Positions 1 through 64,000 of a DNA stretch of 64,000 nucleotides are shown here, one piece after another; position 1 is the first letter of the stretch; each line of letters starts with the position of its first letter. Location: NCBI GenBank assembly GCA_964017235.1, contig OZ024927.1, positions 23,393,160 through 23,457,159 of the forward strand. The letters run 5' to 3'. The notes under the pieces were generated by a model that was given only the letters and a program-made list of their open reading frames with translations, had not been told where the DNA came from and searched no databases. Origin of the DNA: Sabellastarte sp. h YS-2021. Lineage: Eukaryota > Annelida > Polychaeta > Sabellida > Sabellidae. The translations under genes were made by a program, and so were the position numbers.

Positions 1-1340
1 CACAAGTCACTTACTGTCAATGGTAAAGAACAAAAATATATATGTAAGAAGCTATAGTTTTTCCATTCAAAGCTGCCTTGAAATACTTACCTCAAATACA
101 TTTGAATACGTTTATTGGGTTTTTTTTAAAATTAGTTATGTACAAATGATAGAACTCTTTGGGGCACCATTAAGCATAAATGGAAAATTAAGGAGCCTTA
201 AGTTTAATAATTTTTATATATCTGGCTGCAAAAACTTTACAACCAGTGATGTAGTTCAAAGCGATTCAAAAAAAAATTATCATATTTTATTAAGAGTGCC
301 TATTTTTAGAGATCCTGTAATGCATTACTTCTGTACCTTATGCAATAATTGATCTGACATGTGGCACCCTTCAAAAAATCACTACAAAAACGCTACCGCC
401 TCCTTATATAAACTACTACTAGATTTTTTTAATAATACACACTCAGAAGTAGTGTTTATTTGCAGTGTCCTTAACAGTGGCTGTTATTAGCACATGATAT
501 ATCAATAATTTACTGAAGTGCAAATTAAACCTAACCCCCCCCCCCCCCCCCCTTCCCCACCGACTCTTCAATCTCTAATTGATTTTTGAATCAGCCACTT
601 TAGTGGGGGCAGTATCAACAGTAATTAAGATCATACAATGACATGGTCATGCAGTTTGAAAGAAGAGATTTCTTTTCACTAGTTTATCATTGATATTTAA
701 ATCTAAAACTTTTCATGAAGTATTTATTTGTCTTATATACATAAGTGAACTAGAGTTAACCAACCACAATACTGATTTATTTATGTTGGGGTTAAATTTC
801 ATGTTCAACGCATTCTAAAGAATACATGACAACAGATGATTTAGGGAAGTGGAGTAAAATGATGCACACTAGTTGTAATTCTGTATTATGACTTGCTTTG
901 GAAGGAACTAGAGCTGCAGGGATGTAACTGGAATGTAATCTTGATTTCAATTACATTACAATAGCATTCTGTTTCTATGTGACAGAAACATACAAAATAC
1001 AGAAATTCATCTTACTAAAATAAAACCCATACTCCATTGGATACTATTAGCTGAAATGTTGTTCATGTAAAACAATTCATCCTTTTTTATACTATATATT
1101 TTTACAGGTTCCATATCTGTTTATGCTATTAAAGCATGACACTTCAATTTTATGTCACAAAATAAATGAATAAACAAAGTAATAAATTATAAATGTGTAA
1201 GAAAAATAAATTTTACCTTCCTTTAGTAAAGGGACCTTAAAACCGAGGTATGATGAATAGAGACGGTGGTCCCAAGGGGAAATATTGTTAGTGCTTGTCA
1301 ATGCTCTGGTTTAAAGTTTAGAAATTTGACCAACTTGTAT
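1..1340. other. AT-rich non-coding stretch
   Basis: No coding signal is convincing here. The open frame over 20-352 is low-complexity, AT-driven and has no recognisable motif. A poly-C run occupies 535-552. Nothing else is identifiable. Confidence 0.6.
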
Positions 1341-1490
1341 GCAGAGGTCTAGTGGTTAGCAATGAAGTTTGGCATCTAATCACAGGCAGTCACCTCAGTG
1401 TGGGTTCAACTCCCACCAATGGCAATGCCTTAGACCTGTTCCAATATGACACTGGCTGTTGAACGGGATGTAAAACATCACCTTTGACTT
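1341..1490 (+). repeat. tRNA-derived SINE copy (family 1)
   Basis: An A-box-like segment (GTCTAGTGGTTAGC) is followed by a B-box-like GGGTTCAACTCCC, then the tail phrase GGCTGTTGAACGGGATGTAAA. The same order and tail recur in reverse orientation at 42550-42698, where a clean target-site duplication proves mobility. This copy is diverged and shows no clear duplication. Confidence 0.7.
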
Positions 1491-1610
1491 TGATAAAACT
1501 GGAATGCACTACACTTTCCTCCGTCCTCACAACTATGTCATTATTGGAACTATGTTAACCTTAAATAAATCAAATCACACAGAACTCTATAACATATTTT
1601 AATAGCAAAT

Positions 1611-1985
1611 ACACCTTAAAGTAGAAAGCACTCAGTGAGTGCATACCTCCACCACGGAAGACTTTCCCGAGAATTCAGGATTTTTTTTGTATCCTAAATA
1701 TATGATCCAGATCTTTCCCAAAATGTAATAACTTTTTCCCTTTGACCAGACCCAATTACCTAATTAAAAAATTTCATGAAGATCTGTTCATTACTTTTGA
1801 AATAATGTCACTTAGAAATACAAATTTAAACTCAATTCTTCCTTTGATCTGGCCAACCACATAAAAAGATTCATAAAGATCAGTTCATTGCTTTTGGGGT
1901 TATCACAAAAACTGACTGACAGACAAGCAGACAGACAGACGAACACACCCAAAAACATAACCTGGCTGTTGGTAGGTAATTATAA
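1611..1985 (+). repeat. Interspersed repeat fragment
   Basis: The segment starts with an AAAGCACTC...CCTCCACCA phrase and ends in an ACTGACAGACA-rich stretch. The reverse complement of the same phrase (TGGTGGAGGTCTGTGCTC) and body (ATCTGG, TTTTCCCATTTA) occurs at 54745-55130, so this is a dispersed family present twice in the window. I see no terminal inverted repeats or coding capacity. Confidence 0.55.
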
Positions 1986-2071
1986 CAGTACACTCCAAAA
2001 TTATATAACGAAAGCAACGACAAAAAAACATTGCACATATTTTATTAACAAATAATATTAAATATAAATAC

Positions 2072-2192
2072 CTGGTTTATCCTTTTCTAAATTCACCAAT
2101 GGTGGGGACACCTCTTCCCCTTCTTGATCCGGTTTGGGACTTGGAGGTTTAGTAGCCTCCTTCTCCCCAACTGGTTCCTCAACGTCAGTCAT
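2072..2192 (-). CDS. Candidate first coding exon of an unrecognised gene
   Basis: Reading the minus strand, an ATG at 2192 opens a 40-codon frame rich in Glu, Lys and Pro (starts MTDVEEPVGEKEA). It ends at a consensus-like splice donor (AACCAG|GTATTT) at 2071/2072, leaving one base of the next codon. Its acidic, non-repetitive composition stands out against the AT-rich flanks. The gene would continue towards position 1 and perhaps out of the window; I found no convincing downstream exon. Function unknown. It could be a chance open stretch. Confidence 0.35.
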
Positions 2193-3460
2193 TTTACGTG
2201 TAAACAACTAACAATTATTCAAATTATTTACATAAATATCACTAAAATTAAATGTATCTATACTATCCAACGGGTATTCAACCCAATGTATCTACTTGGG
2301 GAGTTTCCACATGGGAAAATATGTGGCAATGTCAAAACTCAACTGTCTTGAATTTCCCCAAGTTTATTGATGACACTTTGCCGCGGGAAACGACAGGATT
2401 GATCCTCTGATTAAAAATAGTCCCTCCTGGATCCTCCGTGTTAAAACATAGTCCCCACTTGATCTGAATATAGTCTCTTTCATAATTATTTGTATTGTCA
2501 ATAAACTTCTCAGATATGTGGATTATATATTAATCTCTTACTTTAATGCATAAAGTAGGCATTAGTTCTGTCAATATTAAAGACTTCAGTCTCTTAGATT
2601 ACAACACCGCGTACTAACTTTTAATCTTATTGTTTGCTTAGCAACAAAGTAATGGGGATCATAAATCAGCAATATCTCTCTACAGAGGAATGAAAGAATG
2701 AATTGGTGTATATTTATTGTCCCTATGTCTACAGAATTATTATTATAACTCTGAATATCTTGCCACTGCGTGGTTAGATTGCAACTATATATGTGTGATA
2801 TGTGTAGTGTTAAGTATATGTTTTATAATAAATAATGCATTATTAAATGTCCTGTTTTTTTCATATTTTCACACAATGTTAAATGTTTAAAATAAATGAA
2901 ACTGGCTTGTAAGCTTTAGTGGCTGGATGTTGTCTGTATTTTTGGTATTCATTTTAAATTTGAAATGCAGTGTAATTTATTAATTATCTATGTAGTAATA
3001 AATACTCCATATATATCCATAAAACTTTATTTACATGATAAAAACTTGATCATCACTTTGTTAAACTGTTATCTTGGATCAATTATTGAAAAGAGATATT
3101 TCAACCCACACGTTTCAAAGATATCCATTGTTTATGAAACAATTCCTTGTCCTTATTGTTTATACGATTTCTTTTCTTTGTTATCCCCATTGTCAATTTA
3201 GTCTCGCTTGGATAAAAATATGCAAAAGGACTTCATCTTTGGCCCAATTTTTATCCTGGTAATTTAAAAAAACCACTTTTTTGGTTCACATCGCGGTTGT
3301 AAAAGGAGATCTCACTAATGCTTAAAATATAAAAGTGTTTTTAATCAAATGTCAGAGTTGAATTTGATTTATATTTGAAATTATAAATGCTATTTGAAGA
3401 TATGTTGTGTAACTTGTACTTTTGAGAAAAAAACCAGTTCGTTTTGATCTTGCATTTTGT
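2193..3460. other. Non-coding flank
   Basis: AT-rich DNA with no supported gene. If the 2072-2192 exon is real, the first few hundred bases here would be its promoter and 5' UTR, but I see no clear TATA box. The frames at 2965-3262 look like chance. Confidence 0.5.
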
Positions 3461-3946
3461 GGCCTGTATTCACAAAGATTCTTATTCTTAGAATTAGTCT
3501 TATTCTTACAATTTTTCTTAGAATTGTCATGTTTCTGAGAAAAATTCTAAAAACAAGAATTTTCCTATTCACAAAGATTCTTATTCTTAGAATCATATAC
3601 TTATTCTTAGAAGTTTTCTAAGAATGGCTTTTATTCTTAGAATTTTTGTAAGAATATGGAATTGCTGTATGCACAAACTCTTTTTCTTGACACCAGAATT
3701 GCATCCAAATACAGAAAGTCACTTCTGGGTCTGTATTCACAAAGATTTTTAGAATTTTTCTTTGAATTACACTTAGTCTAACCTGTGCACCCATTTATTT
3801 TTACTTATATTCTTAGAATTATTCTTAGCTCAGAATTGTTTTGTGAATAGGTTTTTATTCTAAGAATAAGAAAATTCTTAGCAAAGAATTTTTCTTAGAC
3901 TTAAGTGTAATTCTAAGAAAAATTCTAAGAATCTTTGTGAATATAG
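3461..3946. mobile_element. Palindromic MITE cluster (TATTCACAAAG family)
   Basis: The left end CTGTATTCACAAAGATTCTTA is mirrored on the right by AAGAATCTTTGTGAATATAG. A second internal copy of the end lies at about 3730 and a third at about 3569. The interior is almost wholly made of ATTCTTAGAAT-type palindromes, so the segment could fold into a long hairpin. It is non-coding and looks like nested foldback MITEs. The open frame on the minus strand here is only repeat sequence. Confidence 0.7.
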
Positions 3947-5169
3947 TATATTTATGATATTAGGACATTTTTTACAACACAAGTTTCATTGCTTCGAGTT
4001 TATCAAAGGAAAAGGAAAGAGAAAATACTTTAAGTACACAGTTTGTAGGGTTTACATAAAGTATGCTATATCAATACAAATGAAAAAGTATATATTAACC
4101 CAGACTTTGTGTTAGGTTCTTCCTCAGTCTGGTATGATTCTTTAAAAATATTTCGACCAAGAAGGAAGTGCAAAATCTCGACTGTTATAAAATGCACTCA
4201 TTCATTGTCTTGTAAAATCCAACAAATGAAAGACCTGTAAGTTATAGTCTATTGTTAACCTAACGTTAATTCAAATGGACTCATTTTTGTCAGCTTAAAA
4301 CTATACTCAGGGTTAATGATTTTAGTGAATCTAAAACCAAGTTCAACCAGATTCAGTTGTTGAGGTACAATATTGTACGTGATTCATTATGCACTTTTAT
4401 AATCCAGCGGTCGTATTTACAAAATGTATTTGTGAAAGATTAGCACAAAATTAGATTGGGTCTTGCATATTACGTTATTTATTTAAAAAAGACTCCTTGA
4501 CCCTTGGGGCACAAACATTCAAGAAAATTAGGAAAATAAATATATATTTTATGTTCTTTCATTATCTTTAAGTGGTGGTTCCATATTCCCGAGTTTAGTC
4601 CCTATCCTTCCAGATTTTGAGTTTTGGAGCATTTTTGCAAGTTCCTGTAGGTCCTGAAGCAAAACCAAGAAGTCCAGGAAGCATATTCGAGATGTTAAAT
4701 TTTTTTGCAAACGCCAGAGACTTTGATTAACATCCCCAAGGTCGGTCACAGTCTAATGACTGGTCGGATAAGTTGGGAAGCACTCTAGACAGATCCTATC
4801 ACCAATATGATGGACCCGACTGCTGTTGCGACCAGTCAGATTAAAATCCCAGAGGTCGGAGAGTTTTTGACCCAGATTTTGACCCCAGAATATGAAGTGG
4901 AGTGACTACAAGGTTTTATTCCTCAAAACATGGAAGAGCGTAGGATATAGACCCCTCCTATCATATGTGTGATCCATCTAGTTGGATTTATGTCGCATTA
5001 AAGTCAGATAAGACGGGTCAAAAGTCCAGGGGACTCCAGGTAAGGTCAGGATGGTCAGGACAGGTTCTCAGACCAATCTGGGATGTTCCGGACTGATTCC
5101 AAGGGTCCTGATGCATTTAAATTATTTTTTTTTCTGCATTTTTGACACTTCTTTAGCAATATTCTTCAT
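3947..5169. other. Non-coding stretch
   Basis: No supported gene. The region 4740-5110 has a lower AT content and repeated short phrases (CAGTC, GGTCAGGA), perhaps an eroded repeat. The minus-strand frame at 4549-4749 has no recognisable content. Confidence 0.5.
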
Positions 5170-5520
5170 ATGTATATCCCATTGACTCTCTATTGGTTGC
5201 CAGCTGAACATCGCTCTGTGTTTAAGACTGCCTTACTGGTGTACAAGTTCCTACAAAGTGGTTTGCTAAATATTTATAACATTTTCTTAAACCTAACTTT
5301 TGTTAAAGCCACAGTGTGTGCAATACTCCTAGAAGTCAAGCAGATGGTGTGGTGCTTGAGGTCCCAGACTTTGCCTCATCAGGACATAAGTCTACTCAGC
5401 ACTTTGGCCTAAGCTAATGCTCCTGTGATTTGAAATGATCTGCCCGACGATGTACGTTCAGCCACTTCTCGCTCCTCGTTCAGAAAGAAGTTGAAAACTT
5501 GTCTCTGGTCAATTGATTAT
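5170..5520 (+). pseudogene. 3' fragment of a jockey-superfamily-type LINE ORF2
   Basis: The frame from 5170 contains LYWLPAEHRSVFKTALLVYK, typical of the region after the reverse transcriptase in CR1/L2/jockey-type LINEs (the HWLPV..RI.FK signature). The homology then moves to other frames: a stretch with SQADGVVLEVPDFA, then NDLPDDVRSATSRSSFRKK, which is the normal end of these proteins. In-frame stops and frameshifts interrupt it, so it is a dead 5'-truncated copy. Unrelated to the L1-like LINE at 15.7-22.2 kb. Confidence 0.75.
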
Positions 5521-6149
5521 GGGTCTCTGTTTCCAGGTATGCCGTAACGTTTGTCTTTAACATAGCGATTTTTACCCCTTTCACACAACAGGCAGTATAC
5601 CATGAAGTTGGAAGTTTTACTCGGTAGTGGAACCGCCTCCCAGGTCACCTCATATATTCCGCAAATTAATATACCCATGTTGTAGTAATGTGGTTTCACG
5701 GTGGTGTCTGTAGTATAGGTCCCTTTACACTCCAGGTGGTACATCCTGCGGTTAAAGATGATCCTCCCAGGTCACCCCATTTCATCCGAGTTGTTCATAC
5801 GGTGTAATTCATGGTTATACGCGTTTTGTCTAACGCCTATAAACTTCGTTTATACCACCTGTAGTGTGAAAGGTGCATAAGTGATAAAAGTACAAGTAGA
5901 ATTTTATGTAAAAAGTATCTTAACAGTTGGAATAATTTCGTACACATGTATTTTGTTTATTATAAGATTTATATATTATTTGCATTTACACAGCCACTCA
6001 ATATGGAAGCCAGATAGTATTATTGTTGGAAAAAAAAAAGATTTTGTAATTCGTGATAACAACTTAAGAAACTTTGTTTCAGAAAGGTTAAAAATATATT
6101 AATTATGATGAACCTTTATTTGTTTTTGAAAGGCTATTTTTTCTCATAA
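5521..6149. other. Non-coding stretch
   Basis: Possibly unique sequence with no supported gene; the open frames at 5517-5744 (-) and 5881-6102 (+) carry no recognisable motif. Confidence 0.45.
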
Positions 6150-6790
6150 TAACAAAATAGGGTTTTAGTTAGGTCAGAATTTCTGAATGGTGATAACGAG
6201 TTACTATCTCATTATCACAACTAAGCAGTTTGGTTTTTGGAAGGTTTAAAATTTCTAAATTGTAATAATGAGTTATTATCTCGTTATCACAACTTAGCTT
6301 TTTTTTGTTTTTGGAGGGTTATTATTGTTTAAGTGGAGATAACTTTTTTTTGTTTTCCAAAGGTTGAAACATTTGTGTCGTTATTACAACATAGTTTATT
6401 TGTTTTTGGAGGGTAAAAATATAAATTTAACCCACCAAAAACAAATAAACTTATTTCGTTATCAGAACTTATATATTTTCAGCCTTTCAAAAATAAAATT
6501 TGTAAGTCGTTATCACAACATAGAAATTTTTTACCTTTCAAAAACAAAATTCCCAAAGTCGTTATCACAACATAGAAATTTCGACATGGCCTTCCTAAAA
6601 CAAGAAATTGATCTCGTTATCTCAACTTAAATATTTTTAAACATTTCTTACACAAAATTTGTAAGTCATTATTATGATATAGACATTTTTGCCCTTCCAA
6701 AAGCAATAAAGTTATCTCGTTATCACAACTAACATAAATTTTAACCCATCAAAAATGAAGTTTCTAAGTTGTTATCACGGAATAGAAATG
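6150..6790. repeat. AT-rich short-unit repeat with inverted halves
   Basis: The phrase CGTTATCACAACATAGAAATT, or variants, recurs roughly every 55-65 bases from 6180 to 6780. It alternates with TTTTTGGAGGGT or its complement ACCCACCAAAAA. The orientation of the latter flips around 6415, so the array has a rough two-fold inverted layout. Non-coding. Confidence 0.65.
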
Positions 6791-7436
6791 TTTGTTTCTG
6801 CAATGTTACTCTCAGGCTTTCATAACTGAATTATCGAGAGTGTTTGTCCTGCAGTAGAAAGCCAAAAAAGGTTTTCACCCCGTATAGTATTTTCACAATG
6901 GCCTCGTATAGCACAAATCTTGTGAGAATGTACAGAAGTCACTCGGAACAATGGCAAATGCAATTCATTTGTCAGTCAACTTGACTCTGTCAAAGGTTAA
7001 CTTCTAATGTTTTGTCAGGAAGTGAATAATGTAAGTTAACAATTTTTTGTGGTTTTCTATTAAAAAGCTTTAATTTGTGCTCTATCATTGCTGTTACTTA
7101 TTCATCAATGATCCGTATTAGTGACTAATTGCAACGTGCTGTGTAGATCTGCAAATTTCACCCTTGCCACATAATTCTTCCCAGACCAGTTCTTCTATGT
7201 GTGAATCCTGTGTTTCATACATTTGCTGTGTCACTGTATCATATATGCACTGACTCTTATTTTTGTATTTGTTGTTTAGTTTATTTTTTTGTATATTGAT
7301 AAAATGGAAGAGTATTTTACACTCTTTAGAAATCAAGTAAAAGTACATTAGAACAAGACCTACGCATCGAAGAACCGATGCAAATTTGTATCCACCGAAA
7401 AGACAACTCACCAAAACCAGTGAACCATTTTTTACC
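6791..7436. other. Non-coding stretch
   Basis: No supported gene. The minus-strand frames that run through 7118-7592 mostly extend into the neighbouring tandem repeat and look like chance. Confidence 0.45.
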
Positions 7437-8425
7437 TTGAAGGAGGGGCCCAAGGTCAAATCTGAAAACATCAGAAGATTCCCAGCCCATGACCTCATAT
7501 AAGTTGGTTTCATATTGCAAACCTCTAGGACCAATAATAAGCAAGTTATCAGCACTTTTAAGTTTGGCTATTGAGGAGGGGCCCAAGGTCAATCAGACCA
7601 CATCAAAAGATTCCCTGCCCATAATTTCCTATATGTTCGTTTACCATCCCAAACCTCTAGGACCAATAATAAGCGAGTTATAAGCACTTTTAAGTTTGGC
7701 TATCCTCGCTTAACCTTGAAGGAGGGGTACAAGGTCAATCAGACCACACCAAAAGATTCCCAGCCCATGATTTCCTATAGGTTGGTTTAACATCCCAAAC
7801 CGATAGGACCAATAATAAGCGAGAGATAAGCACTTGTAAGTTTGGCTATCCTCGGTTGACCTTGAAGGAGAGGTCCAAGGTCAAATCAGACCACACCAAA
7901 AGATTCCCAGGCCATGATTTCCTATAGGTTGGTTCACCATCCCAAACCTCTAGGACCAAAAATCAGCGAGTTATAAGCACTTTTAAGTTTGGCTATCCTC
8001 GTTTGACCTTGAAGGAGAGGTCCTAGGTCAATCAGACCACACCAAAAGATTCCCAGCCCATGATTTCCTATAGGTTGGTTTAACATCCCAAACCGATAGG
8101 ACCAATAATAAGCGAGAGATAAGCACTTGTAAGTTTGGCTATCCTCGGTTGACCTTGAAGGAGAGGTCCAAGGTCAAATCAGACCACACCAAAAGATTCC
8201 CAGGCCATGATTTCCTATAGGTTGGTTCACCATCCCAAACCTCTAGGACCAAAAATCAGCGAGTTATAAGCACTTTTAAGTTTGGCTATCCTCGTTTGAC
8301 CTTGAAGGAGAGGTCCTAGGTCAAATATGACCACACCAAGAGATTCCCAGCCCATGATTTCCTATAGGTTGGTTTACCATCCCAAACTTATACGACCAAT
8401 AATAAGCGAGTTATAAGCACTTTTT
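7437..8425 (+). repeat. Tandem array, unit about 148 bp, about 6.7 copies
   Basis: Each unit runs CTTGAAGGAGGGGCCCAAGG ... AAAAGATTCCCAGCCCATG ... CCAAACCTCTAGGACCAATA ... GTTATAAGCACTTTTAAG. Unit starts fall near 7437, 7570, 7713, 7861, 8009, 8153 and 8303. Units alternate between two subtypes (for example CAAACCGATAGG versus CAAACCTCTAGG, and AGAGATAAGCACTTG versus AGTTATAAGCACTTT), giving a ~295-bp higher-order repeat between about 7720 and 8300. No open frame spans it. Confidence 0.9.
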
Positions 8426-8727
8426 ATAACTGACAAAGAAACGCCTGTGGCAGCCATCTTGTTTTTCAAAATGAGGTCAAAAATATTCCCAGACAAGATT
8501 TTATGGTTATGAATACATCCAGCAAATTGCGAAGGCTAGCTATAATATTTTTTTCGTTAGAGTGTAACGGTGAAAGCTATCTACACACTGTGGCGGCGGC
8601 GTAACAAAGCAAAATCCATAGTATCCACCGGATGCTATCTGGTGGATACAATTACTGTGATCGCATTGCCCCTCAAAGGACAGTCATTGCGCCAGTTGCA
8701 TTGTAGGCGCCATACTTGTTTACTAAT

Positions 8728-9128
8728 GCAGCGTTCTTACCGGCCATAAACACCACCTGTGAGTTGGTACCTACCAGTGGAAAGTTTTGACTGTTCTCAA
8801 CAATTCACCGCCTGTGTGTTTATGTGTGGATGTAAACAAACACAAATCACAAAGAGAAAGAAATAAAAGAAATCATAATATTTCGCTATCCACCATGCAA
8901 AAGATATATATTTCATTTGTTATACGTTTTCTGAGGTTATTTATCAAAATCCCGAGTACCGAAACACTTAATTTAACGTGTTTTTTATAACCAAAGCACG
9001 TGTATTCTACATCTTTGTTTTCATTAGAGGTGAAGGTCAAACTTTGGAAAGTCTCTGGAGGCATCCAACTCCGTTCTTGACCAATTTACAGAGTGTGAGG
9101 TCATGTTTACGGCCAGTAAGAATGCTGC
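8728..9128. mobile_element. Candidate MITE with 24-bp terminal inverted repeats
   Basis: The left end GCAGCGTTCTTACCGGCC (continuing ATAAAC) matches the reverse complement of the right end (GCAGCATTCTTACTGGCC, continuing GTAAAC) with three differences. Both sides are flanked by AT, which would fit a 2-bp target duplication. It is about 400 bp and has no coding capacity. I cannot assign a superfamily. Confidence 0.5.
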
Positions 9129-9483
9129 ATGACTACACACGACACGTATCTTTTTCAACTGGAAAGTAAATTACTGGCCAACATTATTCAGGGTAAAATA
9201 GTTTTGTCTTTATTTGTGTCAAACTGGAGATGTAGCCAATTTTAATGTAGCCAAAATAAGGATCCTAAGTGTAGACTAGCAGCATCTTCTTCAAATAAAA
9301 TTATGCATGGTTCAAATATTTGAGATCTCATTAAGACGTGTTAATTGAATTCTGCTAGCGCAATTCCAAACTATTCAGAATTCACACGAGTTTAACATGG
9401 CTTTCAATAGATTGTTGATTTGACAACCTGTTCTCTCTTTTTTTGTTTTGTGCAGGAAACCCCTGCTGAGAAGTTGCATTAGT

Positions 9484-10213
9484 TAGCAGGGGTGTAGGTG
9501 TGCAAAGTCATGGTGTGACCTTGATTTGATCTGTGACCTTGAGTTTGAAAATCTTGTCTGAGCTATATCTGGGAAACGATAAGGTGTAGCAGATTGATAC
9601 TTGGTAGGGACATTGGTTAGGGGGTGTAGGTGTACCATGTCATGGCGTGACCTTGAGTTGACCTTTGACCTTGTCATAATGATCATGAGTTTTAGCATCT
9701 TGTCTGGGCTATTTCTTGGATTCCACAAGATGTAGAAAGTTGACACTTGGTAGGGACATTGGGTAGGGGATGTAGTTGTGTATTATGGTGTGACCTTCAA
9801 CTTTGGCTCTGCGAAAGTGTGTTCACCTACCATATTTGAGACAAATTTCTGTTATGACAAAGATATATGGATTGCTGCAACTGATTATTATATGCACTTT
9901 TACATAGTTGTGCTATTTCCAGTGACATCTATTCTCCAATTAAAAAATTTTACAGCTTCATATTTTTTTTAGTTTTCTGATTAATGCTGTCATCTTGCTA
10001 CTGAATTGTCATTTTAATACTTTATCTTTACATACATTTTCTTTCTCTCTTAGATGTTATTTTCTCTATTTAAACATTATTTGGAGCTTTATATAACTGA
10101 GACTGCTATGAAAGTATTCCGATCTTTGTACTGTTTCAATACTTCTATATCTCATGGTGGTGAAAACTATTTCCCCAGGCTGCGGGGTATGGGCTTCTCT
10201 GATGCTATTTTTT
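9484..10213 (+). mobile_element. Pearl-like element, copy 1 (truncated)
   Basis: Two and a bit units of a ~140-146-bp tandem repeat (GGTGTAGGTGTGCAAAGTCA ... GATACTTGGTAGGGACATTGG) are followed by a unique 3' segment with TTTGTACTGTTTCAATACTT and ending near GGCTTCTCTGATGCTATTTT. The same arrangement occurs inverted at 38176-39711, with five repeat units instead of two. Short open frames (9778-9972, 10054-10281) share protein-level similarity with the other copy, but only because the DNA is similar. Non-autonomous. Confidence 0.7.
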
Positions 10214-10602
10214 TAGTTTATGCTCAAGCTGTCGTTTGTTGCATAATTCCTATTTCATTCCAGACGTACAAAAGGAACTAAAATGTACACTTCTGATTGA
10301 TTTGAATAACTTACATAGTTCGAAATTGAGCAGACTGTCTAAGGAGGGATAGCCCGACAACAAAGCCAACCTCAGTGCAGTTGTCAAATTCTAACTTGTG
10401 TGAATACAGCGCATTTTTGTTTTGTACCCAGAGTGAAAATGTTCTTTTGGAGCCCAACAAGTTATCAAACAAACCATAACACATGACTAATCAGATGTTA
10501 CCATTATTTCTGTTTTTAAAGTCACAGGGGTATTCTAATCTTTTTATCAACTAAACAAAATCCATGAATATTTCATCTTTGTGTGTGAGGCCACTAGGTT
10601 TA
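10214..10602. other. Non-coding stretch
   Basis: Spacer between the pearl-like copy and the Harbinger element; I see nothing in it. Confidence 0.45.
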
Positions 10603-10972
10603 TGGGGGGTGTTCCACTGGAACCGACCCTATAACCGACTGTATGACTCTAGGGTCGGTTGCAAAAGACAGGGAATTGGGGAAGAAAATAAAAAAAAGCA
10701 CACAAAAATGTTTGGTGGGTTTTACATCTCCCCGATAGGATGTGGCACATCCCGGCTTGTCTGAATCCAGATCCCTACCTGACTTGAGGTTGGATCATTT
10801 TCTCCAGGACAAGACAGGAAACTACCGCAACAAGCTGTTACCCCAGAGAAGCCATAGGAAGCCCCACAAGCCGTACCGACAAACAGATAGGACTGGAGTA
10901 TTTTTCCGACTCCCCACAACTGAACTGACTAAATCCTGGAGTTGGGATCCAGAGTCGGGATCAAAACAAAAC

Positions 10973-10980
10973 TATATAAA
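10973..10980 (+). promoter_or_regulatory. TATA box of the Harbinger transposase gene
   Basis: TATATAAA sits 49 bases upstream of the probable transposase start ATG at 11022, the expected spacing for a TATA-driven promoter with a short 5' UTR. It follows GC-richer DNA. Confidence 0.5.
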
Positions 10981-11021
10981 CCCCCTCTGGCTGACATAAA
11001 CCATCATTTGTCACTGCAAAG

Positions 11022-12257
11022 ATGCCAGCTTCACACCAGAGAGGCTTTTTACATAAGCTTAGGGTACTTGTGTTGTTTTTTTTTTAGTTTAATATTTTGA
11101 TTTTCATCATGATTTGCAGAGGACACATCTGAACCCAGCACCACCACCTGCCCTACAGCTAGCATCACAGCCACAGCCCCACCCAGCCCCCAGGAGAAGG
11201 AGATCATGCCCTGGATCCTTCAAAGACAAGATAAAGGCCTCCTGGCCGAATTAATAAATGCTGGCATCCGAGGATACCGGAATTTTGTCTTTTTTTACCT
11301 CAACGAAGAACGCATACACCACCACATCAAGTCAGTCACCAATTTCAGGAAGCCATTAGAAGTTGGATTTTAACTGGCAATTACGCTGAAACACAACCAG
11401 AGAAACCTACACCTCCTTGCAGTATCACTGGTTAGTTGGCCAAACCACCATCTGTAAATTCGTCCCCAAGGTCTCCTGAGCCTAGACTTCCTAGACAAAT
11501 ATTTGAACTGCCCCTGTAACCCTGTGAAGTGAAAAAGGGTGGTGCAGAAGTTCAGAACCAGTTGGAATGTCCCCCACACCCTTGGGACCTTAAACGGGAA
11601 GTATATCGCCATGAAGCCAAAGAAATTAGGCAGTGACTACAACTACAAGGTCTTCTTTTCCCTGGTGCTGCTTGCCCTGGTTGTTGCAGAATATAGATTC
11701 CTTTGGGTCAATGTGGGTTCAAGCAGATCTTTATCAGAAGCACAGATTTTCAACAGAAGTGATTTGCGTGAGAAGATCAAGGATGCCACCTTGGGTCTTC
11801 CGGTACCTGAACCACTGGAGGAAGGGAGGGCCAGATTTCCACTATTTCTTCCTGGGTGACACCTTTGCCTTGATGCCATGGATGGTGAAACCCTACAGCA
11901 GAAGACAACTCACACAGGAAGAAAGAATTGAAAACTGTAGCATCCCTACAGGAAGGAGGGTGGTGGAAAATGCCTTTGGAATATTAGCGAGCAGGTTCAG
12001 ATTACTACTGGGCACCATGGAGCAAAGGCCACGGGTTGTCAGAGACACTGTTTTTACATGACTGTGTAGTGTTGCACAACATGCTGAGGACACACTGGGG
12101 AGGAGCAAACAGGGCACCAACCCAAGCAAATAATGTAGCGGCCCTACAATATGAACAGGTGGTGTATGTGCCCAATGAAAACTACAGGAATCCTTGGAAG
12201 GAGCCAAACATCAACGAGACCTACTCAAAGACTACTTCAGTCACATGGGGGCATTGA
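11022..12257 (+). pseudogene. Harbinger (PIF) transposase pseudogene
   Basis: A first exon of 14 codons (MPASHQRGFLHKLR, 11022-11063) is followed by a small GT-AG intron (11064-11119), then the transposase body. Family features visible in order: LLAELINAGIRGYRNF (N-terminal part), LGTLNGKYIAMK, YNYKVFFSLVLLALV, VGSSRSLSEAQIFNRSDL, FALMPWMVKPYSRRQLT, GRRVVENAFGILASRFR, VVLHNMLR. These match the DDE core of HARBI1-like transposases. The gene is dead: stops near 11371 and 11456, frame changes near 11850 and 12050. Where the family has Asp (DGKH and S.DA), this copy has Asn (LNGKY) and Glu (SEAQ); the VENAFG Glu is kept. It faces the minus-strand partner gene. Confidence 0.85.
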
Positions 12258-12936
12258 CTGGGCAGGAGGACAGGCTCTAAGATGTGTCAACCAACAACTT
12301 TTATTTAGGCTGGTGCTCAAATTTCCAACCAATTTCCAAACCATATCCAATCCATTTCCAAAAAGTTTCAAAACTATTTCAAACTAAATCACAAGTAGCC
12401 TGTTGAAAACATTGAGCCCAGGTTCTGTAAATATGTGTCCCATTCAAAGTTAAAATGTATTAAATGATAATGTATCAAATGTAATTTTTTCAAAATTGTT
12501 TTTATTGCAAATTTGAAAGATATTTAAAAGTTAAAAATCCTCAAAATCTTTGGGGAACCTCAAGTTTATCAAAGGGTCAAAAGTCAAATCTAAAGGTCAA
12601 AATACTTCCCCCAAATGTCAAACCTTCCTTAAAGTCTGAGTGTTTTTATCTGATAAATTTTAATTTTGGGGCAGGCTAAAGTTTCATTGCCTTGGCCCCA
12701 TTTTTTTCTGCCAAATTTTTTTTTTAAGTTCTTAATCGAAAAAAGTTTTAATGTAATTTTTTTATAAGTTATTAAACCAAAATATTTTTTTTTTTCTAAG
12801 TTCAAAATTTTTTATGTTCAGTTTTGACAAAATTTCACGCATTCATTCATTTTTTGTGTGATTTTGGGGACAAAGTGTTTTGTGTGGGGTGGCGTAATGC
12901 TTCTTGTTTGGGGAATTTCTTTTAAACAGCAGCTTT
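12258..12936. other. Spacer between the convergent Harbinger genes
   Basis: AT-rich, with runs of T and repeated AAAGTCAAA / AAATTTTTTT phrases and no coding signal. It presumably holds the 3' ends of both pseudogenes. Confidence 0.5.
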
Positions 12937-14550
12937 TCATTGTTTTTGGAAGATTAGGGTGGTCCTAAAAGTTGTTCTACTGCTGCTACTGTTTGGCATC
13001 GGCTGACTGTACTGGAGAGGAGGCTGAGGCTGGGCTGGTGGCTGCTGATGTTCTTGCTGTGCAGCAGTGGTGGTTGGAGGACAGGAGGGCTGGTGGTTGA
13101 TTGTCAGCTGGTGAAAACGGCTGTGGTGTGTCACTCTGATTGTTCTCCATTCTCTGTTCACAGACTGAAGATTTCCGAAGAAGCTTGAGAGTCCTGATAT
13201 GTTGTGTTGACTTTCTTCGCCCGTAGCAGAGGAAACTAATGGTGGGTTGAAGTGCTTCATCGTGGTCAATGTGAAGGAGAATGGTCTTGAAGGTCCAGCC
13301 TATTGGGCATCAACTACTAGGAAGGAAGTTGGCTGCCCTCGGGATTCCTGCTTCTGTCCTTTGGTTGCCACTTGACTCTGCTGAGCGGGTTGGATTACCT
13401 GGTTTGCAGGCTTGTGAGTCTCTTGGATGGTTAAGATGTTTTCCCTTGAAGCTGGTGCTGTTCACTGTGGCTGTTGAAATGACTGTGGCACAAATGTTGA
13501 AGTTGCACTTGAGCTTCGTGAAAGTGTCTGTGGCCCTGGTTGCTGGGCCTTATGGCCTTGTTCATCTGCCCTGCTTTGAATGCTGCTAAGAAGCTTCACA
13601 GTCTCATTTCTGAATGTCTGAAAGTGTTTCTCTTCTAATACCTCCACCTCTGACGCAAGAAAGTTGCTGAAGGCTGTATATGTTGTCTCCTGCTTTTGCC
13701 CCAGGAATGATGACAGCATGGTTCTCATTTGTGTGAACTGGTCTGAGACCTGCTTGTCGACCAAAAAACGCCCGGAAACTGCGGTTGGGCTTGCGACTTG
13801 TGGAGGCTGTAATGTGGTATCTGTTGATCACATGCTCATCTCAAAACTGTCCGTGTCGGTTGAAGCTCTGGATATGTCGTGTGCGCAGGCAGCAGATGCA
13901 CTGGCTCCTTCAGCTTGAGACTTGAAGCCTGACAATTTGCTGAATCCCTTGCGTCTGAAGTGCGACTTCAGAAAGTAAAATTCATCCTGTATCTAGTTCT
14001 ACCTGTCATCTCTTTTTGGGCCTGTCCAGACTTTGATTGTGTGAGCTTGCTGTAACGTGTCCTTTGTGAGTTAAACCAGGTCTGGCATACTTTGATAGAC
14101 AGATTGCGACTCTTGGCGAACCTCTCCCAGAGACACTCCTTCCTTGCTTTGTCCTTGAAATGGTCATTAGTCTTGTAGTACAACTCCTCATGGTCCTTAT
14201 CACAAAGTCCAAAATGGCCTTCTCATCTGAGCCCGTCAGGTAGATGTTGGCCATGTGCCCCTTCTTGTATCATGAGTGTGACTGATATGTGCCCGCCTCT
14301 CCTCCTCTGTCTCCAGTTCTGTCACTTTTGTCTGTCCTTGCATGCTTTTCTGCCACTCCCTCATCTGGTGAGTGTGTAGCCTCCTCGCACCTGGCCTCCT
14401 CCCTGTTTCTGTGCTTCTGCCTCCCTCTCCTCCCTCCTCAACTGTACATCTGCCGCTCAGTCCCCCAGCTCAAATTCAGGAACAGGGTCAGTCGGAACTT
14501 CTATCTTCCTCATTCTTCTGCCCTTCTTAGGACCCACTTTTCCACATAAG
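12937..14550 (-). pseudogene. Harbinger Myb/MADF-like accessory protein pseudogene
   Basis: Reading from 14550 down, pieces of one protein appear in shifting frames: RMRKIEVPTDPVPEFELGD, a charged linker, then a SANT/MADF-type DNA-binding domain (LTGSDEKAILDFV ... YYKTNDHFKDKARKECLWER ... WFNSQRTRYSKLTQSKSGQA) near 14254-13990. A C-terminal region follows with a predicted helical segment (FTQMRTMLSSFLGQKQETTY, about 13690-13740) and a Gln/Pro-rich tail ending at 12937. Harbinger elements normally encode such a partner, which helps the transposase enter the nucleus and bind DNA. Several frameshifts and stops make it non-functional. Confidence 0.75.
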
Positions 14551-14644
14551 TAGCATTTTGTAAAAAAAATCCTAAAATCAAAAGTCAGCCAACTTCTATA
14601 ACTCTCCGTTTTTATCAGTTTCCAGCAGTTTATAGACCAACTTA

Positions 14645-14730
14645 TGTACTGGTTTGCTCACAGAACTACCTGTTGTGATATGACCTGTACAATGTTGAAA
14701 GCAATGTAAAAAACCTCGATACAGTTGGTA
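14645..14730 (+). repeat. Truncated SINE (family 2, 3' part)
   Basis: The segment GTACTGGTTTGCTCACAGAA ... TGACCTGTACAATGTTGAAAGC matches the 3' half of the complete SINE at 45280-45508. The tRNA-like head is missing. Confidence 0.65.
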
Positions 14731-15706
14731 CACAAAAATCACAAAGTCCATACTGTATACAAAATACATATGTATATTAAATCAAACGTTTTAACAGATA
14801 CACACAGCCACATCAGAAATGCTTGAGGCTCACATTTGTTCACAAAGCCCTTTCAAATATGCATACACAGACTTGGAATTCAGAACAGTACATTATGCAA
14901 ATTGTTTTTTGCAATTCTTAAGAAACTGGAGCAGTAAGTAGTCTGCACGATCATGTTACAATATCTCCTGTGTGTGCTTTTAATCCAATTAATTACCATC
15001 TGATTTGGCACTGTAAACCACCAGTTATCAGCAAGCATGGACCAACATTCACAGTGAACAAACAGAGAAAATATTTACTCTTTAATATTACAGTGTACCT
15101 CAAAACACATACTAGAAAATCACACTAGAATTATTTTACAATTATTACAGTTCAATAAATTAAACAATATCATTCTACAATGTGTCTCTTTCTTACCATG
15201 ACTACAGATCAACAACAAACAGGAATGTACCAGACGATTTGTATTTCGATGAAAATGCATTTGTAAAATTGTATCAAAAATATATTTATATACTTTTGCT
15301 TGTGTGTATACAAAAATACTAATTCAGTGACTATAGTAAATTACCCTTTCGATAACCAACTGGACAGTACTGGGTAAGCATGGCTCACCTTTGCATGTTC
15401 TCTGTCAATAATAATCTTTACAAGAATAAACTTTGTATGTTAATATTGGTAGCACATTGATTAATCTGACTTTTGATTCTTGATGTCTCAGTCGTCACAT
15501 TTATGCATTATATTACAATGGGCCACAATTGTAATAGAAAACAAAAATCTAAGCCATTCTACACTGTAAACCAGTCAGCACGGGGATGTTGAAATATCAA
15601 GTTTTCCACTTTATACCTCAAATTAAGGCAAGAGGCAACTGTTTTGTCCACTAAACCACACCAAAAGTTCTTGAATGTGACCATAAACAGATGTACTGAG
15701 ACCATT
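14731..15706. other. Non-coding stretch upstream of the LINE
   Basis: AT-rich DNA without coding signal or recognisable repeats. Confidence 0.5.
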
Positions 15707-15719
15707 AACAAGGTTTATG
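15707..15719 (+). repeat. Left target-site duplication of the LINE
   Basis: AACAAGGTTTATG here is repeated exactly at 22182-22194, directly after the A-rich tail of the LINE. A 13-bp perfect direct repeat at the expected position is the mark of target-primed insertion. Confidence 0.85.
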
Positions 15720-16315
15720 TGGATTTCAGCCATTGGGAATCAACATGGAAGTAAGAATGTAAATCAGCTCTGAATATATTCTTAACTACAGAGGTCCTTA
15801 AGAAACTCTCAACATGCTTATTAAAACATACTAGAAAATAATGTACATAGAACCAGGATACATCAAATGGATATCTATTGTGCTTCTAAAAAGTATGTTT
15901 TAAAGTGAAGAAAATAAATCTCTTGTGGAGAGCAAGGTGGATTAGAGGACAAAAGAAAGCGAAAATTGGACCAATATTACAGTGTTAAACAAGTGGTAAA
16001 CATGTCTTGTCCTTAATTAATTAGAAAGTGAAAATTGGACCAACATTGCAGTGTTAAACAAGTGGTGCACAAGTGTTGTGAACTTTGTGGTGCCCTTAAT
16101 TATTTGAAAAGTGACAGATGTTAAAAGTAGACCAATTCCTGACTGGGTGAAACGCATTGACATTGAATAAAGATTGACATTGGATAAAGAAGTATAAACA
16201 CTTTTGTGTTGAAAATAGTAAACAATCCTAAAGTCTTCAACACATTGGGATACTGGTTGTGTTACAGAACCCTTCGTTGTTCATTTGTTACCACTCTACC
16301 ACTCTGGAAATAACT
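15720..16315 (+). promoter_or_regulatory. LINE 5' UTR with monomer-like repeats
   Basis: The phrase GAAAATTGGACCAA(T/C)ATT, continuing to AGTGTTAAACAAGTGGT, occurs at 15961 and again at 16030. A third, partial unit starts near 16088 (CCCTTAATTATTTGAAAAGTG). In L1-type elements the 5' UTR houses the internal promoter, and tandem monomers there are a known design; this role is inferred. Confidence 0.5.
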
Positions 16316-17491
16316 ATGGCTGAGGACTTAGGAGCTTCCACACCCTATTCGTTCAAAAGGCCCAATACTGAAATGGATGTCAGTCCAGTTGGAACATTTA
16401 GTTTATCAGACATCAGTTCTCTTATGGATCGGAAGCTACAGCCAATACTAGAGCAGTTAGGAAAAATACCAGATGCTGCAAAATTGGAAAATAGAATACA
16501 GCAACTTGAATCTGAAAATAGGTTTCTGAGAGAGAAAATTGAAAGACAAGAGAGATATTCGAGGAGAGAAAATATCAGAGTGCTAGGCATAAAGGAGCAT
16601 CCATATGAAAATTGTGAAGAAAAACTGCTGAATGTGTTTAAATCGTTCTGCTCAGATTTCAACGACCGTACTTTTATACAAGTTCATAGACTTGGCAGAC
16701 TACAAAAATACGGTGAAAGACCAATAATGGCCAGGTTTCATCACTTGAAAGACAAAATATCACTCCTACGTCACTCCAGTGAAATCTACCAGAGATGTCA
16801 AGTTAGGATTATGGATGATTTGCCACAAGAAGTAGAAGCCAGACGTAGGACACTACTTCCAATCTTGCATGCAGCTAAATCCTATCCGGAATACTGTCGT
16901 GAAGACAGCAAGCCAAAGCTAGTTGAAGATAAGCTTCGTATAAATGGCAAGACCTATGGGGTCCACAATTTGTCACAGCTACCAAAACAGTTGCATTTGG
17001 AGAATGTGATGACACCATCCAAAAACAACATAACTGCGTTCTTTAGCAAATTCTCACCATTGTCAAACCATTACCCCTCAGAATTTAAAGTAAATGGCGA
17101 AGCCTACAACTGCATGGAACAGTTCTTTATGGTTACTAAAGCTGAGGAGTTTGGGGATCAGGAAGCAATCAGATCACTTAAAAGAGAGTCAGATCCTGTT
17201 ACAATGAAAAACATTGGGAAAAAAATTAAGCACTTTGACAATCACCGATGGTTGAGTGTTGCTGAAGGGAAGATTAAAGCAGGCTTAGTTTCAAAATTTT
17301 CCCAGAATCCGTTTCTGAAAGACTTCTTGCTATCCACCGGAGATACTAAACTAGTTGAGGCGAGCCAAGACAAAATCTGGAGCGCTGGAAAATCCTTGAA
17401 AGACAAAGACTTATGGAAGCCAGAGAAATGGAGCGGGAAGAATTGGTTGGGCGAAATGCTTATGAAAGTCAGATCTGAACTCAAAAAGTAG
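16316..17491 (+). CDS. LINE ORF1 protein with C-terminal NADAR domain
   Basis: I start at the ATG at 16316 (MAEDLGAST); the open frame upstream has no ATG. The 391-residue protein has a heptad-rich coiled coil (about 42-85, KLENRIQQLESENRFLREKI), then the L1 ORF1-type RRM (NIRVLGIKE near 86, VHRLGR near 123) and C-terminal domain (RRTLLPILHAAKSY near 177 to GKTYGVHNL near 219). These form the trimeric RNA chaperone that coats LINE RNA. Residues about 238-391 are extra and match NADAR/YbiA: FFSKFSPLSN, a CMEQFFMVTKAEEFGD motif with Glu268 and Lys275, KFSQNPFLKDFLLSTGDTKL VEAS, DKIWSAG (Asp352, Trp355) and WLGEMLMKVRSEL. NADAR proteins act on NAD/ADP-ribose-type N-glycosidic bonds. All signature positions are present with no stop, so the domain is probably active. 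Its role in the element is inferred. Confidence 0.9.
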   Translation: MAEDLGASTPYSFKRPNTEMDVSPVGTFSLSDISSLMDRKLQPILEQLGKIPDAAKLENRIQQLESENRFLREKIERQERYSRRENIRVLGIKEHPYENCEEKLLNVFKSFCSDFNDRTFIQVHRLGRLQKYGERPIMARFHHLKDKISLLRHSSEIYQRCQVRIMDDLPQEVEARRRTLLPILHAAKSYPEYCREDSKPKLVEDKLRINGKTYGVHNLSQLPKQLHLENVMTPSKNNITAFFSKFSPLSNHYPSEFKVNGEAYNCMEQFFMVTKAEEFGDQEAIRSLKRESDPVTMKNIGKKIKHFDNHRWLSVAEGKIKAGLVSKFSQNPFLKDFLLSTGDTKLVEASQDKIWSAGKSLKDKDLWKPEKWSGKNWLGEMLMKVRSELKK

Positions 17492-17937
17492 ATCAATGGA
17501 ATTCCCATAACGACAGTGTATTGACATAAAATAAACCCCCAGTCATTTCATAAAATCAATAAAAATATGTTAATATGTTGACACTACATCTTCAGTTAGT
17601 ACAATATGTTTAAAGTTGGAATGATTAACCTGCGATAATGGCAGTTTATGCCTGTAGTTTCAATATTGAAAAGACCAAAGTGCATCTGGTGTATTAATGT
17701 ACCATCCTTGTAGTTTGTAAATGTGTACTCGAAGGTTGGAGGACCTAAATTGCTCGTATAACTCAATGAGTGTTTGATTCATAAAATATAGTCTATCAGC
17801 ATTTAAATATAGACAACACAAAAGCTTTTTACTTTAAAGAAATGCCCAGATATGGCATTCAAACAAGCTCTCCTTGAAATATTAATAACAAGAGCCTAGG
17901 AACTCTATAATTAAGATAATTTTGTTCAAAAATCAAA

Positions 17938-18234
17938 ATGGCTTTTGAGGTTCCATTTACACATCCATGTGATCCTTTTCATCTTTTTTATTACCTACTC
18001 ATGCTACATACTTGTATTGTATCTGTCTTGTTTGCTTTTCTTAATGTGGACTATAATTGTAGTGCTGTAATTGTTCATGTGTCAATGTGTTTCGTTCTTT
18101 TGGTATGTACTATACGTGATATGATGTTGTCAGCTACATCTTTCGCATCTTGGTTCTTTAAAGTCAGTATGTTGAATATGTCAAAATCCAAACTGTATGA
18201 CTCACTTCTCATAATACTATGTATAAAAGAATAA
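17938..18234 (+). CDS. Small hydrophobic ORF between LINE ORF1 and ORF2
   Basis: A 98-codon ATG-initiated frame with two long hydrophobic stretches (about residues 15-40, FHLFYYLLMLHTCIVSVLFA, and about 43-60, with VIVHVSMCFVLLVCTIRD), which would suit membrane insertion. Its TAA stop is only 3 nt before the ORF2 ATG, a spacing compatible with termination-reinitiation. I recognise no family. It lies in the 446-base-plus gap after ORF1, which is long for this LINE group. It may equally be a chance frame in T-rich intergenic DNA; conservation in other copies would decide. Confidence 0.35.
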   Translation: MAFEVPFTHPCDPFHLFYYLLMLHTCIVSVLFAFLNVDYNCSAVIVHVSMCFVLLVCTIRDMMLSATSFASWFFKVSMLNMSKSKLYDSLLIILCIKE

Positions 18235-18237
18235 GTT

Positions 18238-21200
18238 ATGGTGGATTCTATAACACTATCCTCTTTTAACTGTAGAGGTTTAAGAAATATTGATAAACGA
18301 ATTGGGCTATTTCACTGGCTAAAAGATATGCACAAGGGTATCATTTTTTTACAAGAAACCCACTCAATAGAATCAGATGAAACAACATGGAAAAGAGAAT
18401 GGGGTTCAAAAATTTACTTTTCGCATTGTTCTACTACAAAACAGGGAGTCGCAATTTTGATGCCCTCAAATGTAGATATTAATATATCTAAAGTAGAGTG
18501 CGATAAAGATGGGAGATTAATCGCTCTAACCTGCTTAATTGAAGAAAATGAATTAGTTCTTATAAATATATATGCACCAACCAAAGATAAGTATGCACTG
18601 CAAATCAAATTTTTAAATTACCTTCATACAATTATTGACAAGTACAGCGACAAAAGGGTCATGATTGGTGGCGATTTTAATGTTTGCCTTAATCCCAGTA
18701 AAGATAAACTAGGGGGCAGGGTCGAAGAACAAAGTCCTTACTGTAAAAATCTAATAAATCTTCTTGAAGAATACTCATTGATTGACATTTGGCGCATAAG
18801 AAATGACTCAGTGAAACAATTCACTAGGCGAGAAAAATCACGTTCAGGATTAGTACAATCACGACTTGACTATTGGTTCATATCTTCATCCCTACAGTAT
18901 TGTACAAACAAGGTCTACATCAAACCTGGTTATCAATCAGATCATAGTATCCTGGATCTCCATTTACAGCTATTAGAGATTCAAAGGAGGGGTAAGGGTA
19001 CTTGGAAATTTAATAATGGTCTTCTCAATGACAAAACATATGTAAACCTCATTAAATCAACAATTTTGAAAGTGATAAAAGAAGTAAATTTTGATGATAA
19101 GAACTTGTTATGGGAATTTTTAAAATGTCAAATTAGATCGGACACAATTTTATACTCTGGACAAAAAGCAAAACATAGGCGTCAAAGAGAAATGGAGCTC
19201 TCGACCAAACTCGATTATCTAGAAAAAAATTTAGACAAAAATGAATGTAACTATGTAGATTACCAATTAATAAAAACGGAGTGGGAAAATCTACAAAACG
19301 AAAAAACTAAAGGTGCCATGGTAAGATCAAAAGCCAAATGGGTCGAATATGGAGAAAAAAATTCTAAATATTTCTTTAACCTTGAAAAAAGAAACTATAG
19401 CACAAAATATATAAAGAAAATAATCAAACCAAATGGTACTGATACATCAGAACCAAATGAAATTCTGCAAGAACAAGTAGGTTTCTATGCAGACTTGTAT
19501 TCCTGTAAATGTAAAGAGGACTCCTACACTGAGCTCCGCAAATTATTTTTAAATAACAGTTCTATCCCTAAGCTAGATATGGAAGCTAAACAATTATGCA
19601 ATGAACCCCTATCTTTACTAGAAATATCTAATGCATTAAAAGAAATGGCCCTTGATAAATCACCCGGCCCTGACGGTCTAACAACAAACTTTTACAAGTG
19701 TTTCTGGGACGACTTAAAACAACCACTCCTAGACAGTTACCTTTTTGCCTTTAAACATGGTGAACTAGCAGATGGTCAAAGAAGAGGAACTCTAAACTTG
19801 ATACCTAAAAAGGACAAAGATCTACGCTATTTGAAATCATGGCGTCCTGTTTCCCTCCTGGCCACAGATTACAAGATTTTAGCTAAAGCCCTAGCCATAA
19901 GATTGCAAAAAGTTATATCATCATTAGTGCATCCAGACCAAGTGGGATACATTAAGGGCAGGTACATAGGGGAAAATATTATTACAATTAATGATTTAAT
20001 ACAGACTTCATCAATCTATCAAAAACCAGGTATCTTAGCCTTGATTGATTTCGAAAAAGCATTCGATACTGTAGAATGGTCATTCTTATTTGAGACCCTG
20101 GAAACTTTTGACCTTGGTGGAAATTTTGCAACATGGATAAGACTCCTATATACAAACATATATTCTTGTATAACGAACAACGGTTATATTTCCAATTACT
20201 TTCCACTAAGTAGAGGTATCAGACAGGGATGCCCAATTTCTGCTCTGCTATTTATTTTAGTTGCAGAAATATTGTCAATAAATGTAAGATCAGACGCTTC
20301 CATCAAAGGAATCACCATAAAGGAAACCGAATTCAAGATTGCCCAGCTAGCAGACGACACTACTGTCTTTCTGTCAGATATACAGTCACTGAAGCAAGTT
20401 ATCACACGCTTCAATAAATTTGGGCTAATTTCTGGTCTCAAGGTAAATCTAGACAAAACTGAACTGATTCCTTTGGGTGGATACCATCTACAGCACTCAC
20501 AATTAAAAGGGACTTTAAAAGGGATAAAACCTGTAAATGGGCCTTTCAAAACGCTAGGAGTATGGTTCACAAAAGACATAGATCTAGCGAACCGCTTAAA
20601 TTTTATTGAAAAAGTGGAAAATATAAAGAAAATTCTTAACATTTGGAAATCGAGGACATTATCTTGGAAGGGTAAAATAACTATTCTGAAATCACTTATT
20701 GTACCACAGCTAATACACCTACTTGGCACTGTTTATGTTCCCAATAGTTTACTTGAGACAATTGACAAATTATTCCTTGATTTCCTATGGTCAGGCAAAC
20801 CACCAAGAATAAAGAAGAGTACAATCATAAGCGGATATGGTGAAGGCGGTCTCAAAATGCCTGATATATACAGCATACATGCTTCGCAAAAAATAATGTG
20901 GATTAAACGTCTAACAGATAACAATAACCGAAAATGGAAAAAACTCGAGCAATTACTCTTGGGTATTGACATCAACCTGTTCTCCTTTAGGTTACCAGAG
21001 AACATGTATAAGCAGCTTGCACGAACACAGTACCATCGACAATTATTAGAATGTTGGTTTGATATTAAAAATTGTACACCCATTCACTGTAATGAAATAA
21101 TGAGCGAATACTTGTTGTACAACAAATACATACAAATAGGTGGCTCCTGCTTGACTGAATCTATCATAAATCAAAATAAGGAGTATTTAAAAACCCAAAT

Positions 21201-21843
21201 CAAGGACCTCTTAGACTCTACGGGCTGTTTCCTAAATTTTGAAGATTTCAAAGCTAACTTGCCATTCAAGATGTCTCAGTTAGAATATAGAGGACTAATA
21301 CATGCAATTCCAAAAAATTGGCAAGAGAAACTCAAAACAAAACCTGGCAGGCTGGACTCTAACCCAACAGACTTAAGCCTCAAAGTCAAAAACAGAGTCA
21401 GGCCTTTGAATAAATTAAGCAGCAAAGACATTTATTGGGAATTAATCAATAGGAAGTCAAAATGTCCCACATCACTTGAAACATGGATAGATCTTTTCCC
21501 TTTTTTGGAAAATATTGATTGGACAGACATTTTTAACTTGTCATACAGAATTACACATGAACCGCCCTTGCAAACTTTTCAGTATAAAGTGTTAAACCGA
21601 ACGCTAAACTGTAAACACAATCTACACAACTGGAAGATAGCAGTTTCAGATTTATGTACATATTGCGATAATAATTCCATTGACACTCTAGAGCATCACC
21701 TAGTACTTTGCCCTGTCAGTGCTGATTTCTGGGAGCATCTTAAGCTATGGTTGAGTACCAACACTGAAATAACTTTACAATTCTCCATCTGCGAAATACT
21801 TTTGGGGATACCATATGCAAAAAACCGACCTCCTTTTGCCTAA
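18238..21843 (+). CDS. LINE ORF2: APE endonuclease and reverse transcriptase
   Basis: The 1201-residue polyprotein nicks target DNA and reverse-transcribes the element RNA at the nick. Visible parts: an APE-type endonuclease (1-240) with SSFNCRGLR, LQETHS (Glu40), GGDFNVCLN (Asp146, Asn148) and SDHSIL (His236); a reverse transcriptase (about 480-770) with LDKSPGPDGLT, LIPKKDKD, SWRPVSLL, ALIDFEKAFDTVEW (Asp604), GIRQGCPISALLF and QLADDTTVF (catalytic Asp706/Asp707, with Leu-Ala-Asp-Asp rather than Tyr/Phe-Ala-Asp-Asp); and a C-terminal CCHC zinc knuckle (Cys1140, Cys1143, His1153 or 1154, Cys1158). The catalytic residues are all present. The frame stops at KNRPPFA, but homology continues in another frame to about 22027, so the last ~60 residues are cut off. 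Confidence 0.95.
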   Translation: MVDSITLSSFNCRGLRNIDKRIGLFHWLKDMHKGIIFLQETHSIESDETTWKREWGSKIYFSHCSTTKQGVAILMPSNVDINISKVECDKDGRLIALTCLIEENELVLINIYAPTKDKYALQIKFLNYLHTIIDKYSDKRVMIGGDFNVCLNPSKDKLGGRVEEQSPYCKNLINLLEEYSLIDIWRIRNDSVKQFTRREKSRSGLVQSRLDYWFISSSLQYCTNKVYIKPGYQSDHSILDLHLQLLEIQRRGKGTWKFNNGLLNDKTYVNLIKSTILKVIKEVNFDDKNLLWEFLKCQIRSDTILYSGQKAKHRRQREMELSTKLDYLEKNLDKNECNYVDYQLIKTEWENLQNEKTKGAMVRSKAKWVEYGEKNSKYFFNLEKRNYSTKYIKKIIKPNGTDTSEPNEILQEQVGFYADLYSCKCKEDSYTELRKLFLNNSSIPKLDMEAKQLCNEPLSLLEISNALKEMALDKSPGPDGLTTNFYKCFWDDLKQPLLDSYLFAFKHGELADGQRRGTLNLIPKKDKDLRYLKSWRPVSLLATDYKILAKALAIRLQKVISSLVHPDQVGYIKGRYIGENIITINDLIQTSSIYQKPGILALIDFEKAFDTVEWSFLFETLETFDLGGNFATWIRLLYTNIYSCITNNGYISNYFPLSRGIRQGCPISALLFILVAEILSINVRSDASIKGITIKETEFKIAQLADDTTVFLSDIQSLKQVITRFNKFGLISGLKVNLDKTELIPLGGYHLQHSQLKGTLKGIKPVNGPFKTLGVWFTKDIDLANRLNFIEKVENIKKILNIWKSRTLSWKGKITILKSLIVPQLIHLLGTVYVPNSLLETIDKLFLDFLWSGKPPRIKKSTIISGYGEGGLKMPDIYSIHASQKIMWIKRLTDNNNRKWKKLEQLLLGIDINLFSFRLPENMYKQLARTQYHRQLLECWFDIKNCTPIHCNEIMSEYLLYNKYIQIGGSCLTESIINQNKEYLKTQIKDLLDSTGCFLNFEDFKANLPFKMSQLEYRGLIHAIPKNWQEKLKTKPGRLDSNPTDLSLKVKNRVRPLNKLSSKDIYWELINRKSKCPTSLETWIDLFPFLENIDWTDIFNLSYRITHEPPLQTFQYKVLNRTLNCKHNLHNWKIAVSDLCTYCDNNSIDTLEHHLVLCPVSADFWEHLKLWLSTNTEITLQFSICEILLGIPYAKNRPPFA

Positions 21844-22027
21844 TTATCTTTTTCTTTTGGGAAAATGGTATATAAACAAAAGAAAGACAGAAGAAAACCC
21901 AATTCATTTCCAGGATTTCCTTTCCCAGCTCAAGTGCAAAGTCGCTATTTTAGATGATGTTTACTCAAAAAAAGAAGGAAGTGATATTGTCCAAAATGTT
22001 TATCAAACAATTTTAAACATACTTTAA
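21815..22027 (+). pseudogene. Frame-shifted C-terminus of LINE ORF2
   Basis: A frame overlapping the end of ORF2 encodes LLLPNYLFLLGKWYINKRK and LKCKVAILDDVYSKKEG, the usual final segment of L1-group ORF2 proteins. It is out of phase with the main ORF2 by one base. The switch falls at a run of six A at 21819-21824; one A fewer would keep a single frame. This may be a true mutation, a sequencing error in a homopolymer, or ribosomal slippage. Confidence 0.75.
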
Positions 22028-22157
22028 TTAAAGAACCATATTTGCATATTACCCGTCTGAAAATATTGTTTTTCTACATGCCACTTTTATGTTATTTGTC
22101 TTTCTAAGTTGTTGTCATTGTCATTTGTAATGTCTTTTGTCATCATTATATGTAGTA

Positions 22158-22163
22158 AATAAA
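22158..22163 (+). terminator. LINE polyadenylation signal
   Basis: AATAAA lies about 20 bases before the A-rich tail that ends the element at 22181. Confidence 0.6.
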
Positions 22164-22181
22164 ATATGAAAAACAAAAAAA

Positions 22182-22194
22182 AACAAGGTTTATG
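22182..22194 (+). repeat. Right target-site duplication of the LINE
   Basis: AACAAGGTTTATG, identical to 15707-15719, immediately follows the A-rich tail. Confidence 0.85.
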
Positions 22195-22816
22195 CGTCCT
22201 TTAAAGTGGAAAAAAAATTCAACTTTAGACTAAATTGATACCGCTTCAAGTATCAGGTATCCACATGAAAGGTAACCATGGAGGCCACTGGTGTGCATGG
22301 TCGAAAACTAGGGAGGGAAAGACTTCCGGAACAGATTTAAGTCACCTTTTGAAACATGAAAGACCAGGTGAAGAACAGTTCAAATTTCCAGTGGCAAATC
22401 ATTCCAAAGTATTAGAAAAACAATTGCCGAAATGAATTTTTGACTGATGAAACTGTGGAACTTTTCTGGATTGCTATGTCTTGTTTTACCAGCCATTGTA
22501 TGTAAAGACAGATACCGGTATGTGGCAAATATTTTGGTTTTTCAGTGGTAAGTCAGTGAAAAGAGTTAAAGGTTGGAGTGATATGAGTAAACTTGGAGAG
22601 AGACATATGCGTCTCATTTTGAAAACACAGCTGGACACAGTTGAATGTCCAGCTTTGTAAGCTGGTGTAAAAGTGTTGCCCAGATCATTAGGGTACATGT
22701 GACACCAGATTTGTTCTGTAACTACAGGCTCAACCAACTTGGACAAGAAACCAAGCCCGGACAATGGCCAATAGTTCCTGACATCCTTAGACATAGAAAT
22801 CTTTCTGATAAGAGGT
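22195..22816. other. Non-coding stretch
   Basis: No supported gene; open frames are short and without recognisable content. Confidence 0.45.
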
Positions 22817-23274
22817 ACCGTATTTATCCATATTAATTAGTCGCCCCCCCCCCCCACTCCTGTCTACCTTTGCAAAGTTCATATTTCGAGGTTTTACATC
22901 CCTCTCAACAGCCAGTACCTTTACAATTCTGGGATTCCGAAAAAAGATGCGTTTTAGTACTTCCCCAATCGAATACCGCTTACGAGAAATAAAGAAAGTC
23001 ACAACAAAACAAAGCAATTATGATCACAAATGCAATGAAATCTGCAAAAATATGAGATAAACTTTATATTTTCTTCAAATTTAAGGTTTGTTTCCAATAT
23101 TTTAAGCTCTCTCGCCATTATACATGCCGGCAAGCGAGATCAAGGTTGTAAGTGTCCATTATCGCCCATTGTCACTGGACTCGAGAGTTGATTTTTTATA
23201 TAGGTAATAGTCGCCCCCCCCCCCCCCCCTTGAAAAATGCATCACCCCCAGGGCGTTTATGTGAATAAATACGG
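22817..23274. mobile_element. MITE with TACCGTATTTAT ends
   Basis: The left end TACCGTATTTATCCA mirrors the right end (reverse complement TACCGTATTTATTCA). Both can be read as CCGTATTTAT repeats flanked by TA, which suits a TA-target (Tc1/mariner-like) MITE. Inside, each end carries an (A/T)AGTCGCCCCCC motif followed by a long C run (from 22844 and 23213). Non-coding. Confidence 0.65.
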
Positions 23275-23939
23275 TATGACTTTTAAACGTGACTATTAAA
23301 CTGGAGGCATAACCTTAATGTAATTGCATTTTAAATATCGTATGTAATAGATACTTTCTTTCAGCTTTCATAGTTCTAACAGATACTGGACATCCTATTT
23401 AGAATTATTCAAAATATCCACCTATATTTTACAATAACAACATGTGCTGAACCTTCTATTTTGTAATGATAAATGGTAGATCTAGCAGCCGCAAATGCAA
23501 AACCATTTTGATTAGAGGATTTGGAATTTTAGTACATCTTAATTGACATAAAGAGAAATGAGTGAAACCAAAACAACAGTTTCCCCTCAACTAAATTGCA
23601 ATTAAATTCCCAAAATGTGCACAAATATGGGATAAAAGCAAGTTTCTAGATTTGTATTTTGTTTCCAACATTTTAAGTTTTCCTTCCATTATATGTGTTG
23701 ACCAGTGAGATGGAGGCTGTAAAGTGTTATCACTTTTTTGAAAAAAAAAACCAACAAAACATAGCAGTACTGCTGAAAGAAAGTGCTGATAATTTCTTCA
23801 CACTGACGGTTTGTGTCTACTAGAAAAAAGTATTCCTTCAATTCTATGTGTCGACAAGCAAGATGGCGGTTTTAAAATCTTGTCATGTTTTTTTTTCAGT
23901 AAGATGCACTGGATACTGAGACTATAGACCCATCTCCAA
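23275..23939. other. Non-coding stretch
   Basis: AT-rich, partly similar to the interior of the preceding MITE (CAAATATGGGATAAAAGCAAG, CATTATATGTGTTGACCAG), so perhaps an eroded relative. No gene. Confidence 0.45.
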
Positions 23940-24275
23940 GGTTCACCATCTCTTTTGCACTTATAACAGACACTCCAGCATCTTTGTTGCATTTATAGCA
24001 GATTTTCAACTATCAATTTAGTATTCATGACAGTTACTAAACCATCTTATTTGTACTTACAACAGGTACTCAACCATCTATTTTGCACCTATAAAAGGTA
24101 GTCAACCATAAATTTGCCACCAGTGTAGTATTCAACCTTCTTTTCTGCCTTTATAACATGCATTCAGCCTTTTCTTTTGCACATGCAACATGGACTAGAA
24201 TGCCTTTTATGCACTTATTACAGGTACTTCTGCTTCCCTTTATCTCTTGGACACTTATAAGAGCTATTTGTACCA
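23940..24275 (+). repeat. Degenerate short tandem repeat, unit about 35-40 bp
   Basis: Variants of TTTTGCACTTATAACAGGTA and CTCAACCATCTA recur about nine times (for example near 23956, 23990, 24055, 24090, 24160, 24215). The units are diverged. No coding capacity. Confidence 0.6.
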
Positions 24276-24639
24276 ACACTGAGTGAATATTACAGAGGCC
24301 CTATATATGAGGGCACTGTAAACATATTTGGAACCGGCCATTACAAATTCTCAGGGCCATTATGTGACAGGAGGCAGTGAATTTGTGTATCCATCCTTTC
24401 CACAGAGCCAGTGGGTCAGCTGAGCACCTTTGCCCTAAAATGTACAGAAAACAAGTACAATTAACCGCCGAAATAAAGAACTTGCATTTAAAAAAATTAC
24501 AGTTTACACACTCGTTTATTTCCTTCATTTTTAAACTTTTGGTGCTTATAATCAGATGTGCCAATCATATCCTTGAGTCATAGATCATGGGCTGAAGCAG
24601 GTCATCAACTATAGGAGGGAATTACAATGAAAATGCCTA

Positions 24640-24840
24640 GTTGAAAGGATGCATGTTTAACATACACTTATCAGTTCTGTGTAAACAGGATTTTGAAAAT
24701 TCTAGGATATTCACTGTACCATCTGCCGCTGTGGCCTAGTGGCTAACACACAGACCTAGGAACACAGAGGATGTGGGTCTAAACCCAGGTACATGTAGAT
24801 ACATTGGGTTTTGATAGAAGTGGGGAGGCCATTCCACAAG
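24640..24840 (+). repeat. SINE-related repeat, copy 1
   Basis: A TTCTGTGTAAACAGGATTTTG leader precedes a tRNA-like A-box region (GTGGCCTAGTGGCTAACAC) and a B-box-like GGGTCTAAACCC. The same unit recurs at 25480-26240, where a hAT-type MITE splits it. Confidence 0.55.
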
Positions 24841-25479
24841 GTACAACCATGACATACAAATCAAATATCATACAGCACCCTTAAGATGGGCTCAACTGGT
24901 GAATGTCAGACTTAAATGTATGAACCTGAAGAAATCTATTTTTAGGATTAGCACTTTGTTTCCTGATATTACATTTGTAGCAAGGGTAGGGAGGGCTCTA
25001 TTAGACAAGTCACAGTTAAGCAACTTAAGCACCAATATAGCAGTGTTAAAAGTACACCAATAAAAGACCAGGCAGTCCCCATTTAACCTCGACGGACCAT
25101 AAGAAAACTTTGACTTAAGAATTAATTTCAATTAATCGGGTATAGTTATGCGTTCTCAATTATTTCATTCAAGGTCATTTTACATAAGGTTATGTTTTTT
25201 TTGTCAACTTTGGTAAAATTTTAGCATAATTATAATATAACAAAATAGAAATTCATCAAAGTACATAAAATTCAATACTGTAGGACCACACTTTAAATCA
25301 GGACAAGATAATAAAAATTTGTGCCAATTTTGCATCATGCCTAACATAACAACACAAACAGAATATCCCTTGAGTCAAGACAAGGGGGTTAATTGGCTCC
25401 CGAGTAATTTAAAATAATGTGGCAAATTTCACATTCTTTGCTCACATAATTTCTCACACATTTATTTCAACATTTTGCA

Positions 25480-26240
25480 TGAGGAAAAAGTTTGCAGTAA
25501 TTCTAATCACTTCTGTATAAACAAGATTTTGAAGATGCTAGGGCATTCGCTGTACTATCTACTAGTGCTGGGACGATGTTTGCAAACTTCGGTATTATCG
25601 CTCGCTGGCTCATTGCCAATCAATGATCGGCAAACTTTAAGTAAAACCGATATTTGCTAAATCCATTTCTTTGCAGCCTTTTGGTCACAATAAAATACTA
25701 ACCTTAATAATATTTTGTAAAAATCTGAAATATCCATCAGTTAAAATCACAAAACTACCCGTGAATGCAATAAAAATCACGTAATTAGAAACACCTTGGG
25801 GTTTTCCCACTGTTGTCAAGGTAATCAAAATCAGCCAATCACAAGTGAGAATACATCAAGCATAGTCTGTTAGTGAGGGAGACGTCTGTGAATGGCTTTT
25901 AGATTATATTTTGGTCATATTTGTGGCAATTTGTGTGTATTTTACTTGATATAACTTAATATTAATATTTTATCTGTCTTTTTTACACTTCAACTCCATA
26001 ATCGGAAATGTTCGAAGTTTCGTTACAAATGTCCGATACGAACTTCGACAGGAAAAATCCAAGCGATCTCCCAGCACTACTATCTACCACTGTGGCCTAG
26101 GATGTGGGTTCAAACCCAGGTACAGGCAGATACCTTGGGTCCTTTCCCCAGTGGCAGGTTAAAGAACCTCAAGGACATTGATAAACAGTCACAGTCTGGA
26201 TGGGTCAAATAGCACCTTGAGTCCCGTAGTACATGGAAAT
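25480..26240 (+). repeat. SINE-related repeat, copy 2, split by a MITE
   Basis: The leader (TTCTGTATAAACAAGATTTTG ... TGTACTATCTAC) and the tRNA-like part (CACTGTGGCCTAGG ... GGGTTCAAACCCAGGTAC) match 24640-24840 but are separated by the 517-bp element at 25563-26079. Confidence 0.6.
25563..26079. mobile_element. hAT-type MITE
   Basis: The termini TAGTGCTGGGACGATG and CTCCCAGCACTA are inverted repeats of the form common in hAT elements. The flanks CTATCTAC at 25555-25562 and 26080-26087 are a perfect 8-bp target duplication, the hAT size. The interior is AT-rich and non-coding. Comparison with the unbroken repeat at 24640-24840 gives the empty site. Confidence 0.85.
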
Positions 26241-26804
26241 ATTGCGCCGAGTCTAAATACATACAATACCTTAACTTCTATATATCCTCTTTCTGTTGTG
26301 TGAAACTGTCCTAGTTGGTGCAGCACTTTTTGAGTGGTGTCACTAATGTGGATCCTCAATGCTGAAATGTAAATAAGAAACATTTAATACATACAGTGGC
26401 TGTCCAATCAGTAACTACTCTCCAAATAGTTTCCTTGAGACAGCTTTGTGCACCGACTGTTTTGCTTGTATGGAACATAGTAGTCACAATTTGTATACAC
26501 ATTATTTTAAACTGATTTATTTTGAGGCTGTGTGTTACATTCTCTGTAATACATATGTGCGATATGTTTATAACACTCTCAGTATAATGAAAATTTGTCC
26601 ATCTTACTACACTATTTGTGGAGCTGAAATATTTCAAAAGATCTGCATACAATCGTCATCCAATTTTGAATTTTGAGAAGTAATAACGCCGAGGTTAAAT
26701 GATGTGCCTTTTTACACTTCTAAGCAAACCACTCACAATAATTGCAGTTTACTTTATTAGGGTAGGGTCTCATATGGTATTGGGAAAGCATATATGGAGA
26801 GTCT
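26241..26804. other. Non-coding stretch
   Basis: No supported gene; the overlapping frames on both strands near 26446-26676 are AT-rich and unrecognised. Confidence 0.45.
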
Positions 26805-27115
26805 AAATGTCTCATGTGGCTCAGTTGGTAGGGGTGTTGGACTTATAATCCAAGGGTCGTGGGTTCGATCCCCAGTGATGCCAACTGTTTCATGTGGGAT
26901 AATATCCTTGGGCAAGATGTTAACCTGGTCTGTGCCTCTCTCTACCCAGGGGAAATATGGGTACGCAGCTTTAAGGTATACTGGCTTCTGCGCCTTGCAT
27001 AGGTAACGTTACCAAGGCTAGTTATCCTTGCTGGGGTAATACTGTGTAAAGCGCTTTGAGCTAATAATAGAAAAAGCGCTATATAAGAGCCCAGTATTAT
27101 TGTTATTATTAGTAT
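26805..27115 (+). repeat. tRNA-derived SINE with conserved metazoan tail (family 3)
   Basis: The head contains GTGGCTCAGTTGGTAGG (A box), an anticodon-arm-like CTTATAATCCAAGGG, and GGGTTCGATCCCC (B box), like an Ile(UAU) tRNA. The tail holds AAAGCGCTTTGAG and AAAAGCGCTATATAA followed by an ATTATTGTTATTATTA run. This paired GCGCT motif recurs in SINEs across animals. The intact A and B boxes could still recruit RNA polymerase III. Confidence 0.85.
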
Positions 27116-27169
27116 ATATGCCAATTACATGTATTCCCATCACAGACTTTTTTGTAATAGCTATAAACA

Positions 27170-27475
27170 ATTCCAGTTATTCCTTTGAATTCACCAATTG
27201 AGACTTGTAGATGAAGTACCTCATTTCACACACCAGAAGTCCAGTTATTCTTTTGATTTGACTGATTGGGATTAGTTGAACCTAAGTGCTAGTGTACATC
27301 AAAAGTCTAGTTATTCTTTTGATTTGACTGATTGGGATTAGTTGAACCTAAGCGCTAGTGTACATCAAAAGTCTAGTTATTCTTTTGATATCATAAATTG
27401 GGATTAGTTGAAGCTAGGCCCCAGTGTACACCAACAGTCAAGTTTTTCCTTTGATTTCATAAATTGGGATTAATT
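27170..27475 (+). repeat. Tandem repeat, unit about 67 bp, about 4 copies
   Basis: Units start with AGTTATTC(C/T)TTTGA and contain GATTGGGATTAGTTGAACCT and AGTGTACATCAAAAGTC. The two middle units are nearly identical; the outer ones are diverged. Confidence 0.85.
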
Positions 27476-28465
27476 GGCTGTCATTACAGCTTATGACCAG
27501 CAACGACATGTTTTTCTCTCTGGCTTATCCTAACATTTTCACATTGGATCGTGATAAAAAACCAGATCCATATAAGCTGGGATGTGCTATGTCCTGTTTT
27601 GACATTCCAACAGTCCTTTTATTTTCCTGCCAAGACTTTTTATAGTTGCCAAGACTCATGTCTTGACTTCACAACCCTAAAGTCAGTTCTTAAGTGGAAC
27701 ACCTCCATCACTTTGAGGAAATAGGAAAATTTCTCAAATGACATTTACAGAAAGAATATATCACAAATGAAGATAACAATATTATATGGGTGCGAAACAC
27801 GAATATTACATTGTTAATCTTCATGAGTGATATATATTTTTTCTGTATATGTCTGATGAGGGATGTTTTACAGTTATTATCCACCATTTTGTATGATTTA
27901 TAGTTTAAATCATACAAATATTTAATGAGAGAACGTGAAAAAGGCTGTCAAAAAGCGTGGCAACAGTGAATATACAACTTCAATCTTTAACTTACAAGAT
28001 CTCAGTCATTTCTGTATGGATTTGTATGCAACAAACATAAGTAGAAGCGCTGTAAGAATACCTTTCTAATGATATATTATACATATTTGTAAGTTACATA
28101 CTTTCTGAGATATTGTTGAAAAAATGAAAGTTATTTACACTCATTTTCCATAGTACCGGGGCGCTGGTGTATACAAAAAAAAAAATCCCAGTCTGTATTT
28201 CCCGGTATTTAGGGCAAACACATCGCATGGTGCATAAAAAATATAGAACCCCACTCCATATCCAGGGTGAAAATCTGAAAACTTCATGTAATGTACCGGT
28301 AAGAACCACCAGGATGAAATTTGTGATACTGGTAATAGAACTAAGCTGAATTTGAATTATAAATACACAAATTGTTTAATACCTTGTACTTAATATTCTT
28401 TGAAGTTTCACATTATACTACAGTAGAACAATAAGAAAACAAATAAAACATCACACAGGTGTCCA
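27476..28465. other. Non-coding stretch
   Basis: AT-rich, without supported genes or repeats. Confidence 0.45.
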
Positions 28466-29168
28466 GGGGCCGGTTTCATGAAAAGTCTCAGACTGAGCCA
28501 GACTCAAGGTTGAGTCAGGGTCTCAAATCTGAGACTTTTGTCTCGGCTGAGTTTTTGGCTCAAATGGATTTCACAAAGGGTGGATCAGCTGAGACCAGTC
28601 TCAAGTTATGGTCTCAACTTTTTAATCTCATTTCATACATTTAGTGGGCTTATTTTTAGTTTAAAAAGTTATATTTCATGCTTATTATCATTTCAAAGAA
28701 ATTATATGATAATATATTATTCTAAGTGATCCATAAGATTGAGACTCAACTGAGGTTGAGTCTGGCTTTGAGTCCACCCTTGTCTTTTATCAAGCTTGTC
28801 ACTTGATAAAAGCCTATACAGCATGTCAATTCTATTGACTTTTGTTATTAGTAAATATTGAATATGTGGCTGTAATTACAATATAAAATGAAAATAGAAG
28901 ATTTCAAGATTTATCAATTTCATTTTGGAACAAATTGTATCGCTTTATGTATGTGTTTTTTGGCACCAAAGCTTGGACTCAAATTTGAGACACCTCCTTC
29001 ATGGGCTCAAATTTGAGCCTGTGACTGAGCCAGGTCTCAAGTTGAGCTTGTTTGTGAAATGCATTGAGTCTGAGTTCACAGACTCAGCAAAATATTTCCA
29101 AAATTTGAGACAAAGTCTCAACTTTTGAGTCTGACTCGAGGCTTAAGTCTGTTCATGAAACCGGCCCC
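28466..29168. mobile_element. Non-autonomous DNA transposon, copy 1 (GGGGCCGGTTTCATGAAA family)
   Basis: It begins GGGGCCGGTTTCATGAAA and ends with the exact reverse complement. The subterminal DNA is made of CTCA / TGAG-rich phrases (GAGACTGAGTCTCAA). The 703-bp element has no credible coding. It is adjacent, through a single A, to the next copy, so the two inserted side by side at the same point. The terminal sequence resembles TIRs of short-target-duplication families; I cannot fix the superfamily. Confidence 0.8.
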
Positions 29169-29169
29169 A

Positions 29170-30604
29170 GGGGCCGGTTTCATGAAAAGTCTCAGTTTGA
29201 GACCAGTTTTGGGCTGAGTCTGGGGCCGGTTTCATGAAAGGACTTAAGTCTGGTCTCAGGCTCAAATCTGAGACTTTGGGCTCAAATATTGTAAATATTT
29301 TGCTGAGTCTGTGGACTCAGACTCAAAGCATTTCACAAACAGGCTCAACTTGAGATTTGGCTCAGTCATGGGCTCAATTTTGAGCCCACCAAGGAGGTGT
29401 CTCAAATTTTGAGTCCAAAGTTTGTCATCCAATACTTGTGTATAAACCAATATAATTTGCATGAAAATGAATTTGTTGAATCTTGAAATATTATATTTTT
29501 ATTTTGCTTACTAATTACAACTACATATTCAATATTCATAATAAGAAAAGTCAATGGAATTGACATGCTTTTTTGACCGTTGTCAAGTGACTAGTCTCAA
29601 GAGTGGACTCAAAGCTTGACCCAGTCTCAGTTGCATCTCAAACAATTGGCTTGTTACCAATAATATTATATCAATTTTTTTTCATGTGTTATCAGTGTTA
29701 ATGCAATTTAAATCGATAATGATGATGAAATAAATGCACTTGCATAAAAAACAAACCAAGGAAGCGTCTTAAATGAAATTTAAAAGTTGAGACTATGACT
29801 TGAGACCAGTCTCAGCTGAGTCACCTTTTGTGAAATCAATTTGAGCCAAAAACTCAGCCAAGACAAAAGTCTCAGATTTGAGACCCAGACTCAGCCCAAA
29901 ACTGGTCTCAAACTGAGACTTTTCATGAAACCGGCCCCTGGGTCTCAAATCTGAGACTTTTGTCTCGGCTGAGTTTTTGGCTCAAATTGATTTCACAAAA
30001 GGTGACTCAGCTGAGACTGGTCTCAAGTCATAGTCTCAACTTTTAAATTTCATTTAAGATGCTTCCTTGGTTTGTTTTTTATGCAAGTGCATTTATTTCA
30101 TCACCATTATCGATTTAGATTGCATTAACACTGATAATACATGAAAAAAAATTGATATAATATTATTGGTAACAAGCCAATTGTTTGAGACTCAACTGAG
30201 ACTGAGTTAAGCTTTGAGTCCACTCTTGAGACTAGTCACTTGACAACGGTCAAAAAAGCATGTCAATTCCATTGACTTTTCTTATTATGAATATTGAATA
30301 TGTAGTTGTAATTAGTAAGCAAAATAAAAATATAATATTTCAAGATTCAACAAATTCATTTTCATGCAAATTATATTGGTTTATACACAAGTATTGGATG
30401 ACAAACTTTGGACTCAAAATTTGAGACACCTCCTTGGTGGGCTCAAAATTGAGCCCATGACTGAGCCAAATCTCAAGTTGAGCCTGTTTGTGAAATGCTT
30501 TGAGTCTGAGTCCACAGACTCAGCAAAATATTTACAATATTTGAGCCCAAAGTCTCAGATTTGAGCCTGAGACCAGACTTAAGTCCTTTCATGAAACCGG
30601 CCCC
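29170..30604. mobile_element. Non-autonomous DNA transposon, copy 2, interrupted by copy 3
   Basis: The left 52 bases (29170-29221) and the right part (29939-30604) together make one copy of the family, ending in the GGCCCC terminus. A third copy sits between them. The break lies within GGGCTGAGTCT / TGGGTCTCAAA, which is continuous in copy 3. Confidence 0.85.
29222..29938. mobile_element. Non-autonomous DNA transposon, copy 3, nested in copy 2 in opposite orientation
   Basis: A complete 717-bp copy with both GGGGCCGG ends. It lies in the opposite orientation to copy 2, so 29222-29885 and 29941-30604 form near-identical inverted arms of about 660 bp with a ~55-bp spacer. A 66-codon frame in each arm (29262-29462 minus, 30364-30564 plus) translates identically, which shows the lack of divergence and not a gene. 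Confidence 0.85.
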
Positions 30605-30605
30605 A

Positions 30606-31689
30606 GGTGTCTCTCCACACCCTATAATGATGTTACTTGATTAGTAACAAACTTCCGTGTGACCTGTTAATAGTGTACTGTTACACCAGAAGGTTTCTTA
30701 GAAGCCAACTGAGATGTGATAACTGAAATATTACTAATCAGTAGCTGATGTAATACAAAGTTGACAGTAAATCAACGGAACCCCAAAACATTTTCAGTTT
30801 GGTGGGGGAGTTGGGCTGGACATAAGTCTCTTTTTGCTTGAAGTGACATATCGATTTTCCTACATTGGATCTGAAAGATTCAGCTCTGGTCCCTTTAGCT
30901 TTTGTTCAGTATAGATTCTGGACAGTTTGGGTCTTCATTTCTGTAGTCCTATAGCTTTATTCAATAATAGTGAGTTATCTCTATTGATTGTTACCTATTT
31001 GTCGTATTTCCGTATGGTGTCTCTGTCTACCAAACCTGTTTGTATATATATCATTTATAAAAAGGTTTCTAGTGTTAGTTCAAGTTTTTGTGTGAAAATA
31101 ATTTGAAGACTGACATGTTTTCTCTAATGTTTAGAAGCTTTAATTTATTATTAATAGCAGTTAGTAATTCACCTGAAGATTATTACCAGTCCTGGCTATC
31201 ACACAAAACAATTTTAAATGCAAGTTCCTTTGCGCTGCTACAATATAGCATCCATAAAAAGATAGACCGTATCAAGATATTATTTCTGTTCTGCTATTTC
31301 CTGTTACAAATGTGACTTTAATGTAGATTCTGCCTGCTTGATGAAAGTATTATTATAGTAACAAACAGTGAAAAGATCAGTTAAAGCCACCGATATGATT
31401 TCATTAGTCTTTTACACTGACTTAATCCCTTTTAAGGCATCTATGGTAATTGTTTGGCTTCCTTCATTAAAGGAGCATATTGGTGACCCTTAGCAACTAC
31501 AGCAAAACTGATAAAAACAAGAGTACTAAAGGGGAAGAAATACTGTGCACAAAAGAATCCAAAAGAAAGGAAAATGTTTTCTAGACATATGAATCCCTGT
31601 AAAAATGTAGCTGGATGAATAAGAGAAATTAGTGGATAGCATATAGGAAAACACATTATCATATGAAACGCCCTCCAATGATACTGAGT
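30606..31689. other. Non-coding stretch
   Basis: No supported gene; the plus frame at 31088-31315 and the minus frame at 31441-31818 are unrecognised, and the latter runs into the tandem array. Confidence 0.45.
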
Positions 31690-32510
31690 ACAAGTCTCTG
31701 TTATGGTTTCAAAGATAGTTTTTTGTTTTCGGCTAAAATCCAAGATGGCCAGCAGAAGTTGCGAAAATTGAAATTTTTCTTTGTTGGACAGGATACGGTA
31801 GTTCAAACATTTGCTCAAAATCTTTCTATCTATTTTTCATTTTTCACTAAACTCCAAGATGGCCGCCAAAAGTGAAGAAAATTTAAATTTTTAACCTTTG
31901 CAGCGGATACTCTTATAGTACCCTGCAGGTAACAAAGTTGCTTGAAATCGCTCTATCTCTTATGGTTTCCAAGATATTTTCAATGTTTTATTTTCCGCTA
32001 AATTCAAGATGGCCGCAAAAAGTGTCGAAAAAAATGAAATTTTTCCTTTTTGTACAGGATACCAATGTACTACCCTATGGGTCAAAAATTCACTCAAAAT
32101 CACTCTATCTCTTTTGGTTTCTGAGATATTTACAATTTTTTATTTTTCGCTAAAATCCAAGATGGCCACTAAAAGTGGTGAAAATTGATATTTTTCCCCT
32201 TTGGACAGGATACTTTTTTAGTACCAATTCGCTCGAAATCACACTATCTGTTATGGTTTCCGAGGTATTTACAATTTTTTATTTTCCGCTAACATCCACG
32301 ATGGCCGCCAAAAGTGGCGAAAATTGAAATTCTTCCCCTTTGCAGAGGATACTCTTGTACTACCCTATGGGTAAAAAATTCTCTTGAAATCACTCTATCT
32401 GTTACAGTTTCCGAGATATTTACAATTTTTTATTTTACGCTAAAATTCAAGATGGCCGCCAAAAGTGTCGAAAAATGACATTTTTCCTTTTTGTGCAGGA
32501 TATAAATAGT
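31690..32510 (+). repeat. Tandem array with AAGATGGCCGCC units, about 150 bp, about 6 copies
   Basis: Each unit has CTATCT(C/G)TTATGGTTTC, GAGATATTTACAATTTTTTA, a CAAGATGGCCGCCAAAAGTG core, and a CCTTTGGACAGGATAC end. Cores fall near 31742, 31857, 32008, 32159, 32300 and 32450; the first spacing is shortened. It is non-coding; the minus-strand frames at 32430-32675 only cross it. Confidence 0.9.
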
Positions 32511-33289
32511 TGGCTGACTGGCAGTATTTTTGCAGATCCAGACAATCCTTGAGAAGTACCGAGCCATGGTGAGGCTCCAACTTGTTGAAAAATATAACCT
32601 AGATCCAATGTACAGGATATGACAAATGGACACAGGCAGACAGAGAGGCAAACACATGAAGTTATCACTTACCATGTTTTACTAGATGTCAGCACTAAGC
32701 AGGAAATTCAGGAAAAAGATAAAGTGTTGCCATGGGGTTTGGAATGCAAAGAACCCACAAAAAGATTTTTAAACCCAAGAAACATGAGAAAATGTTGACA
32801 ATCACAATCAAAAATCACAATTTGAAAAACAATACAGAAAATGTATTGCCATGGCGGTTACCAAAAACTTGCAAAAAGGCATCATCACTACTCTTGTAGT
32901 TCCCCTTGCATGAAATATATCCTGAAAATACTAGTTAAAATCTTTGCATGGGTTTTATTTATAAAGATCCCACCAATTTAAAAGTGAAAAACAACAGGAA
33001 AAGTGTTGGCAAATGTTACCTAAAACCAAATCACAAGTTCCTCTTGTAATAAACATATTTTGAAAGTTTTGAATAATGTTAAATGCCCACAAAATAAAAG
33101 ACCAAGAAACAGAAAAAGTGTTGCCATGAAAACACTTGTTGCAGAAATTGCCAAGAAAGCAATCACATACAAGTTCTCATGCCATTAAACCTGCACAGTT
33201 ATATATACATGCAAAATTTTAATGAAATTTCTCAAGTTATCTTCAGTATACTCTATACTATATACTAAATAAAAAACTGAAACTCAACA
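32511..33289. other. Flank between two tandem arrays
   Basis: Contains a short ACAGGCAGACAGAG-type run near 32630 and several loose copies of a GTTGCCATGGCG / ACCAAAAACTTGC phrase (32730-33190), perhaps a decayed repeat. No gene. Confidence 0.45.
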
Positions 33290-36200
33290 TAATTCTTTTA
33301 TACATTGGAGTTTAAGGTCATCTTAAAACAGGACACACCTTGAATACCAGTTACAACCACATGCCAAATTTGAATTGAATCTGTCAACCCATTTTTGAGA
33401 TACTGTCTGGAAACGGAAAAACTTAAAATCAATATAAGTTTGTTACTAGTGGGAGTTTAAGTTCATCTTAAAATAGGGCATACATTGAGGACCAGTTACA
33501 TCCACATAACAAATTTGAATTTAATCCATCATGCCATTTTTGAGATACTGTGTGGAACGGAAGTGTGATGACGACACTGACAATGTGTTATTACTGGGAG
33601 TTCAAGGTCACCTTAATATATGGCACTTACCTATGGCCAGATACATATACATGCAAAATTTCAATGAAATTTCTCAAGTTATCTTCAGTATACTCTATGG
33701 AAAAATTAAAAACCTAAACTCAACATAAAACTTTTATAAATGGGAGTTTAAGGTCACCTTAAAATAGGACACGCCTTGAATACCAGTAACAACAACATGC
33801 AAAATTTGAATAAATCTGTCAACCCATTTTCGAGATACTGTGTGGAAACAGAAAAACATAAAATCAATATAAGTATGTTACTAGTGGGAGTTTAAGGTCA
33901 CCTTAAAACAGGGCACACCTTGAGTACGAGTTACATCCACATGCCAAATATGAATTTAATCCATCAAGCTATTTTTGAGATACTGTCTGGAAAGGAAGTG
34001 TGACAACGACACTCACAATGTGTTACTACTGGGAGTTTAAGGTCACCTTAATGTGTGGTACTTATCTATGGCCAGTTACATATACATGCAAAATTTGGAT
34101 GAAATTTCTTACGTTATCTTCAGTATACTCTACAGTAAAATAAAAAACTTAAACTCAACATAATTCTTTTATACATAAGAGTTTAAGGTCACCTTACAAT
34201 AATACACACCTTGAATACCAGATACACCTACATGCCAAATTTGAATTTAGTCCATCGTGTCATTTTTGAGATACTGTCTGGAAAAGAAGTGTGACGACGA
34301 CACTCGCAATGTGTGACAACGACACTCGCAACTGGGAGTTTAAGGTCACCTTAATGTGTGGCACTTATCTATGGCCAGTTACATATACATGCAAAATTTG
34401 AATAAAGTTTCTCAAGTTATCTTCATTATACTTTACGGAAAAGTAAAAAACTTAAACTCAACATAATTCTTTTATACATAGGAGTTTAAGGTCACCTTAA
34501 AATAATACACACCTTGAATACCAGTTACATCTACATGCCAAAGTTGAATTTAATCCATCATGTCATTTTTGAGATACTGCCTGGAAAGGAAGTGTGACAA
34601 CGACACTCACAATGTGTTACTACTGGGAGTTTAAGGTCACCTTAATGTGTGGTACTTATCTATGGCCAGTTACATATACATGCAAAATTTGGATGAAATT
34701 TCTTACGTTATCTTCAGTATACTCTACAGTAAAATAAAAAACTTAAACTCAACATAATTCTTTTATACATAAGAGTTTAAGGTCACCTTACAATAATACA
34801 CACCTTGAATACCAGATACACCTACATGCCAAATTTGAATTTAGTCCATCGTGTCATTTTTGAGATACTGTCTGGAAAAGAAGTGTGACGACGACACTCG
34901 CAATGTGTGACAACGACACTCGCAACTGGGAGTTTAAGGTCACCTTAATGTGTGGCACTTATCTATGGCCAGTTACATATACATGCAAAATTTGAATAAA
35001 GTTTCTCAAGTTATATTCATTATACTTTACGGAAAAGTAAAAAACTTAAACTCAACATAATTCTTTTATACATAGGAGTTTAAGGTCACCTTAAAATAAT
35101 ACACACCTTGAATACCAGTTACATCTACATGCCAAAGTTGAATTTAATCCATCATGTCATTTTTGAGATACTGCCTGGAAAGGAAGTGTGACGACGACAC
35201 TAACAACGTGTTATTACTGGGAGTTTAAGGTCAACTTAATGTATGGCACTTATCTATAGCCAGTTACATATACATGCAACATTTGAATGAAATTTCTCAA
35301 GTTATCTTCAGTATACTCTATGGAAAAATAAAAGACTTAAACTTAACATAATTCTTTTATACATGGGAGTTTAAGGTCACCTTAGAATAGGACACACCTT
35401 GAATACCAGTTACAATCACATACCAAATTTTAATTGAATCCGTCAACCCATTTTCGAGAAACTGTCTGGAAACAGAAAAACTTAAAATCAATATAAGTAT
35501 GTTACTAGTGAGAGTTTAAGGTCACCTTAAATCAGGGCACACCTTGATCACCAGTTACATCCACATGCCAAATTTGAATTTAATCCATCATGCATTTTTG
35601 AGATACTGTCTGGAAAGGAAGTGTGACGACGACACTGACAATGTGTTATTACTGGGAGTTTAAGGTCACCTTAATGTATGGCACTTGTCTATGGCCAGTT
35701 ACATATACATGTAAAAATTTGAATTAATTTTCTCAAGTTATTTTCAGTATACTCTATGGAAAAATAAAAACTTAAACTCAGCATAATTATTTTATACATA
35801 GGAGTTTAAGGTCACCTTAAAATAGGTCAAAACTTAAATACCAGTTACAACCACATGCCAAATTTGAATTGAATCCGTAAGCCTCTTTTCGAGATACTGT
35901 CTGAAAACGGAAAAACTTAAAATCAATATAAGGATGTTACTAGTGGGAGTTTAAGGTCACCTTAAAACAGGGCACACCTTGAGTACCAGTCACTTCCACA
36001 TGCCAAATCTGAATTTCATCCATCATGCCATTTTTGAGATACTGTCTGGGAAGGAAGTGTGACAACGACACTGACCATACTTGTCCTCCAACATAGCTGC
36101 TAGTGACGCAAAAATAATGCAACCTTAAACTCATAAATTTATGAAATATCAGGAATTTACTATAACCTTACAAAAGAAACTTTTTGGTGTAGACAGATGT

Positions 36201-36905
36201 ACATGATGAATATCAAAGAATAAGTCTGAATTAGCACATCAAATATCTTTTAAATACCAAAAATTTGTCCCAACCTTAAACTCAAACTTAGTTTGCAGCT
36301 GTGAGGGAGTTTAAGGGAATCTTTTCCTGTAGGTTTTGTTCACGGTTTGTTACATTCACAACCTGAAAGATGCTTAGAATTGCACTGTGTTTGAAATACT
36401 GTTGAAAAATTGCCAAACTTAAAGTGAATATAATTCTGTTATTACTGGGAGTTTAAGGTCACCTTATTGTATGGCACTTACCTATGGTCAGTTACATATA
36501 CATGCAAAAGTTCAATAAAATTTCTGAAGTTATTTTCAGTATACTCCATGGAGAAAGAAAAAAACGTAAACTGGGCATAAGTTTTTTATACGTGGGAGTT
36601 TAAGGTCAACTTAAAATAGGGCACACCCTCAAAACTAGTTACAACCACATGCCAAATTTGAATTGAATCCATCAAGCCATTTTTGAGATACTGTCCGGAA
36701 ACGAAAAAACTTAAAATGAGTTTAAGTATCTTACTAGTGGGAGTTTAAGGTCACAAAACTATACAGCACACCCTCAGGACCAGTTACATCCACATGCCAA
36801 ATTTGAATTAAATCCGACAAGCCATTTTTGAGATACTGTCCGGAATACAAAGTGTGACAACGATGACGACAGACGACGCCACAAAATTGGATGACGAAGC
36901 AATCC
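33290..36905 (+). repeat. Large tandem array, ~145-bp units in a three-unit higher-order repeat
   Basis: GGGAGTTTAAGGTCACCTTA recurs about every 145 bases (near 33306, 33453, 33597, 33741, 33886, 34031 and onward). Three unit types follow in order, marked by ATACCAGTTACAACCACATG, by GTGTGACGACGACACT, and by GCACTTATCTATGGCCAG with AAAACTTAAACTCAACATAA. A four-unit block from about 34031 is repeated almost exactly 594 bases later (from 34625), a recent duplication. Units degrade after 36100. Non-coding. Confidence 0.92.
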
Positions 36906-37295
36906 CTATATGCCACGCAGCATAAATGCTGGTGACACAAAAACTGACAAAGAAGCTATTACTCACTTAGCTATGGAGATACACTTCCAAACTACTGACC
37001 ATGTTGTAGGTGTGGAGAAAGTACCTGAACAACATATTTGAACAAACTACTCTAAATGCAATAGTTTGTGAGTTATAAGTCATATGATTATATATTAGGT
37101 AAAAGGGCTATTACTCACTCAAAAGTAGGCCAAAGTTCACAACCCCCAAAAATATTGAAGGGCGTAAAAACTCATTAGGACAAGTAAGTTACCAAAAATG
37201 TGTAACTGTAGTAGTTTCATAGAAAACTTCGTGATACAGGCACGCACAGACAGACACACCCACACACACACATGGTGCAAATTATAATCTCCCCG
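36906..37295 (+). repeat. Interspersed repeat, copy 1 (ends in CACACA / AATCTCCCC)
   Basis: Ends with ACAGACAGACACACCCACAC and ATTATAATCTCCCCGC, the same ending style as 57560-58290 (CGCACACCCCCACGCACC, CATAATCTTCCAACCCC). A low-copy dispersed family; non-coding. Confidence 0.45.
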
Positions 37296-37617
37296 CAGCT
37301 AGAATAACTACTGCTTGGAAGATGGGGAGCTTATTAGGGACTTTAAATTGAACTTAAAAAAGAGACATTAGCAGGACTCAAAGGGACATAGGGTGGTGCC
37401 ATTGGCAGGTGGCCAGTAAAGTGGTGGCCTGCACCAACCAAACTTGATGCCTCCCATTTTTAACGGACATCCTCTAAGGTGGGGGAATAGAGGTATGGTT
37501 TCAGTTCGAAGGAGAGACCTCTTCAGAAGGAACAGCAGTGCCCTGATAGCATCAGAGCAGGACCTGCAAACTTGACAACCCTGCTGGGCAAGGTGAGAGG
37601 TTGCTTAACTATAAGGC

Positions 37618-38175
37618 CTAATTGTGGTTCTGCTGGGTAGCCATCTGCAGGCCCACATGAAAGAGCTTTGAATAAGCCCAGGCCACATCCTTCAAATAGA
37701 ACTGAGTGAAGGTGTTGCAGGATTTCCAATGAAAGGCTGATAACAACTGTTCTAAGGAAATTCCTGAATGCAAAGTCTTAGAAGCAGCAAACACCCTAAA
37801 ATGATGGGCTTTAACCTGATGTAGGGTAAGGGGCCCGTGATCAGAGAGCCCATAACATAGGATCACAATCTGCTTGATCTATGCTAAGATAGTGGCAGTG
37901 GAGATATTTTTGTCAAAGCCTTTATTGAAGAAGACAAAGACCAGCTCCTTGTTCTGTCTGAGATCTGAGGTCCTGTCCAGGTAGTAGTGAAGGGCTCTAA
38001 TTGGGCAAAGGGACAGACCGGCCTTGATTGATTTACGCAGAGTTGGGCCCAGGGCAGGAATTACAACTGGGGCAGGACACTGTGGACCTCATGGATCTCA
38101 TTCCTGCATTAACCAGAACCCAGAGCTTTGAGGATGACAGTCCACCTGATTACTCTGGCCCCATTTAGTAAAAAT
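37618..38175 (-). pseudogene. Tyrosine recombinase fragment of DIRS copy C
   Basis: The minus-strand frame encodes VKAHHFRVFAASKTLHSGIS and HWKSCNTFTQFYLKDVAW, matching the C-terminal catalytic half of the copy A recombinase (VKAHDVRAFAAS, HWKSHNTFTQFYLKDVAW), with the His...Arg and final Tyr still visible. Upstream, about 37870-38060 covers the LVFVSFKKGF and CPVRAL region in broken frames. The gene is cut at FTKWGQSNQVD by the pearl-like insertion. Non-functional. Confidence 0.8.
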
Positions 38176-39711
38176 AGCATCAGAGATGCCCGTACCCCAC
38201 AACCTGGGGAAATAATTTTCAACACCACAAGATATAGAAGTAGTGAAACAGTACAAAGATTGGGATACTTTTAGAGCAGTGTCAGTTATATAAAGGTCCA
38301 ACTAATGTTTAAGTAGAGAAAATAATGTTTAAGAGAAAGAAAAAATGTATGTAAAGATGAAGTATTAAATCAAGACAATTCAATAGCAACATGACAACAT
38401 TAATTAGTAAACTAAAAATTATGACACTGTAAAATTTATTCACTGGAGAATAGATGTCAATGGAAAATAGCACAATTATGTAAAAGTACATATAATAATC
38501 AGTTGAAGCAATCCAGGTATCTTTGTCAAAAGAGAAACATGTCTCAAATATGGCGGGCGAACACATTTGACAAAGCCAAAGCTAAAGATCACACCATGAT
38601 GCACACCTGCACCCCCAAACCCCCTAAAAATCTACCAGCCCACAATCGACAGAAATACCTTCTGGCCAAAAACATTAAGACCCCACAAGTCTGGTTGTTC
38701 TGCAAGCTGTTTATATACACACATCTTGCACAGTGGAATTATGGTTGGGATGTTTTGAATATTGTCGAAACATACCAGAGTGACCTAATACAAATAAACC
38801 TCTCCAATCTTTATACATGTTTGCATGGTGGAATTATGGTTTGAATTTTTGAATATTACCCATACATACAGATGTGGCAATACAATGTCCCTACCAAGTA
38901 TCAACTTCCTACACCTTACGGTTTCTGAGATATAGCCCGGACAAGATTTTCAAACTCAAGGTGACTGTGGCAAGATCAAGGGTCAAATCAAGGTCACACC
39001 ATGACATTGCACACCTACACCCCCTGACCAATGTCCTTACCAAGTATAAACTTCCTACACCTTAAAGTTTCCGAGATATAGCCCGGACAAGATTTTATAG
39101 GTCAAGGTCACTATGGCAAGGTCAAAGGTCAAATCAAGGGCACACCATGACATTGCACACCTACACCCCCTGACCAATGTCCTTACCAAGTATAAACTTC
39201 CTACACCTTAAAGTTTCCGAGATATAGCCCGGACAAGATTTTATAGGTCAAGGTCACTATGGCAAGGTCAAAGGTCAGATCACGGTCCCACCATGACGTT
39301 GCACACCTACACCCCCTAACCAATATCCCTACCAAGTATCAACTTCCTACACCTTGCAGTTTCTGAGATATGGCCCGGACAAGATTTTATAGGTTCAGAT
39401 CTCTACAGCAAGGTCAAAGGTCAAATCAAGGGCACACCATGACGTTGCACACCTACACCCCCTAACCAATGTCCCTACCAAGTAGCAACTTCTTACACCT
39501 TACGGTGTGTGAGATATAGCCCAGACAAGATTTTATAGGTCAAGGTCACTGTGGCAAGGTTAAAGGTCAAATCAAGGTCAAACCATGACGTTGTACACCT
39601 ACACCCCCTAATCAATGTCCCTACCCAGACAAACTTTTTCCCGCTGCCCGCCCACCCATCTGGACAGCATGGGTGAAAACAATACCCTGACAGTCCTTAA
39701 GGGCTGTTGGA
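38176..39711 (-). mobile_element. Pearl-like element, copy 2, inserted in DIRS copy C
   Basis: A 1.5-kb insertion flanked by TAAAAAT at 38169-38175 and 39712-39718; copy A shows the uninterrupted site (TTTGTAAAAATGGTCCACT). The core is five units of a ~146-bp tandem repeat (38870-39640, with CACCATGACATTGCACACCT and GATATAGCCCGGACAAG), flanked by unique ends and without inverted termini. A unique end / tandem core / unique end layout is that of oyster pearl (CvA-type) and Helitron-derived elements. Assignment is tentative, because a 7-bp duplication is not typical of Helitrons. Confidence 0.7.
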
Positions 39712-40140
39712 TAAAAATGGACCACTTTTCTTCATAGAATGATCTAGTTGAGCCTCTTTTAGGAGCCTCCATTCATGCTACCACTGCCTCAGAAAAGCCC
39801 TGCTCTTTGATAGCTGAGTCTCCTGGAGCCAGGCATGGAGATTTAGGTTTGTCAGCGTCTTGTGTGGAATCTGAATGAAGTTTTGAGTGAACAGAGTGAG
39901 CAGTTCGGACAGACATAGTGGGATCTGGCCTGAAAAAGCCACCAGATCCCAGAGCCAGGGCATGTTTGGCACCATTGAGCAATAGGGTTGGAGAAAACTT
40001 GACTGATTTACACAGGAAGCACCTTCAATAGACTTTATTGAATTTACAGTGGGTCTTATGTCTTTCTTTTGTTTCAGTCTGGTGACAAAAGGAACATAAT
40101 TCACAAGACAAAATACATTGTTTCTTAAAAACTGGTACAT
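39712..40140 (-). pseudogene. DIRS copy C: pol/YR overlap fused to gag/RT junction
   Basis: One minus-strand frame reads MPWLWDLVAFSGQIPL and LTNLNLHAW, matching the end of copy A pol, while the overlapping frame carries the start of the recombinase (KPKSPCLAP, KEQGFSEAVVA). Upstream it is fused to EGASCVNQSS and TRLKQKKDI, which in copy A lie before the RT. So about 1.8 kb of RT/RNase H is deleted. Confidence 0.7.
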
Positions 40141-40144
40141 TTAA

Positions 40145-42129
40145 AGAGCCTGTAGCACCAAATTTAACATACCACTTTTTTATTTGTATATAAGGTACAT
40201 CCCCACACAAACACATTTACACTTCTCCCAGTTGCACCACTCCAATGTTTATGCCACTATTTTAAGTTTTATCACTCAAATTTCCCTCCCTCTTGGAAGA
40301 AAAAAACACAAGGCCAGAAGTCCAAAGTTTGTGTGTACTACGTCACACAATGGCAGAGATTTCCACTTGTACAAAAACACACTGTAAAGACTACAGTATT
40401 CTTGTACTTATTCCCTTGTGTTTAAAATCTAATTATGTCTTCCGGTGTTGAAAATTGTATACAATAATCATGCACAGACTCAGAAGTTGGTACTAGTGAA
40501 AATAAATCAAATTTTTATGATGATAAGAGTAGCAATCATAAAGGAAGCATTGTGCTTTTATAAATCTGAACCCTTTCTGTCTGATGATGACAGTATAACT
40601 GAAAATGAAGATATGAATATAAATAATATCAGTGGTTCTTATGTCAGTAATATTTAGACTACAAAATACTGAATGTAATGTAAACTCGTTTCAAAAGGTA
40701 ACAAGATTATTTTGATTCTATCCATACCAAGTCATAAGGGCTAATGATTTGAAACCTGGGTTTGTATCTGGCAGTTTTTAAAATTGTATTGCTTTACTCA
40801 ATCTAATTTCTTTCCTGAATGTTTAGCATAATAATAATTACTTAGATGGCACCATTGCTATTTATAATGAAAAAAACAAACAAATTAAATAACCAAAGTG
40901 TAGTCTTATAAATAATCCTTTGAATTACATATCTCTTAGTTTTTTATGAAACATCACTGCAAAGCTTGGTTTTGCTGGTATTTCATGTAAAGTTTTAAAA
41001 AATCTGTTTTCTCATAAAACTTGTGTATATTATACCAGAAACATAAGAATTCCTGACATCAAAATTCAAACCATGGCTAGGTATGTTTCAGCTGAACTAC
41101 CACAGTTGGCTTGATAAAAAGAAAAGTAATATTAGGTAAACAAAAAAGAGGGGATAATTATAATTCTTTAAAGTAATCTAAAATCTGGACCTCCAATTTG
41201 ATTTTGCTGAGGAATATTCTGTCATAATTTAAATTCTGAATGAATTTTATTCATAATGCATGTGGACAAAATTTTGAATACTGTAAAGTTAGGTTTCTTC
41301 AACAGAATTATGAATTCTATCTAAATTTTGCTGACTGAACTTGATATTCTTCTAAACCACTGCAATACCAGGATTGGAAATTCTGTGAAAAGAATTTCAA
41401 ATTCTGCCATAAGAATTTATCTGTCATGACATTTTCATGTGATATTTAAATGTGTGCATTATCAAATTCGTAGAAGTTGATATTCTTGAAATTACAACAT
41501 TTATTAAGAATTGTTTATAAAACCTAAACACATAATCAAATATTGAAACATGTTATTATTGACTATATCTGAGTAGGATGTCAAATGAAAAGCCATGTAC
41601 GTACTTTAATCTAAGTATTATTTAATAAATTAATATCAAATTACTCCTGGAATATTTCATGTCCATTGTCACTATTTTTTAATAACAAAAAAAAACAAAA
41701 ACAAATAATAAACAAAACTTTTATTGTGCACTTGTATTTATTTTGTTTTTTTCCTGTAGATGGGTTTCCAATTTATAAAAGGTGCAAGAAATATTATCTT
41801 TGAGTAATTATTGATCATTTACTCAAGTAGAATAACTTTTTATGTAAATTGAAACAATTTGATTGCACCAGACAAAAAATTTACTGTACAGTTTATAGTG
41901 CAATATTACTAGGATATACAGTGGCCCTGAGAAAGCAATCCATTCTCATACGTCACAGCATTCTGCTAACATGGCTGTTTATGTTTGAAAGCTGTGGGGA
42001 GGGAGCTGCATAAAAAGCGAAATATATCCCTTATAACTTGGCAGTTTTCAAAATGTTGTATGTAGGTGCTCTGTTTATGTGGTTTTTTAACTGGTTGTGT
42101 TTAGTTGTGTTGAGGGTGCTACAGGCTCT
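40145..42129. mobile_element. 2-kb DNA element with TTAA target and 15-bp inverted ends
   Basis: The ends AGAGCCTGTAGCACC and GGTGCTACAGGCTCT are perfect inverted repeats, each bounded by TTAA (40141-40144, 42130-42133). It interrupts DIRS copy C. TTAA duplication suggests a piggyBac-like family, but piggyBac ends normally start CCY. An alternative reading makes TTTAAA part of a 20-bp inverted repeat with no duplication. The interior is about 70% AT and has no transposase; the 70-codon frame at 40445-40657 is unrecognised. Confidence 0.65.
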
Positions 42130-42133
42130 TTAA

Positions 42134-43300
42134 AGCACTGATTACAAATGTTAAATGTCTTGCATAAGGTACTTGGAGATAGGTTGGGAAGCCAGGGAGG
42201 TATTGAGGTCAGGCCTGATGATCTGGTTATGCAACCGTATACAGTCTGTATACAGTATACATACTATTCAGTCTGGCAGAGTAATTGTACCACCAAACTT
42301 TGCAAATTATGGGCATCAGAACTTCTAGAAGGGTAGCCTTCCACAAAAGTCAGGTTGAGGTGATCTAGCGTTCTGCAGAGCCAGTCTTCTGGAAGCAAAT
42401 AACTGAAATCTTGCTGGTCAGTAGTGCCCTGTGACTGACCCAAGGGTTGTCATCAGCAGATAAAGAGGAAGCTTTAAAGTCTGGTATGTGTGTCCAGTCC
42501 ATAAAAGAGTGTATGCCTCTGGTAGTTTCCCTGTGTGACTGCTCTTCAGTTGGGGTTTGGGGTTTAACGTCCCGTTCAACAGCCAGGGTCATATTGGGAC
42601 AGGTCCTCAGCATTGCCACTTGTGGGACTCGAACCCACAGAGGTGACAGCCTATGATTAGATGCCAAACTTGCTAACCACTAGGCCACCGAGGACCTCGA
42701 CTGCTCTTCAGATAAAGACTGGTCAGACTGACTGGGAGCTGGGCCCGTTTCCTCTCCTGACCATTCACCTTCTTCTTCAGCAGGTCACTCCATTGACCGG
42801 TCTAGGCCAGTGTCAACAAGCATTTCAGGTTCCAACTCAGAGTCAAGGTACAGATCCTGTAGTTGGAGACCTGGCCACAGATGTAGTTGGTCATTCTTTC
42901 TGCAGCATTGGAACCCAGTCAGTAGATTGGTTAGTTGGCTTCTTAGGAACCTTACTAACTGCACTGGCTGGAGGTGAAAGTGAGGGAGCTACCTTAACCA
43001 GACTAAAAGTCGGTTGACTGCTTCTCTGTAGATTTCATGGTGAGAAATGCCTAATCCTAGCCAGTTTCTCTGTCCATTTCTCCTCTAAAGCAGACAGTTC
43101 TTCTTTTCTTTGTGACTTTTAGCCACCCTATCTGGAGTTTCTTTGTTTACTGGCCCCATAACTGACACTGAGTTCGGCTCAAATAGGGAGGAACTATCAC
43201 ACCTATCTTTGTTGTCCTTCTTTTCCTTTTTAATTTTATAACCAGGAGATCTTAGGAGAACAGGTCACAGTATTTGCCGGTTTTTTTAATATTAAACAAG
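42134..43300 (-). pseudogene. gag fragment of DIRS copy C
   Basis: A minus-strand frame reads TTRGIHSFMDWTHIPD and SADDNPW, matching MRGIRSYMGWTDIPD and TSDDNPF of copy A gag. The segment GGGTAGCCTTCCACAAAAGTC at 42330 corresponds to GGGTAGCCTTCCACCAAAGTC in copy A. A SINE interrupts it at 42550-42698. Frames are broken throughout. Confidence 0.7.
42550..42698 (-). repeat. Complete SINE (family 1) inserted in DIRS copy C
   Basis: On the minus strand: GTGGCCTAGTGGTTAGC (A box), GGGTTCGAGTCCC (B box), then GGCTGTTGAACGGGACGTTA and a CCCCAAACCCC tail. It is flanked by a perfect 13-bp duplication GACTGCTCTTCAG at 42537-42549 and 42699-42711. This defines the family as a 149-bp LINE-mobilised SINE. 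Confidence 0.9.
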
Positions 43301-43484
43301 GGTCTGAGCCTTGTGCTGTCATACCCAGCCATTAGGTACCCACAGACACCTCTACATTGTCCATGATATATACAGTTTGTAGAAAAAAAGTTCTTCATAA
43401 ACTAGACTTCAAATGATACATCTCAGTAAAATATTGTTGAAAGGTGAGAATTCTTCAAAAGGCATCCCTTTTGCGCACAAACCA

Positions 43485-43640
43485 ATCAAAAAAGATGTTA
43501 TGACGTCACGTTCTCTAGCCATGAAGGAAGTAAGATGCGACACCTAGTGAGTGGAGTGCATGTATAGCAGCCAGCCTTGCCAGAGGAGACTAAAGACGTC
43601 TTTTTATGACATTTGGTGGGGCTGGCTATACAAATTATAA
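43485..43640 (-). repeat. Outer inverted terminal repeat of DIRS copy C
   Basis: AAAAAGATGTTATGACGTCACG, AGGAAGTA, and AAAGACGTCTTTTTATGAC align in order with the right terminal repeat of copy A (53819-53989). It is diverged, consistent with an older insertion. Confidence 0.75.
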
Positions 43641-44179
43641 CTAACTGTCCATTAGGTAAGACATATTAACTCAAGAACAGAAAATTTTAGGGTATAAGTA
43701 TATTTACTGACCAATTCAGTGAATACGCATATTTGCAGTGACATGACTGTGTCTTTACAGTTCTAATTCTTTGTCTGTAGCAAATCTGTACCTAAATGCA
43801 CGTTATGGGTTTTCACAGGGGGGTTGAGCATTCTAGCTCGGTTTTTCCTAGCAATCTATAGCCCTAGAAAATACCACCTGTACTATGTACCCATTATGAA
43901 CATGTTAATTATTTCCTGTGTTAGGTTTCAGAGGCATTTTGATGGCTGTATTTTTAATTGGACATATAACCAGCAGACGTGATGGTAATAATCTATGGCT
44001 TCCAGTCTCAGACACAAAACAATTATATAAGACTGCAAAACTGACACATATCACCCTGTGAAGGAAGAACATTCATCTTTAACAGCAAAAGTGATACCTT
44101 ATGCTGGTATAGTGCACATCTGCAAACACTATTTTTAAGCTATTGGTTAAATTAGAGATTACATATTTAGATATCAAAT
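43641..44179. other. Upstream flank of the GPCR exon
   Basis: Non-coding. It may contain the 5' UTR or an earlier intron of the receptor gene, but no exon or promoter element is clear. Confidence 0.4.
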
Positions 44180-44418
44180 ATGATTCTGTGGAGAGTTAAA
44201 ACTTTTACATGTATTACTGTGTTGGGATTGGTTGGAAATGTACTGGCCGTCGTAGTGTTACTGAAACATCCTGGTGTGATGGGAGAAGCACAAAGATTAA
44301 TCATCAATCAGAGTGTAATAGATGCATTGGCTTCACCGGTGTTGGTCTTCAGCAGAAATAACATAGAATGTGGAATTGGGCTCACTTTTCACTACAGAGA
44401 TCATTGGTCAGATATGTG
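44180..44418 (+). CDS. Class A GPCR, exon with TM1-TM2
   Basis: Encodes TM1 (CITVLGLVGNVLAVVVLL, with the GN..V motif) and TM2 (LIINQSVIDALASPVLV, with the Asp of the LxxxD motif), ending at a donor TG|GTAAAT in phase 2. Joined to the exon at 54038, the reading frame continues through the Trp codon into TM3. These are features of rhodopsin-family receptors at the plasma membrane that signal through G proteins. The extracellular N-terminus before TM1 is very short if the ATG at 44180 is the start, so an upstream exon may exist. The ligand is unknown; I would call it an orphan receptor. The 9.6-kb intron that follows holds DIRS copy A. Confidence 0.7.
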
Positions 44419-45279
44419 GTAAATGAGTACAAAAACTGCTGGTTCTTATATAATCTGAAGATAGATGTTAATACTCAGATATACATAACACATGAGTTGT
44501 AACAAAATGCAAGCCCATGAGACTCGATAAAGATTTTTGTAGTAATCTAATCAGTTATAGGTTAAAAAGGGTAGATATAGGACAAGTTAGGATATATTCA
44601 AATTTTATTGACGCTGCAAAAATAATACTATCCCAATACCCATTAGTTAGGGTTGACTCACACTTTTCGTCACAGTCATAACTATATATGCATGCTTGTT
44701 TTCCCTTTGACAATCTCATCTTAATTGCTCTGAAAAGAGACCTTTCTATCTGGGTAGTATGCATTCAAGAACAAGCCCCCCCCCCCACCCCAAATATCTG
44801 TCCCACCCCAAATATCTGTCCCACCCCTTCTTCACACCTCCAGCATGTATATTTCTGTACAACTTGTGAAGACTGGTGGGATTGATTTTTCAAACATTGT
44901 GAAAAATGAGGTCCTGAATGTAAAACACTGTGTCGAATGAGTGCAGCCTACCCAAATATGAATTCTAATGAAGGCATCCTACGACAATACAAAGCAAACT
45001 GAACCACAAGGAGATGGTAGATGAGCCTATCTGATTGTGGCTCATGATTCCAGTTAGGAAAAGTGTGAACTAAGTACAGTGGATTGGGTGTAAGCCAAAA
45101 TTGCAAAACGTCAGTCTTTTATCTCTACTTGTGGCAACTTCTAGTTTTACCCACTTCAAGAAATATATGAGCTACTAAAGATATTATGCGATTTACCTCA
45201 CTTCAATGACTTGCAATAGTAAAAACCCCCTTGTGTGATCACTCTCCTGGATAATCTATTTGGTGTTCAAACCTAGTAC
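44419..45279. other. GPCR intron, first part
   Basis: Non-coding. It includes a short C-rich repeat (CCCACCCCAAATATCTGTCC, twice, near 44787-44825). Confidence 0.5.
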
Positions 45280-45508
45280 GGGGCCACGGTGGCAGAGTGG
45301 TAACACTCTCGCCTCCCACCTCTGAGGCCGGGGTTCAATCCCCGTGACGGCCTTAAGTGGGAAAGCTGGTAGTTGCTTGCCGTTGGTCGGCAGTTTACAG
45401 TACACAACCCTAGCAAACTCTATGTACTGGTTTCCTCTGCCCTTCCAACTACCCGTCGTGATGTGACCTGTACAGTGTTGAAAGCGACGTAAAACCCCAA
45501 ATAAACAA
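45280..45508 (+). repeat. Complete SINE (family 2) with 13-bp target duplication
   Basis: A tRNA-like head (GTGGCAGAGTGGTAACAC, then GGGGTTCAATCCCCG) is followed by a ~150-bp body containing GTACTGGTTTCCTCTGCCC and TGACCTGTACAGTGTTGAAA. The flanks TCAAACCTAGTAC at 45267-45279 and 45509-45521 are identical. A truncated relative lies at 14645-14730. Confidence 0.9.
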
Positions 45509-45521
45509 TCAAACCTAGTAC

Positions 45522-47617
45522 CGCAATAGTGAGGAACCTCTAGTGAGGAACCTCTCCCACAGCTTTTGTCACTTTTGTATGCAGATAAATTTCACAGATT
45601 CTGCTTATACCATGTTAATCTCACTGAAAAGTAACACTTTGGCGATCAAATTAGGTTCTAGTTATAGTCACTTGCTGTAACTCAAACTTACTTATACCAA
45701 GTATACTGTATAACAACAAGGGTGCAGTGGTGGGTTTCACCCAACCACACAGTCGAATCTTAGGACAGCACTGGGTGTTGAAATCTGTAAACTCTGTATT
45801 ATCGCCCGCATTTGCAAACCGCTTTCACGGAAGTTTTCAGCTTTGTGTTGCGAGATGGTATTTGTAGTGATGTGTGTGAAAGGTTTACAAATGTATAGGG
45901 TCTGTAGATGCGCAGTTTTACAAGGCTGGTTTAAGATGAAAACTACCAGCATATTTCCTGTTCACGGACTTGCCTCATTAATATTAATGACCAAATATGC
46001 GCAGTCACGGCAGTTCTTTATGGGGTTAAGATGAAATATTAAACTACCATCATATTTCCTGTTCACGGACTTGCAGTTTGAAATTTGATTTTGAAATGAG
46101 AAGATATATTTCAATTTTGAACCGTGGATATATAGTACATATGGATATTTAACAGAAGCAAATTTTAAGTATTTAACAAAAATATTCGTGTGTTGTTTCT
46201 ACAATATTACGATAGCCACAATGAGCGATAATAGGGACAAACAGATTATGCTGTATTTAACCGATGAAGTATTTTGTGTTCAGCCAATCGAGGAAACATC
46301 CATGTCATGTTAGAATATAGAATAAAATAAGATTAGCAAACTGGTGTATTTTGTAAATATACTGTAAAACTATTTGGAAGACGACTTCTTCCAAAATAAG
46401 AAACGGATTGACAGAAAAAATGAAACCACATGATAACTTCTAGGAAATGGGAACCCAAAGCGCCTTCGAGTGGTTGAATTAAGAACTACGGAGTTTGAAT
46501 ATTTTCATTGTCTCTGCCAGAGGGGTTCTCGATTCTGATTGGCTGAACGACAAATGTGTAGTACTATCGTGACGTCACTTCATTCATTAATTTCTTTGCG
46601 GTTTATTTGTGTGACAAATGAGTAATTGGCTGTAGATGCGCAGACAACAATTTTATATTAACAGTGACTGCGTGATAAACCAGCAGACGAATAAATTAAT
46701 TGGGGTTTAAGGTCTAGAAACCAGCAGACGAAACCGTTAAAAAAGACTCGTTCGAGTAGAAAATCACAATGGAAATACAATAGGTTCTAGGACATACGGG
46801 TCCTTATAGAAAGCCAGACGTAGTGCTAGACATGCTTTTTACTTCATAAAATATAACTTAATAAAGGCATTAAAAATCTTCAAAATGGCAGAGTGTATAA
46901 TATACACCTTAATGTACCGATATGTGAACAAATATTATGCAGAATTTGATATTTAAGGGCTTAAACGGCGAATTTAAAATCGTGGCCGCAACTCAGTACA
47001 TAACTCGAATCAAAGATTCGACTAAAAATCCAGTACTTTCAAGTACTCTAACTACACTGTTCAACAAATTATGTTATTTGTTGGATCTTGTTAGAATAAA
47101 GAGTCACCCTAGAAATTTCATTTATAAGTAGTAAGATATTTTGCCTGTGATCATTACAAGTATACAATGCCTTTAAGGGGCTATCAACGTAAGTACATAA
47201 AATTTGTTTACGTAACGTCCGCCAGATGGTACAGCAGACAGAGTCACTGTTGCTATGCACGGACTATTATTTACGAGAGGGATAGTTACGTCATTTTCTT
47301 TCAGCCGTTGAAAAAGATCAGTATAAATGATAAAACACTGTACTACGCTTTGTAAACATTGCTCTTGACTTCATAATTGTATATGTGTGTATAGGACCCA
47401 CTTGTAAAAATCAATAATGCTCTTGTAGATCTTGCCAGTTTACTGTACATGAGTGCCAGTCTTTTCTGCACTGAGAAAATGAATATGTAAAACTATTTAT
47501 AATCTAGGACCAGATGTTCTGAAATATACAAAGACTTAATAAACTCTTTTCTTGTAAACTAAAGCAAATTTCACATTATGTTATACTATCATTAGAACTG
47601 TGATGTTATAAATATAT
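45522..47617. other. GPCR intron, middle part
   Basis: Non-coding. A ~50-bp direct duplication (ATATTTCCTGTTCACGGACT and flanking TTAAGATGAAA) occurs near 45930 and 46023. No other gene or element is clear. Confidence 0.5.
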
Positions 47618-47661
47618 TTGCAAATTTAATAGGTAAATTAAATTTTTATAAGTTAATACCC

Positions 47662-47832
47662 TATCCAATGGACAATAGCTTATCCGGTCGGCGCAGACCG
47701 GCCCGCCAAACGTTAGAAAAAGACGTCCTGTGTTTCCACCGGCCAGGCCGGTCCAGTGCTGTGCACTCGCCAGATGGCGTGTAGTACTTCCTTCCTGTCT
47801 AGACAGCGTGACGTCATAGCATCTTTTTCGTT
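47662..47832. repeat. DIRS copy A inverted terminal repeat (3' side of the coding strand)
   Basis: It matches the reverse complement of 53819-53989 with only a few differences. It contains self-complementary phrases (GGCCAGGCCGG, GGTCGGCGCAGACC) and a TGACGTCA palindrome, a CREB/ATF-type site that may drive transcription from the terminal repeat (inference). Confidence 0.9.
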
Positions 47833-47890
47833 GTCTAAACCTATTAGACCCCTAGTAAGCTGATAGCGGGGTCGGAGGGAGGGTCTTGTG

Positions 47891-47983
47891 TGTCCATTGG
47901 ATAGGGTATTAACTTATAAAAATTTAATTTACCTATTAAATTTGCAATTTTATTGCGTACATCCTATCCAATGGACAATAGCT
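47891..47983. repeat. DIRS copy A internal complementary region (ICR)
   Basis: Bases 47891-47947 are an exact reverse complement of the outermost 57 bases at 47618-47674. Bases 47948-47983 match the reverse complement of the other outer end (53972-54011), apart from a 4-base TAAT difference. In the DIRS model such a region templates the joining of both ends into a circle during replication. Confidence 0.9.
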
Positions 47984-48349
47984 GAATAACTACCGCTTGG
48001 TTGGCGGGTAAGTTACTAGGGACTAAAAGTTGAACTTATGTCAGAGATTGTAACAATCTCTCCTTTAGCCTGGGTGGACCTTGAAGTCAAAAACACCCTT
48101 AAGGCTATGGTCGAATATCATCATCCGGTTATCCGGAATGGAACCGTCAGAGTCGACCTTGCCCCCCCCCCCCCCCTTTTTTAACAGACCTGCTCTGAGG
48201 TAGGGGAAGAGAGGGATGAGTTCAATCCCATAAAATAAAACCTCCTGGAGGAAGTAGGTGAGAGATTTTTTTTTTTTTTTTGTCACTTCTTAACTAAATG
48301 TGCAATATATACAAATATGTACCGGTATTTACATATGTACAGATCTCCT

Positions 48350-51300
48350 CTAGGTACCAGTCTGTTGGTGGATCTGCTGAGCAGCCACAACCGGTCCAAG
48401 ATGGTAGAGCTCTGAGTCAGCCCAAGCCACATCCTTCAGGTAGAATTGGGTGAAGGTATTATGAGATTTCCAGTGGCAGGCTGCTATGATCTGCTCTAAG
48501 GAAACTCCCGATTGGAAGGCCTTAGAGGCAGCAAAGGCCCTGACATCATGAGCTTTAACTTGATGTAGGGTGTGGGCCTGATGATCAGAGAGCTCATAGC
48601 ATAGGATCACAGTTTGCTTGATCCATGAGGAGATAGTGGCAGGGGAGATGTCTTTGTCGAAACCCTTCTTGAAGGAGACAAAGACTAACTCCTTGTGCTG
48701 CCTGAGGTCTGAAGTCCTGTCCAAATAGTAGCGCAAAGCTCTGACTGGACAGAGGGATCTGTCAGACTTGAGGGATTTATCTAGAGTAGGAGCCAGGGCT
48801 GGTATGACCACTGGGGCTACACTCTCTGGACCCTCCTTGGCCAGCTGGTTCTTGGAGAGTAAGCTGGGGGATGGAAAAAGAGACACCTTAGACCAGTCCG
48901 ACTGGTGCCTGATGTTCTTATGCTGCCATGCATGGATTTCACTCCGTCTTTTGCCAGAGCCCAGGGCCAAAAGGAAGACAGTCTTGAAGGTCACATGCTT
49001 CAGAGATGCCTCCCTAAGTGGTTCGAAGGGAGCCTTTGTCAGCTGGTGTAGTACCAGGGAAAGGTTCCAGGAGGGTATTCCCCTCCGCCCTTTGGGTCTG
49101 TCTCTGTGGAAACTTTCCAAGAGACGAGTGAGGTTATCATTTTTGCTGATATTGATTGATGTGTCACCCAGTTTATCAGCAATGGCAGATCTGTATCCAT
49201 CAATGGTGCTGGGCTGTAATTTCTTGTCCTCAAAGAGGTACATTAAGAAGTCAGCTACTGACTTTACAGGTGGTGACCTGAAGTCCACCTGATTAGTGTC
49301 GCACCACTTTGTAAAAATGGTCCACTTTGCCTCATAGACTGATCTGGTTGACTTTCTTTGAGGAGCCTCAATTCTTGCTGCCACTGCCTCAGACAAGCCC
49401 CGTTCTTTGATTTTTGTGGCTCTAGGGGCCAGGCATGGAGATTTAGATTTGTCAGATTTCTGTGAGGGATCTGATTGAAGGGCTGTGTTAGCAGACTGGG
49501 CAGGTTGGGTAGGCTGAGGGGGACCTGACTGGACATGTTCACCAAGTCCCAAAACCAAGGCATGTTGGGCCACCCCGGGGCAATCAGAATGAGTCTCTTG
49601 CACGGGGAGTCCAGTAGCTTCTCCACCACTTTGCCCAATATGGCGGTCGGTGGGAAGGCGTATGCATCCAGATCGTCCCATGGCAGGGTGAGTGCATCCA
49701 CTGCTACAGCCAGGGAGTCCGGTACCGGAGAGACAAACTGAGGTAACTTGTGGTTGAACCTCGTGGCAAATAGGTCTATTTGAGGCCGGTGCCATTGATT
49801 GCATAGTTGTTGGAATACTTCCGGAAGGAGGGACCATTCTGTTTGGATGGTCTGACCCAGCCTGGATAGCTTGTCTGCTATCACATTTAAATGGCCTGGA
49901 ATATGTCGGGCTTTTAGTGTCACTTGTCGCTGGGAACACCAGGTCAAGATTCTCCACAGTAGGGCACACAGTGGGCCCGACCTCATGCCTCCTTCTTTGT
50001 TTATGTAAGCTACCACTGTAGTATTGTCGGTTGCCACCAGAACCATTTTGTCTACACAAAGGTCTTGGAACTCTTTGAGGGCCAGGAAAACTGCTTTGAG
50101 TTCTAGATAATTTATGTGCAGTTTGCTTTCCGGCACCGACCAGGACCCTCTTGCAGTGAACTCGTTTAAGTGAGTGCCCCACCCTTCTTTTGACGCGTCT
50201 GTAAATATCTGCAGAGCATGTCTTACTGGGTGTAATGGTTGGCCTTGAAGCACATTGTCTTCCTCTAGCCACCATTGTAAGTGGGGATGCAGGGACCTTG
50301 GTAGGGGAATAATCTTCTCTAGAGATTCTGGTACCCTCCAGTTGTTCTTGAGATGTCACTGTATGGGTCTCATGTGCAGTCGGCCGATGTGAACCTGTTT
50401 TTCTGTGGCTGTTAGTAGGCCTATCAGGGACATGAACTGTCGGACCGGACAGGCCGGTAACGACAGGAGTAGATGTATCTTGTCCTGAAGGCTTTGCCAC
50501 CGGTCCAGGGTCGGTCTGACCCGGCCGGACCTGAGGTCGAACTGGTAACCTACAAAGTCGAAGATCTGTTTGGGTTCCAGCTCTGATTTTTCCAAATTCA
50601 CCAGCCAACCTAGGTCCTGGCACATTTTGATCAGGATTTGGGTATGTTGGAGACAAGTTTTGCGGGATTTGGATCTCACCAACCAGTCGTCTAGGTACTG
50701 GTGGATTCTTATACCCTTGTGTGTGGCCATCAGTTTCACCTCCTTTGCGACCACAGTAAACTCCAAGGGTACTGTGGACAGTCCGAACGGCAGGGCCTTG
50801 AACTGGTATGTTCGCCCTTGGACGTGAAATCTCAAATATTTCCTGGATTGTTCCTGTATTGGAATATGGAAATAGGCGTCCTGAAAGTCTATGGATGTGA
50901 CCCATTCCCCTTGTCGGAGTGATGACCTGATGGTTTCCGGTGTCTCCATCTTGAATTTCTCCACCTTGAGGAAGAGATTTAGCTTGCTCAGGTCTAGGAT
51001 AGGTCTCCACCTGTTGTTTGGTTTCGGAACTAGAAATAGCCGGTTGAAAAACCCTAGGGACTTTTGATTTTGAACTAGTTCCACTGCATTTTTGTCGATA
51101 AGTTGATGTAATGCCTCCATCAGGTAGCTGTCCCTGTGAGGATTGACATAGCAACTTACAACTGTGGGATACCTTGTGAGTCTGGGTCGAATCCGGAAGG
51201 GGAGGGGGTAACCCTCTCTCAAAATTTGAGTTACTTTCGGACCGGCCCCCAGCTCCAGCCAAACTTGCCAAAAGTGTTGGAATCGAGCCCCTACAGGATA

Positions 51301-51568
51301 AGTTGTGACAACATTTCTGACATTTGTTACAGGTTGGGCATAAGACAATTGAGTGACACAAGAAGCACCTTTCACATATTTTACTGTATAATCTGTTTGA
51401 AAGGAATGACAACCTGCTACCCCGGGACTTATTTCTTTCTTTTGCGAAAGCCCGGGGGCAGTATGAGCATGGTTCACAACATTTAATTTTACAAAAGTGT
51501 CTTTGTATTGTCTTTGTTCTGTAACTGGGCTCCCGGCCAGCAGTCCTTCCTGTGATTTGAAAACACAT
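48350..51568 (-). CDS. DIRS copy A tyrosine recombinase frame
   Basis: A 1072-codon open frame. The last ~380 residues (about 49480-48350) are the tyrosine recombinase that integrates the circular DNA copy: LALGSGKRRSEIHAW (first Arg), LHQVKAHDVRAFAAS (His and second Arg), ACHWKSHNTFTQFY (His/Trp and nucleophile Tyr1043). The first ~690 codons overlap the RT/RNase H frame in another phase and are probably mostly non-coding, although the first ~90 residues are strikingly Cys-rich (CEPCSYC, CERCFLC, CPTCNKCQKCC). The true recombinase start is inside the pol overlap; I cannot place it. Copies B and C have only broken versions. Confidence 0.85.
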   Translation of the reverse strand: MCFQITGRTAGREPSYRTKTIQRHFCKIKCCEPCSYCPRAFAKERNKSRGSRLSFLSNRLYSKICERCFLCHSIVLCPTCNKCQKCCHNLSCRGSIPTLLASLAGAGGRSESNSNFERGLPPPLPDSTQTHKVSHSCKLLCQSSQGQLPDGGITSTYRQKCSGTSSKSKVPRVFQPAISSSETKQQVETYPRPEQAKSLPQGGEIQDGDTGNHQVITPTRGMGHIHRLSGRLFPYSNTGTIQEIFEISRPRANIPVQGPAVRTVHSTLGVYCGRKGGETDGHTQGYKNPPVPRRLVGEIQIPQNLSPTYPNPDQNVPGPRLAGEFGKIRAGTQTDLRLCRLPVRPQVRPGQTDPGPVAKPSGQDTSTPVVTGLSGPTVHVPDRPTNSHRKTGSHRPTAHETHTVTSQEQLEGTRISREDYSPTKVPASPLTMVARGRQCASRPTITPSKTCSADIYRRVKRRVGHSLKRVHCKRVLVGAGKQTAHKLSRTQSSFPGPQRVPRPLCRQNGSGGNRQYYSGSLHKQRRRHEVGPTVCPTVENLDLVFPATSDTKSPTYSRPFKCDSRQAIQAGSDHPNRMVPPSGSIPTTMQSMAPASNRPICHEVQPQVTSVCLSGTGLPGCSSGCTHPAMGRSGCIRLPTDRHIGQSGGEATGLPVQETHSDCPGVAQHALVLGLGEHVQSGPPQPTQPAQSANTALQSDPSQKSDKSKSPCLAPRATKIKERGLSEAVAARIEAPQRKSTRSVYEAKWTIFTKWCDTNQVDFRSPPVKSVADFLMYLFEDKKLQPSTIDGYRSAIADKLGDTSINISKNDNLTRLLESFHRDRPKGRRGIPSWNLSLVLHQLTKAPFEPLREASLKHVTFKTVFLLALGSGKRRSEIHAWQHKNIRHQSDWSKVSLFPSPSLLSKNQLAKEGPESVAPVVIPALAPTLDKSLKSDRSLCPVRALRYYLDRTSDLRQHKELVFVSFKKGFDKDISPATISSWIKQTVILCYELSDHQAHTLHQVKAHDVRAFAASKAFQSGVSLEQIIAACHWKSHNTFTQFYLKDVAWADSELYHLGPVVAAQQIHQQTGT
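49264..50355 (-). CDS. DIRS copy A RNase H and methyltransferase-like part of pol
   Basis: In the same frame as the RT but after an in-frame TGA. The RNase H shows ALQIFTDASKEGWG (first Asp), INYLELKAVFLAL (Glu) and VLVATDNTTVVAYI (Asp), and it degrades the RNA strand of the hybrid. It is followed by KARHIPGHLNVIADKLSR and the post-RNase H region of DIRS elements (DLFATRFNHKLPQFVSPVPD, DAYAFPP, LILIAPGWPNMPW), often described as Dam-like methyltransferase-related. The end overlaps the recombinase frame by about 200 bases. Confidence 0.85.
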   Translation of the reverse strand, partial: HLKNNWRVPESLEKIIPLPRSLHPHLQWWLEEDNVLQGQPLHPVRHALQIFTDASKEGWGTHLNEFTARGSWSVPESKLHINYLELKAVFLALKEFQDLCVDKMVLVATDNTTVVAYINKEGGMRSGPLCALLWRILTWCSQRQVTLKARHIPGHLNVIADKLSRLGQTIQTEWSLLPEVFQQLCNQWHRPQIDLFATRFNHKLPQFVSPVPDSLAVAVDALTLPWDDLDAYAFPPTAILGKVVEKLLDSPCKRLILIAPGWPNMPWFWDLVNMSSQVPLSLPNLPSLLTQPFNQIPHRNLTNLNLHAWPLEPQKSKNGACLRQWQQELRLLKESQPDQSMRQSGPFLQSGATLIRWTSGHHL

Positions 51569-51774
51569 TGATTGTCATTTATATGACTGCTGGCCCTTGG
51601 CTGGTCGCGAGGAGTAGTAAGGTGATTTGCCCTTGCCTCTCTTGCTTTGTCCTCTGTATCCCACATTTTTCCAAGCTGGACGCTCTGGCTTTTTATTGTC
51701 TGGTCGTTTTTCCGGCCGCTCATAGGGGTGGAAGCGGGCTTTCTTCCCAGTGTGAATCTGTCCTTTCGATTCAA
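50356..51774 (-). CDS. DIRS copy A reverse transcriptase
   Basis: The RT part (about 51150-50356) has FFNRLFLVPKPNNRWRPILD, SIDFQDAYFHIPI (catalytic Asp), KALPFGLSTVPLEFT, HQYLDDWLV (YLDD box) and FVGYQFDL, with the FNRLFLVPK/LPFGLS wording typical of DIRS elements. The upstream ~190 codons overlap the end of gag and the Cys-rich stretch of another frame; the open frame has no ATG at its start, so expression probably depends on frameshifting or reinitiation. The frame ends at a TGA (50356-50358) just after HMRPIQ. In copy B the same codon is TGG, so this is likely a nonsense change. Confidence 0.88.
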   Translation of the reverse strand: MNRKDRFTLGRKPASTPMSGRKNDQTIKSQSVQLGKMWDTEDKAREARANHLTTPRDQPRASSHINDNQCVFKSQEGLLAGSPVTEQRQYKDTFVKLNVVNHAHTAPGLSQKKEISPGVAGCHSFQTDYTVKYVKGASCVTQLSYAQPVTNVRNVVTTYPVGARFQHFWQVWLELGAGPKVTQILREGYPLPFRIRPRLTRYPTVVSCYVNPHRDSYLMEALHQLIDKNAVELVQNQKSLGFFNRLFLVPKPNNRWRPILDLSKLNLFLKVEKFKMETPETIRSSLRQGEWVTSIDFQDAYFHIPIQEQSRKYLRFHVQGRTYQFKALPFGLSTVPLEFTVVAKEVKLMATHKGIRIHQYLDDWLVRSKSRKTCLQHTQILIKMCQDLGWLVNLEKSELEPKQIFDFVGYQFDLRSGRVRPTLDRWQSLQDKIHLLLSLPACPVRQFMSLIGLLTATEKQVHIGRLHMRPIQ

Positions 51775-53665
51775 AGGTGGCTATGTCCTGCTCTGCCTGC
51801 TTTAAGGCTTCTTCTGGGAAAAGCGTAGACATGTTAAGCGTACCTGTTTGGAGAGCAGCCAAGGTGTCCGGTTTTATACCAGGTTTGAGGTGAGACAGGT
51901 ATGCATCCCTCCTGGTGAGTGTAGAGTTGGCCGCTGTAACGAAAACAAAGTCAGTCAAATGTTCAAAGGTCTTGGCCATAGCTTGGGTGATACCCGAGTT
52001 AAAATCCAGAAGGAACTGCAACTCCTCAGCAGCACCAGAGACCTTGGATGAAGATTTTCCCTTACTAAGTTCCAACTTAATGGCTTTTAACTGTGATCTC
52101 ATATTGTCCTGCACTTTGTTCAGACACCTATTAAATGCTGCTGCCTGATTGCACATGGTGGATGCTTCGCGGGCTGCCTTCTCCCAGCGTCGTAGATTGT
52201 CCTGAGAGATCTGACGCGAAGGGGGAGGGGTGGAGGCAATACCTGCTGCTCTGGCAATCCTGCTGTAGGTGCTGTTTACTTTGGATGAGTCGGTATTCCA
52301 AGAAGACAATGACTTGCCAGAAGAGACCTTTTGTGGATCAGATACCAACCCGTACCATTTCTGTTGTGATCTGGCTGGGCGTATAAATTGGTCTTTAAGT
52401 AAACCACCCGCCTCTGAGCTGCGAGACGGGTAGCCTTCCACCAAAGTCAGGTTAAGTTTTCCCATTTTCTTGCACAGCCACTCATCCGTAGGCATTTTAA
52501 CCGACACCTTCCCTGTGGGTTGAGTCCTTGGGCCAGCAAAAGGGTTGTCGTCCGAGGTAGATGTTGTGGTGTCAATATCCGGAATGTCTGTCCACCCCAT
52601 GTAGGACCTGATCCCCCTCATCGTCTCCCTGTAATTCTGATCCTCTGAGAGGGTCTGGTCGGGGTCAGTCACAGTGGCATCTGGGTCGTTGTCGGACAAC
52701 TCCCCCTCTTCTACAAAGATATCCACTGGGGGTCGGTCGGAAAACTCAGATTCGGAATCAGTGTCCATGGAAGCTGAGTCATGTTTGCCGGCCGGCACTG
52801 ACGACGATTTACTGGAGACCTGAAGAAAAGGTGAGCCGGTTCCAGGTAAATCTGAAAGTTGGTCGGTGTTTGGTTTGTCCTTAGGCAATTTGCTGGTCGA
52901 TTGACCCTTGGAGCCAATCTGAGAGTCACCATGCAAATCTGAAGACTTCTTGACAGTAGATGAAAGCGATTTGTCCGTTGCCTGTCTCTGAGGAGAGTGG
53001 TCGGTGCTGGACAAATCTGAGGCTGGTAGTTTTTCAGTCGGTCGGATGAAGGGGTCCGAAGATTTAACTACACCAACTGGTGGGGTGTGCGTCGGTGTGA
53101 TTTTAACCGGAGCAAAGGTCGGTTCTTGACTATCCAAGGTTTTTGCAATCAGAAGAGCTTCTAATCTATTAAACCTCTCCGACCATTTAAGGTCTAACTT
53201 GTCAATCCGGGAATCTGCTGAGGATTTGTGAGCTTGAGGTGGCGATTTAGAAGGCTTTCCTTCAGTAGTCTTGTGGTGTTTAGCGGAAGTTTTCTTTTCC
53301 TGGGGTTCTGTTTTCTTCTTTTTCTTTTCAGAACTCAAACTCGGGGATTTGACTACCCCCTGGGCATCCACAGCTCCCACTACCGTCACAGAGGACGGGT
53401 CGATGAGAGAGGAACTAGCAGAGTCTTTGTTTGGTGTATCAGAAGATTTCTTAAGCTCTCGCTTTTCCTTTTTAATCCTATAGCTAGGAGTGGACAACTG
53501 TAAGCGTTGTTCTTCTGTGAGGGAGTTACAAGCAGGGCAGTCATTATGTGAAATACAAGGATCTGAGCCTTTACTTTTTTCTCTACATCTAGCGCAGAAA
53601 CTATGGCTGTCGAAACTGGCCATAATATGTCCACAGCTCCCGTGTTTCTGGCTAGGAGAAGACAT
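51575..53665 (-). CDS. DIRS copy A gag-like protein
   Basis: I start at the ATG at 53665 (MSSPSQKHGSCG), since the frame upstream has no ATG. The ~696-residue protein has an N-terminal Cys/His cluster (CGH, FCARCREKSKG, CISHNDCPACN) that could bind zinc, a long Ser/Lys/Pro-rich disordered middle, a conserved MRGIRSYMGWTDIPD segment (near 350), a helical core (NLRRWEKAAREASTMCNQAA, AEELQFLLDFNSGITQAMAK) and a basic Gly/Tyr-rich tail (KGKSPYYSSRPAKGQQSYK). This fits the structural ORF1 of DIRS elements. Its 3' part overlaps the pol frame. Confidence 0.8.
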   Translation of the reverse strand: MSSPSQKHGSCGHIMASFDSHSFCARCREKSKGSDPCISHNDCPACNSLTEEQRLQLSTPSYRIKKEKRELKKSSDTPNKDSASSSLIDPSSVTVVGAVDAQGVVKSPSLSSEKKKKKTEPQEKKTSAKHHKTTEGKPSKSPPQAHKSSADSRIDKLDLKWSERFNRLEALLIAKTLDSQEPTFAPVKITPTHTPPVGVVKSSDPFIRPTEKLPASDLSSTDHSPQRQATDKSLSSTVKKSSDLHGDSQIGSKGQSTSKLPKDKPNTDQLSDLPGTGSPFLQVSSKSSSVPAGKHDSASMDTDSESEFSDRPPVDIFVEEGELSDNDPDATVTDPDQTLSEDQNYRETMRGIRSYMGWTDIPDIDTTTSTSDDNPFAGPRTQPTGKVSVKMPTDEWLCKKMGKLNLTLVEGYPSRSSEAGGLLKDQFIRPARSQQKWYGLVSDPQKVSSGKSLSSWNTDSSKVNSTYSRIARAAGIASTPPPSRQISQDNLRRWEKAAREASTMCNQAAAFNRCLNKVQDNMRSQLKAIKLELSKGKSSSKVSGAAEELQFLLDFNSGITQAMAKTFEHLTDFVFVTAANSTLTRRDAYLSHLKPGIKPDTLAALQTGTLNMSTLFPEEALKQAEQDIATFESKGQIHTGKKARFHPYERPEKRPDNKKPERPAWKNVGYRGQSKRGKGKSPYYSSRPAKGQQSYK

Positions 53666-53818
53666 AATGCACTGATAGAATGTGAAAATAAGATACAAAC
53701 GTTCTATGACACTCCCACAACAATGTTATATAACTTCCGAAACACTTCTTGAAGATAAACTGACAAATTCCAAAAAACAAATTCACTCTCAAAATTTTGT
53801 GTACACAAGGCACGCGCC

Positions 53819-53989
53819 AAACGAAAAAGATGCTATGACGTCACGCTGTCTAGACAGGAAGGAAGTACTACACGCCATCTGGCGAGTGCACAGCACTGGA
53901 CAGGCCTGGCCGGTGGAAACACAGGACGTCTTTTTCTGACGTTTGGCGGGCCGGTCTGCGCCGACCGGATAAGCTATTGTCCATTGGAT
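53819..53989. repeat. DIRS copy A inverted terminal repeat (5' side of the coding strand)
   Basis: Near-identical reverse complement of 47662-47832, with the TGACGTCA palindrome at about 53836. As the upstream end of the coding strand it probably carries the promoter for gag (inference). Confidence 0.9.
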
Positions 53990-54037
53990 AGGATGTATTA
54001 ACGCAATAAAAAAATGTTTTACTATTTATGACTTCAG

Positions 54038-54471
54038 GTTCTTCCATTTCTTATGCTCAACCTGGGGTGATAATGCATTTCTGTGGGGTCTAATTTTGAC
54101 ATCAACATATAATCTAGTCTGTATAACCAGTGACAGATGTCTTCAAATATCTTTGCCTTTGTGGTACAGGAAGCATATGACCCCAACTGTTATATATTCA
54201 GCTGTAGCTTTTGTCTGGATTTTTGGAAACTTATTTGAACTTCTGGCATGGTATGAATCTATGGAACTTAACAAAACAAACTTCACATGTGTAGAAAATC
54301 AAGAATTCTTTGATGGTCCTCGGCAAACTGCGATCAGAGGAATCTCAATCATAGTGGAACTAATAATTCCTATGACAAGTCTGGTAGTGAGTTATGGAAT
54401 CATACTCCGCAAGATCAGAAAACAGAGAAGGGTTATGGACAGGAAAAACACAAGATCTGCTGCACAACAAG
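54038..54471 (+). CDS. Class A GPCR, exon with TM3-TM5
   Basis: The acceptor GACTTCAG|GTTC at 54037/54038 restores frame with the first exon. TM3 ends in STYNLVCITSDRCLQI, a variant of the DRY motif (SDRC), followed by PLWYRKHMTP. TM4 (VIYSAVAFVWIFGNLFELLA) has the conserved Trp. The second extracellular loop has two N-glycosylation sites (NKTNFTC) and a Cys. TM5 (ISIIVELIIPMTSLVVSYGI) has Pro and Tyr and ends in the basic IRKQRRVMDRKN. The exon ends AG|GTAAGA, phase 1. DIRS copy A ends about 26 bases upstream of this acceptor. Confidence 0.75.
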
Positions 54472-54583
54472 GTAAGAAAAGTCAGTGATAGAGGCTGTTC
54501 AAATTAAGTCAATACAATTATTATTGACAAAATGTTCATTCACAATGGAATAATAATGAACAGGTTTTTGCTGCTTTTCTCAG

Positions 54584-54715
54584 TTAGTCTTTTGACCCCA
54601 GAACAACTGATCACTTGGATTACATTTGATAGCATTTTTGCTTTTGTAAATTGTGCAGCCAATCCTTTTCATTTATATTGGCATGCATGTCACCATGCGG
54701 AAAAAATTTCTTAAA
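54584..54715 (+). CDS. Class A GPCR, last exon with TM7
   Basis: The acceptor TTTTCTCAG at 54583/54584 fits phase 1. It encodes VSLLTPEQLITWITFDSIFA and FVNCAANPFHLYW; the NPxxY-like NPFHLY marks TM7. The frame stops at HAEKIS, but a neighbouring frame continues ACMSPCGKNFLKQFSF, which looks like the expected cytoplasmic helix 8, so a frameshift is likely. No TM6 is found between this exon and the previous one (the intron is only 112 bp), so the gene may be a pseudogene or lack an exon in my model. Confidence 0.55.
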
Positions 54716-54744
54716 ACAATTCAGTTTTGGAAATAGACTCAAAA

Positions 54745-55130
54745 TGGTTATTACCTCTGCCAAGGAGATATTATTTTTCATGACCGTTTGTTTGACCGTC
54801 TGCTTGTTAGCAGGATTATGCAAATACTACTGGTTGGAACTTCACAAAAAATCCAAAGGTGTGTCTTGGTCCAACTTAGAACACATTAAATTTTCCGAGT
54901 GATCTCGATTACTATCTGGATACAAAAATATTTGGATTTTCCCATTTACTGGATTACACAATACTGCTGGACTGGAACTCATTAAAAAATCAGAAGATGG
55001 GTCCTAGTCCAACATAGATCCCATTAAATTTTGAGAATGATCTGGACACAAAAAAACCCGGATTTTCCCATTTATTGATCATTACGTGCCTTGGTGGAGG
55101 TCTGTGCTCTTCGAGTGCTTTTACTTTGAT
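54745..55130 (-). repeat. Interspersed repeat fragment, inverse of 1611-1985
   Basis: Starts TTACCTCTGCCAAGGAG and ends CCTTGGTGGAGGTCTGTGCT CTTCGAGTGCTTTT. It contains two copies of a TTGGAACT(T/C)...GTCCAACTTAGA segment (near 54835 and 54970). The far end matches the start of the 1611-1985 copy. Confidence 0.55.
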
Positions 55131-55149
55131 GATGTCATTCACAAATATA

Positions 55150-56075
55150 ATTGCTTTCTATTATAAAGTTCATATAAATTGTTTGAAGACTTGTAATGCT
55201 TGTATCATCAATAATTGTAGGTTATTTCAGTGAAAATCTATGCTGTGATTCAATATTGTAATTTGCTTTTTGTAAAAAATATAAATATTTAGCTAAATTA
55301 TTTGAAGATTTTTGATATTTGTATCAAAGTGTTTAGGTTACTTCAATATAAAAGTATGTTGCGATTAAAGTATGTTGTATCAAAGAGTATATTAGGTCAT
55401 TTCAATGTGAACGTATGTTGTGACCAACTCGATGTAAATGTATATTTTGATCTAGTATCTACTGCTTTGCATGCACAATATCTTCCCCACAATGGGGAAC
55501 TCAGTTTGCTAAAATAAACAAGATAAATTTTTGAAAGGGATAGTCAAGGGACGATCTGGGTCATTAAGAAAATTTCTTTGAGTAATAGTATTCATGTAAA
55601 TTGTTTTGAAGCCTTGTGAGGCTTGTAGCAATAATTATTGGTTATTTTAATGCAAGTATGTTGTGATTCACTCAGATCTTTATGTAATAATATTTATGTT
55701 AATTGTTTGAAATCTCATGATACTTGTATGAACAAGTACAGGTTATTTCAATGTAAATGGATACTCTAATCTATTATCTACTACTTTGCATGTGCAATAT
55801 CTTCCCCACAATCAGGAAGGCAGTGTGCTTCAATAAACAAAATAACTTTTTGAAAGGGATAATCAAAGGACAATCTGGGTCATTTAGAAAATGTTTTAAG
55901 ATTATAACATTCATATAAATTGTTTGCACCTTTGAGATGCTTGTTGCAATAAGTATAGATTATTTTGATGTAAATATATGTTGTGATTGCATTAAGATAA
56001 TTTATTTATGTAATAACATTTGTGTAAATTGTTTGAAGACTTGTAGTGTTTGTGTCAATAAACACATAATCTCCA
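55150..56075 (+). repeat. Diverged tandem repeat, ~315-bp unit with ~110-bp subunits
   Basis: GTAAATTGTTTGAAGACTTG recurs near 55168, 55594, 55694, 55913 and 56024. The phrase ATCTTCCCCACAAT, then TTTTTGAAAGGGATA and GACAATCTGGGTCATT, occurs near 55481 and again near 55799. No coding capacity. Confidence 0.75.
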
Positions 56076-56432
56076 CATCAATAGTTTTAATATTACCATA
56101 TATTAAACCTACACATCCCCTGCTACCTCTTTCTTACTACACCAAAAAGATTATAGATGCTGTTTACACATTTTTTTAGGTTTCCTTGTTGTTGATGGTG
56201 TTTTGTCATAGTATTTAAACACTTCAGTTACGACTTGATAACATTGGTTGTGGTGTGTCTATATCAAATAATATATAATAAGATCAACATGACAATAACA
56301 TGACAATCTTATATTCATAAAAGTATCTGATGAATAATAAATGACATTATTATACAGAAAGTGTTGATCTATCACGTGTCTAAAATTATGTTGCCCATTG
56401 CATCAACCTCAGCAGCTAATCGTGCTGAAATA

Positions 56433-56500
56433 CAGTAAAACCTCGATTATCCGGCCTTCTATTATCCGAATCTCCGGATTAACCGAACCGTAATCATGTC
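56433..56500 (+). mobile_element. Tigger/pogo-type terminal fragment
   Basis: CAGTAAAACCTCGATTATCC (continuing GG), preceded by TA, is the classic end of Tigger/pogo elements. No matching right end is visible, so this is a fragment or the start of a decayed MITE. Confidence 0.65.
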
Positions 56501-57559
56501 TCCCTACATATATTAATGCACCATCTAGCGTGAGCGATAATACAGGATTTTACAAAGTCTCGGTAACTATTCATTCTAGTGCTTTATAAAACGTACCATT
56601 CACAGAAACGCCTAACTTCTTTGATCTTTATCACCATTGTTACAATAGGGAGAGATTAATTCAATTACACGACCCCGCTTCACAACTTCTTTTCATAATG
56701 CGCTAATCAATGAAAGCGTGTTGGATTGGGTTTCGCAATTTATAATCTCCCAGAGTAGGTTCACAGACTGACAACGTGTATAAAACAAAAGACGTCAACA
56801 ATGCATTACCATCCAAACACACGTATCACTGAAGGCGTGTTCGCTTGGGGTTTTACAATAAATAATCTCCCGGAGTTTTTCAATTGACAAAATGTAGGAC
56901 GATGTTAATCTAAAATTAAAACGTCAACAATGCAAGTACCAACCGAACACACCCAGCTGAAGTCCGCGTAATATTTTAAATAAAAATAATAATATCCATG
57001 AATATGGAGCAAATAAGCGACAATTGAAGGGTCAACTAGACTCACAAATGCGTGATGTTGATATTAATAACTGCTCAACAAGACAAGCGTGATTGCACTG
57101 AACCAGCAAATCTGGGCTCTTATATCTAGAAAGTCTCAAAGTAGTAGATCAATAATCACCATCAAATCTCAGCAAATATATATATGAAGCTAAAATGGTG
57201 CTAACTGGAAGAATTTATGTCGACCCGTGTTTCCTCATTTGACACGTGGAAAATAACGTGATTTCCAGCAAAATTGCCACTTTGGAAATTTGGGGTTATC
57301 AAAATAAATCTAAAAGTTAGATGTGTTGTGGATTACATATCTTGATGAAACCAAAACATAATATTAATCTGTAAGGTGAAAAGATAATTGTATGGAAATC
57401 TTTTTTGGGAAAAAAATAAAAAATAAAATAAAATTCAATATTTTTAATGGATAAATGCATGAGGTTATTGTATGAGGTTATGCCCTCTCATAGCACCCCT
57501 TACTCAGGTGCATCTCTCTATTTATAAGTAGTTTTTATATTTTGAAACCCTAGGACCAA
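56501..57559. other. Non-coding stretch with an imperfect duplication
   Basis: Two diverged ~120-130-bp copies begin GAAAGCGTGTTGGATTGGG (near 56713) and GAAGGCGTGTTCGCTTGGG (near 56832); both contain AATAATCTCCC / AACGTCAACAATGCA. They could belong to the preceding Tigger-type element. No gene. Confidence 0.5.
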
Positions 57560-58290
57560 TTATAAGACATCCCTTTCACCTTGGCAATAATGTTTTGCGA
57601 TAGCTTTGCACCCCTGTAAATTGTCAGATCGGGAGGTAGATCTTTTCCATCATAACGATCTTAAGGCCATTGTAAACCCACCATGTATGGTCTTCATCGA
57701 ACTTCGCGATAGGTTCCTGATTAGATGTGATTGGAAGCCCATCGCCAACAGTTTACAACAATATTAAATTGTATGAAATTATCACAAACTGCCAGTGATC
57801 TCTATCAGATTTTTATCATATTAAACCTGTTGTAAACCTATCTTTTGCAAACTCATCTCTAATCTTACAAAAAACTTAATCCTATCTTGAAGCATCTTGA
57901 AACTTTACTTATTTGACATTAAAGATGTGACATCACAGCCATTTAGGTTTGAAGAGAATGCAAAAATTTCTCTCAGGCAAGCTTTCCTATTCATATACAT
58001 TTTGTGTAAATCTGATGAAGTTAGCTGCAATATTTTAAGTTTTAGAACATCTTAATGATTTTCGAACAATCAGCTATGGCGGCTATTTTATGTCAGCCAG
58101 ACATATTTTTATAGCCATAAACATTTTCTGCAAATCTGGAGAAGATACTAGTATCTTCATAAATTAATGAGTTATAAAGGTTTATGTAAGAATATGATAT
58201 GCACACATGCACGCACACCCCCACGCACCCCCCAGGCATTTCATAATCTTCCAACCCCGGCCTTTGACCAGGGGGAGATAAGAATGGAAC
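57560..58290 (+). repeat. Interspersed repeat, copy 2 (ends in CACACCCCCACGCACC / CATAATCTTCC)
   Basis: The 3' end GCACGCACACCCCCACGCAC and ATTTCATAATCTTCC, and the tone of the body (GAAGATACTAGT, GAGTTATAAAGG), resemble 36906-37295. Non-coding. Confidence 0.4.
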
Positions 58291-58739
58291 TGTAGTAACA
58301 TAGGTTTAATAGTGCCCCTTTTTAACTTAGCAGTTTAAAACTGAAAAGTACTTTAAGTGATGCTATGGTAACATTTGTTGCCAGATACCATCCAAAAGCT
58401 TAATTATCAGCTCTAGATCCTCTTGCGCTACTGAAGGCTTAAGCCCTATTTTGGACTTAAGTCATTGTTTAACTTTGATCGACCCTGACATAATGGGGAC
58501 TATCAACATAGTTCATATATTCATAAATTTCCCTCATATTTGTTTTATTATAGGCTGAACTTGTGTTAAAGTACTTAAATCATGCACAAAAACCTCTTTT
58601 ATCCAAATAACTTTTGAAAATCAAAATTTGTTCAGAGAATATAGAAGCAAAATTTAAGATTTTTGACCAAAGCCCAGCCTTTCGTTTTTCAGTCCTCTTC
58701 TGTATAAAGTACAATATTTTATACTTTCTGTGCAGAAAC
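58291..58739. other. Non-coding flank of DIRS copy B
   Basis: No gene or clear repeat. Confidence 0.45.
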
Positions 58740-58783
58740 TTGCAAATTTAATAAGTAAATTAAATTTTTATAAGTTAATACCC

Positions 58784-58954
58784 TATCCAATGGACAATTG
58801 CTAAACCGGTCGGCGCAGACCGGCCCGCCAAACGCCAGAAAAAGACGTCCTGTGTTTCTACCGGCTGGCCGGTCCCAGTACTGTGCATTCGCCAGGTGGC
58901 GCATGGTATTTACTTCCTGTCTAGACAACATGACGTCATAGCATCTTTTTCGTT
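58784..58954. repeat. Terminal repeat of DIRS copy B
   Basis: Aligns with 47662-47832 of copy A, including CCGGTCGGCGCAGACCGGCC, AAAAAGACGTCCTGTGTTTC and ATGACGTCATAGC, with scattered changes. Confidence 0.88.
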
Positions 58955-59015
58955 GTCTAAAACTATTAGACCCCTAGTAAGCTGATAGCGGGGTCGGTGG
59001 GAGGGTCTTGTGTGT

Positions 59016-59108
59016 CCATTGGATAGGGTATTAACTTATAAAAATTTAATTTACTTATTAAATTTGCAATTTTATTGCGTTAATACATCCTATCCAATGG
59101 ACAATTGC
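59016..59108. repeat. Internal complementary region of DIRS copy B
   Basis: TGTCCATTGGATAGGGTATT is followed by TTTATTGCGTTAATACATCC. This copy keeps the TTAAT that copy A lacks in its ICR, so it matches the outer end exactly there. Confidence 0.88.
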
Positions 59109-59469
59109 TGAATAACTACCGCTTGGTCGGCGGGTAAGTTACTAGGGACTTATGTGAACTCACAAGTAATAGCAAATTTTAACCTACGGTCTAGGCTGAC
59201 TTCGTCAGGAGACCTATAGGTCCAGGCCTGGGTTGACTTTAAGGTCAGGAAACCCTGCAAGGCCATGGTCGGTTGCCAGCAGCCGGTTACCCGGGGCTAT
59301 ACCGCCGTCGCCCCCCCCCCTTTTTGCAGACCTGCTCTGAGGTAGGGGAAGAGAGGGATGAGTTCAGTCCCAGAATGCAAATAAACCTCCCAAAGGAAGC
59401 ACGCCACACTTAATTCTTATGTACATGAAGAAACTGTTTATACATATATACAAATCTCCTCAATCTAAG

Positions 59470-60760
59470 GGCCACTTGTGGATCTGCTGAGCAGCCACTA
59501 CCGAGCCCAATTGGTAAAGCTCTGAATCAGCCCAAGCCCCGCCCTTCATATAGAACTGTGTGAAGGTATTGTGACTTCAGTGGCAGGCTGACAAGATTGG
59601 ATCTAAGGAGACTCCCGACTGGAAGGCCTTAGAAGCAGCAAAGGCCCTGACATCATGGGCTTTAACCTGATGTTAAATGTGGGCCTCCTGGTCAGAGAGC
59701 TCATAACATAGGATCACAGTCTGCTTGATCCAAGAGGAGATAGTGGCAGGTGAGATGTCTTTGTTGAAACCTTTCTTAAAGGAAACAAAAACCACCTCCT
59801 TATTCTGCCTGATGTCTGAGGTCCTGTCCAAATAGTAGCATAATGCTCTGACCGGACAGAGGGACCTGTCAGACTTGAGGGATCTATCCAGAGTCGAAGC
59901 CAGGGCTGTTATAACCCCAGGGGCCACACTGGACACTCTATGGCCAGCTGATTCTAGGATAGAAAGCTGGGTGATGGATACAGGGACACCTTTGACCAAT
60001 CGGATTGGTGTCCAATATATCAGTTTTGCCAGGCATGAATCTCACTTTTGCACTTGCCCGACCCAAGGGCCAAGAGGAATACCGTCTTGAAGGTCAAATG
60101 CTTCAAGGGGGCCTCCTTGATTGGATCAAAAGGAGTCTTAGCTGGTGCACGGCCAGTGAGAAGTTCCAGGAAGGTATGCCACTCCTGCCTCTGGGTCTGT
60201 CTCTGAGGAAACTATCCAGGAGACGAGTGAGATTTTCGTCCTTACTGATGTTGAAGGGTGAATTTCCAGTTTATCAACAATGGGTGACCTATAACCATCA
60301 ATGGTGCTGGGCTGTTTGCCAAGCATGTATCTCACTTCTACGCTTGCCCGAACCTAGGGCCAAGAGGAAAACTGCCTTGAAGGTCAAATGCTTCAAGAAG
60401 GCCTTTAATTGGCTCAAAATGAACCTTGTCAGCTGGTGCAAAAACCAGGGAGAGGTTCCAGGAAGGGGTTAGCCTCCGGCCTTTGGGTCTGTCTCAGTGG
60501 AAGCTATCCAGGATACGAGTGAGATTTTCATCCTTACTAAAATTGATGGGCAAATTTCTAGACTATCAGCAATGGCTGACCTGTAACCATCAATGGTACT
60601 GGGCTGCAACTTCCTGTCCTGAAACAGGTACCTAAGGAAGTAAACAACTGACTTTACAGGTGGTGCCTGAAGTCCACCTGATGAATGATACATCACTTGG
60701 TAAAAATGACCCATTTGCCTCATAGACTGATCTGATTGACCCCCCTTTGAGGAGCCTCAA
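59470..60760 (-). pseudogene. Tyrosine recombinase pseudogene of DIRS copy B
   Basis: Pieces of the recombinase lie in several frames: LVSFKKGF-type text (FVSFKKGFNKDISPATISSW), CPVRALCYYLDRTSDIRQ, PSTIDGYRSAIADSLE. A segment of about 290 bp is tandemly duplicated (about 60029-60315 and 60316-60600), each repeat holding TCAAATGCTTCAAG and CCATCAATGGT. Frameshifts and the duplication abolish function. Confidence 0.8.
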
Positions 60761-60829
60761 TTCTTGCTGCCACTGCCTCAGACAAGTCCTGCTCCTCGAT
60801 TGCTGAGGCTCTAGGAGCCCTGCATGGAG

Positions 60830-61660
60830 ATTAAGATTTGTCAGATTTCTGTGAGGGATCTGATCGAATGGCTGTGAACAGGCTGGACAGATTGGGCAGG
60901 CTCAGCGGGATGTGGCTGGACATGGCCACTAGATCCCAAAACCAAGGCATGTTGGGCCACCCCGGAGCAATCAGAATGATTCTTTTACATGGGGAGTCTT
61001 GCAACTTCACCACTTTGCCCAATATGGCTGATGGTGAGAAGGTGTATGCTTTTAGATCCTACCATGGCCGACTGAGCACATCCACTGCTGTGGCCAGGGG
61101 ATCCGGTACCGGTGACACAAACACAGGCAACCTGTTGTTGAACCTCGTGGCAAATAAGTCTATTTGGGCCGGTGCCACCTGCTGCATAGAGTGGAAGACC
61201 TGTGGAAGGAGAAACCACTGTTTGGATGGTCAGGCCTAGCCTGGATAGCTTGTCTGCTACCACATTCGGCCGGCCTGGAATGTGTCGTGCTTTAGTCACT
61301 TGTTTCCTGGTACAACAGGTCAAGATTCTCCATAGTAGGGCACAAAGTGGGCACGACCTCATGACTCCTTCCTTGTTTATGTATGTCACTACTGTGGTGT
61401 TGTCAGTTGCTACAGGCACTATCTTGTTGAGCAAAGGTCTTGGAACTCTTTTGAGGCCAGAAAGAACTGCTTTAAGTTCTAGATAGTTTATATGCAGCTT
61501 GCCTCCTGGAGGGGACCAGGTTGCTCTTGCAAGTGCTTGTCTAAGCGAGCGCCCCACCCTTCTATTGATGCGTCTGTAATTATTTGCAGAGCATGTTTTA
61601 TTGGGTGTAATGGTTGGACTGTAAGTACATTGTCTTCCTTCAGCCATCATTGTAAAGGGG
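60830..61660 (-). pseudogene. RNase H / MT-like pseudogene of DIRS copy B
   Basis: Recognisable text: KLHINYLELKAVLSGLK, VPVATDNTTVVTYINKEG, KARHIPGRPNVVADKLSRLG, and IILIAPGWPNMPWFWDLVAM. Frames change several times. Confidence 0.8.
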
Positions 61661-62470
61661 TTGCAAGGACCTGAGGGTTGAGATCACCTTTTCCAGTGAT
61701 TCTGGGACCCTCCGGTTGTGTTTGTGATGCCACTGAATGAGTCTCATATGAAGTTGGCCTACATGAACTTGCTTTTCTGTAGCTGTTAGTAAGCCTATCA
61801 CGGACCTGAATTCCCGGACCGGGCAAGCCGGTAGGGATAGCAATTTCAGCATTTTCTCTTGAAGGTTCTGCTACCGGTCTGGAGTCAGTCGGACCGGGTC
61901 AGACCTGAGGTCGAACTGGTAGCCTACAAAATTGAAGTCTTGTTTGGGCTCCAGCTCTGATTTCTCTAAGTTCACCAGCCAACCTAGTTGCTGACACATT
62001 ATTTACTAGTTCCTGTGTATGTTGGAGACAAGCCTGGTGGGATCTGGCTCTCACCAACCAGTCGTCTAGGTACTGGTGGTTTCTTAAATCCTTGTGTATG
62101 GCCATCAATTCACCTCCTTTGGTATCACGATGAACTCCAAAGGTGCTGTGGACAAACCGAAAGGCAGGGCCTTGAACTGGTATGCCCGACCTTGAATGTG
62201 AAATCTCAGGCATTTCCTGGATTGTTCTTGTATAGGTATATGGACATGGGTATCCCTCCTTCGACAATTGTACTACCTAGGGTCCAGCCCCCAAGGCTTC
62301 CTAAGTTCCCAAAAAGGGCTTAGTCTGGACCCTACAGGCAGATTGTGTGCCACATTTGGGACATTTGGTATCCTGACAATATTTCCTGTCCCTCCGGACA
62401 CTGGTCCGGTCTGGTGACAATGGTCCAAGTTAACAGTCTCTCTGTTCTTGTGGTCCGGTGGGGCTGACAC
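61640..62470 (-). pseudogene. Reverse transcriptase pseudogene of DIRS copy B
   Basis: Contains NHQYLDDWLVRARSHQACLQ (YLDD box), FRSVIGLLTATEKQVHVGQL and the codon TGG at 61730 after the HMRLIQ end, where copy A has TGA. The catalytic SIDF.DAYF part is missing because of a deletion near 62270. Confidence 0.8.
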
Positions 62471-62739
62471 AACTTTTCACATCAATAGACTCTCTTTGCC
62501 CCGGGTCAGCAGCCTGCAAGGTGCAGCATTTACAGAGCAATTGTCATTTGTGAGATGTCTGACCACTGGCCGGACATGATGACAAAATTTATTATCTCTC
62601 AAGTCAAGTCCAGCACCGATAACAGGTTGAGAGGTGTGATAAGGGAAGGTTGCCTGGCAGTAGCTTGGGACACTGTCATATCACTGTCATATCCCCAAGA
62701 CAACTGACTGGTCTAAGAATTCTCTGTAACCAAATTTAC

Positions 62740-63420
62740 TTTAGGCAACTCTGTCCAGTACCAGGACTCCATACCCGGTACTTTACTGTCACCAGTAATT
62801 TTCTGTAACCGGCAAAAAACTGGGAGGCTGGGGTCACCAATGAATTTAGACAGCTACTGGTCTCTATATTTTTTTTTTTTTTTTTTTTTGTAACCAGTTG
62901 GGGTGAAGCCCTGTACAGTAAGGACTGTGTAGCTACTAGCCAGCACCCTGTTTGTAGACTTTTTGTAGACCGGTAGGTTGAAGCAAGTGTACAAGGCTGT
63001 GTAGCCAGTACCAGCCGGTACATTCTGTAACCAGTTGTTGAAGCCAGTGTACAAGGCTGTACGTGTAGCCGGTACACTGTAACCAGTTGAGGCTACTGTA
63101 TAAGGCTGTGAAGCCGGTAGCTGGTCGGTACATACTGTAACCAGTTATTGAAGTAAGTGTACAAGGCTGTGTAGCCAGTAGGTACACTCTGTAACCAGTT
63201 GCTGAATGAAGTTTACAACTATCTTGTGTTGAACTCAGTTTCCTCCATTAATTCCTCTGTAACCGGTTGTTGAAGCAAGTGTACAAGGCTGTATAGCCGG
63301 TACACTCTGTAACCAGTTGTTGAAACAAGTGTACAAGGCTGTATAGCTGGTACTGGTCGATACACTCTGTAACCAGTTGTTGAAAAAATTTCACAACTAT
63401 CTTTTGTGTAAAATTCAGCT
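62740..63420. repeat. Minisatellite, unit about 50-60 bp
   Basis: Units of CTGTAACCAGTTGTTGAAGC then AAGTGTACAAGGCTGTGTAG and CCGGTACA repeat at least ten times between 62910 and 63400. A T run of about 20 lies at 62870. The minus-strand frames here are products of the repeat. Confidence 0.85.
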
Positions 63421-63539
63421 GGCTGTAGGTTTCCGCCATTAATAAGTATTTCTTTGAACCCACGTCTTATTTGTAGATTTTGACAGTTGCTGGGAAAGCC
63501 CTTGTGAGCTATATTTAGAAACAAATGTTGGTCGGTGTG

Positions 63540-64000
63540 TCACATGACCAGTTTGCTGGTCGGAGAGACAACGTGATTGGCTGATTGGAGATGACGATCA
63601 GCTTCGTGACCTGGTCGGTGAATCACGTGACCAACTTCGGGGAAATGCCCCCACTGGACGCGTTCTTTCTTTATATCACGGTAACTGGTTGACTGATGCT
63701 TGTAGCAGAGAAGTCTGTACCAGCGTGCTGGAGGTGAATTTCAGGAACTAAAAACTGGAATCACAGTAGACGTGAGTGCAGAGAATGTACTTCCGACCTT
63801 CTTGTTCGGTGAATCACGTGATAAACTTCGTGACTGGTCGGTGAAAACACGTGACCAGCTTCGTGAAGACACGCGATTGGCTGACTGGGTATGACGTCAG
63901 AGGTCGCGTTCTTTTAGCTGGCCGGTCGGCTGATGCTTTAAAAGCAGAGAAGCCTGGACCAGTGCACTCTGTAGATGAAATTCCTGGCCGGTCTGAAGTC
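63540..64000 (+). repeat. Two ~245-bp repeats with CACGTG and TGACGTCA sites
   Basis: GGTGAATCACGTGA and CTTCGTGACTGGTCGGTGAA recur; GCGTTCTTT, then GACTGATGCTTGTAGCAGAG AAG, near 63659 pairs with GCGTTCTTTTAGCTGG and GCTGATGCTTTAAAAGCAGA near 63905. Each carries a TATA-like stretch (CTTTATATCA; GCTTTAAAAGC) about 30-50 bases before a conserved GACCAG / GTACCAG segment. This could be a tandem promoter or the start of an LTR-like element that runs out of the window. Confidence 0.5.

What the first reader, a model, noticed from the sequence alone, without database searches (positions are those of the whole stretch)
16316..17491. LINE ORF1 carries a C-terminal NADAR (YbiA-like) ADP-ribose-chemistry domain
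Seen: after the usual coiled coil, RRM and CTD of an L1-type ORF1, about 154 further residues hold the NADAR signatures PLSN, an E...K motif (EQFFMVTKAEEFGD), KFSQNP..KDFLLSTGD..LVEAS, DKIW..G and a WLGE.LM.VR end, all in one open frame. Known: NADAR proteins act on NAD/ADP-ribose N-glycosidic bonds and members have been reported to remove ADP-ribose from guanosine; clams make pierisin-like toxins/enzymes that ADP-ribosylate guanine in DNA. Inference: the LINE may carry its own eraser of ADP-ribosylated guanine on its RNA, cDNA or target DNA, a counter-defence against host ADP-ribosyltransferases, or a sensor of NAD metabolites. ORF1p coats the RNA in cis, so the activity would be delivered directly to the template.
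Basis: partly seen in the sequence, partly recalled or inferred. Interest (0 to 1): 0.92.

Follow-up and report, generated by a model that had tools for sequence, protein, structure and literature searches.

The report
Jumping gene carrying an ADP-ribose eraser
A recently mobile animal LINE retrotransposon has an enzyme domain of the ADP-ribose-removing NADAR kind fused to its RNA-coating protein; the fusion is real, shared by many copies and kept by natural selection, but a similar fusion was already mentioned in print for oyster elements.

The parts
15707..15719 (.). 5' copy of 13-bp target-site duplication (AACAAGGTTTATG)
   Evidence: exact repeat with 22182-22194; homology with independent copies starts at 15732 (L004, L005) or 15745 (L003), so 15720-15731 is not shared by them
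15720..16315 (+). 5' untranslated region, with two 57-bp repeats at 15954-16010 and 16023-16079 (87.7% identical)
   Evidence: self-comparison; copies L003-L005 share it from 15732/15745 on, after unrelated flanks
16316..17491 (+). ORF1: coiled coil + RRM + CTD + NADAR fusion protein, 391 aa
16571..16807 (+). RRM of ORF1 (residues 86-164, boundaries set by me)
16808..17026 (+). L1-type C-terminal domain (residues 165-237, boundaries set by me)
   Evidence: same match
17039..17488 (+). NADAR domain (residues 242-391); active-site residues E268, K275, K298, F307, W312, E348, D352, W355
18238..21843 (+). ORF2: AP-type endonuclease + reverse transcriptase + C-terminal zinc knuckle, 1201 aa
21844..22181 (+). 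3' end of the element with A-rich tail; another frame stays open past the ORF2 stop
22182..22194 (.). 3' copy of the target-site duplication

Best explanation
This is a recently mobile L1/Tx1-type LINE whose ORF1 protein is a single-chain fusion of the usual RNA-coating chaperone (coiled coil, RRM, CTD) with a C-terminal NADAR glycosidase of the YbiA class. The fusion arose by one or few captures and has been kept by selection while the family split into dozens of lineages in this genome. Proposed working: ORF1p trimers coat the element RNA in cis, so each RNP carries many NADAR active sites. These cleave the N-glycosidic bond of ADP-ribose (or a related ribosyl adduct) on guanine in the element's RNA, its cDNA or the nicked target, protecting the template from host ADP-ribosyltransferases. 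Shown here: domain identity, predicted fold, conservation of the catalytic site, purifying selection, multi-copy spread. Inferred: trimer and cis-coating (from human L1), catalysis, the substrate, and the benefit to the element.
Against: No activity has been measured. The R93 position is not Arg in 86 of 90 copies, and K50, essential in E. coli C7 NADAR, is replaced in 12 of 90, so substrates may differ. YbiA's established activity is on riboflavin intermediates, and this ORF1 scores 6.9e-39 against that NCBIfam model. In-vitro activity on guanosine-ADPr does not prove a role: E. coli YbiA does not rescue cells from YarT (PMC11125620, passages). No host ADP-ribosyltransferase acting on LINE nucleic acid is known to me; ZAP (PARP13) restricts human LINE-1 (listing only), but it is, as I recall, catalytically inactive.
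Confidence: 0.45

Rival explanations
1. The NADAR acts on small NAD-derived or ribosylated metabolites (cyclic ADP-ribose-type immune signals, or riboflavin-pathway N-glycosides). The element blunts a host signal rather than cleaning its own nucleic acid.
For: TIGR02464 hit 6.9e-39. PMC9503650 posits that viral NADARs, phage ones above all, might prefer soluble ADPr derivatives (passages). Replacement of R93 and, in some copies, of K50 hints at a changed ligand.
Against: Fusion to an RNA-coating protein is an odd delivery route for a diffusible substrate. The same paper favours macromolecular targets for NADARs of eukaryotic RNA viruses. Positions K75, Y84, W89 and D130 are largely kept.
Confidence: 0.2
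2. It processes RNA ends or RNA-repair products (for example ADP-ribose phosphates or ADP-ribosylated 5' ends) of the element RNA. This resembles the RNA-processing role suggested for NADAR in Ectocarpus Gypsy and oyster Tx1 elements.
For: The suggestion in PMC12477816 (passage) and the link of NADAR to RNA repair in PMC9503650 (passages); fusion to an RNA-binding protein.
Against: The NADAR chemistry described in PMC11543638 is on bonds to bases (section 12). The element's only plus-strand frames of 100 codons or more are ORF1 and ORF2, with no RNA-end partner enzyme.
Confidence: 0.15
3. A binding or structural module: the NADAR fold binds nucleic acid or ADP-ribose on host factors and no longer catalyses.
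For: K50 replaced by L/Q/I in 12 of 90 copies, while a pair of such copies, L027/L097, is still constrained (dN/dS 0.12 over RRM to NADAR).
Against: The two catalytic acids are among the most conserved of 299 columns scored (E268 invariant, E348 rank 23), which binding alone would not demand.
Confidence: 0.12
4. Chance or annotation artefact: a decayed host gene fragment read through in one LINE copy.
For: None found.
Against: Five near-identical copies at separate sites, the window's included, and 38 NADAR clusters share it; pooled dN/dS 0.30.
Confidence: 0.01

Closest known systems
Tx1 LINE families of Crassostrea gigas with NADAR-bearing ORF1 (Repbase families, cited in PMC12477816)
   Same: LINE ORF1 protein that contains a YbiA-family NADAR domain
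   Different: The paper gives one sentence, calling the hits divergent. Their letters were not available here, so kinship with this element was not compared. Selection, catalytic residues, copy spread and origin are added here.
Ectocarpus Gypsy lineage (e.g. [quoted passage not shown]
   Same: A retrotransposon that captured a YbiA-family NADAR
   Different: LTR element, domain on Pol, brown-alga host; the paper's blastp searches point to bacterial relatives
Phytophthora nicotianae NADAR (8bau) and E. coli YbiA (2b3w)
   Different: Stand-alone proteins; the window copy has K for R79, F for Y84, N for D86, A for R93 and a one-residue deletion before the D130 equivalent
DarT1-associated NADAR antitoxins (BC4488 class)
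   Same: Removal of ADP-ribose from guanine is the proposed reaction
   Different: Here the YbiA-type glutamate, and no neighbouring ADP-ribosyltransferase in the element
Human LINE-1 ORF1p (2yko)
   Different: Human ORF1p has no NADAR (recalled)

Membership tests
NADAR superfamily (PF08719) | Profile match above the curated cut-off | tested here: met
   136.7 bits against 35.1
NADAR superfamily (PF08719) | YbiA fold | tested here: met
NADAR superfamily (PF08719) | Catalytic E/K (E43, K50) and charged residue of the last strand (E125) | tested here: met
   E268, K275, E348 in the window copy
NADAR superfamily (PF08719) | N-glycosidase activity on ADP-ribosyl-guanine or riboflavin intermediates | not testable with these tools
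   needs protein
YbiA class within NADAR | Glutamate (not Asp or His) at the E125 position | tested here: met
   E348; E in 87 of 89 own-genome copies
BC4488 / DarT1-linked class | Aspartate at that position and a DarT neighbour | tested here: not met
   Glutamate; the element's only plus-strand frames of 100 codons or more are ORF1 and ORF2
L1-type (L1/Tx1) LINE | ORF1 with coiled coil + RRM + CTD | tested here: met
L1-type (L1/Tx1) LINE | ORF2 with AP-type endonuclease and reverse transcriptase, nearest to L1 ORF2p | tested here: met
   among solved structures, human L1 ORF2p E 2.4e-107 against R2 7.5e-23
L1-type (L1/Tx1) LINE | Target-site duplication, variable 5' truncation, dispersed copies | tested here: met
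   13-bp duplication; L002 and L014 begin to match at window 16230 and 17002, L003-L005 at 15732-15745
Tx1 clade in the strict sense | Reverse transcriptase groups with Tx1 rather than L1 | not tested
   No Tx1 reference reverse transcriptase was compared; the clade name is taken by analogy with PMC12477816

The most novel reading that the evidence does not exclude
A cellular LINE carries its own eraser of guanine ADP-ribosylation in the protein that coats its RNA, as a counter-defence against a host nucleic-acid ADP-ribosyltransferase. That would imply such a transferase polices retroelements in this animal lineage.
Probability: 0.3. Interest if true: 0.88.

Novelty: new member of a known kind. 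Interest (0 to 1): 0.56.

Why it matters
It makes a question testable: do hosts ADP-ribosylate retrotransposon nucleic acid, and do retrotransposons answer? The physiological role of animal NADARs is stated to be unclear (PMC11125620, passages). A domain kept by selection inside an RNA-coating ORF1p of a young, multi-copy LINE points to nucleic acid as the relevant place of action. NADAR in LINEs (here and in oyster) and in Gypsy elements of a brown alga (PMC12477816, passages) suggests that retroelements recruited it more than once, parallel to NADAR in positive-strand RNA viruses (PMC9503650, passages).

Tried and rejected
Rejected: a one-copy artefact; relaxed drift on the NADAR part; a BC4488/DarT-type NADAR.

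Led nowhere: viral-contig scan with P0001 (10 stretches matched a pattern, none a relative). Literature searches for NADAR with retrotransposon, NADAR domain alone (15 papers), NADAR/LINE/ORF1, YbiA with transposable element, DUF1768 with transposon, and Tx1/LINE/ORF1/oyster gave, in the rows listed, one relevant report, PMC12477816; one search listed 20 of 104 papers. The nematode paper PMC7853720 mentions NADAR/YbiA genes in another context (passage). PMC10294476 lists L1-Tx1 among the most ubiquitous LINE types of molluscs; YbiA occurs 0 times there and NADAR was not searched in it. A DNA-level count of copies did not complete. The first dN/dS run was wrong because loci of minus-strand matches are not turned round; it is superseded. 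The residue mapping for columns 300-311 was off by two and is corrected; the rank and entropy figures that I quote concern columns that were right.

Rows dropped before counts: five NADAR fragments (P0004, P0006, P0056, P0057, P0070) and P0065, P0066, P0069 were not in the tree; 15 near-duplicate stand-alone rows and P0001 (identical to L001) were left out of the tree, and copies with under 130 NADAR letters were left out of the 75% clusters; one search used pairs with at least 230 shared codons and finite dS.

Full report
WHAT IS THERE. ORF 16316-17491 (+) encodes 391 residues without a stop; the frame is open upstream to at least a GTG at 16259, and the ATG at 16316 has A at -3 and G at +4. 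ORF2 (18238-21843, 1201 aa) follows after 746 bp and carries Exo_endo_phos, RVT_1 and zf-RVT. The best solved relative of ORF2 is human L1 ORF2p, E 2.4e-107; R2 proteins follow at 7.5e-23. The element is bounded by a 13-bp exact duplication at 15707-15719 and 22182-22194 next to an A-rich 3' end. In copies of the same family the homology starts at window 15732 (L004, L005) or 15745 (L003) after unrelated flanks, so the window's bases 15720-15731 are not shared with them; two copies match only from 16230 and 17002 on (L002, L014). These are hallmarks of LINE insertion by independent events.

ACTIVE SITE. I used the residues that PMC11543638 reports (section 12 read); the numbering was checked on the printed 8bau letters. 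In the window copy: E43=E268, K50=K275, K75=K298, G78=G301, R79=K302, V81=I304, Y84=F307, D86=N309, W89=W312, R93=A316, E125=E348, D130=D352, W133=W355. In the 14 fusions tabulated from the protein database E43, W89 and E125 are kept in 14 of 14, and K50 in 13 (Arg in one). In 90 own-genome copies: E43 90/90, E125 87/89, D130 89/89, W89 89/90, Phe or Tyr at Y84 89/90, K75 84/90, Lys or Arg at R79 76/90, K50 78/90 (Leu 8, Gln 3, Ile 1), Trp at W133 49/89, and Arg at R93 in only 4/90. Results against a plain copy of known NADARs are thus the R93 position, which also varies among stand-alone NADARs, and the 12 copies without K50. The six of those 12 that stand in the tree lie in one seven-row group (98/87) together with L025, which keeps the lysine. 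In E. coli C7 NADAR the lysine is reported as essential, although K95R still hydrolyses in vitro.

COPIES AND SELECTION. The window's genome (1.786 Gb, 647 contigs, no name given) returned 106 scored matches out of 2848 first-look candidates, all at E 1.2e-64 or better. By my count 17 of 106 contain a stop and 101 of 106 reach residue 387 or beyond. Five, the window's own included, are 99-100% identical to the window ORF1, full length and open. The 90 copies I compared (30 + 40 + 20) give 38 clusters at 75% NADAR identity, counting copies with at least 130 NADAR letters. They were chosen from the best-scoring hits, mostly with long open frames, so they under-represent dead copies. Nei-Gojobori counts over 27 disjoint pairs with dS up to 0.05 give dN/dS NADAR 0.30 (49.2/9681 against 39.8/2391 sites), CTD 0.32, RRM 0.44. 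The deficit of nonsynonymous changes in NADAR has Fisher p 6e-8, and NADAR does not differ from RRM+CTD (p 0.76). Nine disjoint pairs at dS 0.03-0.6 give 0.31, 0.26 and 0.28 for NADAR, CTD and RRM; they include the odd pair L009/L013 (0.55 overall, 51 nonsynonymous changes in NADAR). Single close pairs are noisy, and three of the 27 exceed 1 overall (L076/L098 1.20, L065/L071 2.37, L118/L119 1.09). Of 265 pairs with a finite dS over at least 230 codons, 115 lie below dS 1.2; the rest are near or at saturation. Mean column entropy is 1.76 in NADAR, 2.04 in CTD and 2.09 in RRM; the coiled coil was not scored. In the protein-database alignment NADAR identity exceeds RRM identity in 62 of 78 pairs and CTD identity in 50 of 78. 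Among 60 loci with 1.5-kb flanks (30 of them the stand-alone NADAR loci below) ORF2 sequence was found in 13: downstream and collinear with ORF1 in 12, on the other strand in one (L027); for many others the flank may be too short.

ORIGIN. In a NADAR tree 15 fusions lie on one side of a branch against 37 others (support 84/96, not starred). With 52 fusions against 24 others the support is 80/86. In a tree of the ORF1 part alone, without NADAR, 17 fusions (three of them, P0006, P0027 and P0044, end inside the NADAR) form one group against 8 NADAR-less ORF1s (97/99). One capture, followed by long descent inside the LINE lineage, is the simplest reading. Sampling was driven by fusion queries, so other captures could be missed.

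PRIOR KNOWLEDGE. [quoted passage not shown] My other searches listed no further report; preprints and most subscription journals are not held. The kind is therefore known.

MECHANISM. Best supported: an active N-glycosidase delivered in cis on the element RNA. The NADAR/YbiA proteins tested in PMC11125620 hydrolysed guanosine-ADPr, although E. coli YbiA did not rescue cells from YarT (passages). Clams hold a guanine-N2 ADP-ribosyltransferase, CARP-1 (PMC11209040, passages). Whether this host is a clam was not established. Shown: domain, predicted fold, conservation, selection, mobility. Inferred: catalysis, substrate, counter-defence. Rivals are small-molecule substrates, RNA-end processing and a pure binding module.

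ALSO SEEN. The 30 best PF08719 hits of the same genome (L031-L060; 150 scored of 2705 candidates, all 150 over the cut-off) are not ORF1-length fusions. They sit in open frames of 167-179 codons (161 from the ATG in L031) inside a second dispersed repeat, whose flanks all 30 share with L031, with tandem units of about 166 bp. Its nature is unresolved. An AU test does not reject grouping its NADAR with the LINE fusions (p 0.29), though the best tree puts it beside stand-alone NADARs that I take to be mostly bacterial (few of these proteins are named).

On re-reading the calls I mended several counts and wordings (115 rather than 116 pairs; 12 collinear ORF2 hits of 13; the limits of the entropy and cluster counts; papers and rows dropped). 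None required a change of odds.

Noticed in passing
L031-L060 (e.g. L031:1462-1947; own genome C18:8625889-8626323): A second mobile-looking NADAR carrier in the same genome: a stand-alone ORF (161 aa in L031) in a dispersed repeat with ~166-bp tandem units downstream. 29 of 30 copies are 93-100% identical to L031 over the NADAR stretch; L048 was out of register in that simple count but lies 0.04 changes per column away in the tree. It resembles Helentron/'pearl'-type repeats of molluscs (recalled, not tested). In the 3 kb upstream (L121) the only frame of 70 aa or more is one of 86 aa on the minus strand.
   Followed up: partly
L019, L021, L027, L028, L029, L079, L082, L089, L090, L092, L096, L097: 12 of 90 ORF1-NADAR copies have Leu, Gln or Ile in place of the lysine that is essential in E. 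coli C7 NADAR, yet pair L027/L097 shows dN/dS 0.12 over RRM to NADAR at dS 1.3. A possible shift of substrate within one lineage.
   Followed up: partly
21830-22030: Past the ORF2 stop (ORF2 ends at 21843) another frame stays open for about 60 codons (GKWYINKRKTEEN and on), which looks like an ORF2 tail; this copy's ORF2 may have lost its last residues.
   Followed up: no
48350-53698 (-): A DIRS/Ngaro-like element (my label): reverse transcriptase in 50356-51774 and a weak tyrosine-recombinase match (below its Pfam cut-off) in 48350-51568, with a 707-aa frame at 51575-53698 without a Pfam hit; a remnant with RVT_3 lies at 60985-61650 (-).
   Followed up: partly
11633-12061 (+): Fragment of a DDE_Tnp_4 transposase (Harbinger-like by my recollection), E 3.2e-6.
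   Followed up: no
54096-54488 (+): Exon-like frame of a rhodopsin-family GPCR, 7tm_1 E 1.3e-16: the one host-gene-like piece among the six window frames that I scanned there.
   Followed up: no
15954-16010 and 16023-16079: Two 57-bp repeats (87.7% identical) in the LINE 5' UTR, shared by copies L003-L005; possible promoter monomers.
   Followed up: no
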